From the NCBI GenBank assembly GCA_013297655.1, contig JAAFHV010000038.1, positions 1 to 48,265 on the forward strand: 48,265 nt of DNA, written 5' to 3'. Positions 1 to 48,265 of this stretch are shown in pieces. The position numbers and the translations under genes are program-made. The notes beneath the pieces were generated by a model. It was not told the origin of the DNA and did no database searches. It saw only the letters and a program-made list of their open reading frames with translations. Numbering within the stretch: the first letter of the stretch is position 1; each line of letters begins with the position of its first letter. The stretch is from Myxococcales bacterium (GTDB lineage: Bacteria > Myxococcota_A > Polyangia > Polyangiales > Polyangiaceae).

Positions 1-636
1 GACGTGACCGCCTTCGCGCGCTGGGTCGACTGCACGAACGACCGCCACGACCGCCATCTACGCCTGCCGACCGAGGCCGAGCTCGAGCGCGCCGCGCGAG
101 GCAACGACACGACGTTCTCCCCGACGTGGGCGGCGAAGGTGGGTGTCTTCAAGGGCGCCTCCGTAGGCACCCAGCCGGTCGCGTCGAAGGGCACGAACGT
201 GTTCGGCCTCGCCGACGTCGTCGGCAACGCGAGCAGTTGGACGCTCGACATGTATAATGCACGTTCTTCGGACGAGACGATCGATCCGACGGACGGCGAC
301 GCTGGGAGCGGGAGCGGAAAACGTGTCGTCAAAGGCGGCTCGTGGAACCACGACGCGAGACGCGGTCGTCCTGCCGCGCGCGCCGGAGCGCCCGAGAAAT
401 CAGCCTCCGCCGAGATCGGGTTCCGCCTCGCGTTCGTCGCCGCCGACAAGCCCGAGGCCGGGGCTGGCGCGCGATTCGAGCCGCCGCTCACGCTCGCGCA
501 AAAGGAGCCGGTTCACGAGGCACCGCCGGAGCCCGAGCCCGAGGGTTCTTCGTTCTTGCTCGACGTGGTCGTCGCAGCCGCTGTCATCGCGGGAGGGGTC
601 TTCATCTACCGCGCGCTTCGGAGGAAGGGCGACTGA
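1..636 (+). CDS. Formylglycine-generating-enzyme-like (SUMF1/FGE-sulfatase) protein, 5' end outside window
   Basis: The reading frame is open from base 1, so the true start lies upstream; 211 residues are visible. The fragment shows the C-terminal half of an FGE-sulfatase domain: LRLPTEAELERAARG, then FGLADVVGNASSWT and VVKGGSWNHDARR, ending with GFRLAF. These are the family's characteristic blocks. About 50 Pro/Glu-rich residues follow, then one transmembrane helix (VVVAAAVIAGGVFIYRAL) and a short basic tail, so the domain is tethered to the membrane by its C-terminus. Family members activate sulfatases or, in myxobacteria, often serve as domains of unknown substrate fused to kinases. The part carrying the N-terminal features is missing, so catalytic activity cannot be judged. 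Confidence 0.85.
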   Translation, partial: DVTAFARWVDCTNDRHDRHLRLPTEAELERAARGNDTTFSPTWAAKVGVFKGASVGTQPVASKGTNVFGLADVVGNASSWTLDMYNARSSDETIDPTDGDAGSGSGKRVVKGGSWNHDARRGRPAARAGAPEKSASAEIGFRLAFVAADKPEAGAGARFEPPLTLAQKEPVHEAPPEPEPEGSSFLLDVVVAAAVIAGGVFIYRALRRKGD

Positions 637-775
637 GCAAAGCGGGCCGCGCCACCCGTGACGCGCGAAGCTTGGGCTCGTAGGCCGCCGTGAACGGCTG
701 GCTCCACGGTGCGCCAACGTCGCACGATGTATCGAGAAAACGTAGGTGGCGTATCCGTTGCAAAGGGGCTCGCCT

Positions 776-1597
776 ATGCGCCTCTCTTGGATCGCCCTTT
801 CTTCGCTCGCTCTCCCTCTCATGGCCTGTTCGATCGACGTCCAGCCCGGCCCCGGCACCGACGAGCCCTTCGACGACAGCCGCCCGGTGAGCCCGATCGT
901 GACCGAGCCGGCGCGACCCTCGCCGAAGCCGAGCCCGAAGCCCGCGCCGACGCCGACGACGCCCGCTCCGACCCCGCCCCCGCAGGTGACGGCGACCCAT
1001 CCCGAGGTCGTGACCGTGATCACGCGCGATATGGAGGGCAACGGTTGGTTCTGTACCGGGACGCTCATCTCGCCGACCGAGGTCGTGACCGCGGCGCACT
1101 GTCTCGATCCGGCGCCGCGGGTCACCTTCCAGATCGTGGCCGAGAACATCGCTGGAAAGCCGCGCTATGCCGGGCTCTCCGCGGCCGCGTTCGGAGGCAC
1201 GCACGAAGTCGTCGAAAACCCGGACTTGGGCATCATCACCCTCGCGCGACCGGTCCCCCTCCCCGCGTACGCCGAGCTCGTCGACGTCACGGCGGAGGTC
1301 GACGCGGGCACGGTGCGCGCGGCAGCGCTCGTGCGCACCGCGGAGGACGTCGAGGCCCCGTTCGCTTTCACGTCGCCGATGTCCGTCGTCTCGACCGTCG
1401 CCCTCGGTTATTCGCACGGCTTCGGGACCCCCATGTTCTCCAAGGGCGGTGACTCGGGGGCAGCGCTCTTCCTCGTCGAGAACGGCGCTCCTACCCACAA
1501 AATCATCGGGATCGCGCGCCAGCCGGAGCCCTCGCGAGCGCTCGATCATTTCACCCGCGTCGACGCCGAGCTGCTGACGTGGAAGGCCGCGCGCTGA
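776..1597 (+). CDS. Secreted trypsin-like serine protease lipoprotein (S1 family)
   Basis: The ATG at 776 is preferred over an in-frame start at 746 because it follows an AAAGGGG ribosome-binding site and begins a clean lipoprotein signal peptide (MRLSWIALSSLALPLMAC, lipid Cys18). A Pro/Thr/Lys-rich linker (about residues 40-70) precedes the protease fold. The catalytic triad is visible: TAAHC (His108), NPDLGIITL (Asp150) and GGDSGAA (Ser227), with GWFCTGTLIS before the His as in chymotrypsin-fold enzymes. The product is 273 residues. It should be anchored to the envelope and cleave extracellular or periplasmic proteins; the substrate is unknown. It converges on the sigma factor gene, with a fold-back repeat between the two. 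Confidence 0.85.
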   Translation: MRLSWIALSSLALPLMACSIDVQPGPGTDEPFDDSRPVSPIVTEPARPSPKPSPKPAPTPTTPAPTPPPQVTATHPEVVTVITRDMEGNGWFCTGTLISPTEVVTAAHCLDPAPRVTFQIVAENIAGKPRYAGLSAAAFGGTHEVVENPDLGIITLARPVPLPAYAELVDVTAEVDAGTVRAAALVRTAEDVEAPFAFTSPMSVVSTVALGYSHGFGTPMFSKGGDSGAALFLVENGAPTHKIIGIARQPEPSRALDHFTRVDAELLTWKAAR

Positions 1598-1617
1598 GAC
1601 GCGAGCATGCTTAGCAG

Positions 1618-1777
1618 CTAGAGCACCGAACAGTTCGATTCGGTCGGCTTTTCGCCGATTTGCGTCGCCGTGCTTCGTTGCTCCTCCTCGGCTAGCAGCA
1701 GTAGGACTCGTCGTCGCGCCTCGCACGGCTCGCAACTCAGCGAAAATCCTCGGTCATCGAACTGTTCGGTGCTCTAG
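1618..1777. repeat. 160-bp fold-back element with 22-bp perfect terminal inverted repeats
   Basis: Bases 1618-1639 and 1756-1777 are perfect reverse complements (22 bp; begins CTAGAGCACCGAACAGTTCG). The inverted similarity continues inwards imperfectly: TTTTCGCCGATTTGCG on the left matches TTTTCGCTGAGTTGCG on the complement of the right, followed by GCCGTGC on both. The whole unit could fold into one long imperfect hairpin. It lies between two convergent genes, and its right terminus contains the stop codon (1774-1776) of the sigma factor gene. There is no internal ORF of note. It looks like a MITE-like fold-back element; an elaborate bidirectional terminator is the alternative. Confidence 0.6.
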
Positions 1778-2700
1778 GGCTTCGTCTGCAGCACCCGGCT
1801 CAGGGTGACGTCGATCTGGCTCTGCACCGCGCGCGCGATGCTGCGAAACTCGTTCGACGAGATCCCGGCCTCGGCCATCAAGGCGTCGCGCGTCGCATCG
1901 AACAAGACCTCGCGCGCCCGCGCTAACTTTCGCATCGCGGTCGACCGATCGATGCCCAGCATGCGCGCCATGTCGTCGCCGCGAACGGTGCCCGAAGAAT
2001 GCAGACGAAGGAGCAAACGCTGCTCCTTGTCGAGCTTCTGAAAGGCGGCCTCGAAGGCAGCCTTGAAGCGTTCCTTGTAGTTTACACGAAGATGATCGAG
2101 CTCCGGCTCTTTGCCGACCGGCACCTCGGGGGCGTCCCCTTCGGGGGCCAGATCGTCGCCCTTCTTGATGACCCGAAGCGCCATGCGGGTGCTCACGACG
2201 CGAATCCAGCCACCGAGCGGGCCCTGACCGGCGTAGTCCGCGAGGCGCGCGGGGCGATCGCCCTTCGAGACGAGGAGCTTCTCCGCGACGGCCTGCACGA
2301 GATCGTCGACCGCCGATTTGTCGAGCCCACGCATGACCCGAGCGACGAAGAGCGGCACCTGTGCGAGGTGCTCGCGGTGCAAAATCGCGATCGCCGCCGT
2401 GTCTCCGCGGAGGCACGCGGCGGTGAGGAAAAGATCGAGGAACACGAGCTGTTCGACCGCCTTCGTGGGCTTGCCGGTCGCGTCGAACGGAGCCTCGGGG
2501 AGGTGGCGCGCGAGGTGCGTGACGAAGTCCTCCGCGTCGAGCGAGAGCGTAGGCCAGGCGCGGCTCGCGGCCGCGAGCTTCTCTTCCAGGAACCGCGACA
2601 CGTTCGCGTCGAGCTCCGGCTTGGCGTGCTCGGGCCGACGCGCGGTGCCGCTTGCGAAGAGAACGTAGGCGAGGTGGCTCACCCTCCGAGACGCTACCAA
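1774..2700 (-). CDS. Myxococcales-type ECF-like RNA polymerase sigma factor
   Basis: The 308-residue protein resembles the sigma-70 'gmx1' family of myxobacteria. The middle part carries a region-2-like segment (LDKSAVDDLVQAVAEKLL). The C-terminal part carries region 4 with a helix-turn-helix (KLDKEQRLLLRLHSSG, then RGDDMARMLGIDRSTAMRKLARARE). The first possible start is a TTG at 2700; a GTG at 2682 is also possible, but its GGAGG lies directly against the codon, so the start is uncertain. The gene lies 41 bp downstream of the zinc-finger kinase gene on the same strand, suggesting co-transcription and control of the sigma factor by that kinase. Its stop codon lies inside the terminal repeat of the neighbouring fold-back element. 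Confidence 0.75.
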   Translation of the reverse strand: MVASRRVSHLAYVLFASGTARRPEHAKPELDANVSRFLEEKLAAASRAWPTLSLDAEDFVTHLARHLPEAPFDATGKPTKAVEQLVFLDLFLTAACLRGDTAAIAILHREHLAQVPLFVARVMRGLDKSAVDDLVQAVAEKLLVSKGDRPARLADYAGQGPLGGWIRVVSTRMALRVIKKGDDLAPEGDAPEVPVGKEPELDHLRVNYKERFKAAFEAAFQKLDKEQRLLLRLHSSGTVRGDDMARMLGIDRSTAMRKLARAREVLFDATRDALMAEAGISSNEFRSIARAVQSQIDVTLSRVLQTKP

Positions 2701-2741
2701 GGAACGCGTGGAGCGTCAGCGCTCGATGGATCACCGGCGGC

Positions 2742-4448
2742 TTAGCGCTCGACGAACGTGAAGCTCAACGTGATGTCTCCCGCGCCGTTCTGCGGCTTGG
2801 GGAAACCAACGCCTCGCAGTTGCGCCGCGATGCAGCGTTCGAAGGGGTGGCACGACGTCTCTTTTTCGGCCGCGAACGAGCGGCACGTCGAAGCATCGAC
2901 GTGACCTGCGACGTCGACGTGCGCGCGGCAGAACGCGGAGCCACCGCGACGCTTCTCCGTCGTCTCGGCGAGGCACGCGACCTGCGGACACGACGCCACC
3001 GCGCTCCGCACCTTGTCGACGAGGGGAGCGGCAGCGTCGCCGAACGGCTCGAGCGTGATGCTCGACGAGCGTACGTGAACGTTCGCAGAGGCGACGCCAC
3101 CGGGTGGAGGTGCCGGCGGCGAGGACGAGGACATCGATGGCGTCGTGGACGACGCTGCGGTCACGGGCACGGTCGGTGGCGCAATTTTGGCACTGGGTGC
3201 CACCGAAGGGGAGACCGGCTCGGAGGCGTGGTGCGGAGCAGCGATCGCGACGTTTTGTTCTGCCGAAGGCGACGCGCTCGTGAGCGAGGGAGGGACCGCG
3301 ACCGGCGCCGACGACGTGAGTCCAGCAAGCGACGACGGCGACGAAGCGACACGTGGGATCGCGAGCGCCACCGCGACACCGAGGGCCGCCACGCCGAAGA
3401 GCCACGGCGCCGCGCGACCGAGCCATTTCCCACGTGATTCGCGGATCTCGCAGGCCGCGAGCAGCTCGTCGATGGTCGCGTGACGACGCTCCTTCGCGAA
3501 GCTCATCCCCTTCACGAGCGCAGCGCGGACATGATCGGGGACACCACGATCGCGCTTCGGTGGCGGGGGGCCGTCGCCGATCGCTTGGAGCAGCCCGCCC
3601 GGCGCGTCGGCCGAGAAAGGACGCGCGCCATAGAGCGCCTCCCACAAGGACACGGAGAACGCGAAGATGTCCGCCCGTGCATCGAGGGGCTCACCGTTGA
3701 GCTGCTCGGGAGCCATGTAGACGGGTGTCCCCGCGACGTGGGTCGCGTTCCACGAGAGCAGCCTCGGACCGGGGGCGGCCGAGCTGGGAGGCACCGCTCC
3801 ATCCAAGCTCCGCGCGAGACCAAAGTCGGTGACGAGCACCGCGCCGTCGCGGAGGAGGAGGTTCTCCGGCTTGAAATCGCGATGGACGAGGCCCGCCTTG
3901 TGCGCCGCGGAGAGCCCCGCGCCCGCCTCGCGGAAGAGCGCGAGCACCTCTCGCCACGAGCGCTCCCCCGCCGAGAGCCACGCGCGAAGCGTGCCCCCCT
4001 CCGCGAGCTCCATCGCCACGAACACGCGCGCGTCGGAGACCCCCACGTCGAACACGCGGACGACGTTCGGGTGCGCGAGCTTCGCCATCGCGCGCGCCTC
4101 GCGGAGGAGTCGCGCGGCCTCTTCGCCCCCCGCCGCGTCCTCACGGAGGACCTTCAGCGCGACGCGGCGATCGAGCTGCGAATCATATGCACAATACACT
4201 GTACCCATGCCGCCGGAGCCGAGCGTCTCGAGCACCCGGTACCGGTCGATGGTGATCCCTTTGTTCGCCTGCCCGGGCTGGCCTTGTGTCGACGGCGCGG
4301 GCACGAGGGCAGCCAAGAGCTCGCAGCACGCGTCGCAGTCGGCCGCGTGATCCAGGATTTTCTCCCGCTCTTGGCCTGCGAGATCGCCCGCGACGAGGCG
4401 CTCGACGGTCGCGTCGTCGGGGCAGCTCGTGTCGCTCGTCTCGGGCAT
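2742..4448 (-). CDS. Membrane Ser/Thr protein kinase with N-terminal zinc-binding anti-sigma motif
   Basis: Starting at the ATG at 4448 (a longer frame reaches 4499) gives 568 residues. Near the N-terminus HAADCDAC (His34, Cys38, Cys41) is the HxxxCxxC signature of zinc-binding anti-sigma (ZAS) domains. A complete Hanks kinase domain follows: GSGGMGTVY loop, VALKVL lysine, HRDFKPENLL catalytic loop, DFG and GTPVYMAPEQ. After it come one transmembrane helix (APWLFGVAALGVAVALAIP), a Ser/Pro/Ala-rich linker and a Cys-containing C-terminal domain resembling the AgmX/PglI type. The kinase and ZAS motif are therefore cytoplasmic and the tail is outside. With the sigma gene directly downstream, the simplest reading is a kinase that sequesters or phosphorylates that sigma factor. 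Confidence 0.85.
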   Translation of the reverse strand: MPETSDTSCPDDATVERLVAGDLAGQEREKILDHAADCDACCELLAALVPAPSTQGQPGQANKGITIDRYRVLETLGSGGMGTVYCAYDSQLDRRVALKVLREDAAGGEEAARLLREARAMAKLAHPNVVRVFDVGVSDARVFVAMELAEGGTLRAWLSAGERSWREVLALFREAGAGLSAAHKAGLVHRDFKPENLLLRDGAVLVTDFGLARSLDGAVPPSSAAPGPRLLSWNATHVAGTPVYMAPEQLNGEPLDARADIFAFSVSLWEALYGARPFSADAPGGLLQAIGDGPPPPKRDRGVPDHVRAALVKGMSFAKERRHATIDELLAACEIRESRGKWLGRAAPWLFGVAALGVAVALAIPRVASSPSSLAGLTSSAPVAVPPSLTSASPSAEQNVAIAAPHHASEPVSPSVAPSAKIAPPTVPVTAASSTTPSMSSSSPPAPPPGGVASANVHVRSSSITLEPFGDAAAPLVDKVRSAVASCPQVACLAETTEKRRGGSAFCRAHVDVAGHVDASTCRSFAAEKETSCHPFERCIAAQLRGVGFPKPQNGAGDITLSFTFVER

Positions 4449-4599
4449 GGGTCGAAGCTCAAGGTAGCGCGCCTTCCTACTGTCGGGCCAACACGACACC
4501 GCCCGAAGACGTCACCCAAAGGGTTGGCACGCGCGTACGCTCGTGGGCTCACGGGACGCAGTTGCGAATAGCATCGACACGAAAGAGAGGGAGACGACC

Positions 4600-5994
4600 A
4601 TGACCCGACCCGATACGACGCAGTCCGACGCCTTCGTGTTCTTCGGAGCGACCGGAGATCTCGCCTACAAGAAGATCTTCCCGGCGCTCATCGGGCTCGT
4701 GAAGCGCGACAGGCTCGACGTGCCGGTGGTCGGAGTCGCCAAAGCGGGGTGGACACGCGAGCAGCTCGTCGAGCGCGCGCGAGAGAGCCTCGTGATGAAC
4801 AAGTGTTACGACGACGAGTCGTTCGCGAAGCTCACGTCCCACCTGCGTTACGTCGACGGCGACTACGCCGACCCGGAGACCTTCCAGAAGCTCCGCACCC
4901 AGCTCGCCACCGCGAAGCGCCCGCTGCACTACCTCGCGATCCCTCCGAGCATGTTCCCGGTCGTCGTGCAGCGCCTCCACGAGGCCAAGTGCACGGAGAA
5001 CGCCCGCGTCGTGATCGAGAAGCCCTTCGGCCGCGATCTCGTCACCGCGCGCGCGCTGAACCACACCCTCCACACCGCGTTCCCAGAAGATTGCATCTTC
5101 CGTATCGACCACTACCTCGGCAAAGAGGCGGTGCAAAATATCCTTTATTTCCGCTTCGCGAACGCCTTCCTCGAACCGATCCTGAATCGCCAGTACGTGG
5201 AAAACGTGCAGATTACACTCGCCGAGTCGTTCGGTGTGCAAGGGCGCGGAAAGTTCTACGAAGAGGCGGGCGTGGTGCGCGACGTGATCCAGAACCACCT
5301 CCTCCAGATGGTGAGCTACCTCGCGATGGAGGCCCCCGCGAACACCTACGCGGAGGCCATCCGCGACGAACAAGCGAAGGTGCTGCGGACGATCCGCCCG
5401 ATGAGCCACGAGGACACCGTGCACGGGCAGTTCCGCGGCTACCTCGACGAAGCGGGGGTCGCGAAAGACTCGAACGTGCCCACGTACGCCGCGCTCCGCA
5501 TGTACGTCGACTCGTGGCGCTGGGAAGGTGTCCCGTTCTGCGTTCGCGCCGGAAAGTCGCTCGCCACCTCGTGCGCCGAGGTCATGGTCGAGCTCAAGAA
5601 CCCGCCGCAGGTGGTGTTCAAAGAGCAGGCCCCGAGCATGGGAAATTACCTTCGATTTCGCCTCTCGCCGAAGGTGGTCATCGCCCTCGGGACGCGGCGA
5701 AAGGTGCACGGCGAGAAGATGGTCGGCGCGCCGGTGGAGCTCTCGGTCGTGGAAGAGCCGCCGCAGGGCCAAGACGGCCGCATGGACGCCTACGAGCGTC
5801 TCCTCGGCGACGCGATGATGGGCGACGCGACGCTGTTCGCAAGGCAAGACGTGGTCGAGGCGGCGTGGGCGATCGTGGATCCCATCATCCAAGGACCTAG
5901 CCCGATGTTCACCTACGAGCCCGGGACGTGGGGTCCGCCGGAGGCCGATCGCCTCGTGACGGATATCGGCGGCTGGAACACCCCCACCCCGTAG
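4600..5994 (+). CDS. zwf: Glucose-6-phosphate 1-dehydrogenase
   Basis: This enzyme oxidises glucose-6-phosphate to 6-phosphogluconolactone with reduction of NAD(P)+, the entry step of the oxidative pentose phosphate pathway. The 464-residue product has the coenzyme-binding [15 protein letters not shown] at its start, the substrate and catalytic signature [13 protein letters not shown], and the block [17 protein letters not shown]. All are diagnostic of the family, and the length is close to the usual 480-500. The ATG at 4600 follows a GAGAGGGAG ribosome-binding site; an upstream in-frame GTG at 4543 is less likely. The gene is divergent from the kinase, with 151 bp between them. No gnd, pgl or opcA lies nearby. 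Confidence 0.95.
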
Positions 5995-6061
5995 GCAGGG
6001 CGAGAGAGAGAAAAGTGTGGGGGGGAGATCGATTGGGATTTTGGGGCGTAAGCGGGGGCCC

Positions 6062-6499
6062 ATGTCGAAGTATTTTGTCGTCGCGGCTCTCGTTGCTTCT
6101 TCGTTTTTGCTCGTCGGCGCTGACGCGGCGGCTTGTGGGAACGCTCCCTCGCGGCCGGTCGAGAGTCGGCCGGTTTCGCTTACGGAGAAGGCTGAACGCC
6201 TCGTCCGCGAGGCGGCCGCGAACGAACGGGAGGCCGACTCGCTCTCGCTCGATGCGTCGCGTCTCAGCGTGCGCGCGAACCAGCTCCGCGAGCGCGCGAA
6301 CCGCCTCACAGGTCAGCTCCGCGCAGAGACGATCGCCCAAGCCGCAGGGCTCGATCGCGACGCCGCCGACGAACGCGCCGAAGCCGCGAACCTTCGCCTC
6401 GTCGCCACCCGCCTGCGCGACGAAGCGCGCGAGCTCACCCGCCTCGCCTCGAACGGCACACGGCCCCCGGGCTGGCGTGGCCGCGTCGTCGTCGACTGA
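6062..6499 (+). CDS. Small secreted helical protein of unknown function
   Basis: The product is 145 residues. It starts with a signal peptide (MSKYFVVAALVASSFLLVGADAAAC) that could end in signal peptidase I or lipoprotein processing at the Cys. The rest is almost entirely charged, Ala/Glu/Arg-rich helix with recurring EA/RLRxxANxL patterns (residues about 45-130), predicting a coiled coil. A purine-rich stretch ending GCGGGGG precedes the ATG. No catalytic motif is visible. It lies 67 bp after zwf on the same strand and converges on the sensor kinase gene. It may be a periplasmic or outer-membrane-associated structural protein, but no family is recognised. Confidence 0.6.
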   Translation: MSKYFVVAALVASSFLLVGADAAACGNAPSRPVESRPVSLTEKAERLVREAAANEREADSLSLDASRLSVRANQLRERANRLTGQLRAETIAQAAGLDRDAADERAEAANLRLVATRLRDEARELTRLASNGTRPPGWRGRVVVD

Positions 6500-6572
6500 G
6501 CCTCGCGCTTCGTTGCACTGTGCATCTATCGACGGTGCAAAACGTTCGGCACGCGACGTCACGGCGCGAGCG

Positions 6573-8444
6573 TCAGGTCGGTGGAGCTTTGGCTTCGTCG
6601 GCCTTTTCGGCTTCGACCTTGGGCATCGTGCCCTTGTCTTCCTGGCCCTTTGCAGGTGCAGGGAGGGACGCCTTTTTACGGCCTACACCGGGCGGATACA
6701 CCTTCGGGAGGTCGGCGAGCGGGATCGCGGCGAGCATCTCCTCGAGAGCGGCGGCGTCGCGGGGGCGGTCGTGGATCTTCTTCTTGAGGCACTTGAGGAC
6801 CACCTCGTCGAGGGCGGCCGGGATGTCCAAATCGGGGCGCCGCACACGCATGGGCTCCGGCACTTGGCGCTGGTGCATGTCGAGCAGCTCGCGGCGACTG
6901 GGCGCTTGGATCGGGAGCTCGCCGGTGAGCGCTTCGTACATGAGCACACCGAACGCGTAGAGATCGGTGCGCGCCTCCACCGGTGCGCCGATGCACTGCT
7001 CCGGTGCCATGTACTCGGGGGTGCCGAGCGTGTAACCCTGCTGCGTGAGGGACTCGGCCGACGTGAGCTTGCTCATGCCGAAATCGAGCACCTTCGCGGG
7101 GCCGTCTTCGCAGAGGAAGATGTTCCCGGGCTTCAAATCACGGTGCACCACGTCTTTGGCGTGGGCGGCGGCGAGCGCTCCGCACACGTCGATGAACACC
7201 GGGATCCCGAAGCCGGGCGTGATCACGTAGTCCCGCGCGAGACGATCGGCGAGCGACTTTCCGTGGAGGCGCTCCATGACGACGTACATCGAGCCGTCCG
7301 GCATTTGGTCGAGATCCAGCACACGACACACGTTCGGGTGCTCGATGTGGACCTGGATGTGGGCCTCGCGTCGGAGGCGCGCGATCTCGCCCCCATCGCG
7401 CGCCGCAGCGCCGCGCAGCACCTTCACCGCGACCTCGTGGCCGAGCGACGTGTGCTCCGCCGCGTAGACCACGCCGATGCCGCCGGAGCCTATCTTTCGG
7501 CCGATCTTGTACTTTGCACCGAGCACGGTGCCGGTGAGCTCGCCCTGGATCTGAGGGGCCGTCTCGCCGCGGAGATCGAGGCCGCGCTCGAGTGCCTTGA
7601 TGCGGTTCTTCTCGAACACACGGAGAGCCTCTTCTCCCTTCGTGCGATCGAAGAAAAAGCCGACCCCCGCGCCGAGACCGCCGCCCAAGATCGCTCCCAA
7701 GATCGCCGCCGGGAGGCCGCCCGCGACCGCCATGAGGGCGCCCACGAGCACCGCCGCCGCGAGGCCCACCGCGAGCGCGCCACGTGCAGGACGCGAGGCC
7801 TGCCACGATACGTGATAGATGCATGCATCGCCGCCCTTCGCGAGGCAGCTCTCGTGGATCACGGTCGCGTCGGCGAGGCCCCAGATCCGCGGGAACGACG
7901 CGAGCAAACCTTCCCGCGCCGCGCACAGCACGTCTTCCCCTGCCGCGTCGGCGTCGACCCCGTCTTCCTGGGCGTCGGGGCGAAGGCGGTACGAGAGGCG
8001 GACCTCGGAGACGAGCGCCTTCGCGCCGCCGGGCTTGTTCTTCCCGTCGACGGACTCGTCGAGCTCGTAGAGCGCGATCCGGGTGATCTCTTTGTGGTTC
8101 TGGGCGAGGAACCGGTACGCGTCGACAGGGTGCTCGGCGGTGCGGAGCATGCGCACGAGGGTGCCGAGGGCCTCTGGGCTCGTGGCCCACTCGCCGGGCC
8201 TACGAAGCGCGTCCTCCCCGAAGAGATCGACCACTGCCCGAAGCGCGCGACGCACCGCCGTGACGCTGAGCCAAGAGGTCTCGTTCTCGGCGGCGGCAGG
8301 ATCGATACCTGCGCCCTGCAGCAATTGTCGAACGCCTTTTTCGCCCTTCTCGGAGCGAAGGCGCAAGAGGTACGGCTTCAGGACCGAGGCGCGGAGCTCC
8401 TCTTTTCCACCTTTGACCGTCCCGTGTCTGAGTGAGCCCGCCAC
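6573..8444 (-). CDS. Sensor Ser/Thr protein kinase: N-terminal sensory domain, membrane hairpin, C-terminal kinase
   Basis: The order of this 623-residue protein is reversed relative to most bacterial Ser/Thr kinases. Residues 1 to about 215 form a globular domain ending in ESCLAKGGDACIYHV, which resembles the closing C..G..C motif of V4R/HNOB-type ligand-binding domains. Two close transmembrane helices follow (ALAVGLAAAVLVGALMAVAG and a Gly/Ala-rich second helix), then a short amphipathic linker. The kinase has a GSGGIGVVY loop, VAVKVL lysine, HRDLKPGNIFL, DFGMSK and GTPEYMAPEQC. The C-terminus is charged. The GTG at 8444 is the chosen start. With a two-helix hairpin both domains would be cytoplasmic. 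The ligand is unknown and the V4R assignment is tentative. Confidence 0.85.
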   Translation of the reverse strand: MAGSLRHGTVKGGKEELRASVLKPYLLRLRSEKGEKGVRQLLQGAGIDPAAAENETSWLSVTAVRRALRAVVDLFGEDALRRPGEWATSPEALGTLVRMLRTAEHPVDAYRFLAQNHKEITRIALYELDESVDGKNKPGGAKALVSEVRLSYRLRPDAQEDGVDADAAGEDVLCAAREGLLASFPRIWGLADATVIHESCLAKGGDACIYHVSWQASRPARGALAVGLAAAVLVGALMAVAGGLPAAILGAILGGGLGAGVGFFFDRTKGEEALRVFEKNRIKALERGLDLRGETAPQIQGELTGTVLGAKYKIGRKIGSGGIGVVYAAEHTSLGHEVAVKVLRGAAARDGGEIARLRREAHIQVHIEHPNVCRVLDLDQMPDGSMYVVMERLHGKSLADRLARDYVITPGFGIPVFIDVCGALAAAHAKDVVHRDLKPGNIFLCEDGPAKVLDFGMSKLTSAESLTQQGYTLGTPEYMAPEQCIGAPVEARTDLYAFGVLMYEALTGELPIQAPSRRELLDMHQRQVPEPMRVRRPDLDIPAALDEVVLKCLKKKIHDRPRDAAALEEMLAAIPLADLPKVYPPGVGRKKASLPAPAKGQEDKGTMPKVEAEKADEAKAPPT

Positions 8445-8572
8445 GACGAAGATCGTACAAGACGGACGCGCGCGGTGGGTGAAATTCCCAGGCTCTCGGC
8501 GACATCGTGAGGTCGTCGGTGGTCAGCGATGGTTCGCCCGCGCCGAGCGAGAGCGAGCGAGAACCATCGGCG

Positions 8573-9265
8573 TCACGCGTTCGCGTGGACGACGAGATCG
8601 AGATCGGCGGCGCGACCGCGGAAGTCGTCCATCATCCCGGGAGGCCCGGCGACGAAGAGCATGGTCGCGCGTTCGCCTCGCGCGTGGTGGCTCGTTACCG
8701 CCTCCTGCACCATCGCGGCGATCACCTCGAACGGCGCGCTGGTGCTCGCGGGCTCGTGCGAGACGCACACGACCACCTTCGCCCCCTGCGCGACGAGCGC
8801 CTCGAGCTCGGCACGCAGCGGCACCTGTGCGATCTCGCGAACCCCTAAAAAGAGCGTGACTTGGGACGCTCGCGCCTCGGCCGCGAGCGCGAGGTAGAGC
8901 CCACGGATCGCGCCGAGCGCGCTGCCCACCGCGACGAGCCACAACGGCCCGTCGGTCGCGGCGGGATACGGAAACCCAGCGAAGCTCGGGACCGCGACGA
9001 GCAGCTCGGCACCGAGCGGAGCGCTGAGCACCTCGTGCGCGACGGTGCCGGCGTCACGAACGAGGAGCGCCCACCGTGTCGCGCTCTGCGGGGAGGCGAG
9101 GGCGAAGAACGCGTCTTCCGTTTCGCCTTTGACAACGAGGACTTGGCCATGTCGCGCGTAACTGTTGCGGACGTGGTCCGGCGCTTCGAGGTGCACGAGG
9201 GTGAGGCCTGCGCCCGCGTCCTCGCGCGCGACGATGCGAACCCGCGCGCCGTCCGCCGCGTTCAA
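8573..9265 (-). CDS. FNR-like FAD/NAD(P)-dependent oxidoreductase domain protein
   Basis: Starting from the TTG at 9265 gives 230 residues. The start is inferred from a GCGGAG ribosome-binding site and from overlap with the upstream stop codon (TTGA), which indicates translational coupling; no ATG or GTG lies in a suitable place. The fold resembles ferredoxin-NADP reductase: an N-terminal beta-barrel part, a Gly-rich segment LVAVGSALGAIRGLYLAL in place of the usual GTGIAP motif, and FVAGPPGMMDDF corresponding to the C-terminal CGPPGM motif with Cys replaced by Ala. It probably transfers electrons between NAD(P)H and a flavin or partner protein. No iron-sulfur cluster motif is present, and the redox partner is unknown. 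Confidence 0.65.
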   Translation of the reverse strand: MNAADGARVRIVAREDAGAGLTLVHLEAPDHVRNSYARHGQVLVVKGETEDAFFALASPQSATRWALLVRDAGTVAHEVLSAPLGAELLVAVPSFAGFPYPAATDGPLWLVAVGSALGAIRGLYLALAAEARASQVTLFLGVREIAQVPLRAELEALVAQGAKVVVCVSHEPASTSAPFEVIAAMVQEAVTSHHARGERATMLFVAGPPGMMDDFRGRAADLDLVVHANA

Positions 9266-10200
9266 AAAGCTCCGCTGAGCGTGAGCCCGCCATACCCCGG
9301 CGCCATGCTGGGCACGATGCGAGGAAGGCGCGCCGAAGCCGCTGCGGGGCCCGTGGGCTCGAGAAAATGCCAGATCAGCCCGGTCGCGACGAGCACCCCG
9401 CCGCCGATCGCGGCGCCGATCCCGACGCCGTTGAGCGTCTCGGCGCGGGCCGCATCTTGGCTCTCCGCGGTGGTCGTGCACGCAGAATTGCCGACCTCGA
9501 ACTTGGGACCGTTCGGCTCGCTCGAGTTGCGCGGAGTACCAATCCGCGGATCACCCGCTCTGATAGGTTCACACCCTGCAGGCACATCGAACGCGGCCGT
9601 CATCACGATGCCCGCCACGAGCACCACCGCGCCGGCGCCGGTGACGATCCACGGTGCGATCCCGTGCTCGCGCACGATCACGTTGTTCGCGGGAGGCGCG
9701 GTGTCGTTGCGCGCAGCGGCGGAAGCAGCAGCGGCCGCCGCTGCGTCACGCTCTTTTTTCTTCTCTTCGACGAGCCCACGAAGATTCTTGATCTTGGTCT
9801 CGATGGGCGACCGCTCGGCGCCGGTGAGGGCTTGTCGCTCGAGGACGAGGGTGAGCGCGGCGATCGCGTCCTCGTACTTGCCCTGCTTCTCGAGCACGCT
9901 CGCGATGATCTGGAGGAACGCGTGGCGGGAGCAGTCTTTTTTGTAGGCGGCGACGAGCAACGTGACCGCTTCACCGTAAGACGACTCGTCGGCCTTGTTT
10001 TTCCCTGCGATGAACGTCTTCCGTGCCTCGTCCGCGGCCTCCGGTTTCACCTCCGAGCAGGCAGCGGGAAACTCGATCGGGCGCGACGACCCTTGCGCAA
10101 CGGGACCGGGCTGAGCGAGCGCGGTGCCCTCGCCATAAAGGCCGATCGCCAACGGGAGGGCGATAAGGCTCGCCAAAAGGGAAGTGTGCGATTTTGCCAT
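9262..10200 (-). CDS. Secreted/membrane TPR-containing protein, myxobacterial type
   Basis: The 312-residue product from the ATG at 10200 has a signal peptide (SLLASLIALPLAIGLYGEGTALAQ). Helical tetratricopeptide-like repeats follow (KNKADESSYGEAVTLLVAAY, then LQIIASVLEKQGKYEDAIAA), then a charged coiled-coil stretch with an Ala run. Two hydrophobic segments come next (WIVTGAGAVVLVAGIVMTAA and GVGIGAAIGGGVLVATGLIW), separated by a Cys-containing loop. The design, TPR outside plus a late membrane hairpin, is common among myxobacterial proteins of unknown function. Its stop codon overlaps the start of the oxidoreductase gene, so the two form an operon. An alternative in-frame start exists at 10248, but it puts the signal peptide internally. 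Confidence 0.65.
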   Translation of the reverse strand: MAKSHTSLLASLIALPLAIGLYGEGTALAQPGPVAQGSSRPIEFPAACSEVKPEAADEARKTFIAGKNKADESSYGEAVTLLVAAYKKDCSRHAFLQIIASVLEKQGKYEDAIAALTLVLERQALTGAERSPIETKIKNLRGLVEEKKKERDAAAAAAASAAARNDTAPPANNVIVREHGIAPWIVTGAGAVVLVAGIVMTAAFDVPAGCEPIRAGDPRIGTPRNSSEPNGPKFEVGNSACTTTAESQDAARAETLNGVGIGAAIGGGVLVATGLIWHFLEPTGPAAASARLPRIVPSMAPGYGGLTLSGAF

Positions 10201-10348
10201 GACCAAGCTCAAGGAAGATAGCTCGCGACGTCGCCGCTTGGACACCAATTCCGACCCAGGCTCGCCCTCCGGCGACAGGTGCCGTGTGCTTTCGCCGACG
10301 AGGACGGAGGCGTCCGAAGAGGCACCCCTTCACGTAGGACCTGGATCC

Positions 10349-10948
10349 TCAGGCGGGAGCGCGGACCTTGGTAGCTTTTGCACCGAACTGGGTGGTCGCG
10401 TCGGCGAGCCAGGCGAGGCCGGCGTGATCGGGAGGTAGCGCGACCGCGCACAGCACGAAGCCACCGGGGCGCACCTCGGCGTGGAGCGGAGTCTGCCAGC
10501 CCATCACGAGCTTCTTGAGGCTCGGCGTGAGCGCCTCGGTGACCGCTTCTTGCGTCTGGCCGAACGTGGCGAAGATGCCATCGAACCACGCGTCGCCGCC
10601 GCTCTGGCGCTGCATCGACACGAGATCGAGCGGCTCGCCGAAGAGCAAATGACGATCGCTGGTGATCGCGAATTTGCCTTTGATTCTCTCGTCTTGAACG
10701 ATCGCGAGCCAAGCCGCGACCTCACGCTTGCCGCTGTGGAGGTGCGGCGCGGGCACCTCTTGCACGATCGTGGAGAGCGTGATCGAGCCGATGTCGCCGG
10801 TGGCGCTGAGGGCGTGCTCGTAACGAATGGGCACGCGCAGTGTGGCGAAGGGCTCCCACACGCGCATCCAACGCTCGTCGGCGTCGGGCTCGTAGCGGAA
10901 GCCGCGTGTCGCGGCGAAGTGGGCAATCCAGGGGACGGAGACGCTCAC
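10349..10948 (-). CDS. Conserved hypothetical protein downstream of ccmE
   Basis: The 199-residue soluble protein starts at a GTG (10948), 10 bp after the ccmE stop, so the pair are probably co-transcribed. I see no signal peptide, transmembrane segment or nucleotide-binding motif. It begins VPWIAHFAATRGFRYEPDAD and has alternating beta-like segments (LRVPIRYEHALSATGDIGSI, FVLCAVALPP) with a helical middle part (FDGIFATFGQTQEAVTEALT). No family is recognised. The short spacing hints at an envelope or maturation-related role beside CcmE, but this is inference from position only. Confidence 0.55.
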   Translation of the reverse strand: MSVSVPWIAHFAATRGFRYEPDADERWMRVWEPFATLRVPIRYEHALSATGDIGSITLSTIVQEVPAPHLHSGKREVAAWLAIVQDERIKGKFAITSDRHLLFGEPLDLVSMQRQSGGDAWFDGIFATFGQTQEAVTEALTPSLKKLVMGWQTPLHAEVRPGGFVLCAVALPPDHAGLAWLADATTQFGAKATKVRAPA

Positions 10949-10958
10949 GCGGTCGCGC

Positions 10959-11549
10959 TCACATCGAGGGAGCGGCCGAGTGGGGCATACGCTCGCCCTT
11001 TTGCTGGCGCTCTTTCATGTCGTATTTGCTCGGGCACTTCGCGAGCACGCTGGTGGCTTCGAAGGTGCTGTCGGTGAGGAGCTCCCCCTCCACCGTGACC
11101 GCGACGTCCATGTCCGGCACGTCGCGGAAGGTATCGGGGACGACACATTGCGCGAAACGAACGGGAACTTGAACGCCGTTTTTCTCGATGGTGAAGCGGT
11201 ACTCGCAGGGCTGCTCGCGCTTCTTCAAGGTGCCGTGCACCAGGTTGCCCTCGGCCCGCACTTGGCGCCCGGCGAAGGTGGACTTGTTCTTCACGAGCTC
11301 GTCCACCGGCTTGGAGTAGATGCCTTTGCCCTCCATGCTCGTGAACACGAGCGCGACGATCGCCGCGGCGGCCATGACGAGCGGGATCGCGATGATGAGC
11401 CCCTTGCGAGTGGAAGCCTCCGAGCCATCGTCCCCGCGACGCCGACGGAGGGGGACTTCATGGGTGTTCCCGGGCACGTCGTCGGACGACCCTTGCGAGT
11501 CTCCGGCGGGGGACTCGGGAGCCATCTCGCTCTTGGTGGGGTCGCTCAT
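10959..11549 (-). CDS. ccmE: Cytochrome c maturation protein CcmE, Cys-type haem chaperone
   Basis: CcmE is the periplasmic haem chaperone of cytochrome c maturation system I: it binds haem covalently and passes it to the CcmF/H ligase. The 196-residue product has a Ser/Gly-rich N-terminus, one transmembrane helix (IIAIPLVMAAAAIVALVFTS) and the OB-fold beta-barrel (FAGRQVRAEGNLVHGTL through VTVEGELL). The haem-attachment motif reads KCPSKYD, with Cys172 and Tyr176, instead of the common HxxxY. This is the CxxxY variant known from Desulfovibrio-type and archaeal CcmE. The ATG at 11549 is preferred to an in-frame TTG at 11558. No other ccm gene lies in the window. Confidence 0.85.
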   Translation of the reverse strand: MSDPTKSEMAPESPAGDSQGSSDDVPGNTHEVPLRRRRGDDGSEASTRKGLIIAIPLVMAAAAIVALVFTSMEGKGIYSKPVDELVKNKSTFAGRQVRAEGNLVHGTLKKREQPCEYRFTIEKNGVQVPVRFAQCVVPDTFRDVPDMDVAVTVEGELLTDSTFEATSVLAKCPSKYDMKERQQKGERMPHSAAPSM

Positions 11550-11624
11550 TGCCCGCAAAGTCTAGGGTGAGATCGGCGTTGCGTCCACCAGGCCAGTGCA
11601 TTCGGCCATCGGGCCACGAGTCCG

Positions 11625-11674
11625 AGCTGCGCTCGTCCCGTTGGCACGGTTGGTTCGTGGCGTCGCTCGGTCCT
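11625..11674. repeat. Dispersed intergenic repeat, copy 1
   Basis: This copy, upstream of the HNH nuclease gene, has the 33-base motif (11625-11657) directly followed by, and overlapping, the 21-base motif (11654-11674) that recurs exactly at 45723-45743. It lies in the 229-bp gap between ccmE and the HNH gene. Confidence 0.55.
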
Positions 11675-11778
11675 TCGCCCCCGCCTTGCGGGAGCCTCGC
11701 TGGCGCGTGCTACGCTTCGATGTGGGTAAGCTCTCGAGCTTCCGCTTAATAGCCGCGACAATCCCAGAGGTACGTGCC

Positions 11779-12354
11779 GTGACCGACGTTCTTGCCAAGC
11801 CGGTCCTCGTCCTGAACCGGCATTTTTCGCCCATCCAAATGACCACCGCCAAGCGCGGGATGATTCTCCTTTACGGCGGCGCTGCGCATGCGCTCGACGA
11901 ACAGGGAGAGCCCTGCGATTTCGAGAAGTGGCGCGCGCTCCCCGTCCGAGAAGAGGACGACGCGATCCCGATCGTAGGCGGCGCGCTTCGTGTCCCGCGG
12001 GTGCTGCATTTGCTGCGCTACGACCGCACGCCCCGTCTCGCGATCCGCCTCACGCGGAAGAACTTGATGATTCGGGACGACTACCAGTGCCAGTACTGCC
12101 AGAAGAAGCCGCTCGTCCGAGAGCTGAACATCGATCACGTACAACCGCGATCGCGCGGCGGCCCCGACACGTGGGAGAACCTGGTCGTGGCCTGTCGGAT
12201 CTGCAACCTGAAGAAGGGCTGGAAGACACCAGAAGAGGCGAACATGCGCCTCTTGAAGAAGCCAGTCCGCCCGCGCTGGGCGCTCACGACTCACCTCGTC
12301 ATGTCGACCCAAGCGCGCTTCCCGGAGTGGGAGCCCTTCCTCGAAGCGGGCTGA
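11779..12354 (+). CDS. HNH endonuclease family protein
   Basis: The GTG at 11779 sits 8 bases after a CAGAGG ribosome-binding site, giving 191 residues; the frame is open further upstream but without a better start. The N-terminal half (VLVLNRHFSPIQMTTAKRGM) is typical of the bacterial HNH group with a leading beta domain. The nuclease part has zinc cysteines in CQYC (104, 107) and CRIC (139, 142), with IDHVQPRSRGG (Asp119, His120) and the Asn of WENL (134) forming the beta-beta-alpha metal site. It probably nicks or cleaves DNA. Homologues are often single chromosomal genes of unknown physiological role. It converges on the AgmX-like gene with a terminator between. Confidence 0.85.
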   Translation: MTDVLAKPVLVLNRHFSPIQMTTAKRGMILLYGGAAHALDEQGEPCDFEKWRALPVREEDDAIPIVGGALRVPRVLHLLRYDRTPRLAIRLTRKNLMIRDDYQCQYCQKKPLVRELNIDHVQPRSRGGPDTWENLVVACRICNLKKGWKTPEEANMRLLKKPVRPRWALTTHLVMSTQARFPEWEPFLEAG

Positions 12355-12356
12355 TG

Positions 12357-12385
12357 CAAAAGAAGGGTGCGCTCTACACCCTTCT
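12357..12385. terminator. Bidirectional intrinsic terminator between convergent genes
   Basis: A perfect 9-bp stem (AGAAGGGTG at 12361-12369 and CACCCTTCT at 12377-12385) encloses a 7-base loop, directly between the HNH nuclease stop and the AgmX-like gene stop. On the minus strand the stem runs into CTTCTTTTGC, a usable U-tract. On the plus strand the tail is only partly T-rich, so termination should be better for the minus-strand gene. Confidence 0.65.
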
Positions 12386-12391
12386 CGCTCG

Positions 12392-12952
12392 TTACTGCTG
12401 GATGATCCCGGCGTCGCGGGCGGCGCGGAACTGATCGAGGTTGCGCTTGAAGTTGAACGGGTAGTGCGCCCGTGTCTCCAAGCCCTTGGCGCTGGGGGGG
12501 AACTTCAGGCTCTTGATGACGTCGACGAGGCACTTGCCGATCGCCTCGTCTCCCACGTTCGTGTGGGCGGGATCGACGCTCGCGTCGGCGATGACCCCTT
12601 GCGGATCGATGACGAACTTCACGTCCACGTCGCCCTCGAGCTTGGGGTTCTTCGAGGCTTGGCGGTCGTAGCAGGCGCGCGTCTCGGGCTTCTTCGCCTT
12701 CACACGGGCGGCGATGTCTTCCGCGGAGCGACCGTCGGTCTTCGTCTCGAGCTTTTGGCCGAGGCCGCCGTCCTCGTCGACGCGGGTGGTGGTGGAGCCC
12801 GGGGTGCCGACCTCGGCGGGACCGGAGGCAGAGGGGCTCGCGCTCGCGACGCTGCCCGGCTCGGGGGTCTTGACGGCGCCATTTCCGCACGCGGCGGCGG
12901 CGAGGAGCAGAACCGAAGGAACGAACACCGCGATGCGCATGAGAATTCGCAT
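12392..12952 (-). CDS. Lipoprotein with AgmX/PglI-type C-terminal domain
   Basis: The ATG at 12952 (a second ATG is at 12940) starts a 186-residue lipoprotein with signal MRIAVFVPSVLLLAAAAC. A Ser/Pro/Gly linker leads to a region starting RSAEDIAARVKAKKPETRACYDRQASKN and continuing DVDVKFVIDPQGVIADASV, then KCLVDVIKSLKFPPS. These are the features of the AgmX/PglI C-terminal domain of myxobacterial envelope proteins, which is related in shape to TonB C-terminal domains, with paired cysteines and a closing FPPS-type motif. Such proteins are linked with gliding and envelope machinery in Myxococcus; for this copy the role is not shown. It is divergent from the Cys-rich lipoprotein gene. Confidence 0.7.
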   Translation of the reverse strand: MRILMRIAVFVPSVLLLAAAACGNGAVKTPEPGSVASASPSASGPAEVGTPGSTTTRVDEDGGLGQKLETKTDGRSAEDIAARVKAKKPETRACYDRQASKNPKLEGDVDVKFVIDPQGVIADASVDPAHTNVGDEAIGKCLVDVIKSLKFPPSAKGLETRAHYPFNFKRNLDQFRAARDAGIIQQ

Positions 12953-13130
12953 GGAGCGACGGTACCCGATTTTCGATCGCGAGCCGCGCGCGAACGGCGG
13001 CGCCGAAACCGTCGCGAGCCTCGACGACGGCGCCAGAGCACACGTCGGATGCGCAGCTCGACGACGAACTGAGGCTGTTTTGCGCGGGTCGCGGCTCGAC
13101 GAAAGGCCCTTCGTGTGCTGAAGAGAGGCG

Positions 13131-13616
13131 ATGCGCGGAGTGATCGTCGGCATCGGGATCGCGGGCCTCGTCGGGGCGTGCGCGCTCACGTTCGCGGCCT
13201 GCCGCGACGACTCTCCCACCGTGCAAGGGTGCCGAAACATCCCCGCCGGTGGCTGCCCGCGGTCGCGCGGCTTGGCCTGCACCGATCCCGCGTGCGAGCG
13301 GGTGTACCTCTGCAATGAAGACGGCTCGTGGACGCTCGATCGTGAGTGCCCCAAGCGCGCCCCCGGCCCCGACGCGGCGACGAGCGCCACGAGCGACGCC
13401 GCGGCGCCCCCGGTCGACGCCGGGTTCGTCGTGCCCCCCGGGGCTTATGGCGGTCCTGGTTGCGCCGCGCTGCAATCTCCGGACTGCGCGCTCGGCACCG
13501 CCCTCGCGTGCGGGAAGAGCTGCTGCGGCTGCGAGGATCTCTTCATATGCGAGAGCGGCGGCTGGGCCGGCTGGGGCTACTGCGGCGACGCGGGCCCCGT
13601 AAAATCCGGGCGCTGA
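13131..13616 (+). CDS. Cys-rich secreted lipoprotein of unknown function
   Basis: The ATG at 13131 follows an AGAGAGG ribosome-binding site. The 161-residue product has a lipoprotein signal (MRGVIVGIGIAGLVGACALTFAAC). The mature part has two Cys-rich modules (CRNIPAGGCPRSRGLACTDPAC and CALGTALACGKSCCGCEDLFIC), separated by an Asp/Ala/Pro-rich linker. The many cysteines suggest disulfide-bonded small domains exposed outside the cytoplasm. No enzyme motif is seen. This pattern of short Cys modules and acidic linkers is frequent in myxobacterial surface lipoproteins. Confidence 0.7.
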   Translation: MRGVIVGIGIAGLVGACALTFAACRDDSPTVQGCRNIPAGGCPRSRGLACTDPACERVYLCNEDGSWTLDRECPKRAPGPDAATSATSDAAAPPVDAGFVVPPGAYGGPGCAALQSPDCALGTALACGKSCCGCEDLFICESGGWAGWGYCGDAGPVKSGR

Positions 13617-13632
13617 GCGAGCCGCGTGGGGC

Positions 13633-13648
13633 TTCGCGCGATCGCGAA
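13633..13648. terminator. Possible hairpin between convergent genes
   Basis: TTCGCG and CGCGAA flank a CGAT loop in the 43-bp gap between the Cys-rich lipoprotein stop and the TPR protein stop. The stem is short and there is no T-tract, so this is only a weak terminator candidate. Confidence 0.25.
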
Positions 13649-13659
13649 ACGAGCGACGA

Positions 13660-13971
13660 TCAGAGCGTTCCGAGGGCGGACTCGAGCTCCCCGAGGGCGT
13701 GGGTGTTGCCCATTTTTTTCGCCCACGTGATGCCCTCCTCGAGCCACGTGCGCGCTTCGTCTTTGCGGTCGGCCTCGGCGAGCATCTGCCCGCACATGAG
13801 GTACATCGCGACGTAGTCCGGCTTGATGCCGCGGAGATCGACGAAGGTACGGAGCGCGTCGTCCACGCGCGCGCGGGTGCGGTACTCCATCGCGAGGCCG
13901 TAGTACGCCATCGGATCTTGGGTGCCCTTCTGGACGAGACCCTCGAGGAAGAGGAAGCGCTTGTCACTCAT
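13660..13971 (-). CDS. Small tetratricopeptide-repeat protein
   Basis: The ATG at 13971 gives a 103-residue cytoplasmic protein with no signal peptide. It has about three TPR-like helical pairs: FLFLEGLVQKGTQDPMAYYG, EYRTRARVDDALRTFVDLRG and CGQMLAEADRKDEARTWLEE. Small stand-alone TPR proteins of this type are common in myxobacteria and are presumed to be protein-interaction adaptors. Nothing nearby identifies the partner. It converges on the Cys-rich lipoprotein gene. Confidence 0.7.
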   Translation of the reverse strand: MSDKRFLFLEGLVQKGTQDPMAYYGLAMEYRTRARVDDALRTFVDLRGIKPDYVAMYLMCGQMLAEADRKDEARTWLEEGITWAKKMGNTHALGELESALGTL

Positions 13972-14287
13972 GACGGCTGAAGTAGTGCATCGCCCACGCG
14001 ATCGCATCAAGTCTTGCTGCGGACCTCGTGCCCGACGCCAACGCAGAGCGTTCGCACGTCGCGGTCATGGGTCAGAACCGCCGCGGTCGCACGTCGGAAC
14101 CCGCGGCCGGACCGCGTGCGTTGCGAGCGGGACCGGGCAGCGACACGCCTCTGGGAAGAGGTCCGGCGATGACATTGTGCGTCGCAGCGTTCGGGTGCAA
14201 CAAAATCGGCCAGATTCGCTTCATTTAGGCGCCAAGGAGCCATATTGCATTGCACAATTTTTGAGCCGTGGTCATAGTAGGCGTTCG
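13972..14287. other. Intergenic region upstream of the PHB depolymerase gene
   Basis: This 316-bp gap between divergent genes (TPR protein to the left, PHB depolymerase to the right) has no convincing gene. The last 60 bases are distinctly AT-richer than the surroundings and contain the candidate promoter listed separately. Confidence 0.5.
14250..14278 (+). promoter_or_regulatory. Candidate promoter of the PHB degradation operon
   Basis: TTGCAC at 14250-14255 and CATAGT at 14273-14278 are separated by 17 bases, in an AT-rich patch that stands out locally. The -10 box would place the transcription start within a few bases of the ATG at 14288, implying a leaderless or nearly leaderless mRNA; no ribosome-binding site is visible there. 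The patch TTGCATTGCACAA (14245-14257) is nearly palindromic and could be a regulator site. Confidence 0.3.
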
Positions 14288-15601
14288 ATGCTTTACCGCT
14301 TGCACGAGCTCCAGCGTTCTCTTCTCGAGCCCATGGCCAAGGTCACGGGCGCCTTCTCGTCGATCCTCCGCAACCCACGGAGCCCCTTCGCGAAGCTGCC
14401 GCTCGCGCGCGTCGTCGGGGCGAACCAGGCGATGTGGCACCGCCTCACCAAGCGCTACGAGAAGCCCGCGTTCGGGATCGATCGCACCCTCTCCCATGGC
14501 CGCGAAGTGCACGTGGCGGAGACCGTGGTGCTCGACGAGCCCTTCTGCGAGCTCGTGCGGTTCACGCGGTCGAGCGAAGATCCGGTCGTCGCGGAGAAGC
14601 TGCGGAACGATCCGAAGGTGCTCTTGTGCGCCCCGCTCTCGGGCCACCACGCCACGTTGCTTCGCGACACGGTGCGCTCGCTCGTGCAAGACCACGACGT
14701 CTACGTGACCGACTGGGTCGACGCGCGGGACGTGCCCGTCACCGCTGGCGAGTTTCGTCTCGACGACTACGTGCACACGATCCAGCGCCACATTCGCCTC
14801 CTCGGGGCGAAAGATCTCCACGTCCTCGCGGTGTGCCAGCCCACGGTGCCGGTGCTCGGCGCGGTGTCGCTCATGGCGCAAGCGGGGGAGACCACGCCGC
14901 GCACGCTCACCCTCATGGGCGGCCCCATCGACGCACGGAAGAACCCCACCGAGGTCGACACGCTCGCCACGAAGCACCCGCTCTCGTGGTTCGAGAAGAA
15001 GCTGATCCACAAGGTCCCGAAGGGCTTCGCGGGCGAGGGTCGCCGCGTTTACCCTGGGTTTTTGCAGCTCACTGCGTTCGTCTCGATGAACCCGGCTCGT
15101 CACGCGGAGGCGCACTGGGACTACTGGTTCGACCTTCAAAAGGGCGCCACCGGCGAGGGCGGAGCGGCCGCCCACGAGCGGTTCTACGACGACTACAACG
15201 CTGTGCTCGATATGGACGCGCAGTACTACTTGGACACCGTGAAGACCGTGTTCCAAGAGTTCGCGCTCGCGAAGGGCACGTGGGACGTCGACGGCGAGCG
15301 CGTGCGCCCGGAGGCGATCACGAAGACCGCGATTTACACGATCGAGGGTGAGCTCGACGACATCTGCGGAGTGGGCCAGAGCGAGGCCGCGCACGAGCTT
15401 TGTTACGGCGTGCCGAAAGAAAAGAAGAAGCACACGCTCGCGAAGGGCGTGGGCCACTACGGCATTTTTTCCGGTCGAAAGTGGCGCGAGCAAATCTACC
15501 CGCTCGTGCACGCGTTCGTCCGCGAGCACGAGGCGAAGGCCCCCGCCAGCACCAACGAGCTCACGCTCACGACCCCGTCGCACCTCGCCGGAGACGCTTG
15601 A
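14288..15601 (+). CDS. phaZ: Intracellular poly(3-hydroxybutyrate) depolymerase
   Basis: This enzyme hydrolyses stored PHB granules inside the cell. The 437-residue product matches the intracellular PhaZ family along its length: N-terminal helical part (MLYRLHELQRSLLEP), LLCAPLSGHHATLLRDTVRS, VTDWVDARDVP, and the nucleophile motif AVCQPTVPVL with Cys183 in place of the Ser of ordinary lipases. Asp of GELDDICG and His of KGVGHYGIFSG complete the triad. There is no signal peptide, as expected for the cytoplasmic enzyme. Its stop codon is one base from the next gene, a 3-hydroxybutyrate dehydrogenase, so the pair encodes two consecutive steps of PHB use. Confidence 0.93.
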   Translation: MLYRLHELQRSLLEPMAKVTGAFSSILRNPRSPFAKLPLARVVGANQAMWHRLTKRYEKPAFGIDRTLSHGREVHVAETVVLDEPFCELVRFTRSSEDPVVAEKLRNDPKVLLCAPLSGHHATLLRDTVRSLVQDHDVYVTDWVDARDVPVTAGEFRLDDYVHTIQRHIRLLGAKDLHVLAVCQPTVPVLGAVSLMAQAGETTPRTLTLMGGPIDARKNPTEVDTLATKHPLSWFEKKLIHKVPKGFAGEGRRVYPGFLQLTAFVSMNPARHAEAHWDYWFDLQKGATGEGGAAAHERFYDDYNAVLDMDAQYYLDTVKTVFQEFALAKGTWDVDGERVRPEAITKTAIYTIEGELDDICGVGQSEAAHELCYGVPKEKKKHTLAKGVGHYGIFSGRKWREQIYPLVHAFVREHEAKAPASTNELTLTTPSHLAGDA

Positions 15602-15602
15602 G

Positions 15603-16382
15603 ATGCTCGCCGGCAAGGTAGCTCTCGTCACCGGCTCCACGAGCGGCATCGGCCTCGCGATCGCGCGCGCGCTCGCCGAGAAGGGCGCCAGCGTGATCCT
15701 CAACGGCTTCGGGGACTTCGAGAGCGCCAAGCGCGAGGTCTCGGAGGTCGCTCGCGGCGGCGCGCGCGTGGGCTACCACGGCGCCGACATGAGCCGCGAG
15801 CACGACGTCGCGGCGATGATGACCTACGCCGCCCAAGAATTCGGCGGCGTCGACGTGCTCGTGAACAACGCCGGCATCCAACACGTCGCGAAGATCGAAG
15901 ACTTCCCGGTCGACAAGTGGAACGCGATCCTCGCGATCAACCTCACGTCCGCGTTCCACACCACCCGTCTCGCGCTGCCGCACATGAAGGCGAAAAACTG
16001 GGGCCGGATCGTGAACGTGGCCTCCGTGCACGGGCTGGTGGCCTCCGCCGAGAAGAGCGCCTACGTCGCCGCGAAGCACGGGCTCGTCGGCCTCACCAAG
16101 GTCACCGCCCTCGAGACCGCGAAGACCGGCGTCACCTGCAACGCGCTCTGCCCCGGTTGGGTGCTCACCCCCCTCGTCGAAGCGCAGATCAAGGCCCGCG
16201 CCGAGAACGAAGGTGTAGACTACACCGAAGCGAAACGCAGGCTCGTGGCTGAAAAACAGCCCTCCGGTGAGCTCGTGACCGCCTCGCAGCTCGCGGAGCT
16301 GGTGCTCTTTTTCACGAGCGAAGCGGGCAGCCAGGTGCGCGGCGTGGCGTGGAACATGGACGGCGGCTGGGTCGCTCAGTAG
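15603..16382 (+). CDS. bdhA: D-3-hydroxybutyrate dehydrogenase (short-chain dehydrogenase)
   Basis: The enzyme oxidises 3-hydroxybutyrate, released by PHB depolymerase, to acetoacetate with NAD+. The 259-residue SDR has the coenzyme motif TGSTSGIG near residue 11, NNAG, the catalytic Ser in VNVASVHG and the Tyr/Lys pair in SAYVAAKHG. NNAGIQHVAKIEDFPVDKWN and LCPGWVLTPLVEAQI are typical of 3-hydroxybutyrate dehydrogenases rather than acetoacetyl-CoA reductases. It starts one base after the phaZ stop and is certainly co-transcribed with it. An acetoacetyl-CoA reductase role is less likely. Confidence 0.9.
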   Translation: MLAGKVALVTGSTSGIGLAIARALAEKGASVILNGFGDFESAKREVSEVARGGARVGYHGADMSREHDVAAMMTYAAQEFGGVDVLVNNAGIQHVAKIEDFPVDKWNAILAINLTSAFHTTRLALPHMKAKNWGRIVNVASVHGLVASAEKSAYVAAKHGLVGLTKVTALETAKTGVTCNALCPGWVLTPLVEAQIKARAENEGVDYTEAKRRLVAEKQPSGELVTASQLAELVLFFTSEAGSQVRGVAWNMDGGWVAQ

Positions 16383-16411
16383 CCGCGGATCACACGTCAC
16401 GCCTCACGCCG

Positions 16412-17037
16412 TCACGCGTGAAGCGCGGCGAGATACGCCTTCACGAGCCGCGTTTGGCTCTCGCCGGGGACCACGAACCGAACGAGCAGACCGAGGTCGA
16501 GGCTCGGCAAAATCGCGCTCGTCGCGTGCACCTCGTAGGCATCGCCGACGAGCCGAAACACGCGTAGCGCCCCGTTTTCGTAGAGCATCACGTCGCTCCG
16601 GAGGCGCGAGCCACCTCGGGCACGGCGAGGCCCGCGTAGACGGCGAGCTTGTCGACGAGAGGGCTCGAAACGACGATCTCGAGCGCGATCGCAGGCACGC
16701 CGTCGGCCGCGATTGGACCGAGCGCATAACACTCGTCCGGCTCGAGCCCGCGCCGCTTGGCTTCCTTGCGAAACGTCGTCGCGCCGAAGCCGCGGAGATC
16801 GACGTCCTCGTCCATCGCCCACGCCTCGAGCAACCTCGCGATGAGCTGGTGGAGCTCACCGTGGAGGCGCGAAGTCGTCGCGAGCTCGAGCCGGCCTTCG
16901 AGGTAGGTCATCCGTGTGTGGTCTTCGTCGCCGAGCCGATCGCGGAGGGCGAGGTACATCCACCAAGGCACGTCCTCGAGCACGAAGCGGCGCTCGTCAT
17001 CACGTGCGACAGCCGCAGCTCCGGAGGCGCTCGCCAT
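16412..17037 (-). pseudogene. Uma2-family (DUF820, PD-(D/E)XK-like) nuclease gene broken by a small repeat insertion
   Basis: The first frame (17037 to 16588) encodes about 149 residues of a typical Uma2 protein: WMYLALRDRLGDEDHTRMTY, the catalytic-core block PAIALEIVVSS and AVYAGLAVPEV, then leaves the family with RASGAT and stops. The end of the family (MLYENGALRVFRLVGDAYEV, then LLVRFVVPGESQTRLVKAYL) continues in another frame down to 16412. Between them lies the 20-bp core of the palindromic repeat found elsewhere in this window (16592-16611), flanked by CAC on both sides. Removing 23 bp joins VPEV directly to MLYENG, as in intact family members. The gene was intact before the insertion; a truncated product may still be made. 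Confidence 0.8.
16592..16611 (-). repeat. Solo copy of the palindromic repeat inside the Uma2 gene
   Basis: Read on the minus strand the core is GCTCGCGCCTCCGGAGCGAC, identical to units of the array at 20151-20425. CAC is present immediately on both sides (16589-16591 and 16612-16614), consistent with a 3-bp target duplication. The insertion adds 23 bp and shifts the frame. Confidence 0.85.
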
Positions 17038-17061
17038 GCAAAAGTCCTAGCACCCGTGGGA

Positions 17062-17709
17062 TCAGCGTGCCCCGACCGCGCGCGTGATCATCGCCGACAC
17101 GTCGGCGACGAGCGCCATCAGGCCGTCCTCGGTGCCGCCCGAGGTCATCCGAACGGGACCGTCGCCGTCGAGCCACAAGAGCGAGAGCCCGTGCACCGAC
17201 GACCACGCCATGAACGTGACGGCGCGCACGTCTTTGTCGCTCGCCCCGGGCCCCGCCGCGTCTTGCGCGAGGGACAAGAGCGCCCCGAACGCGCGCATCG
17301 ACTCGTTCAAACAGCCGTCGCTCGGTACGTCGCTCGGGGCCTTGCCGAACATCGTGCGCACGTGCGCGGGGTGATGAACGGCGAACTTCACGTAGGCCGC
17401 GCCCGATGCCTCGAGGCGCGCGTTGGGCGACAGCGGGAGCGCACGCGCGGCTTCGAGCGCGTCGGCCAGCAAACGGAACCCGTCCTCCGCGATCGCGTCG
17501 AGGAGGGCCGCCTTGTCCTTGAAGTGATGCGACGGCGCCCCGTGCGAGACCCCGAGGCGGCGCGCGAGATCGCGGAGCGAGAACTCGACGCGACCGTCGG
17601 CCTCGAGCATCGCGACCGCCTCCGCGAGCAGCGAGCGGCGGAGGTCCCCGTGGTGGTAGCCTGCTTTTTTCTCGGGCTTTGCAGGCTTTTTTGGCTTCTT
17701 CGCGGCCAC
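17062..17709 (-). CDS. TetR/AcrR-family transcriptional regulator
   Basis: The 215-residue protein starts at GTG 17709 with a Lys/Pro-rich tail (AKKPKKPAKPEKK). The N-terminal DNA-binding domain follows: YHHGDLRRSLLAEAVAMLEA, then FSLRDLARRLGVSHGAPSHH containing the helix-turn-helix, and FKDKAALLDAIAEDGF. The C-terminal ligand domain is of the WHG type (VKFAVHHPAHVRTMF, TFMAWSSVHGLSLLWLDG). It is divergent from the lipoprotein gene at 17855, and the shared intergenic region holds repeated CAGTGAC boxes that are plausible operators. It therefore probably represses itself and its neighbour in response to an unknown small molecule. Confidence 0.88.
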   Translation of the reverse strand: MAAKKPKKPAKPEKKAGYHHGDLRRSLLAEAVAMLEADGRVEFSLRDLARRLGVSHGAPSHHFKDKAALLDAIAEDGFRLLADALEAARALPLSPNARLEASGAAYVKFAVHHPAHVRTMFGKAPSDVPSDGCLNESMRAFGALLSLAQDAAGPGASDKDVRAVTFMAWSSVHGLSLLWLDGDGPVRMTSGGTEDGLMALVADVSAMITRAVGAR

Positions 17710-17771
17710 GATGAGGGAATACCGCGTCGCGCCGAGCGGAGCAATCCTGTCAGCGGCAAGATTTATCTAGG

Positions 17772-17831
17772 CAGTGACAACTTTAGATCTGGACAGTGAC
17801 CAGTCCGAGGCTATGGTCCATCTGGTCACTG
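17772..17831. promoter_or_regulatory. Putative TetR operator cluster in a divergent promoter
   Basis: CAGTGACCAG at 17794-17803 and its exact reverse complement CTGGTCACTG at 17822-17831 are separated by 18 bases. A third half-site, CAGTGAC, lies at 17772-17778 in the same orientation as the first. All three are in the 145-bp gap between the TetR gene and the gene it faces, an AT-richer stretch. The arrangement fits cooperative binding of a TetR dimer. Confidence 0.55.
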
Positions 17832-17854
17832 ACTAGACACGAGAGGATTTCACG

Positions 17855-18862
17855 ATGCCGACCCAAGATACGTTCGTCCGCCGCCACGCCTCGCGCCTCG
17901 CCCCGATCGCGCTCGTTTTTGCAGCGGCGGGCGCCGCGCTCGCCCAAGGCGGCTGCGCGAGCATCGCGATCGCGGTCGCGCCGGACAAGGTGGCCGTCCC
18001 GGACGAGACGCCCGAGTTTCGCGCCGCCGAGTCCGCGTTTTGGACCGCGCTCCATGGCGGCCACTACGAGAGCATCGAAAGCACCCTCGAGCTTTACCAA
18101 CGCGCCTACCTGAAGAACCCCGCCTCCCCGATGACCGCCGCGCGCATCGGGTGGCTCCACACCTGGCGCGTGGCCGAGCTCGCTCGCCTCGAAGGCAAGG
18201 CCCCCGCGACCATCACGGACGACATCGTGCTCGCGCGGAAGTACTTCGGGGAGGCGGTGCACCTCGCGCCGAAGGAGTCGCGATTTCTCGGATTTTACGC
18301 GAGCCTCACGATGGCGGAGGGGGCCGTCCACAAGGACGAGGCGACCACGCGGCGCGGCTACTTCGCGATGAACGACGCGATCTCGGCGTGGCCCGAGTTC
18401 AACTTGTTCACCGCCGGGATCAGCGTCGCGATGCTGCCCGCGACGGACGAGCTCTTCCTCGAAGGCCTCGACCGGCAGTGGCAAACGCTCGACGTGTGCA
18501 TCGACGGCACCTTCGATCGCAAGGACGGCCGCTTCGACAAGCACATGGCGCTCGAGACGCGCGAGGGGAAAAACCGCGCCTGCTGGGACTCGTGGGCCGC
18601 CCCGCACAACCTCTCTGGCTTCTTCCTTCACATGGGCGACATGCTCGTGAAGAAGGGCGACGTGGCGAAGGCGAAGGTGATTTACGAGAACGCGAAGCTG
18701 CCGAAGAGCTACGCCACCTGGAAGCTCCGCGACGTGCTCGAGGATCGCATCGCGAAGGCCGAAGGCTACGTGGACGATTTTCGCAAGACCGATCCGAACG
18801 GGACGGGCAAAAAGCCGTTCTGGGCCGCGACCTTCGCCTGCACCGGCTGCCACGCCGAGTAA
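17855..18862 (+). CDS. Exported TPR-like protein ending in a CxxCH haem-binding motif
   Basis: The ATG at 17855 follows a GAGAGGA ribosome-binding site. The 335-residue product has a signal peptide (APIALVFAAAGAALAQGGC; lipid attachment at the Cys is possible but the lipobox is imperfect). Helical repeats suggest a TPR-like fold (STLELYQRAYLKNPASPMTA, ARKYFGEAVHLAPKESRFLG, MGDMLVKKGDVAKAKVIYEN). The last residues are FACTGCHAE: Cys329 and Cys332 with His333 form a c-type haem attachment site just before the C-terminus. I do not recognise the family. It faces the TetR gene and is likely regulated by it. It may be an electron-transfer or haem-bearing envelope protein, or the motif may be fortuitous. 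Confidence 0.7.
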   Translation: MPTQDTFVRRHASRLAPIALVFAAAGAALAQGGCASIAIAVAPDKVAVPDETPEFRAAESAFWTALHGGHYESIESTLELYQRAYLKNPASPMTAARIGWLHTWRVAELARLEGKAPATITDDIVLARKYFGEAVHLAPKESRFLGFYASLTMAEGAVHKDEATTRRGYFAMNDAISAWPEFNLFTAGISVAMLPATDELFLEGLDRQWQTLDVCIDGTFDRKDGRFDKHMALETREGKNRACWDSWAAPHNLSGFFLHMGDMLVKKGDVAKAKVIYENAKLPKSYATWKLRDVLEDRIAKAEGYVDDFRKTDPNGTGKKPFWAATFACTGCHAE

Positions 18863-18921
18863 CCGAGAGACGCTTCGTTTTCACCCTTTACGCGACGCCC
18901 GCGAGGCGCGATACCGACCCC

Positions 18922-19446
18922 ATGACCGAGCGCCTCGTCGAGATGATCTCCGCCGACCAAATTCGAGCCCGCACGAAGGAGCTCGGGAAGCAGATCAGTG
19001 AAGACTACAAGGACAAGGATCTCGTCTTCGTCTCCGTGCTGAAGGGCAGCTTCATCTTCGCGGCCGACCTCATCCGCGAGGTGGACATCACCTGCCGCAT
19101 CGATTTCCTGGGCGTGCGCTCCTACGGCGCCGGCACCGAGACGAGCGGCGTGGTGCAAATCACGAACGATCTCTCGCGACCGATCGCCGACAAGGACGTC
19201 GTCATCGTCGAGGACATCGTCGACACCGGCCTCACCGTCGCCCACTTGATGGATCTGTTCCGCACCCGCAACCCGCGCAGCGTGAAGGTGTGCTCGCTCC
19301 TCCACAAGCCGGCCCGCGCCCGCGTGCACATCCCCGTCGACTACTTGGGCTTCACGATCGAGGACAAATTCGTCGTCGGTTATGGCCTCGATTTCGACGA
19401 AAAATACCGCAATTTGCCCTACGTCGGCATCGTCGAGCGCACCTGA
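18922..19446 (+). CDS. hpt: Hypoxanthine phosphoribosyltransferase
   Basis: The enzyme salvages hypoxanthine (and usually guanine) to IMP/GMP using PRPP. The 174-residue product has the PRPP-binding motif VVIVEDIVDTGLT, the flexible-loop block DFLGVRSYGAGTETSG, an LVFVSVLKGSFIFAADL segment near the N-terminus and the C-terminal FVVGYGLDFDEKYRNLPYVG. These match the family in order and length. The ATG at 18922 begins the conserved part; the frame is open upstream but not coding. It lies 59 bp after the CxxCH protein gene on the same strand. Confidence 0.95.
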   Translation: MTERLVEMISADQIRARTKELGKQISEDYKDKDLVFVSVLKGSFIFAADLIREVDITCRIDFLGVRSYGAGTETSGVVQITNDLSRPIADKDVVIVEDIVDTGLTVAHLMDLFRTRNPRSVKVCSLLHKPARARVHIPVDYLGFTIEDKFVVGYGLDFDEKYRNLPYVGIVERT

Positions 19447-19488
19447 GCGCGACCTGACGAAACTGCCCGCGCGCCGTATGCTGGCGTC

Positions 19489-19962
19489 GTGCGGGCTTCC
19501 GATTTCGACGACGAAGCGTTCTTCGCGACCCTCGATCGCGAGGGCTTGCGCGTGCTCGTGATTGGCCGCTTCGCGATGGTCGCTCTCGGGGCGCCGCTGC
19601 TCACGGCAGACTCCGAACTGTGGTGCGATCCAGACGCGATAGAATCGCTCAATCGCGTCGGCGCGGACTTCGAGCTCTACCCCACCGCGACGCCGGACGA
19701 TGCGCGGAGCCGTGGACGGTACGTGCTCGAGGGAGACGAGCACGTCGACGTGATGGTCGCGCGGTCGAAGACCACCATCGAAGGCACCGCCGTCCGCTTC
19801 GACGACCTGTGGACGCACCACGAAGCGGTCGTGTTCCGCTCCACCAGGATCCACGTGCCTTCGCTCGAAGGTCTCCTCGCGACGAAGAAATTCGCCGATC
19901 GGCCGAAGGACCGCGAAGATCGTCTGTGGCTCGAGGCCCTCGCCGCGAAGGCTGGCCGATGA
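19489..19962 (+). CDS. Nucleotidyltransferase-like protein
   Basis: The 157-residue product starts at GTG 19489. Its layout resembles minimal nucleotidyltransferase/AbiEii-like proteins: LRVLVIGRFAMVALGAPLLT, then a DxD-like position in TADSELWCDPDA, VDVMVARSKTTIEGTAVRFD, and the closing PSLEGLLATKKFADRPKDREDRLWLEAL block. The catalytic Gly-Ser motif is not clearly present, so it may be an inactive or divergent member. Its TGA overlaps the ATG of the next small gene. A toxin-antitoxin-like arrangement is possible but unsupported beyond the pairing. Confidence 0.65.
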   Translation: MRASDFDDEAFFATLDREGLRVLVIGRFAMVALGAPLLTADSELWCDPDAIESLNRVGADFELYPTATPDDARSRGRYVLEGDEHVDVMVARSKTTIEGTAVRFDDLWTHHEAVVFRSTRIHVPSLEGLLATKKFADRPKDREDRLWLEALAAKAGR

Positions 19963-20141
19963 GCGCCCCCGACGTCGACGACGAAGCGGCAGAGCGCGCT
20001 CGGCTCATCGCGTGGTTCATGACGCGCTACCCCACTCCGGAAGCTCGCCTGCTCTACGCGATCCGAAAAAAGAAGCTCTGGCGCGAGGTCCAGCGAAGGG
20101 GCGCGGGGTACGTTCCGCCGCGATCCGACGACGATCCGTGA
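19959..20141 (+). CDS. Small hypothetical protein, overlapping partner of the nucleotidyltransferase-like gene
   Basis: The start codon overlaps the upstream stop (ATGA at 19959-19962), implying translational coupling. The 60-residue product is highly charged: an acidic N-terminus (SAPDVDDEAAERARL), a helical middle part (IAWFMTRYPTPEARLLYAIR) and a basic KKKLWREVQRRG segment. No motif is recognised. Its stop codon is ten bases before the first unit of the 25-bp tandem array, so its 3' untranslated region would contain the array. Confidence 0.55.
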   Translation: MSAPDVDDEAAERARLIAWFMTRYPTPEARLLYAIRKKKLWREVQRRGAGYVPPRSDDDP

Positions 20142-20146
20142 CGCAC

Positions 20147-20427
20147 GAGGCTCGCGCCTCCAGAGCGACGTGACGCTCGCGCCTCCAGAGCGACGAGACG
20201 CTCGCGCCTCCGGAGCGACGTGACGCTCGCGCCTCCAGAGCGACGAGACGCTCGCGCCTCCAGAGCGACGAGACCCTCGCGCCTCCGGAGCGACGAGACC
20301 CTCGCGCCTCCAGAGCGACGAGACGCTCACGCCTCCGGAGCGACGAGACCCTCGCGCCTCGAGAGCGACGAGACCCTCGCGCCTCCAGAGCGACGAGACG
20401 CTCGCGCCTCCGGAGCGACGCGAGGCC
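20147..20427. repeat. 25-bp tandem repeat array, 11 units, between convergent genes
   Basis: Units begin at 20151, 20176, 20201, 20226, 20251, 20276, 20301, 20326, 20351, 20376 and 20401. Each is CTCGCGCCTCC, A or G, GAGCGACG plus a 5-base linker (TGACG, AGACG or AGACC). Variation is limited to a few positions. The first unit is preceded by GAGG and the last followed by CGAGGC, the same arms that flank the solo copy at 42855-42890, so the array looks like one solo element whose centre was amplified. It fills the gap between two convergent genes; the right edge touches the stop codon of the dioxygenase gene. There are no unique spacers, so it is not a CRISPR. Confidence 0.95.
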
Positions 20428-21209
20428 TATGCGCGCGGGAACACCTTGAAAAACGAGCGTGGCGCGCGCTTCTTGCGGCGGCACTCGGTGCGGGCGTCGA
20501 GGTAACACACGGTGAGCGCGCGACGGGGGAGTCCCGTCTTGCTTCGTGAAGAGCGATGCCACGCGTGGTTGTGGACGAGGATCACCTCGCCCGCCTCCAC
20601 GGGAAGGAACACCGATTTTTTCTCCGGCTCTTCGCGGAGGAGCGCGGGCTCGGGCACCACCCCGCCGAGCTTCGTGACGAGCCCACGGAGGTGGCTGCCC
20701 GGTACGATCTCGAGGCACCCGCCGTCGAGCGGCGCGTCGTCGAGCGCGGTCCACACTTGCAGGCTCGGCTCGCGGTCGAGGCCCCAAAAATCGCCCCCGT
20801 CCTGGTGCCAGGGGAGGTTCGAGCCGCCCGTCTCGGCCGCCTTGTTGAACACGAGCGCGCGGTAAAGCGTCACGTCGCCGCCGTACACCTCACGCGCGAG
20901 CGGCTCGAAGAGCGGGTGCGTGATCCACTCGAGAAAAATAGGGTCTTTCTCCAGCTTCTCGACTTTGCGGTAGCCGAGGGTCGGGCCCTCGTAGCCCTTG
21001 CCGTAGCTGAGGTCCTCGTAGCGGCCCGAGTCCGTGTCGCGTTGGAAGAAGATCCCCTCGTGCACCACCGCGCCCATCATGATCGCGTCGATGCGGTCGC
21101 GCATGCGGACGAGGCGCTCCGGCTCGGCGAGCTTGCCGAGACGCGCATAGCCGTGCTCGCGATAGTGCGCGAGCGCGGCCGCGAGATCGTACGGGAGCTC
21201 AGCGGCCAT
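20427..21209 (-). CDS. Phytanoyl-CoA dioxygenase (PhyH) family Fe(II)/2-oxoglutarate oxygenase
   Basis: The 260-residue product starts at ATG 21209, overlapping the end of the aldo/keto reductase gene by 11 bp. It has the PhyH iron site: HxD in NLPWHQDGGDFWGLD, and the distal His in LVHNHAWHRSS, followed by the Arg of RRALTVCYLDA that binds 2-oxoglutarate. YREHGYARLGKL at the start and GGCLEIVPGSHLRG in the middle are typical. It would hydroxylate a small organic substrate that is not evident. Its stop codon abuts the 25-bp repeat array. Confidence 0.88.
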   Translation of the reverse strand: MAAELPYDLAAALAHYREHGYARLGKLAEPERLVRMRDRIDAIMMGAVVHEGIFFQRDTDSGRYEDLSYGKGYEGPTLGYRKVEKLEKDPIFLEWITHPLFEPLAREVYGGDVTLYRALVFNKAAETGGSNLPWHQDGGDFWGLDREPSLQVWTALDDAPLDGGCLEIVPGSHLRGLVTKLGGVVPEPALLREEPEKKSVFLPVEAGEVILVHNHAWHRSSRSKTGLPRRALTVCYLDARTECRRKKRAPRSFFKVFPRA

Positions 21210-22128
21210 AACGTGCGTCCGTCCCGGTCCATGCAAGATGCATCGTTTCGATCGCCGCCGCGACGTCGTCGGGGAGCTTCGCGGCGAGGCCCTCGTGCGC
21301 GGCGTCGAGGTGCTCCACGCTCGCGGGGCCCACGACCACCGCCGCCACGTCCGGCTTGCCGACCAAGAACCGGTACGCGAGCGACACGAGCGAGATCCCC
21401 GCGCTCGCCGCGAGCGCGCCGAGCTCGTCGCGGCGCGCGAACATGGACGCCGTCCAGTAGCGACGCTCGTAGAGCCCATTTTTGTCGAAGCGCGACCCGC
21501 TTTTGTCGCCGGCCGGGCTCGCATGGCGCGGGGTGAGGAGCCCACCGGCGAGCGGGTTGTACACCTCCGTCTCGAGGCGATATTTGCGGGCGAACGCGAA
21601 GTATTCCACGTCGAGCTGGCGCACGAGCACGTTGTAAATCATCTGCGCGCGGGCAGGTTTGGGCAGGCCGAGCGCCTTCGCGGCGGCGAAAAGCTCTACG
21701 ATTTGCCACGAGGCGTAGTTCGACACCGCCCAGCCGAGGATCTTCTGCTTCTCGAGGAGCTCGGCGATCGCGGAGAGCGTCTCTTCGATCGGCACCGCGG
21801 GGTCCGGCACGTGGAGCACGTACGTGTCCAAACGATCCGTGCCGAGCCGGGCGAGGCTCTCGTCCGCCGCGGCGAGCACACGCGCTCGCGAGAGCCCCTC
21901 TGCCGCGCGGCCCTTCCGCCACGCGCCCACCTTCGACACGACCCGAACACGATCCCGACGCGAGCCGAGGGCCGCCCCGAGGATCGTCTCCGAGGCGCCG
22001 TTCTCGTACATGTTCGCGGTGTCGAACGTCGTAACTCCGAGCTCGAGCGCGCGCGCGACGACCCGCTCGGCCTCCGCTCGCGGGGTGCGCCCACCGAACG
22101 TCATCGTCCCGAGACGTAGCTCCGTCAT
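21199..22128 (-). CDS. Aldo/keto reductase
   Basis: The 309-residue protein has the AKR (beta/alpha)8 signature: TTFDTANMYENGASETILG (catalytic Asp and Tyr), VVSKVG (catalytic Lys) and TYVLHVPDP (His). AVSNYASWQI is typical of the AKR11/12-like bacterial group, and FLVGKPDVAAVVVGPASVEH of the NADPH-binding end. It probably reduces an aldehyde or ketone with NADPH. The downstream dioxygenase gene begins before this one ends, so the two act from one transcript and may modify the same compound. Confidence 0.9.
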   Translation of the reverse strand: MTELRLGTMTFGGRTPRAEAERVVARALELGVTTFDTANMYENGASETILGAALGSRRDRVRVVSKVGAWRKGRAAEGLSRARVLAAADESLARLGTDRLDTYVLHVPDPAVPIEETLSAIAELLEKQKILGWAVSNYASWQIVELFAAAKALGLPKPARAQMIYNVLVRQLDVEYFAFARKYRLETEVYNPLAGGLLTPRHASPAGDKSGSRFDKNGLYERRYWTASMFARRDELGALAASAGISLVSLAYRFLVGKPDVAAVVVGPASVEHLDAAHEGLAAKLPDDVAAAIETMHLAWTGTDARYGR

Positions 22129-22210
22129 GGGCGTAGGCTACGTCACGGACCTCCCGCGGCGGGGCGCAAAGCTCATCCGATCGGCGCCTGCCCCGTAGCG
22201 GGCGACGCGG

Positions 22211-22696
22211 CTACTGCCCGCAGGCCTCCGCCTTGACCCCAGCGAGGCACCCCGCCGGCGGCACGAAGCCGTCGACCGCGGCAAAGCAGGTCTTCTTGCC
22301 GTCGAAGTTGGTCCCCTCGGCGCCCAGCAGGCGGCCGGTCGACCGCTCGTGGAAGCACGTCACCCTGGTGTCGCGACCGGCGAGCGAGACCGCATCCATC
22401 GCGCCGCACGCTCCCGCGAGCCTTGTGAGCGGCTTCCCTCGCTCCGCGCATATGGTCGAGACCGAGAGCTGCGACTGGTCGAGGGAGGCGCCACATTGCA
22501 CGCCGAGGTCGTACGCGGGAACAGGGGTCGTCCTCGAGCAAGCATGGGTATCCGCGTCCGCCGACGACGCGTCGGCCCCCGCGTCCCCCTGGCCAACAGC
22601 CGCTGAGCCGGCCTCGTCAGAGGGCGAAGAAGACGATGCACAAGCGCTCAAAGCCAGCGCACCGACGACCAGGAACAGGGTTTTGGAGATATCCAT
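22211..22696 (-). CDS. Cys-containing lipoprotein of unknown function
   Basis: The ATG at 22696 starts a 161-residue lipoprotein (MDISKTLFLVVGALALSAC); an in-frame ATG at 22720 would add 8 residues. An Asp/Ala/Ser-rich linker is followed by a compact domain with six cysteines (HACSRTTPVPAYDLGVQCGA, STICAERG, AGACGAMD, VTCFHERSTG, KTCFAAVDGF). They probably form disulfides outside the cytoplasm. No family is recognised. It lies 82 bp after the aldo/keto reductase start, on the same strand and upstream of it. Confidence 0.65.
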   Translation of the reverse strand: MDISKTLFLVVGALALSACASSSSPSDEAGSAAVGQGDAGADASSADADTHACSRTTPVPAYDLGVQCGASLDQSQLSVSTICAERGKPLTRLAGACGAMDAVSLAGRDTRVTCFHERSTGRLLGAEGTNFDGKKTCFAAVDGFVPPAGCLAGVKAEACGQ

Positions 22697-23297
22697 GTAG
22701 GAAGACTTAGCATCTCGCATACCAACACGATGGCCCCCCAAACAGAGCACAAAATGCGGGCCCGGCGCGCTCGCCCCTGCGCCATAGTGAGCACTTCGAC
22801 ACAACCAGGCGCAATTGTGGCCCTCGAGGCTCGTCCGAGCTCGATACGGGCTCTCCCGCGGCCGGCACCGAATGGTCGAACGGCACATCAAAAAGGCGCG
22901 CCAAAACGCAAAAAGAGACCTTTTTCGAGGAGCGAGACGATTGGCAAATAGATCACTCGCGTTACCCCCAATGACACCGGTTCACTCCCCGCCGTCCTCG
23001 CCAGTCGGTCGAGCGACGGAGCTTCGTTCCTTCGGCGGCGCGCACGGTCGCGTACCATCGCGCGACGGTGAACGGCTCAGACGACGACCGCCTCGACGGA
23101 CGCACCCGAGCACGTCGGTCGAGCGCCGCGGGTGAAGCGGAGCGCAGGCGTGCAGCAGGCCACGTCGAGCTCGCCCCCAGCGACGAAGCGCCCATCCTCC
23201 CGAGACGAAGCCTCGACGGAGGCGTACGCTCGAGAAAGATCCGCAAGGGACATTAGCACCTCACCTCAGAGTTACGCTAAGGTCGAACCAAGGCATC
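22697..23297. other. 601-bp intergenic region between divergent genes
   Basis: No gene is supported here on either strand. The left third is less GC-rich than the flanks and has a small hairpin (AAAAAG, AGAC loop, CTTTTT at 22910-22925). The region must contain the promoters of the lipoprotein gene and of the phosphofructokinase gene, but I cannot fix either with confidence. Confidence 0.5.
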
Positions 23298-24605
23298 ATG
23301 TCGATCAAACCTCCCCCCGGGAAGCTCGCGATCATCGTGGGCGGTGGACCGGCGCCCGGCATCAACAGCGTCATCGGAGCGGCGACCATCCGCGCGTGCC
23401 TCTCCAAGGTGCCCGTGCTCGGTGTGCTCGATGGGTACAAGCACCTGATGCGCGGCGACAAGACGAAGGTCGTCCCTCTCGGCATCCAAGACGTGAGCCG
23501 TATCCATTTTCGCGGCGGCTCGCACCTCGGCATCTCGCGCGCGAACCCCACCCGCGTCCCCGGCGGAGTGGAGGCCTCGGTCCGCGCGCTCCGCGAGCTC
23601 GACGTCACGATGGTCGTGAGCATCGGCGGCGACGGCACGTGCTTCCTCGCGACCGAGCTCTCGCGCGTGTCCGACGGCGAGCTCCGTGTGGTGCACGTGC
23701 CGAAGACGATCGACAACGACATCGCGCTCCCCCGCGAAGAGTTCACGTTCGGCTTCCAGACCGCGCGCCACGTGGGCGTGTCGATCGTGGAGAACCTGAT
23801 GGTGGACGCGAAGACCACCGGGCGCTGGTATTTTGCGGTCGCGATGGGCCACAACGCCGGTCACCTCGCGCTCGGGATCGGGAAGGCGGCGGGGGCGACG
23901 CTCACCCTCATCGGCGAGGAGTTCCTCGAGAAGGGCAAGAAGGTCGGCCTCGACCGCATCGTCGACACGCTCGTCGGCGCGATGATCAAGCGCCTCACGA
24001 GCGGCAAGCCTCACGGCATCGCGCTCCTCGCCGAGGGCCTCGTCGACGTGCTCGACGATCGTGATCTCGAGGCGTGCGGTGGCCTCTTCCGCGACGAGCA
24101 GGGCCACGTCGCGATCTCCGACGTCGACATCGGCACCATCGTTCGCGACCGCGTTCGCCTCCGCTTGAAGGAGCTCGGGGTGCAGCTCACCGTGGTCTCG
24201 AAGAACCTCGGCTACGAGCTCCGCTGCGCCGATCCGATCCCTTTCGACATGGAATATGCACGCGATCTCGGGCACTCCGCGGCCCGCTTCGTGATCGAGG
24301 GTGGCTCCGGCGCGGTCGTCACCATGCACGCCGACAAGTTCCGCGCGATCCCCTTCGCCGACATGCTCACCCCCGACGGCCGCACTCGCATTCGCCTCGT
24401 CGACCTCGGCTCCGACCGGTACCGCATCGCGTGGAGCTACATGGTGCGCCTCAAGCGCGAAGACTTCGAGGACGAGGCCGTCTTGGGCGACCTCGCGCGA
24501 ACCGCGAACCTCTCGCCTACGGAATTTCGCGATCGGTTCCTTCCCGTCACGGAGCGTGAGCCTCGCATGCTCCCGCTCTACAGCACGTTGAACGCAACGT
24601 CGTAA
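23298..24605 (+). CDS. 6-phosphofructokinase, PPi-type sequence with an ATP-type donor residue
   Basis: The 435-residue enzyme phosphorylates fructose-6-phosphate at C1. GGGPAPGINSVIGA, VVSIGGDGTCFLATEL (110-114 being GGDGT) and VPKTIDNDIALP identify the PFK superfamily. Gly113 after GGD is the residue typical of ATP users, where PPi enzymes usually carry Asp. Lys136 in PKTIDND is typical of PPi-type sequences. The combination is known in some ATP-using members of the PPi-PFK-like clade such as the trypanosomal enzyme, so the phosphoryl donor cannot be called safely. The middle parts (GQTARHVGV-type segment, MGHNAGHLALGIG, GYELRCADPIPFD) fit the long PPi-like group. Confidence 0.88.
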   Translation: MSIKPPPGKLAIIVGGGPAPGINSVIGAATIRACLSKVPVLGVLDGYKHLMRGDKTKVVPLGIQDVSRIHFRGGSHLGISRANPTRVPGGVEASVRALRELDVTMVVSIGGDGTCFLATELSRVSDGELRVVHVPKTIDNDIALPREEFTFGFQTARHVGVSIVENLMVDAKTTGRWYFAVAMGHNAGHLALGIGKAAGATLTLIGEEFLEKGKKVGLDRIVDTLVGAMIKRLTSGKPHGIALLAEGLVDVLDDRDLEACGGLFRDEQGHVAISDVDIGTIVRDRVRLRLKELGVQLTVVSKNLGYELRCADPIPFDMEYARDLGHSAARFVIEGGSGAVVTMHADKFRAIPFADMLTPDGRTRIRLVDLGSDRYRIAWSYMVRLKREDFEDEAVLGDLARTANLSPTEFRDRFLPVTEREPRMLPLYSTLNATS

Positions 24606-24673
24606 CGGCCGGCCCGCCGCTCTGGGCCGCCTCTCGAGCGCCCGGTCCGCGGGTCGTGAGCTATCGTCGCGCG

Positions 24674-25087
24674 ATGCCGATCCGCGGAACGAACCACGTC
24701 ACCCTTTGTGTGAGCGACCTGGCGCGCGCCCTCACGCTCTATGAGGCGGTCCTCGGGTTCCGTCTTCGCGCGCGGTGGACACGAGGCGCGTACCTCGAAG
24801 CGGGCGACACGTGGCTCTGTCTCGAGCTCGATCCGCGCGCAAGAGCGACCCGCCGCGACGACGACTCGCACCTCGCGTTCACGGTCGACGGGAGCGCGCT
24901 CGAGCCTCTCCGTCGCGCGGTCGTCGAGGCGGGATGTCGCATCTGGAAAGAGAACCGCTCCGAGGGCGGCTCGGTCTATTTCGAGGACCACGACGGCCAC
25001 AAGCTCGAGCTCCACGATGGATCGCTCGCGTCGCGTCTGCTCGCCTGCCACGAGCACCCGTACGAAGGAATGCAGCTCTTCGACTGA
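24674..25087 (+). CDS. fosA: FosA-type fosfomycin thiol transferase (VOC fold)
   Basis: The 137-residue product matches FosA along its entire length, not only the general glyoxalase fold. Metal ligands are His8 (TNHVTL), His66 (DSHLAF) and Glu112 (HKLELHDG); the catalytic Thr is Thr10. The potassium and phosphonate loop reads WKENRSEGGSVYF (Lys92, Ser96, Ser100, Tyr102), and Arg121 is in LASRLLAC. The C-terminal block HEHPYEGMQLF is also FosA-like. The enzyme adds a thiol (glutathione in FosA) to fosfomycin, inactivating it. ATG 24674 is chosen over a GTG at 24656. It follows the PFK gene by 68 bp on the same strand. Confidence 0.88.
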   Translation: MPIRGTNHVTLCVSDLARALTLYEAVLGFRLRARWTRGAYLEAGDTWLCLELDPRARATRRDDDSHLAFTVDGSALEPLRRAVVEAGCRIWKENRSEGGSVYFEDHDGHKLELHDGSLASRLLACHEHPYEGMQLFD

Positions 25088-25201
25088 TCTCGCAACTATG
25101 CGATACTCGGCGTGATTTCGCGCGGGCCCCACCCGGCGTGGGCGGTCAACGGAGGTGCCGCATCGCTGGCCTCGCGCGACGGCGACGGCGCCCGCGCCCG
25201 C

Positions 25202-27112
25202 TTACTTCTTGAAAAGCTTTCCGAAGAGGCCACCGATCGAGTCGGGCTTGGCGCCCTTCGCGTCCGCGGTGCGCATCGTGTGGAGGCGGATCTCGCGCGC
25301 AGCGTCGAGGTTGTGCGGGTTGAGCTCGACCGCTCGCTTGAGATCCTTGATCGCCTGCTTCACGTTGTCGGTGCGCTTGTGGAGCATGCCGCGGTAGTAG
25401 TGCGCGCGCTCGCAGTTGCCGTTCATCCGGATCGCGTCGTCGAGCTTCGTGATGAGCGCGATGGTCTTGTCGCGATTTTGGTTCACTGGCTTCTGCGCGT
25501 CGAGCCACGTGACGAGCGCGAGGTAGTCGGCCTGGGTGGGATCGGCGGCGAGGGCCTTACGGGCGAGCTCTTCTCCCTGCGTGGTGTCGTTGCGCTTGAG
25601 AAAGATGAGAGCCTTTTGGAAGTTGTTCGAGGCCTCGAGAACCTCTTGCACCTTCTGCTGCTCTTCCACCGAGCCGATGCCCTCGCGGAGCGCTTTGTCG
25701 TAGTCGCCGCGACGCGCAGGATCGATGAGCACGGAGTGGGCCTCGCTGAGGCGCGCGAAGACCTTGCTGCACGCGTCGCGTACGTCCGAGAGGGCGGTCG
25801 GGAGCTTGTCGGGGTGCCACACCTTGGCGAGCGCGAAGAACGCCTTCTGGATGTCTTCTTTCGCCGCGCTCTTCGCGACTCCGATGACCTCGTAGTGGTT
25901 CTGCGAGTCGACCTGGTCGGCCTTGGCGAGGATCTTCGACCGAAGGCCGTCTTCGGCGCCGGTGGGCATCGGCTGGCCGTCGGAGCCCATCGCCGGAATG
26001 CGCGACTGCGACGCCGAGCCCGTGGCCGCCGGAACGCGCGTAGACGCGGGCCCGGGCCGGACCGAAGCAGGCGGCGGGGGTACGTAGGCAGGCGCCATTG
26101 CCATCGCCATCGGCGCGGACATCTCTGCCGGGACTGGCGGAGCGGGCGCGATGCGCATCTCGTCTGGGATCGGGTACGACTGCGGCATCGGGCTCATCCG
26201 CGAGTCCGGGCGAACGGGGCGGTGCTCTTCGATGATCGCCGCGCCTCGCGTGACCTGCCGCGCCTGGAGCTGCACACGCGCGACTTGCGCGCCCGCGGAT
26301 TGCGGCGGCGGCGCGGGGGCTTGCGGAGGCGCGGGCACCGACATGCGCTCCGGTCGCGACGAAGGCGCGGGCGCCTCCACCAGCTCGAGCTGCTTCGTGA
26401 TGACGAAGAAATAGACGAAGAGCTGGGCGTGGGTAGGGTTCATCACCCTCGTCGCGGTGAGGTCCTCGAGGCGAACCGGTCGCTGGCGAAGGAGGTCGAC
26501 CGCTTCGAGCTCACCCGGGCCGAAAGCGCAACGCTCGGGCGCCGCGTGCGTGTTGAACCGCATGCCCATGTGCTGGACCCGCGCGACCGTGGCGTTCACG
26601 TGCTCCCACGAGGGGTTCTGCCGCACGCCGGCCCAGAGCACCTTCAGCGGATCGACCTGCACGACCTCGGCGCCGCCGTAGCTCGCGAGGGTGTCGAGCC
26701 CTTCGTAGAAGGCAAAATGGCTGTCGAACGGGAACTCGAAGAGCGTCTGAATCTTCGCCTCGAGCTGAGCTGTGAGCCCGCCGAGGAGCGTGTCCGGGGC
26801 GATCGCGCCCATGCCGACGAGCACTTGCCCTTGGAGCATCCCGGTTTGGAAGCGGCGGTCGATCGACTCGTTCGCCTGCTCGGACGAGATGACGCCGTGC
26901 TGCACGAGCACCGAGCCGAGGGTGGCGGTGCCCTCCGGCGAGCGCGCCTTTTGTGGGATTCCCTCGACAAAAATGAGGGTCCCGGTGACCCCGTCCGGTC
27001 GACGCAGCTCGAGCGACCCGGTCATCCGGCGCTCCATCACGTAGATGAACAGATGAGCGAGCGGAGTCTTCGCGAGCAGACCCTCGGCCGTCGGGGCGGG
27101 CAAGGCTTCCAT
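25202..27112 (-). CDS. DUF4388 / J-domain / TPR protein
   Basis: The 636-residue protein from ATG 27112 is a myxobacterial multidomain regulator. Residues about 15-230 are a DUF4388 (PATAN-like) region (TGSLELRRPDGVTGTLIFVE, then LGSVLVQHGVISSEQANES). A long Pro/Ala/Met-rich linker follows. Then comes a J domain (NHYEVIGVAKSAAKEDIQKA with the HPD motif in VWHPDKLP), then TPR-like helices (AHYYRGMLHKRTDNVKQAIK, DLKRAVELNPHNLDAAREIR). The J domain implies recruitment of DnaK-type Hsp70. DUF4388 proteins in this group are linked with signalling and motility. No signal peptide or membrane segment is seen. A longer frame to 27157 exists. Confidence 0.85.
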   Translation of the reverse strand: MEALPAPTAEGLLAKTPLAHLFIYVMERRMTGSLELRRPDGVTGTLIFVEGIPQKARSPEGTATLGSVLVQHGVISSEQANESIDRRFQTGMLQGQVLVGMGAIAPDTLLGGLTAQLEAKIQTLFEFPFDSHFAFYEGLDTLASYGGAEVVQVDPLKVLWAGVRQNPSWEHVNATVARVQHMGMRFNTHAAPERCAFGPGELEAVDLLRQRPVRLEDLTATRVMNPTHAQLFVYFFVITKQLELVEAPAPSSRPERMSVPAPPQAPAPPPQSAGAQVARVQLQARQVTRGAAIIEEHRPVRPDSRMSPMPQSYPIPDEMRIAPAPPVPAEMSAPMAMAMAPAYVPPPPASVRPGPASTRVPAATGSASQSRIPAMGSDGQPMPTGAEDGLRSKILAKADQVDSQNHYEVIGVAKSAAKEDIQKAFFALAKVWHPDKLPTALSDVRDACSKVFARLSEAHSVLIDPARRGDYDKALREGIGSVEEQQKVQEVLEASNNFQKALIFLKRNDTTQGEELARKALAADPTQADYLALVTWLDAQKPVNQNRDKTIALITKLDDAIRMNGNCERAHYYRGMLHKRTDNVKQAIKDLKRAVELNPHNLDAAREIRLHTMRTADAKGAKPDSIGGLFGKLFKK

Positions 27113-27119
27113 GAGGAAC

Positions 27120-27125
27120 GTTATA
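27120..27125 (-). promoter_or_regulatory. Candidate -10 box of the DUF4388 gene
   Basis: On the minus strand TATAAC lies eight bases before the ATG at 27112, in an AT-rich island. It would start transcription at or next to the ATG, and no ribosome-binding site is visible, which suggests a leaderless mRNA. No convincing -35 is seen. Confidence 0.25.
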
Positions 27126-27399
27126 GTTACCGTGCCTTCCCCACGGGTGCGAGCCACTTTCGCCGAAGGTCGAATCGCCCACGTGTGGGACGCACGCGTA
27201 CCTTCGCGATCTCCGCAGCAGCTCGTGCGTCCGGAGCGGCCAGGCTGTCACCCGTTCAGGCTTCGCGTGCCGAAGATATCGCCTCGTCGCGCGTGAACGA
27301 GATACACTGGAGCGAGCGTGGGGTCGGGTCTCCGTCCACCCGTTTTCCTCGAGTGGGGGTGGGGATTCCTCTCAGGTCGCTCTAGCTCCCGCCAAACCG

Positions 27400-31794
<4,395 letters not shown>

Positions 31795-31840
31795 GCCTAT
31801 CTTTCCTGGCCCTTCCTTCGACGAAAGCCCACCTCTCGAC

Positions 31841-33136
31841 ATGACGAACCTCGTGAACGAAGCCCCGCAAAAACGCGTGGCGATGATCTTCTCCGGGGGC
31901 GGAGCGCGCGGTGCCTACGAGGTGGGCGTGCTCTCTTACGTCTTCGAGGAGCTCGCGCGGATGCGTGGTGGGCCCCCGCGCGTCGACATTTTGTGCGGCA
32001 CCAGCGTGGGCGCGATCAACGCCTGTTACCTCGCCGCGCACCTCGCCGACCCCGTGCTCGGCCTCCGACGCCTCGTTCACTTGTGGACCGAGCTCGAGCT
32101 GACCCGCGTGCTCGGGTTCGGCATGCGGCAGTTCGTGAGCTTGCCCCGGCTCGTGATGGGTGGGGGCCAAGACGGCTCCGGGCTCTTCGACGTGAGGCCG
32201 ATGGCCGATCTCGTCGGACGCGAGATCTCTTGGCGCGCCGTCGCGCGATCGCTCAGGAAAAACAGGCTCCGCGCGCTCGCCGTGTCGACCACGGAGGTCA
32301 CCACCGGGCGCACCGTCGTGTTCATGCAGACGTCGCCGAACGTCGCGATGCCGGATCTTCCGCCGCCGCGCACGCTCTACCGGAACGCGCACATCGGCCC
32401 CGTGCACGCCCTCGCGAGCGCGGCGATCCCGCTTCTTTTCCCTCCCGTTCGAATCGACGACGATCTCTACCTCGACGGCGGGCTCCGCCAGAACACCCCG
32501 ATCGCGCCCGCCCTCGCCCTCGGCGCGACCCACGTGTTCGCGATCGGGAGCTCGCGCGAGGTGCGCGGCATGGTGTCGACCGAGAACAAGGGCGACGGAC
32601 CTCGCGCACCGGGCGCCGCGTTCCTCCTCGGCAAGGTGCTGAACGCGTTCCTCCTCGATCACGTCGACGTCGACGTGGAGCTCCTCTCGCGCCTCAACAA
32701 CGTCATCGAGGACGGCACGAGAGCCTTCGGCCCCGGGTTCACCCAAGCCGTGAGCGGCCAGGCGACGCGTCGCGGAGCGCGTCCGTATCGGCACGTGCAC
32801 GCGCTCACCGTACGACCTAGCGAGGACATCGGGCGCCTCGCCGCGGAGCACGTGCGCCGCGGAAAATTCCAAGGAAACCCGCTACTTACCAAGCGGCTGT
32901 TTTCGATCTTGGACATCGGGGCGGGCGAAGAGTCGGACCTCGCGAGCTATCTCCTGTTCGATGGCCCGTTCTGTCGTCGGCTCATCGAGATGGGTCGCGC
33001 CGACGCGCAGGCTCGCCGCGACGAGCTCCTCGATTTTTTCGGGCGCGCCTCGGACGATGGCAGCGGGGCACAAGCGAACGACGGCGACAGCGGGCTCTGG
33101 GATCGAAGGTCCCTCGGGATCCCGCTCGGCACCTGA
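31841..33136 (+). CDS. Patatin-like phospholipase
   Basis: The 431-residue protein has all patatin landmarks: oxyanion-hole SGGGARGAYEVGV, the nucleophile GTSVGA (Ser55 in LCGTSVGAIN), and the Asp of LDGGLRQNTP (Asp212), which completes the Ser-Asp dyad. ALASAAIPLLFPPV is the conserved ASAAIP block. It probably hydrolyses acyl ester bonds of phospholipids or storage lipids. There is no signal peptide, so it acts in the cytoplasm or is exported by a specialised route. It starts 46 bp after the kinase/ATPase gene and may be co-transcribed with it. Confidence 0.93.
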   Translation: MTNLVNEAPQKRVAMIFSGGGARGAYEVGVLSYVFEELARMRGGPPRVDILCGTSVGAINACYLAAHLADPVLGLRRLVHLWTELELTRVLGFGMRQFVSLPRLVMGGGQDGSGLFDVRPMADLVGREISWRAVARSLRKNRLRALAVSTTEVTTGRTVVFMQTSPNVAMPDLPPPRTLYRNAHIGPVHALASAAIPLLFPPVRIDDDLYLDGGLRQNTPIAPALALGATHVFAIGSSREVRGMVSTENKGDGPRAPGAAFLLGKVLNAFLLDHVDVDVELLSRLNNVIEDGTRAFGPGFTQAVSGQATRRGARPYRHVHALTVRPSEDIGRLAAEHVRRGKFQGNPLLTKRLFSILDIGAGEESDLASYLLFDGPFCRRLIEMGRADAQARRDELLDFFGRASDDGSGAQANDGDSGLWDRRSLGIPLGT

Positions 33137-33216
33137 CCGACAATCGGCGCGACGCGCGTCGTTTCGGGAAGGAGCGACGAAGGCTTCGTGTTGGCAGAAC
33201 GTCGGAGTAAGGACTC

Positions 33217-33786
33217 GTGAAGATGAAGCCGAGCGTGGGATGCCTGTCGATGGCGTGCGTGATCGTAGCCGCGGCCTCGGTGGGCTGCGGAAAGTCCGAC
33301 GCTAGCGCGCAGCCTGCTCCGAAAACGGAAGCCTCGACCGCGCCGTCGGCTGTCCCGGCCGAGCCGTCGGTCGCACCGTCCGCCCATCATGAGCACCACG
33401 AGAAGGTCGTCATCCCCGCCGTCACGATCTCGGACAAGGCCACGACCACCGTGCACGTGACGTGGGACACCCCGAAGGGCACGGCCGTCAACGACGACGC
33501 CCCGTTCCGCGTGCGCTGGACCACGAGCGAGGGCCTCGCCGAGGTTCCTCCCGAGGTGCGCGGAAAAGGCAAAGACGTGAGCGCCGGGTTCGACGTGCCG
33601 GTGGTGGCGACGAAGGGCAGCCCCGAGGCGATGCTCGCGGGCAACGTGGAGATCGTCGTCTGCGACTCGGAGACACACTCGGTCTGCGTGCCCGTGAAGC
33701 GCCGGCTCGAGATGCCATTCCTCGTCGGTCACGAGGCGAAGGCCAAGACGGAGTCGGCGAAGGTGCCGCTCCCGAAGGCGAAATAG
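33217..33786 (+). CDS. Lipoprotein with DsbD-alpha-like C-terminal domain
   Basis: GTG 33217 follows a TAAGGA site (ATG 33223 is the alternative); the product is about 189 residues. A lipoprotein signal (CVIVAAASVGC) and a Glu/Ala/Ser/Pro linker with a His-rich stretch (HHEHHE) precede a beta-rich domain. Its end (GNVEIVVCDSETHSVCVPVKR) has two cysteines spaced as in the N-terminal domain of DsbD-like thiol-disulfide carriers, together with TVHVTWDTPKG. It may handle thiols or copper in the periplasm, but this rests on weak similarity. Confidence 0.6.
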   Translation: MKMKPSVGCLSMACVIVAAASVGCGKSDASAQPAPKTEASTAPSAVPAEPSVAPSAHHEHHEKVVIPAVTISDKATTTVHVTWDTPKGTAVNDDAPFRVRWTTSEGLAEVPPEVRGKGKDVSAGFDVPVVATKGSPEAMLAGNVEIVVCDSETHSVCVPVKRRLEMPFLVGHEAKAKTESAKVPLPKAK

Positions 33787-33888
33787 CCGCAGACGGCTGC
33801 TGCTCGTGCACCGAAATTCGCGAGGGAATCCGCGACAACCATGGCGCCCCAACTCGGCTTAGAGCGCGAAACTCTTAGATAGTTTGCC

Positions 33889-34590
33889 CTACGAGCGGCT
33901 GACGATCATCGCAGCCACCAGGCCGCCGGCGCCCATGAGCAGGATGAGAATGAACACCGTCGCGATGCGCGCCTTGCGCTTCCCGGCGTCGAACATCCCG
34001 AGCTCGTCGCTCGACAGGTGCACGTCGTCGAAGGAGAGCTTGGGGGGCAGGCGCACCGGCTCGATCGCGCGCGGCTCGGACGCGGGCGCCTTCGGGATCG
34101 GCGCGGCAGCGACCACGGGAGCTGCGGGCAGCGCGTACGCGACCGGCGGCGGCACGAACGCGGGGGGCGCCACGACGGCGGCATGTCCACCACTCGCGTC
34201 TGCGCTCTCGAGGGTTCGCTCCGTTCGGTCGAGGGCGCGCTCCGCGCTGACGAGGCGCGCTTCGAGGGCGCGAATCTGCTCTTCGAGTGGGCGCAGCGCC
34301 TCCTTGACGACCGCCTGCGCCAGCGTGCGAACGTCGCCTTCGGACAGGCCACCGGGTCGCTCGGTGACCGACGTGACCGACGTCGATGGCGCCCGCGGGG
34401 CGATCGCCTTCGAGGGGAGCTGGTACCCGCCCGGCTCCGTGTGCTCGGGGGAGGACTTCATCGGCGGGCGCGGGGCGGTGCCCTTCGCGCCGAGACCCGC
34501 GGTGGACGTGACCTTGCCCGGCGCCGGGGAATCCCCGGACGCGGAGCCCAGAGGTTTCCGAGGTCCTTGATCCTTCACGTGAATCAGCAT
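33889..34590 (-). CDS. Pro/Ala-rich coiled-coil protein with C-terminal membrane anchor
   Basis: The 233-residue protein has a flexible N-terminal part, then a heptad-rich helix (LAQAVVKEALRPLEEQIRAL, EARLVSAERALDRTERTLES) that predicts a coiled coil. A long Pro/Ala segment follows (VAPPAFVPPPVAYALPAAP), then SFDDVHLSSDELGMFDAGKR, and one transmembrane helix at the extreme C-terminus (VFILILLMGAGGLVAAMIV). It is a tail-anchored cytoplasmic protein. No family is recognised. It lies downstream of the GIDE-domain gene on the same strand, separated by a terminator. Confidence 0.65.
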   Translation of the reverse strand: MLIHVKDQGPRKPLGSASGDSPAPGKVTSTAGLGAKGTAPRPPMKSSPEHTEPGGYQLPSKAIAPRAPSTSVTSVTERPGGLSEGDVRTLAQAVVKEALRPLEEQIRALEARLVSAERALDRTERTLESADASGGHAAVVAPPAFVPPPVAYALPAAPVVAAAPIPKAPASEPRAIEPVRLPPKLSFDDVHLSSDELGMFDAGKRKARIATVFILILLMGAGGLVAAMIVSRS

Positions 34591-34655
34591 ACGGCGCGCG
34601 CCGCCAAGTTCCCAAGCGCCAAGTGACGTGCGGTGACGTTCGCGGGACGCGCCGA

Positions 34656-34696
34656 CAAAAACGAATCAGGCGACGATCCCGGGGGACCATCGCCTG
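34656..34696 (-). terminator. Intrinsic terminator of the GIDE-domain gene
   Basis: CAGGCGA (34667-34673) pairs with TCGCCTG (34690-34696). On the minus strand the stem extends to about 14 bp with G-U pairs and a tiny loop. The minus-strand transcript then runs into ATTCGTTTTTG, a good U-tract. It lies 30 bp beyond the stop codon at 34727. Confidence 0.8.
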
Positions 34697-34726
34697 TTTC
34701 GCGGCCTCGCGGCCATCGTCGTCAGC

Positions 34727-36055
34727 TCACTTCTTGGCGGACGCTGCGGGCTTCGCGCTCGGGGCCGGGGTCGCCGGCTTGCCGCTCGCGGAGGCCGCGG
34801 GCTTCGCGCTCGGCGCGGGGGTCGAGGCGCCAGGCTTGGCGGTGGTGGGAGTGCCGGGCTTGGCGGTGCCGCCGCCGGCGCCGGGCTTGGTGCCGGGCTT
34901 GGCCGAAGCGCTGCCCGCGGGCTCCGCGCTGTCGTCCGGGGTGGCGCTGGTGAGGGCCGCAGCGACCGCGGTCTGCTTCACTTCGAGCTCGAAGCTGAAG
35001 CCGCCCTTGAAGTGCGCCGGGTCACCCTTGTAGGCGTCCGTGATGTTGATCTTGTAGTCGCCGGGCTCGAGCTGGACTTCGGCGTCGCTGTGCTCGTCCT
35101 TGGCGAAGCTTTTGCCCGAGGAGTCGGTGATGTTGAGCACCGGCTGGAGCGGGATTTTGATGTGCGAGGGAGCCTGCGCGTGGATGTGGTACGTGCCGGC
35201 CTTCGTGACCTTGAGGTTCACGGTCTCGCCCGTGTCGCTGTAGATCTTGCCGGTGCACTTGTGGCCCGGCTCGGTCTGGTCGGTGATGGCGCAGTAGTTC
35301 ACGCCCGGGGCCGGGGGGTCGGCGAAGATCGCGACCGGGAGGCCGATGAGGAGCGAGACGCCGCCGCCGATGAAGCCCGCGAGAGCCTTCGTCTTGGTGG
35401 ACCCGACGAGTTTGTCGCGGCCCTTGGTGGACGCGAGGAGCTTGCCGAGCATGCCGTCTTCTTTGGTGATGTTTCCACCCGCGAGCTTGCCCATGACGAA
35501 GAGGTTGCCGGTGGGGGCAACGAGCTTCTCGATGCACTCGACGCCGTCGCCGGTCTTGTCGCCGCCGGGAACGCTCACGCTGGTGCGGAAGCCCTGACCG
35601 AAGGTGACGTCGCCCCAGGAGACGCCCTGCTTCTGGTTGAACGACTTCTCGAGCTCGACGTCCATGCCCTTGGAGGCGTCGACGCCGACGGGACCGGAGC
35701 CGTCGTTGACGAAAAACTGCGAGCCGACCTTCTGGGTCGTGATCGTGTTCTTGCCGGTCTCCTTCTTGGTGCCGTTCTCCGTGGTGACGTAACGGTGCCA
35801 GTGCTGGATGACCTCGATCTCGTAATAGAGGCAAGGCTTGCCCGAGCACGGGGCCACGAGGGGCTGCTGCCCGGGTTGGACTGCACCTTCGGTGCTGACA
35901 CGGCCCTGAGCGTCCGCGACGCTAGGGTTCGACGCGATCTCGCCCGTCTTTTTGAACGGCGCGGCGAGGATCTTCTTCATCTTCAGGTGCTGCATCAGCC
36001 CGACCAATCCAGCGATCAGGGCCACAAAAATCAGGAAAAAGCCGAGGTATTGCAC
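34727..36055 (-). CDS. Membrane protein with bacterial GIDE (MULAN-like) domain
   Basis: The 442-residue protein opens with a transmembrane helix (YLGFFLIFVALIAGLVGLM). A domain follows with QPLVAPCSGKPCLYYEIEVI, the signature of the GIDE domain found beside the RING finger in the mitochondrial E3 ligase MULAN and in bacterial relatives. KALAGFIGGGVSLLIGLPVA is a second membrane helix. Beta-rich sequence comes next (TYHIHAQAPSHIKI, QLEPGDYKINITDAYKGD), resembling pre-peptidase C-terminal-like or C2-like domains. The C-terminal 70 residues are Ala/Pro/Lys/Ser repeats. There is no RING domain, so ubiquitin-ligase activity is not implied. The true function is unknown. Confidence 0.8.
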   Translation of the reverse strand: MQYLGFFLIFVALIAGLVGLMQHLKMKKILAAPFKKTGEIASNPSVADAQGRVSTEGAVQPGQQPLVAPCSGKPCLYYEIEVIQHWHRYVTTENGTKKETGKNTITTQKVGSQFFVNDGSGPVGVDASKGMDVELEKSFNQKQGVSWGDVTFGQGFRTSVSVPGGDKTGDGVECIEKLVAPTGNLFVMGKLAGGNITKEDGMLGKLLASTKGRDKLVGSTKTKALAGFIGGGVSLLIGLPVAIFADPPAPGVNYCAITDQTEPGHKCTGKIYSDTGETVNLKVTKAGTYHIHAQAPSHIKIPLQPVLNITDSSGKSFAKDEHSDAEVQLEPGDYKINITDAYKGDPAHFKGGFSFELEVKQTAVAAALTSATPDDSAEPAGSASAKPGTKPGAGGGTAKPGTPTTAKPGASTPAPSAKPAASASGKPATPAPSAKPAASAKK

Positions 36056-36335
36056 TGCCTGTTCTCCTTGCTGGTCTCTTCTACGCGGGCGGCAGGAAGT
36101 TCTCCCCTCCGAACCGGTATTCGTGGCTTTCTCGGCGTCGCCCGGTCGCTACGGCGCTCTGCCGCCCGCCCCGATTCGCTCCGAGTTGGTCTCGAATCCG
36201 AGGCAGGCTACGCGAGGTCGAGGCACGACGGGCCTGATTTATCGTGAATTCTGCGCCAGGGGGCAACCGCGCTTGCGCACTTTGGGGGACAAGAGCCCCT
36301 TGCGCGCCTGGCCATAAGAAAAATACTGTGGGGTC

Positions 36336-37346
36336 ATGGATTCCGTCTCGCCCAACCCATCGCTCATCGGCACCACCCTTCGTGAGCACGTGCTCGCCGG
36401 AATGCAGGCCGCGCCCGGAGCCACGGGTGAGTTCACTTCGCTCCTCAACCACGTGTCGCTCGCGGTCCGCATCATCAACTCGCGCGTTCGCGCCGCCGGG
36501 CTCGCCGGCCTCCTCGGGTACACCGGGGAGACGAACGTGCAAGGCGAGCAAGTACAGAAGCTCGACGTCTACGCGAACGAGGTGCTCCTCAACGTGCTCA
36601 CCCGGAGCGGGCACTGCGGAGTCATCGCGAGCGAGGAGAACGACGAGCCCATCTACTCGAACCACGGCGGTAAATACGTGGTGCTCTTCGACCCGCTCGA
36701 CGGCTCGAGCAACATCGACACGAACGTCTCGATCGGGACCATTTTTGCGGTCCTTCGTCGCCGCGAGCCCACCCCGATCGTGGACGACGCGCTGCGCCCC
36801 GGCCGCGAGATCGTGGCCGCCGGTTACGCGCTCTACGGCCCGTCCACCGTATTCGTGCTCTCCACCGGGCACGGGGTGCACGCGTTCACGCTCGACCCGA
36901 ACGTGGGAGAGTTCTTCCTCTCGATGCCGAACATCCGCTGCCCCAAGAAGGGCAACTCGTATTCGGTGAACGAGGGCAACTGCGCGCGCTGGGCTCCCGA
37001 GATCCGCAAGTGGAGCGAGCACATGAAGACCGAGGACAAGGCCGGCGGCTACCCGTACGGCCACAGGTACGTCGGCTCCCTCGTCGCCGATGCGCACCGC
37101 ACCCTCATGAAGGGCGGCATCTTCGCGTACCCGGAAGACTCGAAGAGCCCGACCGGCAAGCTGCGCCTTTTGTACGAAGCGAACCCGATGGCCTACCTCT
37201 TCGAACAAGCGGGCGGCGCCGCCACCACCGGCAAGCACCGCATCTTGGACGTGCAGCCCACGAACGTGCACCAGCGCGTGCCGCTCGTGCTCGGCTCCAA
37301 GGACGACGTTGCAGTCTACAAGGAGTTCGTCGAAGGCAAACGCTGA
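36336..37346 (+). CDS. fbp: Fructose-1,6-bisphosphatase class I
   Basis: The enzyme hydrolyses fructose-1,6-bisphosphate to fructose-6-phosphate, opposing the phosphofructokinase encoded at 23.3 kb and allowing gluconeogenesis. The 336-residue product has the class I features: GETNVQGEQVQKLDVYANEV, VIASEENDEP, the metal and substrate motif VVLFDPLDGSSNID, and the signature GKLRLLYEANPMAYLFEQAGG near the C-terminus. ATG 36336 follows TGTGGGG. The gene is divergent from the GIDE-domain gene across 280 bp, which must hold both promoters. A hairpin follows it at 37408. Confidence 0.96.
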   Translation: MDSVSPNPSLIGTTLREHVLAGMQAAPGATGEFTSLLNHVSLAVRIINSRVRAAGLAGLLGYTGETNVQGEQVQKLDVYANEVLLNVLTRSGHCGVIASEENDEPIYSNHGGKYVVLFDPLDGSSNIDTNVSIGTIFAVLRRREPTPIVDDALRPGREIVAAGYALYGPSTVFVLSTGHGVHAFTLDPNVGEFFLSMPNIRCPKKGNSYSVNEGNCARWAPEIRKWSEHMKTEDKAGGYPYGHRYVGSLVADAHRTLMKGGIFAYPEDSKSPTGKLRLLYEANPMAYLFEQAGGAATTGKHRILDVQPTNVHQRVPLVLGSKDDVAVYKEFVEGKR

Positions 37347-37809
37347 CGACACCGCGACGAGGTGGCGAAGCTCTTGGGCGGACGGACGTGGCGCGACAAC
37401 CGAATCGCGACGCGCCCGTCTCGTTTCTCGGGCGCGTCGTGACTCGGCGGTTGCCGCGAGAACGATCCGAGTCGCGCTCCCTCCGTGGGGTAGACCCGGA
37501 TTCGGCTGAGGACACGCAGGTCTTTTTCCAGTCGATCCGTGAAAGCGTCTTGTCACCGGATACGGTCACGCACGGCCCTCGGAAGTCCTGCCGAGCAAAC
37601 CTCTGACGAAAGGCGACCTCGGGTCGCGGTCGTTCGTCCGGGCTCGCGACTCCGCGCGCGGCGCTCGGGCAAGACGTTCGTTTCAACCGTTCCGATGCGC
37701 GCACCCGAGGCGAGGCCCATCGCCGATCACGAGCCGCACGCGACCCTTCGGATCGAGCTCCGCGTCGGGAACAAGGCACGAACGACCCGATCGAGGTACG
37801 CTGTCCGCG
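37347..37809. other. 463-bp region after fbp with no supported gene
   Basis: Only short, low-quality open frames exist on both strands. A perfect 11-bp hairpin at 37408-37439 is listed separately. The remaining sequence has no recognisable repeats, RNA gene or protein motif. Confidence 0.5.
37408..37439. terminator. Stable hairpin downstream of fbp
   Basis: CGACGCGCCCG (37408-37418) and CGGGCGCGTCG (37429-37439) form a perfect 11-bp GC stem with a 10-base T-rich loop, 61 bp past the fbp stop. There is no T-tract after the stem on the plus strand, so it may act as a weak terminator or RNA-stability element. Confidence 0.4.
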
Positions 37810-38184
37810 TTGGTTTCCTTCTCCCCGAACGCGGTCACGGAGAGCCCCGGCGTCGCGCGCCTTCGCGGGCTCGCGATAGCCTATCTGGTCCTCGCTGGGT
37901 TCTTGCTCGTGCTCGGCCTCAGCTTCGCGCTCTTCGCGGTCGTCATCGTCGCGGCCCGCCTCGAAGGCGGCCCTCCGCTCGCGATGTGCGTCGTCGAGGC
38001 CGTCACGATGACCATTCTCGCGGTGGTGCTCGCGCTCGGCGCGCGAGGCCTCTACGCACCCAAAGACCGCCGCATCGTGAAGGCCGCCGCCGTCATGGCA
38101 TGCCTTCTTTTCCCGATCGGAACAGCGATTGGCGTGCTCACCCTCCGCTGGATTGTCGACGACGCGGGGCTCTTCGAGAGCTGA
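37810..38184 (+). CDS. Small multi-pass membrane protein
   Basis: The 124-residue product starts at a TTG (37810). It has four hydrophobic stretches (LAIAYLVLAGFLLVLGLSFA, LFAVVIVAARLE, AVTMTILAVVLALGARGLYA, KAAAVMACLLFPIGTAIGVL), giving about four membrane segments, with a final LRWIVDDAGLF. No family is recognised. It precedes the DUF457 hydrolase gene by 64 bp on the same strand, so the two may be co-transcribed. Confidence 0.6.
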   Translation: MVSFSPNAVTESPGVARLRGLAIAYLVLAGFLLVLGLSFALFAVVIVAARLEGGPPLAMCVVEAVTMTILAVVLALGARGLYAPKDRRIVKAAAVMACLLFPIGTAIGVLTLRWIVDDAGLFES

Positions 38185-38248
38185 GCGCGGGCCCGAGGAT
38201 TTTCTCGGGGCTCCGCGACGACGGGGACTTTGATACGCTCGAGATCCC

Positions 38249-38767
38249 TTGGCGAGCATCGGACATTTGGCGGTCGGCCTGGCCGCGGGCCGCGCATACT
38301 CGAGCGATCCGAAGACGATGAAGAAGGCGATGCTCGCGTTCTCGCTCGTCTCTTTTTGGCCGGACTTCGACGCGGTGGGGTTTCTCTTCGGCGTCGACTA
38401 CGCCGACCAGCTCGGGCACCGAGGAGCTACCCACTCCCTCGTCGTCGCGCTCGTGGTGGGGCTCGGCGCGTACGTGATCGCCGAGCGAAAGGGCCTCCCC
38501 GCGCGTCGCACTGCCCTCTTCGCTACGCTCGTCGCGATGAGCCATGGATTGCTCGACACGATGACGTTCGGCGGCGGCCTAGGCTGCGCGCTCTTGTGGC
38601 CGCTCTCGGATCATCGGTTTTGGGCGCCGCTGCGTTTCATTCCGGTGTCGCCGATCGGGGCGCACATCTTCTCTGCGCGCGGGCTCTACGTGATGGCGAT
38701 GGAGCTCGTGATTTTTGCGCCGTTCTGGATCTACGCGACGTTCCCGCGAAAGAAGCCGACGAGCTAA
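38249..38767 (+). CDS. Membrane-bound metal-dependent hydrolase-like protein (YdjM/DUF457 family)
   Basis: The 172-residue integral membrane protein starts at a TTG (38249) that begins MASIGHLAVGLAAGRAY, the usual family start. The putative metal ligands are His6 in SIGH, the Asp residues of FWPDFDAVGF, His residues of LGHRGATHSL and the His of MSHGLLDTMTFGG. All four conserved blocks of the family are present. Four to five membrane segments are predicted. Family members such as E. coli YdjM are SOS-associated inner-membrane proteins of unclear activity. It is followed by a stretch with a possible degraded copy of the same family. Confidence 0.85.
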   Translation: MASIGHLAVGLAAGRAYSSDPKTMKKAMLAFSLVSFWPDFDAVGFLFGVDYADQLGHRGATHSLVVALVVGLGAYVIAERKGLPARRTALFATLVAMSHGLLDTMTFGGGLGCALLWPLSDHRFWAPLRFIPVSPIGAHIFSARGLYVMAMELVIFAPFWIYATFPRKKPTS

Positions 38768-39135
38768 ATTAGTCCGTCGCATCCCTCTTCGTTCACGCCG
38801 CTCTCCCGCTCGTCGGTGCGAGGGTATTCGTATTCCCGAAGGGATTCGAGCGACGGGTCGCGACCGCGGGCGCGGTGTGGGGTTGCCTGCCCGACGCGGA
38901 CGTCATCACGTATGCACTCGAGATTCGCGCGAACGCCACTCCCACAATGGGCATTCACGGTATTGGAGCGGCCAGTGCAACGGCGTCGCGAACGCTTCGC
39001 TCGCCGAGCCCGAGGCCTACCGGATCGTCGATGTGGTCGGGCGGCCGGGCAGAAGGTTCGCTTCCACCCGGCACCTGCGAGGGATGCCGCGAATCGGTTC
39101 ACGATTTGGCGGAGCAGACCGGACCATCGCGCCCG
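38768..39135. other. 368-bp region with a possible DUF457 remnant
   Basis: There is no intact gene. Starting at 38875 the plus strand reads LPDADVITYALE and then MGIHGIGA. This resembles the PDADVI and GHRGA blocks of the neighbouring membrane hydrolase family, without its other blocks. It may be a decayed second copy; the call is tentative. Confidence 0.3.
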
Positions 39136-40830
39136 CTACTTTTGCACCGAAATCACGACGCCACCGGGCGCGGTATTCTCCACCCCGAACCCGACCACCG
39201 AGCCGTAGAGCTCTCCCGTCGGGGTGCCCGGATCGTCTACCCCGACGAGCCCATCGAGATGAGAGAGGCTCGCGTAAAGGGCAGTTCGAAACGCCGAAGG
39301 GTCGACCCTCGTCTTTCCGGCGGCGGGCCTCCCCGCGCCAATCGGAGCGACCGTGTCGCGGAGCGCGTCGAACGCCTTCGTGTCGCCCACGAGCGAGAAC
39401 GCGACCCCGAAGATCGGGACGTCGATCTCTTTGCCGTGTTTGGCGCGGAGCCCGAACTTGCTCGCGCGCCAGTCGTCGTCGGCTATCACGAGCGTGCCGG
39501 CCGCGGCGACGTCGGCCGAGAGCCGCTGCGGGAAGTACCACTCGCCGTAGTTCACCCCCGGCCCCTCGAACCACGCGCGCGCGAAGGAGTCGAGGGACGT
39601 ATTTTCCCGAGGATTCGTCGCGTCGTGGCCAGCCCACCCGTACGTCGCGTTCGCGTCGGTGGGGTGGAGGAGCGGCGCGCCGAGCGCGTTCGTATACGGC
39701 CCCATCGCGCCTCCCGTCGGCGCCCCGCATTTCACCGAAGCGATGCTCAAGAGGGCACTCTCCTGGTCGAACGCGAGGCCGAACGCAGCGCGATAGGTCA
39801 TCGGCGGAAGGCTCGTGAGCCCGAGCGAGAACCCGAGCAAGCTCTTCACCTCCGGCTCGTCGCCGAGCAGCTCGTCGCCGTTCCAGCGCGCGCGCATCGC
39901 GAGATATTCGCCTATCGAGAACACCTTGGTACCGAGGAACGGGAGCTGGAAAAACACGTTCCCGCGCTCGCGAATGTCGGTCTCCACGCCGACGGTTTGG
40001 CCGACACCCGCCGGCCCCGGCTTTCCGCCGCGCTCGTATTCGCCCTGATCGACCGACGCCGCCGGTTTTCCCTCGTTTCGTGCGACGCCGTCCAAGAGCA
40101 CGAGCGCCGCCAAGTCGCGGTAACCGGGTGTTCCGAAATCCCACGCCGCGTATTCTTCTGCCACGCTCGCGCCGAGCGAATGGCCCACGAGCACGACCCT
40201 CTTGGCGCGGTCGGCCTCCGGCACGAGCGCGATCACGCGCCGCAGGTCGCCAACCGTCGTCGCGAGGCCCCACTCGCTCGCCCACGGCACTTGCGCCCCC
40301 GTGAGATAACCCCCGAACGCCTTGCCCTCCAGCGTCTCGCCGTCGAGATAATACCGAGTCGCGAGGCGCGCGTCTCTCCGCGCTTCGGCGAGGTCGAGCC
40401 CGAACCCGTCCTCGAGCAGGTTGGCGCGACGATCGATCGCCCACGCCTCGAACGCGTCTGCTTCGGTGCTCCGGCGCACGATCGCGCGGGCGAGACCGTC
40501 GAAGCTCCCTGCCCCGCCGATGAACCCCGGCATCATCACGAAGATGGAGCGCGCGGGTCGAGGTGCGCCGTCGCCGGTGTCGACCCGATAGCGCACGACA
40601 CGGGACTTGTTCTGCTCGCGGGGAGTGGCTTGTCCGGTTTTGGGGTTCGGCGGCGGCTCTACCCCTTCGACGAGGAACACCTCGCGCCGGATGCGCACTC
40701 CGCCCTCCTCCACCACCGCGCTCGCCGGCGGCGCGAGCGGGAGCGGCTCCGTCGTCGCGGGAGGCGTGGAGGAGCAAGCGAACGTGGAGAGGGCGATAAC
40801 CAGTGGCGCGGCGAGGACGCGATGATTCAT
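39136..40830 (-). CDS. Alpha/beta hydrolase-fold lipoprotein
   Basis: ATG 40830 follows a GGTGGAG ribosome-binding site and begins a lipoprotein signal (MNHRVLAAPLVIALSTFAC). The 564-residue product has the alpha/beta hydrolase elbow VVLVGHSLGASVAEEYA, an oxyanion-type MPGFIGGAGSFDGLARA, and a strand with LAALVLLDGVARNEG. The C-terminal part carries SHLDGLVGVDDPG, where the His may complete the triad. It is probably an envelope esterase or lipase; the substrate is not evident. It lies 103 bp downstream of the PQQ dehydrogenase gene on the same strand. Confidence 0.8.
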   Translation of the reverse strand: MNHRVLAAPLVIALSTFACSSTPPATTEPLPLAPPASAVVEEGGVRIRREVFLVEGVEPPPNPKTGQATPREQNKSRVVRYRVDTGDGAPRPARSIFVMMPGFIGGAGSFDGLARAIVRRSTEADAFEAWAIDRRANLLEDGFGLDLAEARRDARLATRYYLDGETLEGKAFGGYLTGAQVPWASEWGLATTVGDLRRVIALVPEADRAKRVVLVGHSLGASVAEEYAAWDFGTPGYRDLAALVLLDGVARNEGKPAASVDQGEYERGGKPGPAGVGQTVGVETDIRERGNVFFQLPFLGTKVFSIGEYLAMRARWNGDELLGDEPEVKSLLGFSLGLTSLPPMTYRAAFGLAFDQESALLSIASVKCGAPTGGAMGPYTNALGAPLLHPTDANATYGWAGHDATNPRENTSLDSFARAWFEGPGVNYGEWYFPQRLSADVAAAGTLVIADDDWRASKFGLRAKHGKEIDVPIFGVAFSLVGDTKAFDALRDTVAPIGAGRPAAGKTRVDPSAFRTALYASLSHLDGLVGVDDPGTPTGELYGSVVGFGVENTAPGGVVISVQK

Positions 40831-40933
40831 GAGGCTCCACCCCAATGTACCTGGGAATCGCGCGCCGACCACGTGTGTGGCGCTCGCCACGGTCGAAGGA
40901 CCGCAGTGTCCTCGATGGGCCGAAACGGACGCC

Positions 40934-42271
40934 TCAGCGGGTACCCGGCGCCCCCGCGGCGTCGTAGGCGACGCGCCAAACGCATTCTCCACCGTCGTCG
41001 GTCACGAACAAGCTCCCGTCTTTGCCTTGCGCGACGGCCACCGGGCGGCCCCACACGTCGCCTTCCGGGGTGACCATGCCGGTCATGAAGTCGACGTACT
41101 CGCCGACCGCTCTCCCGTCCTTCACCGGGATGAAGACCACCTTGTAGCCCGTACGAAGGGAGCGATTCCACGAGCCGTGCTCCGCCGCGAAGATGCTCGA
41201 CTTGTACTCTGCAGGGAACTTCGAGCCGCTGTAGAACGTCATCCCGAGCGACGCCGAGTGCGACTGCAAGAGAACGTCCGGCACGATGACCTTTTGCGCG
41301 AGCTCCGGGTGCTTTCCGGCGTGCCGCGGATCTTGGTGATTGCCGAGATAGAACCAGGGCCAACCGTAGAAGCCATTCTCCGTCACGTGCGTCACGTAGT
41401 CGGGGACGAGGTGATCCCCGAGCTCGTCGCGTTCGTTCACGCTCGCCCAAAGCTCGCCCGTGTCGGGGTGAACGGCGATCCCCACCGCGTTGCGCACGCC
41501 GGTCGCGTAGGGGCGCTGGTTTTTCCCGTCGGGGTCCACCACGAAGATGCGCGCGCGATCGTTCTCCGCCTCGTCGTCGTCCGCGTTCGACTTCGATCCG
41601 ATCGAGACGAACATCTGCTTGCCGTCGTTCGAAAAGACCACGTCGCGTGTCCAGTGGCCGCCGCCGGTGAGCTGGCCACCGGGCGACAGATTGGCGAGCA
41701 CCACCTCCGGCGGACCGGCCGCCTTCAGGTTTCCCTCCGTGTAGGCGAAACGCACCACCGAGTCCGTGTTGGCGACGTAGACCCACTTTGGAATCCCGGG
41801 CGGATAAAAGGCAATCCCGAACGGCTTGTTCAGGCCCTCTGCGTACACCTCGGACATCTCCGGTTTCCCGTCGCCATTGGCGTCGCGGAGCACGTGGATC
41901 CGGTTCGCGCTCGACTCCGCGACGAACAGGTCGCCGTTCGGCGCGACGCGCACCATCCGTGGATTTTCGAGCTTCTGTGCAAAGAGAGAGACCGAGAACC
42001 CTGCCGGAACGCGCGGCATAGCGCCTTCGGGGCGGCTCTTCACGCTCGCGCGCACCGTCACAGACGGGGTCGCGTTCGGCGGCGGCAAATCGGCAATCGT
42101 CAGCTTGCGCCGTACTCCGGGAGCGTCACTCGTGTAGTCGCCCATCGCCTCGCTGCCGGTGAGGAGCCTTCCGACGACGGGAGCCTGGGGGGGAGCCTTT
42201 TTGGGATTGGAACAGGCGGCGACGACGATGGCTCCGAGGACGACGGCACGCGCGAGAGCGGGGAATCGCAT
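40934..42271 (-). CDS. PQQ-dependent sugar (L-sorbosone/glucose-type) dehydrogenase, lipoprotein
   Basis: The 445-residue protein has a lipoprotein signal (MRFPALARAVVLGAIVVAAC). A six-bladed beta-propeller follows, as in soluble PQQ glucose/sorbosone dehydrogenases: FSVSLFAQKLENPRMVRVAP, GDLFVAESSANRIHVLRDAN, the probable active-site GGGHWTRDVVFSNDGKQMFV, YATGVRNAVGIAVHPDTGEL, FAAEHGSWNRS and FVTDDGGECVWRV. It would oxidise an aldose or related alcohol on the outer side and pass electrons to the respiratory chain. No PQQ biosynthesis gene is in the window. The alpha/beta hydrolase gene follows. Confidence 0.87.
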   Translation of the reverse strand: MRFPALARAVVLGAIVVAACSNPKKAPPQAPVVGRLLTGSEAMGDYTSDAPGVRRKLTIADLPPPNATPSVTVRASVKSRPEGAMPRVPAGFSVSLFAQKLENPRMVRVAPNGDLFVAESSANRIHVLRDANGDGKPEMSEVYAEGLNKPFGIAFYPPGIPKWVYVANTDSVVRFAYTEGNLKAAGPPEVVLANLSPGGQLTGGGHWTRDVVFSNDGKQMFVSIGSKSNADDDEAENDRARIFVVDPDGKNQRPYATGVRNAVGIAVHPDTGELWASVNERDELGDHLVPDYVTHVTENGFYGWPWFYLGNHQDPRHAGKHPELAQKVIVPDVLLQSHSASLGMTFYSGSKFPAEYKSSIFAAEHGSWNRSLRTGYKVVFIPVKDGRAVGEYVDFMTGMVTPEGDVWGRPVAVAQGKDGSLFVTDDGGECVWRVAYDAAGAPGTR

Positions 42272-42358
42272 AGTGCGACGGTAACGCCGGGGCCGCGGTC
42301 GCGCGCGTGGCCGATTGACACAAACTTTTCCCCTGTGTCGTTTCGCTACTCTGGAATG

Positions 42359-42908
42359 TCAGCGCGGGTTCTTCGCGCGGAGCACGGCCTCGCGCACCGC
42401 CTCGAAGCACGCGTCGGCCTCCGCCCCTCCCATCCCGAAGAAATACGATCCGGGACGCCCCTCGGTCCCGGGGAAGCCGTCGATCGTGATGCCGTCGTCG
42501 GTGGGGAGGTCGGCGATTGAGGCGAGCCCGGCGAGGGCCCCGACGAGCTTCGAGCCGCGCGTGATCGTGGCCTGGAGGAGCGGCAAGGAGAGCACCGCCG
42601 TCCCTCGCGACGCCCCATGGGTGCCGACGAGCAGGTGGGTGCGATGGAGGACGAGCACCATCTCGTGCTCCGTGTCTGCGTCCACGTGGTTGGAGCGTCT
42701 GCCAAGCAGCTTGCCGAAGAACGAGGTCGACGGAGGGTTCGTCCGGTAGGTGCACCATGCATGCACATCGACGAGCTGGATCGAAGCGTCGGCGGCGTGT
42801 TTCTCGATCGCGGAGAGCAGCGCGGCGGGCAACTCGGGGAGGGAGACTTGGCGGGTGAGGCTCGCGCCTCCAGAGCGACGCGAGGCTCACGTAGAGCGGG
42901 TCGGCCAT
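42359..42908 (-). pseudogene. Hypothetical myxobacterial gene interrupted at its 5' end by a palindromic repeat
   Basis: The main frame down to 42359 encodes SLPELPAALLSAIEKHAADA, LVDVHAWCTYRTNPP, MVLVLHRTHLLVGTHG, ITIDGFPGTEGRPGSYFFGM and a C-terminal helix; I do not recognise the family. The natural start appears to be ATG 42908 (MADPLYV), but that frame runs into repeat sequence after seven codons and is off by one base relative to the rest. Cutting out 43 bp (42848-42890) joins MADPLYV directly to SLPELPAALL. The 157 residues after a TTG at 42832 could still be translated, so loss of function is not certain. Confidence 0.65.
42855..42890. repeat. Solo copy of the palindromic repeat with full arms
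   Basis: The 36 bases contain the core CTCGCGCCTCCAGAGCGACG, with arms GTGAGGCTCGCG on the left and CGCGAGGCTCAC on the right. The arms are inverted repeats with one mismatch in 12. A dinucleotide AC is present at both edges of the inferred 43-bp insertion (42846-42847 and 42889-42890). The same arms bound the tandem array at 20147-20427. Confidence 0.85.
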
Positions 42909-43022
42909 CGGCGCATTGTGGACCGAGCGAAGTCCTCCGCGCCGAAAGTCCAGTCACTTTCCGGCATTCGGGCGCACGTCGGACGGGACAGCACCGGTGG
43001 AAGTGGTAGAGGGCGTGGGACG

Positions 43023-43892
43023 ATGTCCATCCAGTGGTACCCCGGGCACATGACCAAGGCGCGGAAAGCGATTTCCGAAGCCGTGCCCACCTGCGACGTC
43101 GTGATCGAGGTCCTCGACGCGCGCATGCCGCGATCGAGCGAAAACCCGCTCTTCGCCGACATCCGCGGGGACAAGCCGGTGCTCAAGCTGCTCTCCAAAG
43201 GCGACCTCGCCGATCCGGAGGCCACCCGCGAGTGGATCGCCGCGCTCGAGCGCGAGCCGGCGAAGGGCGTCGGCCGCACGGTCGCCATCGCGATCACCAC
43301 GAAGAAGAACCACGACACGTTCACGCGGGTACCTGCACTTTGCATGCAAATGGCGACCCGCACCAACTTCGACAAACGCGCTCTCCGCGCGCTCGTCGTG
43401 GGCATTCCGAACGTGGGCAAGAGCACCCTCGTAAACACGCTGATGGGTCGAAAAGTGGCCGAGGTGGGGGACGAGCCGGCGGTCACGAAGTCGCTCCAGC
43501 GCGTCATTCTGAAGAGCGGGATGATGCTCTCGGACGTGCCCGGTCTCATGTGGCCCAAGATCGAGGACGAGGGCGCCTCGCTCCGCCTCGCCCTCGGCGG
43601 CGCGATCCCGGAGACCGCGATCGACTTCGAGACGATCGCCATCTTCGCGTGCCGCTGCCTCGGCGAGCGCTACCCCGATCGACTGAAGGCGCGTTACAAG
43701 CTCGAGGTGCTCCCCACGAACCCGGACGAGCTCCTCGTCGAGATCGGCAAACGACGCGGGGCGCTGCGCGCGGGAGGCAAGGTGGACATCCACAAGGCCG
43801 CCGACGTGCTCGTGCACGACTTCCGGTCCGGCGCGTTGGGGCCTATTTCGCTCGAGCGAGTCGCCGATTTTTCGCACGGCCATCGGCGCTGA
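43023..43892 (+). CDS. Ribosome-biogenesis GTPase, YlqF/RbgA-like (circularly permuted)
   Basis: The 289-residue protein begins MSIQWYPGHMTKARKAI, the usual YlqF/RbgA opening. GTPase motifs occur in permuted order: a G4-type motif in LKLLSKGDL (NKxD replaced by SKGD), then G1 in VVGIPNVGKSTLVNTLMG, and G3 in LSDVPGLMW. The C-terminal helical part (PDELLVEIGKRRGALRAGGK) matches the ANTAR-like tail. RbgA acts in assembly of the large ribosomal subunit. The Asn-to-Ser change in G4 may weaken guanine specificity. The upstream frame carries no conserved sequence, so ATG 43023 is taken. Confidence 0.9.
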   Translation: MSIQWYPGHMTKARKAISEAVPTCDVVIEVLDARMPRSSENPLFADIRGDKPVLKLLSKGDLADPEATREWIAALEREPAKGVGRTVAIAITTKKNHDTFTRVPALCMQMATRTNFDKRALRALVVGIPNVGKSTLVNTLMGRKVAEVGDEPAVTKSLQRVILKSGMMLSDVPGLMWPKIEDEGASLRLALGGAIPETAIDFETIAIFACRCLGERYPDRLKARYKLEVLPTNPDELLVEIGKRRGALRAGGKVDIHKAADVLVHDFRSGALGPISLERVADFSHGHRR

Positions 43893-43901
43893 CCGGTCGT
43901 C

Positions 43902-43918
43902 CCGTGCATCATGCACGG
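43902..43918. terminator. Short perfect hairpin after the RbgA-like gene
   Basis: CCGTGCA, TCA loop, TGCACGG, nine bases past the stop codon. There is no T-tract, so it may equally be an operator for the following esterase gene. Confidence 0.3.
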
Positions 43919-44028
43919 ACCCGCGGTGGCCGGTCGTGGTGGTGCGGCTCTTGTCCATTGCCGCGCGCGCCGTTGGCGTTCACCCTGTCGTCATGCGCAT
44001 TTCCGACGCGACGGACACGAATCGATCC

Positions 44029-44937
44029 ATGTTCGAGGCGCGCGCCCTCGTGGCCGCCTTCGTAGCGACCGTTGCCCTCGCGCCGACGGTGGGATGCGGC
44101 GACGCGTCGGAGCCCGATCCGTTCCCGCAAGGAACGCCCACCGCCACCGCGACGTCGACCGGCACGAGCACCGCGACCACGCCCCCCGGCGGCGACGCGA
44201 GCGTGCCTCCGGTCGCGAACCCCGACGCAGGGAAACCAGCCGCCGACGCGGGCCCGAACAACGGCACCGGCGGCTCGGGAGGGCCGACGGGCTTCCGTGA
44301 GGCGACGGGCACGTCGGGTTTGAGGTTCCAAATGGACGCCCCGGCGATCTCCGCGACCGGCAAGCCGTTCGGGCTCCTCGTGCTCCTCCACGGCAGCACC
44401 GCGAGCAACTACGCCAATTTCGTGGGCCTCATGAAGGACGTCGCCGCGAGCCACAACCTAATTCGTGTATCGGTGCTCGCGCCGAACGGACAAGGCTGGA
44501 ACGAAGGTGGCAATCAGGCGCAGGCGCAAGCGGCCGACAAGCTCCATCAGCTCGTGCAACAGGACCTCTTCCCCAGATACGACATCGACAAGACGAAGGT
44601 CATGTTCTCGGGGCAGTCGAGCGGAGGGGGATTCCTCTCGACGCACTTCGTTCCACTTCACGCGAAGGACTACCGCGGCGGCGTGTTCCTCCAGTGCGGC
44701 GCCGCGCCCCCCGCCTCGGCGTTCGCGCCCGACGCCGCGACCAAAGCGGGATTTCGAATGCACTTCGAGATCACCACCGGCGACACGATTTGGCCGCAAT
44801 TTTACCAACAATCGGTCACCGCCTACACGAACGCGGGGATGATGCTCACGAAGGACGCGAGCAAACCGGGCGGACATTGCCAGTTCGATCAGCAAAAGGT
44901 CATTCAAGACCACATCGCGTTCGTGCTCGGGCAGTGA
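44029..44937 (+). CDS. Secreted esterase/PHB-depolymerase-like lipoprotein (alpha/beta hydrolase)
   Basis: The ATG at 44029 begins a lipoprotein signal (MFEARALVAAFVATVALAPTVGC); in-frame starts at 43936 and 43993 are alternatives. A Thr/Ala/Gly/Pro-rich linker precedes the hydrolase: FGLLVLLHGSTASNYANFVG (oxyanion), VMFSGQSSGGGFLS (nucleophile Ser in GQSSG), EITTGDTIWPQFYQQS (Asp) and GGHCQFDQQKV (His). The order fits the LpqC/feruloyl esterase/PHB depolymerase-like group. The 302-residue product would hydrolyse an external ester. It is distinct from the intracellular depolymerase at 14.3 kb. Confidence 0.8.
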   Translation: MFEARALVAAFVATVALAPTVGCGDASEPDPFPQGTPTATATSTGTSTATTPPGGDASVPPVANPDAGKPAADAGPNNGTGGSGGPTGFREATGTSGLRFQMDAPAISATGKPFGLLVLLHGSTASNYANFVGLMKDVAASHNLIRVSVLAPNGQGWNEGGNQAQAQAADKLHQLVQQDLFPRYDIDKTKVMFSGQSSGGGFLSTHFVPLHAKDYRGGVFLQCGAAPPASAFAPDAATKAGFRMHFEITTGDTIWPQFYQQSVTAYTNAGMMLTKDASKPGGHCQFDQQKVIQDHIAFVLGQ

Positions 44938-45001
44938 CTGCGCCGCTGCGTCGCGACGGAGAGTGCCCCCGCGGAGGACCGGCACGAGAGCTTCTATTTA
45001 C

Positions 45002-45538
45002 CTAAAGCACACTATGGGACTTTAACGCCCCCTCGAGCGCGCTCGCGCTGAACCCGACGAGCACCTCTTCGTCGACCACCGTCGTAGGCAATACTCCACG
45101 ACCGACGAGCCCATGCAGCTCTGCTCGCGCTTGCGGGTCGGTGTCGATTGAGCGCTCGACGTAGGGCACTCGATGCGAGGCCATCCAAGCCTTCTCGGCT
45201 CTGCACGCGCCGCAGCCGGTCATCGTGTACATGACCACACGGGTGCCCCCCGCCTGCGCGACGGCGGCTACCTTGGCGTGCGCGGCGGCGGCGCGTTCGG
45301 TCCGCGCGTCTCGAACGGCCGAGACGGCGCGCGCCGTGATCGCGAGCGCCACGAGCGCGGCCGTCGCGCCCGCGAGCCAACGGATCATCCTCGCCGAGCT
45401 CGCCGCCTCCGCCATGCGCTCGCAGCTCGAGCACGCGCCATCCGGGCGCAAGAAGATCCCGTGCAGATTGCATCGTTCTCGTGAGGGAGGCATCACGACC
45501 GGCACGTCCGATCGTTCGTCGCTGCGGCGGTAGCTCAT
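45002..45538 (-). CDS. Membrane-anchored glutaredoxin-like protein with N-terminal Cys motif
   Basis: The 178-residue protein has a Cys-rich N-terminus (CNLHGIFLRPDGACSSCER) that may bind a metal. One transmembrane helix (MIRWLAGATAALVALAITAR) and a helical linker follow. The glutaredoxin domain has VVMYTMTGCGACRAEKAWM with the CxxC active site, VPYVERSID, and the cis-Pro segment VLPTTVVDEEVLVGF. A single helix with the N-terminal Cys motif inside would put the redox domain in the periplasm. Its thiol partner is unknown. Confidence 0.8.
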   Translation of the reverse strand: MSYRRSDERSDVPVVMPPSRERCNLHGIFLRPDGACSSCERMAEAASSARMIRWLAGATAALVALAITARAVSAVRDARTERAAAAHAKVAAVAQAGGTRVVMYTMTGCGACRAEKAWMASHRVPYVERSIDTDPQARAELHGLVGRGVLPTTVVDEEVLVGFSASALEGALKSHSVL

Positions 45539-45722
45539 GCGCGCCCTGTTGCAACGGGAGGACCAGCGCGACGATGGCCCGAATCAGGTAAAAATCGCGG
45601 CAAACGTCCGCGCCGGGCCGATGGCCGGAGGCGACCTGTTGGGGCGCGCCTACAGGACGCGGCGGCCGCGAGACCATCGGCGCGAGACTACCGAACGGTG
45701 AAGGCTCGAGAATGGCGCGGCA

Positions 45723-45816
45723 TTCGTGGCGTCGCTCGGTCCTGCGGACCTCCCTCCCAACGGTCCATCGTGCCCCCCGTCCCAGCTTCGCTCGTCCGGT
45801 CGGCACGATCGGTTCG
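45723..45816. repeat. Dispersed intergenic repeat, copy 2 (copy 1 at 11625-11674)
   Basis: TTCGTGGCGTCGCTCGGTCC plus T occurs identically at 45723-45743 and 11654-11674. A second 33-base motif at 45784-45816 matches 11625-11657 with five mismatches (for example GCTCGTCC, GGCACG and GGTTCG shared). The order of the two motifs is reversed between the copies. Both copies precede plus-strand genes and lie in non-coding DNA. Confidence 0.55.
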
Positions 45817-45963
45817 AGGTCGACCGTGGCGCGCAGCTTCGCGCAAAACGGAGCGCGACTGTCGTCTCCGCACGGTCTCGTCGAGGCCCCGAACGTACCT
45901 CCTCGAGGTTGGCGCGGTGCGGCGGGATCTCACCATCGTACGAGTAATTCTTCTCGCCGATTT

Positions 45964-45983
45964 TTGATTTAGGGGTAAATCAA
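45964..45983 (+). promoter_or_regulatory. Perfect AT-rich palindrome overlapping the ribosome-binding site
   Basis: TTGATTTAGGGGTAAATCAA is an 8-bp perfect inverted repeat around GGGG, ending four bases before the ATG at 45988. The GGGG loop is the best ribosome-binding site of the gene. It may be a repressor operator or an RNA hairpin that presents the site in its loop. Confidence 0.5.
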
Positions 45984-45987
45984 TCGC

Positions 45988-47409
45988 ATGCGCAAACACG
46001 TGGGGATTGGCATCGTCGTCGTCGTCGCTTTGGCGTCGATCGCGGTAGGGGCTTGTGGGTCGTCGGATCGCGTCAACACGTTCTCGGACGACGTCGACAG
46101 CGGCAACGGCCCAGGCCCAGGCGGACCGGACAGCTCGCTGCTCGGCTCCGGCGACTCCAGCACGCCGCCCCCTTGTGTAGGTCTCGAGTGCAATCAGGTC
46201 GATTGCGGCGCCGGGAGCGACACCACGGTGACGGGAACCGTGTTCGCGCCGAACGGAACGCTCCCGCTCTACAACGCGATCGTCTACGTGCCGAACAGCA
46301 CGCCAAAAGCGTTCGACAAAGGCGTGACGTGCGATCAGTGCGGCGCGGTCGCTTCAGGCAACCCGGTCGTTACCGCGCTCAGCCAGTCCAACGGCACGTT
46401 CACCCTCCGCAAGGTGCCGGTCGGCAAAGACGTGCCCCTCGTCATTCAGATTGGCAAGTGGCGCCGCCAGGTCGTCATCCCGGAGGTCACCCGCTGCCAG
46501 GAGACGCGCCTCGACGCAGCGCTCACCCGCCTCCCCAAGAACCGCACCGAAGGCGATCTCCCGCGGATCGCGCTCACCACCGGCGGCTGCGACAAGCTCG
46601 GCTGCATGCTCCCGAAGGTGGGCATCGACCGCTCCGAGTTCGGCGTCGAGGCCGACGGCGATACTAAGGCGATTCACACCTTTCTCGGCAGTGGCGGCGG
46701 CGGCCCGACCGGCTCGGGTAGCGCGCAAGCCTTGTGGACCAACGTAAGCAAACTCAAGAATTACGATATGGTCATCATGTCGTGCGAATGCACCGAGAGC
46801 CTCGGCAACAAGGGCGGCGCGCCCGCCGCGATGACGGAGTACCTGAAGGCGGGCGGGCGTATTTTCACGACCGACTATATGTACACCTGGTATCGCGATA
46901 CGCCGGACACGACGTTCAAGTCGGCGACGACGATCTCGGGCGGTGCTCCGCCCGGTGGCAACCCGATGGCCCTCGATGTCTCCTTCCCTAAGGGCAAGGC
47001 GCTCGGCGAATGGATGAAGACGGTCTATCCCGCGTCTGCCCCCGTCGGCGCCGGCAACATCCCGTTCGACAGCGTCTTCGACAACCTCCGCTCGGTCGAC
47101 GGCACAAAGGGCCAGGTGTGGGCGAGCTCCGGAAAAACGAGCACAGCCGCTCCCCCGGTCGCGCCGCGAATCTTCACCGTAAACTTGCCTGTCGGTGTGC
47201 CCGCGGACAAGCAGTGCGGCAAGGGAGTTCACATTGACGCTCACGTAAACCAGACCGGCGCGGCGGACCAGGTAAACGCTCAATACCCCACGTCCTGCAC
47301 CGCCCCGCTCAAAGAGGGAGAGTCGGCCCTCGCGTTCTTCTTCTTCGATCTCGCCTCGTGCATTCAGAACGAGAAGGAGCCGCCGCCGGTTCCGCCCGTC
47401 CCGAAGTGA
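45988..47409 (+). CDS. Large secreted lipoprotein with carboxypeptidase-regulatory-like domain
   Basis: The 473-residue protein has a lipoprotein signal (MRKHVGIGIVVVVALASIAVGAC) and an Asp/Gly/Ser/Pro linker. A beta-sandwich like the carboxypeptidase regulatory domain follows (TVTGTVFAPNGTLPLYNAIV, GTFTLRKVPVGKDVPLVIQI). Then comes a larger domain with KVGIDRSEFGVEAD, MVIMSCECTES, LKAGGRIFTTDYMYTWYRDT and FFFFDLASCIQ; the latter resembles class I glutamine-amidotransferase-like strands. Such proteins recur in myxobacteria as surface lipoproteins of unknown function. The palindrome at its start suggests specific regulation. A good terminator follows. Confidence 0.75.
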   Translation: MRKHVGIGIVVVVALASIAVGACGSSDRVNTFSDDVDSGNGPGPGGPDSSLLGSGDSSTPPPCVGLECNQVDCGAGSDTTVTGTVFAPNGTLPLYNAIVYVPNSTPKAFDKGVTCDQCGAVASGNPVVTALSQSNGTFTLRKVPVGKDVPLVIQIGKWRRQVVIPEVTRCQETRLDAALTRLPKNRTEGDLPRIALTTGGCDKLGCMLPKVGIDRSEFGVEADGDTKAIHTFLGSGGGGPTGSGSAQALWTNVSKLKNYDMVIMSCECTESLGNKGGAPAAMTEYLKAGGRIFTTDYMYTWYRDTPDTTFKSATTISGGAPPGGNPMALDVSFPKGKALGEWMKTVYPASAPVGAGNIPFDSVFDNLRSVDGTKGQVWASSGKTSTAAPPVAPRIFTVNLPVGVPADKQCGKGVHIDAHVNQTGAADQVNAQYPTSCTAPLKEGESALAFFFFDLASCIQNEKEPPPVPPVPK

Positions 47410-47435
47410 CGATCGTCCACTGAGTCACCGAGAAG

Positions 47436-47466
47436 GGCCGCGCTCGAACGCGGCCGTCTTCGTTTT
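47436..47466 (+). terminator. Intrinsic terminator of the large lipoprotein gene
   Basis: GGCCGCG (47436-47442), a CTCGAA loop and CGCGGCC (47449-47455) form a perfect 7-bp GC stem, followed by GTCTTCGTTTT. It lies 26 bp after the stop codon and before the convergent gene. Confidence 0.8.
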
Positions 47467-47504
47467 GTCGTCGGTGCTCGGGCGCGTACTCCGCGAGCGC
47501 GCGA

Positions 47505-48265
47505 TCAGCGACGCGTGAAATCGAGGACCGGCCCCTTGGGCACGATTCCCGTCGGGTTGATGGTCGCGTGGCTGCCGTAGTAGTGCTTTTTGATCTGCTC
47601 GAGGTCGACGGTCTCTGCCACGCCGGGCATTTGGTAGACGGAGCGTACGAACGCAGCGAGCCGGGGGCGCTCCTCGATTCGGTGCATGTTGCACTTGAAA
47701 TGCCCGTAGTACACCGCGTCGAAGCGCACGAGGGTGGTGAAGAGCCGAATGTCGGCGAGGGTAAACGTGTCGCCCATGAGCCAACGACGGCTCGTGAGGC
47801 GCTCCTCGAGCCAGGCGAGGGTGTCGAAGAGCGGACCGAGCGCCTCCTCGTAAGCCTCTTGTTTGGTGGCGAAGCCGCATTTGTAAACGCCATTGTTCAG
47901 CGTGTCGTAAACGCGCTGATTCACCTCGTCCATCTCCGCGCGGAGCGCCTCCGGGTAGAGCGAGGGCGTCTTCGGTGCGATGGCGTCGAAGGCCGTGTCG
48001 AAGATCTTCAGAATCTCGGACGACTCGTTGTTCACGATCGTCGCGCGCTCCTTGTCCCAAAGGACGGGGACGGTGACCTTGCCGCTGAAGCGCGGATCCG
48101 CTCGCGTGTAGATTGCATGCAACATACGGGCGCCATAGATCGGGTCGGCGAGCTCCCCCTCGGCGGCGAAGGTCCACCCGTCTTGGAGCATGAGCGGCTC
48201 CACCGACGAGAACGACACGATCGCGTCGAGCTGCTTGAGCTTCCGCGCGATCAGCGTGCGATGGG
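47505..48265 (-). CDS. Glutathionyl-hydroquinone reductase (GST omega-like, YqjG/ECM4), N-terminus outside window
   Basis: The frame is open to the window edge, where HRTLIARKLKQLDAIVSFS is the segment that follows the CPWAHR active site in this family; the catalytic Cys itself lies just outside. Visible blocks are PVLWDKERATIVNNESSEIL, LYPEALRAEMDEVNQRVYDT, NNGVYKCGFATKQEAYEEAL, WLMGDTFTLADIRLFTTLVR and YGSHATINPTGIVPKGP, all typical. The enzyme reduces glutathionyl-hydroquinones using glutathione. An internal GTG at 48218 is not the start. It converges on the large lipoprotein gene. Confidence 0.92.
   Translation of the reverse strand, partial: HRTLIARKLKQLDAIVSFSSVEPLMLQDGWTFAAEGELADPIYGARMLHAIYTRADPRFSGKVTVPVLWDKERATIVNNESSEILKIFDTAFDAIAPKTPSLYPEALRAEMDEVNQRVYDTLNNGVYKCGFATKQEAYEEALGPLFDTLAWLEERLTSRRWLMGDTFTLADIRLFTTLVRFDAVYYGHFKCNMHRIEERPRLAAFVRSVYQMPGVAETVDLEQIKKHYYGSHATINPTGIVPKGPVLDFTRR

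Follow-up and report, generated by a model that had tools for sequence, protein, structure and literature searches.

A very small dispersed repeat of two Polyangiaceae genomes at the break in a Uma2-family gene

In the stretch of DNA analysed here (48,265 nucleotides of a genome of the Polyangiaceae, contig JAAFHV010000038.1, hereafter the window), a nuclease gene of the Uma2 family loses its reading frame at a 20-bp sequence that recurs elsewhere in the same genome. The question raised by this locus is what this sequence, which we call R, represents, and by which route it may have come to lie inside a gene.

The break in the Uma2-family gene

A perfect copy of R lies exactly where the frame changes (Table 1), and a coding-frame test finds strong minus-strand coding on both sides of it with a shift of 2, which is what a net insertion of 23 bp predicts. 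The TGA that ends the N-terminal reading frame is formed at the end of R, at its right-hand junction. Homologs, the best of which among relatives is 61% identical, have no insert at this place and read EV or EL, one residue, and then a stretch matching LYENGAL; that single residue is Trp in 12 of 27 homologous loci, namely those readable there with a pattern that required W or V at this residue. The presence of one Trp between EV or EL and the next stretch implies a net insertion of 23 bp. In this respect the first-pass annotation, which had seen a repeat copy inserted where the frame breaks, is borne out.

The same annotation had described R as lying between two CAC triplets (minus-strand GTG), and these are indeed present; as the mark of a target duplication, however, the pair does not hold, since the right GTG is a usual start of the spacer that follows R (GTGAC, GTGAG) and the left one is the native Val codon of PEVW. 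Removal of 23 bp, which had been said to restore the continuity of the family, agrees with the homologs in length, but the triplet before CTC-TAC is now ATG and the conserved Trp codon is not regenerated. The site is therefore not simply an empty site plus 20 bp plus an exact 3-bp duplication, an event that would also require changes in the conserved codon. The inferred native sequence (GTG, a Trp codon, CTC) resembles the right-hand end of the repeat family, GTGAGGCTC. This copy is atypical for R in its left GTG and in its net length of 23 bp; among 100 sampled copies of the window's genome it alone is preceded by GTG, and in a larger sample it is joined by a second such copy, which heads an array (L387). 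At the start of the Uma2 reading frame (MASASGAAA; window 17015-17034, minus strand) there is a further R-like stretch with 4 mismatches and no GAG edge, which may be a decayed copy or a chance resemblance.

The window as a whole holds 14 matches to R at up to 3 mismatches, where 0.10 are expected from shuffles, and it contains no Rfam match for a structural RNA at the gathering threshold.

Table 1. Copies of R in the window and features of the Uma2-family locus
Feature	Position in window	Strand	Basis or remark
R copy (20 bp, 0 mismatches) inserted in Uma2-family gene; GCTCGCGCCTCCGGAGCGAC	16592..16611	-	sequence match
CAC (GTG on minus strand), 3' side of R; start of spacer GTGAT	16589..16591		resembles GTGAC/GTGAG of other copies
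CAC (GTG on minus strand), 5' side of R; native Val codon of PEV(W)	16612..16614		homolog reading
Uma2-family N-terminal ORF, 149 aa, stop made by R junction	16588..17037	-	homologs 34-61% identical
Rest of Uma2 gene (..MLYENGALRV..), frame differs from N-terminal part	16412..16591	-	ORFs and coding-frame test
Head-to-tail array of 11 R copies, period 25, spacers GTGAC/GAGAC	20150..20419	+	sequence match
Single R copy (A variant), GTGAG-R-GCGAGGCT	42860..42879	+	sequence match
R-like sequence, 3 mismatches, atypical left flank; doubtful or decayed member	27221..27240	+	sequence match

Distribution and anatomy of the repeat

Among 59 genomes searched, R stands out in two. The window's own genome (9.9 Mb in 546 contigs) has 416 matches at up to 2 mismatches and none to a reversed control, and the metagenome-assembled genome Polyangiaceae bacterium P-RSF-IL-17, from another genus of the same family, has 183; in each of the remaining 57 there are 0-3 matches, with 0-14 for the reversed control. 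A 24-bp form, GAGGCTCGCGCCTCCRGAGCGACG, searched with at most 1 mismatch, picks out the same two carriers from 183 genomes of the order (263 and 142 matches, respectively), and, from a phylum-wide draw of 377 genomes in which P-RSF-IL-17 was not included, the window's genome alone. A scan of named genomes returned at least 74 R-bearing stretches in P-RSF-IL-17, the sole organism among the matches listed. The two carriers are not close relatives, since three gene fragments of P-RSF-IL-17 are 51-62% identical to the window's genome. Within the latter, several contigs (L043, L046, L052, L392, L393) start or end in arrays of R, and such arrays probably break the assembly, so that the copy number is a lower bound. 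Carriage by phage was considered and rejected: no viral contig contains the 24-mer, and the only one with the 20-mer lacks the GAG at its left edge. Among the best matches listed in the literature on myxobacterial interspersed repeats or on P-RSF-IL-17, as represented by titles and abstract openings, there is no account of R.

Two genes in the window (27400-33136) are collinear with a locus of P-RSF-IL-17 (L161), at 57% and 72% identity, and R or an R-like sequence lies about 160-180 bp upstream of the same orthologous gene in both carriers (window 27221-27240, with 3 mismatches; L161 966-985). This pair may be an old common insertion that has since decayed, or it may be due to chance.

The unit consists of GAG or GAC, the 20-bp core and a short 3' spacer, and mostly measures 23-28 bp, with one period of 30. 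Its left edge is sharp in P-RSF-IL-17, where an edge profile places GAG directly before R in 75 of 76 single copies and finds weak preferences beyond it, such as G at position -6 in 49 of the 76. The core is near-invariant in these 76 singles, an identity that is biased upward because most of the loci were retrieved through an exact 24-mer, and their 3' side is degenerate and purine-rich, resembling GGGAGAGG. In the window's genome the triplet before R is GAC in 56 and GAG in 39 of the 100 sampled copies, and single copies mostly continue with G[C/T]GAGG, often GCT.

R occurs in both orientations, and all clusters listed run head to tail on one strand. Array periods are mostly 25 and 23 in the window's genome and 25-28, with one of 30, in P-RSF-IL-17; spacers within arrays are near-uniform in the latter and mixed in several arrays of the former. 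Array tails are identical to the last spacer in 3 arrays out of 10 in P-RSF-IL-17 and in 6 out of 13 in the window's genome. The arrays look like the product of local slippage following a first insertion. An array of 18 copies in the window's genome (L053 6146-6579) partly alternates 25- and 23-bp units, forming a 48-bp higher-order repeat.

R has no terminal inverted repeats, its symmetry being confined to an internal CTCCGGAG palindrome and a weak 5-bp stem. This possible stem, with a 4-nt loop, is kept in 105 of 111 copies of P-RSF-IL-17 and in 39 of 100 of the window's genome, and the folding of R as DNA is no better than that of shuffles. A comparison of the flanks of 87 and 24 clusters found no longer shared element that carries R. 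A larger element with R at its ends was likewise rejected, the flanks yielding same-locus overlaps, short matches and coding similarity and nothing else.

Copies of R compared with homologous genes

Where R lies inside a gene of P-RSF-IL-17, homologs of that gene can serve as the empty site. The cleanest case is a LysR-type regulator, in which all 5 homologs have a gap of exactly 9 residues (27 bp) at R. At other copies the homologs are also mostly shorter, namely 5 of 5 for Fpg (by 6-8 residues), 9 of 11 for Aat (the other 2 have unrelated long loops), 3 of 4 for a lipase and 15 of 16 for a loop of a DNA methyltransferase, where the difference, more than nine residues, exceeds the insert. None of 15 EgtB homologs has R; 12 are shorter, ten of them by 8-10 residues, and 3 have unrelated long loops. 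In a large kinase-like gene, R is in frame in P-RSF-IL-17 and is absent from all 9 homologs, including the window's ortholog at 27400-31794. The loops of Fpg, Aat, EgtB, the lipase and the methyltransferase vary naturally in length, and the exact size of the insert, nine codons or 27 bp, is therefore taken from LysR alone. On these alignments, the copies of R examined against homologs are shown to be added stretches and not ancestral sequence.

These comparisons bear on two explanations in which R is not a mobile sequence. In the first, old copies of R give rise to all others solely through replication slippage, recombination and gene conversion; the arrays, including the one that alternates 25- and 23-bp units, do resemble slippage or unequal exchange, but slippage is unable to put R at new sites, and single copies are found in unrelated genes that share no flanks and whose homologs lack R. 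As judged from the alignments, the homologs thus argue against this as the sole process, and we consider it decidedly unlikely. In the second, R is maintained by selection because it has a function, for example as an uptake sequence, a protein-binding site or a regulatory RNA, and is not a selfish insertion. Its occurrence in both orientations and the near-invariant 24-bp core in one genome would agree with such a role. However, uptake-type motifs arise by point change, unlike the stretches that R adds relative to homologs; R is not above background in nearly all relatives searched, and the window has no match to an Rfam family. We regard this second explanation as very improbable. The description of R in the first-pass annotation as a mobile miniature element of about 20 bp thus stands in part: R is dispersed by insertion and behaves as mobile, but the evidence given for the way in which it jumps fails.

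Of 77 single copies in P-RSF-IL-17, 39 lie in predicted genes, and 19 of these are at least 100 bp from the gene end; these counts come from a home-made gene caller, which scores the broken Uma2 site as intergenic and whose first version, the in-gene counts of which are left out, took in antisense shadow reading frames. Of the 24 singles flanked on both sides by coding sequence of one strand, 16 leave the frame intact and 8 shift it, as compared with 289 and 13, respectively, of 302 random positions. Hence not all in-gene insertions preserve the frame, unless the 8 are gene boundaries; they may be such boundaries or broken genes. An earlier frame model, trained on the gene set with antisense shadows, opposed the in-frame reading (2 of 9 singles in frame), and a first script, with too-strict thresholds, covered 3 cases; the figure of 16 in 24 comes from the better coding model. 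In the window's genome both singles that could be tested for frame shift it, the Uma2 copy being one of them.

Array periods are 27, 27 and 30 for the arrays of P-RSF-IL-17 that lie within genes, and 25, 25/26, 26, 26, 27 and 28 for the six that are intergenic. Clusters of the window's genome are intergenic in 21 of 23 cases, and the other two are at most 20 bp from the end of a gene. Units of 25 or 23 bp, as in the window's genome, disrupt a frame, and they are confined almost entirely to intergenic DNA; a 27-bp unit, as in P-RSF-IL-17, amounts to nine extra codons and persists within some proteins. In a Ser/Thr-kinase-like protein of P-RSF-IL-17, one in-frame copy (L060 4807-4826) immediately precedes GTPGYMSPEQ, within the region of the activation loop.

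The GAG (or CTC) of R falls on a codon boundary in 35 of 39 single in-gene copies. Selection on codon phase was rejected as an explanation of this bias, since the background rates, obtained with the first and poorer gene caller, are already high (67% for GAG, 69% for CTC, and 75% and 77% for GAGG and CCTC). Target preference therefore accounts for most of it.

Possible routes of spread and comparable repeats

A target duplication, from which strand transfer had been deduced, was sought by comparing the left flank of each copy with its own right flank and with the flanks of other copies (words of 2-6 bases, left gaps of 0-11, right offsets of 0-13). The 76 singles of P-RSF-IL-17 show no locus-specific duplication; the best z is 2.9 over 840 combinations of length and offset, and the mean longest direct repeat is 2.58 for own flanks and 2.59 for permuted ones. 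In the window's genome, for which an initial 10 singles were too few and more were added, head and tail agree above chance in 47 clusters (10 identical 5-mers versus 4.6 expected, p 0.006; 19 4-mers versus 8.8). For the 24 singles among these clusters, a few of which are look-alikes and not true copies, there is hardly any excess (2 5-mers versus 1.1, p 0.31; 7 4-mers versus 3.4, z 2.1; best z 2.7). The agreement is thus concentrated in arrays, where it can arise by slippage, and longer identity in arrays would itself favour slippage. If a constant sequence such as GAG were duplicated, these flank tests would not reveal it; in P-RSF-IL-17 the core varies far less than the right-hand GAG, which argues against such a duplication there, and in the window's genome it is possible.

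The step from target duplication to strand transfer is accordingly not upheld. A 20-bp miniature element moved by a DDE-type enzyme with a 3-bp target duplication would explain the CAC/GTG on both sides of the Uma2 copy, the net insertion of 23 as 20 + 3, and the head/tail identity of the pooled clusters in the window's genome. It would also have to accommodate a changed Trp codon, unit lengths that vary (23-28, one 30) and the lack of terminal inverted repeats, together with flanks that show no locus-specific duplication in one carrier and at most a weak excess in the singles of the other. We judge it decidedly unlikely.

The main rival to the route that we favour, the templated one described below, is an enzyme of the RAYT/HUH (Y1) type acting in trans on R as a REP-like element. 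According to this explanation, GAG would be the left target and the spacer GNGA[G/C] the right cleavage site, no duplication would be made, and the right site would become a new target, giving tandem copies. REP and REPIN elements, which are not known to make a target duplication, resemble R in size, copy number and non-autonomy. R, however, has no GTAG-type tag at either edge, and its hairpin, absent from 61 of the 100 copies sampled in the window's genome, is not kept in both carriers.

The first-pass annotation had pointed to a RAYT or other transposase elsewhere in the genome, and the search for one gave little in its favour. In a search of 59 genomes the RAYT family PF01797 has no match in the window's genome and 3 weak ones in P-RSF-IL-17. 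With a RAYT-like protein of P-RSF-IL-17 as query there are 6 matches on 5 contigs of that genome and one weak relative in the window's genome; the motifs HLH and YVAANPV presumably mark the proteins of both carriers as RAYT-like. Around these genes, in the stretches read on the 5 contigs and in one stretch of the window's genome (12 kb), no R was found at up to 4 mismatches. RAYT-like matches occur in 24 of the 59 genomes, and in 22 of the 57 in which R is not above background. This Y1 family, about 300-390 aa at full length, has many matches in genomes of the order that lack R (G038, with 22, and G046, G011, G053, G019 and G048). The missing locus-specific duplication in P-RSF-IL-17, the fixed left motif, the head-to-tail arrays and the occurrence of RAYT-like proteins in both carriers speak for such an enzyme, and the right end, degenerate in P-RSF-IL-17 despite an almost invariant core, speaks against it. 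We consider it a possible explanation, if not a probable one.

Reverse transcriptases were also considered as movers of R and rejected. In 10 genomes searched with PF00078, none of the 28 of 30 loci checked contains R-like sequence at up to 4 mismatches. In a comparison between the carriers from which one of the two reverse transcriptases of the window's genome (L278) was left out, the most similar pair shares about 40% identity. Searches for RAYT, reverse transcriptases and Rfam families found no enzyme or RNA for any mechanism of R.

With moderate confidence, held for the two parts jointly, we propose that the Uma2 gene was broken by the insertion of one unit of R, a very small, non-autonomous dispersed repeat, and that the spread of R takes place at GAG-GCT-like sites through a route that is single-stranded or templated. 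According to this proposal, a strand ending in GAG, often GAG-GCT, which is R's own start, would anneal to a copy or array of R; one unit would be copied from the annealed template, and synthesis or joining would re-enter the target where a second GAG-like site occurs. The inserted unit would then bear the same junction at its own end, as a next target or slippage site, which would explain the arrays. This route is favoured because of the missing duplication in P-RSF-IL-17, the fixed left and degenerate right edges, the unit-length insertions and the arrays. Counting against it are the near-invariant core, which also fits a dedicated enzyme, the head/tail identity above chance in the window's genome, as a real duplication would give, and the RAYT-like genes in both carriers. 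The description itself, of a tiny dispersed repeat that is added to its sites, anchored by GAG in P-RSF-IL-17 and by GAG or GAC in the window's genome, and expanding locally, is well supported.

The best reading of R is that of a new very small dispersed repeat, like the SDRs of cyanobacteria and the CGTC-tagged REPs that lack a transposase. Like the SDRs of Elhai et al. 2008, as briefly described in PMC2884548 and PMC3116915, which are about 20 bp long, dispersed and tandem, and thought to be mobile, R is small (about 20-27 bp), high-copy, dispersed, locally tandem and added relative to homologous sites. In comparison with these brief descriptions, R belongs to another phylum and has another sequence, with a GAG-anchored edge and nine-codon insertions. 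The CGTC-REPs, in the excerpts of Di Nocera et al. 2013 (PMC3733652), are 20-40 bp long, present in high copy number, sometimes located in genes and not associated with a transposase, and R resembles them in all four respects; the reverse complement of its 24-bp form moreover starts with CGTC. According to the same excerpts, however, they have stems of 8-9 bp with a loop of 4-5 nt and CCA-type tails and are mostly head-to-head dimers, whereas in R the stem does not exceed 5 bp and is missing from most copies in the window's genome, there is no conserved tail beyond GAG, and the clusters listed are head-to-tail.

Retention in frame within conserved protein genes is shared by R in P-RSF-IL-17 and the Rickettsia palindromic elements (Ogata et al. 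2000; PMC2229807, in its excerpted text), but the latter are palindromes of 105-146 bp and R, at about 27 bp, is not a long palindrome. Bacterial MITEs, as outlined in that text (PMC2229807), are small, non-autonomous and dispersed as R is; most of them have terminal inverted repeats and target duplications, and R has no inverted repeats and, in P-RSF-IL-17, no locus-specific duplication. How tiny repeats without a dedicated transposase, such as the CGTC-REPs, spread is left open in the excerpts of PMC3733652.

In this context R is a short, near-invariant, many-copy unit with a sharp edge and empty homologous sites, present in two genera, which makes its insertion rule directly testable. One may speculate further, tentatively and with more doubt than confidence, that a unit of 25-27 bp could spread within genomes and between genera with no terminal inverted repeats, target duplication or dedicated transposase, by copying that is guided only by a match between target and element at GAG or GAG-GCT, and that in one lineage it would insert precise nine-codon peptides into working proteins. 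In any case, R provides conserved enzymes with nine-codon insertions that have arisen naturally.
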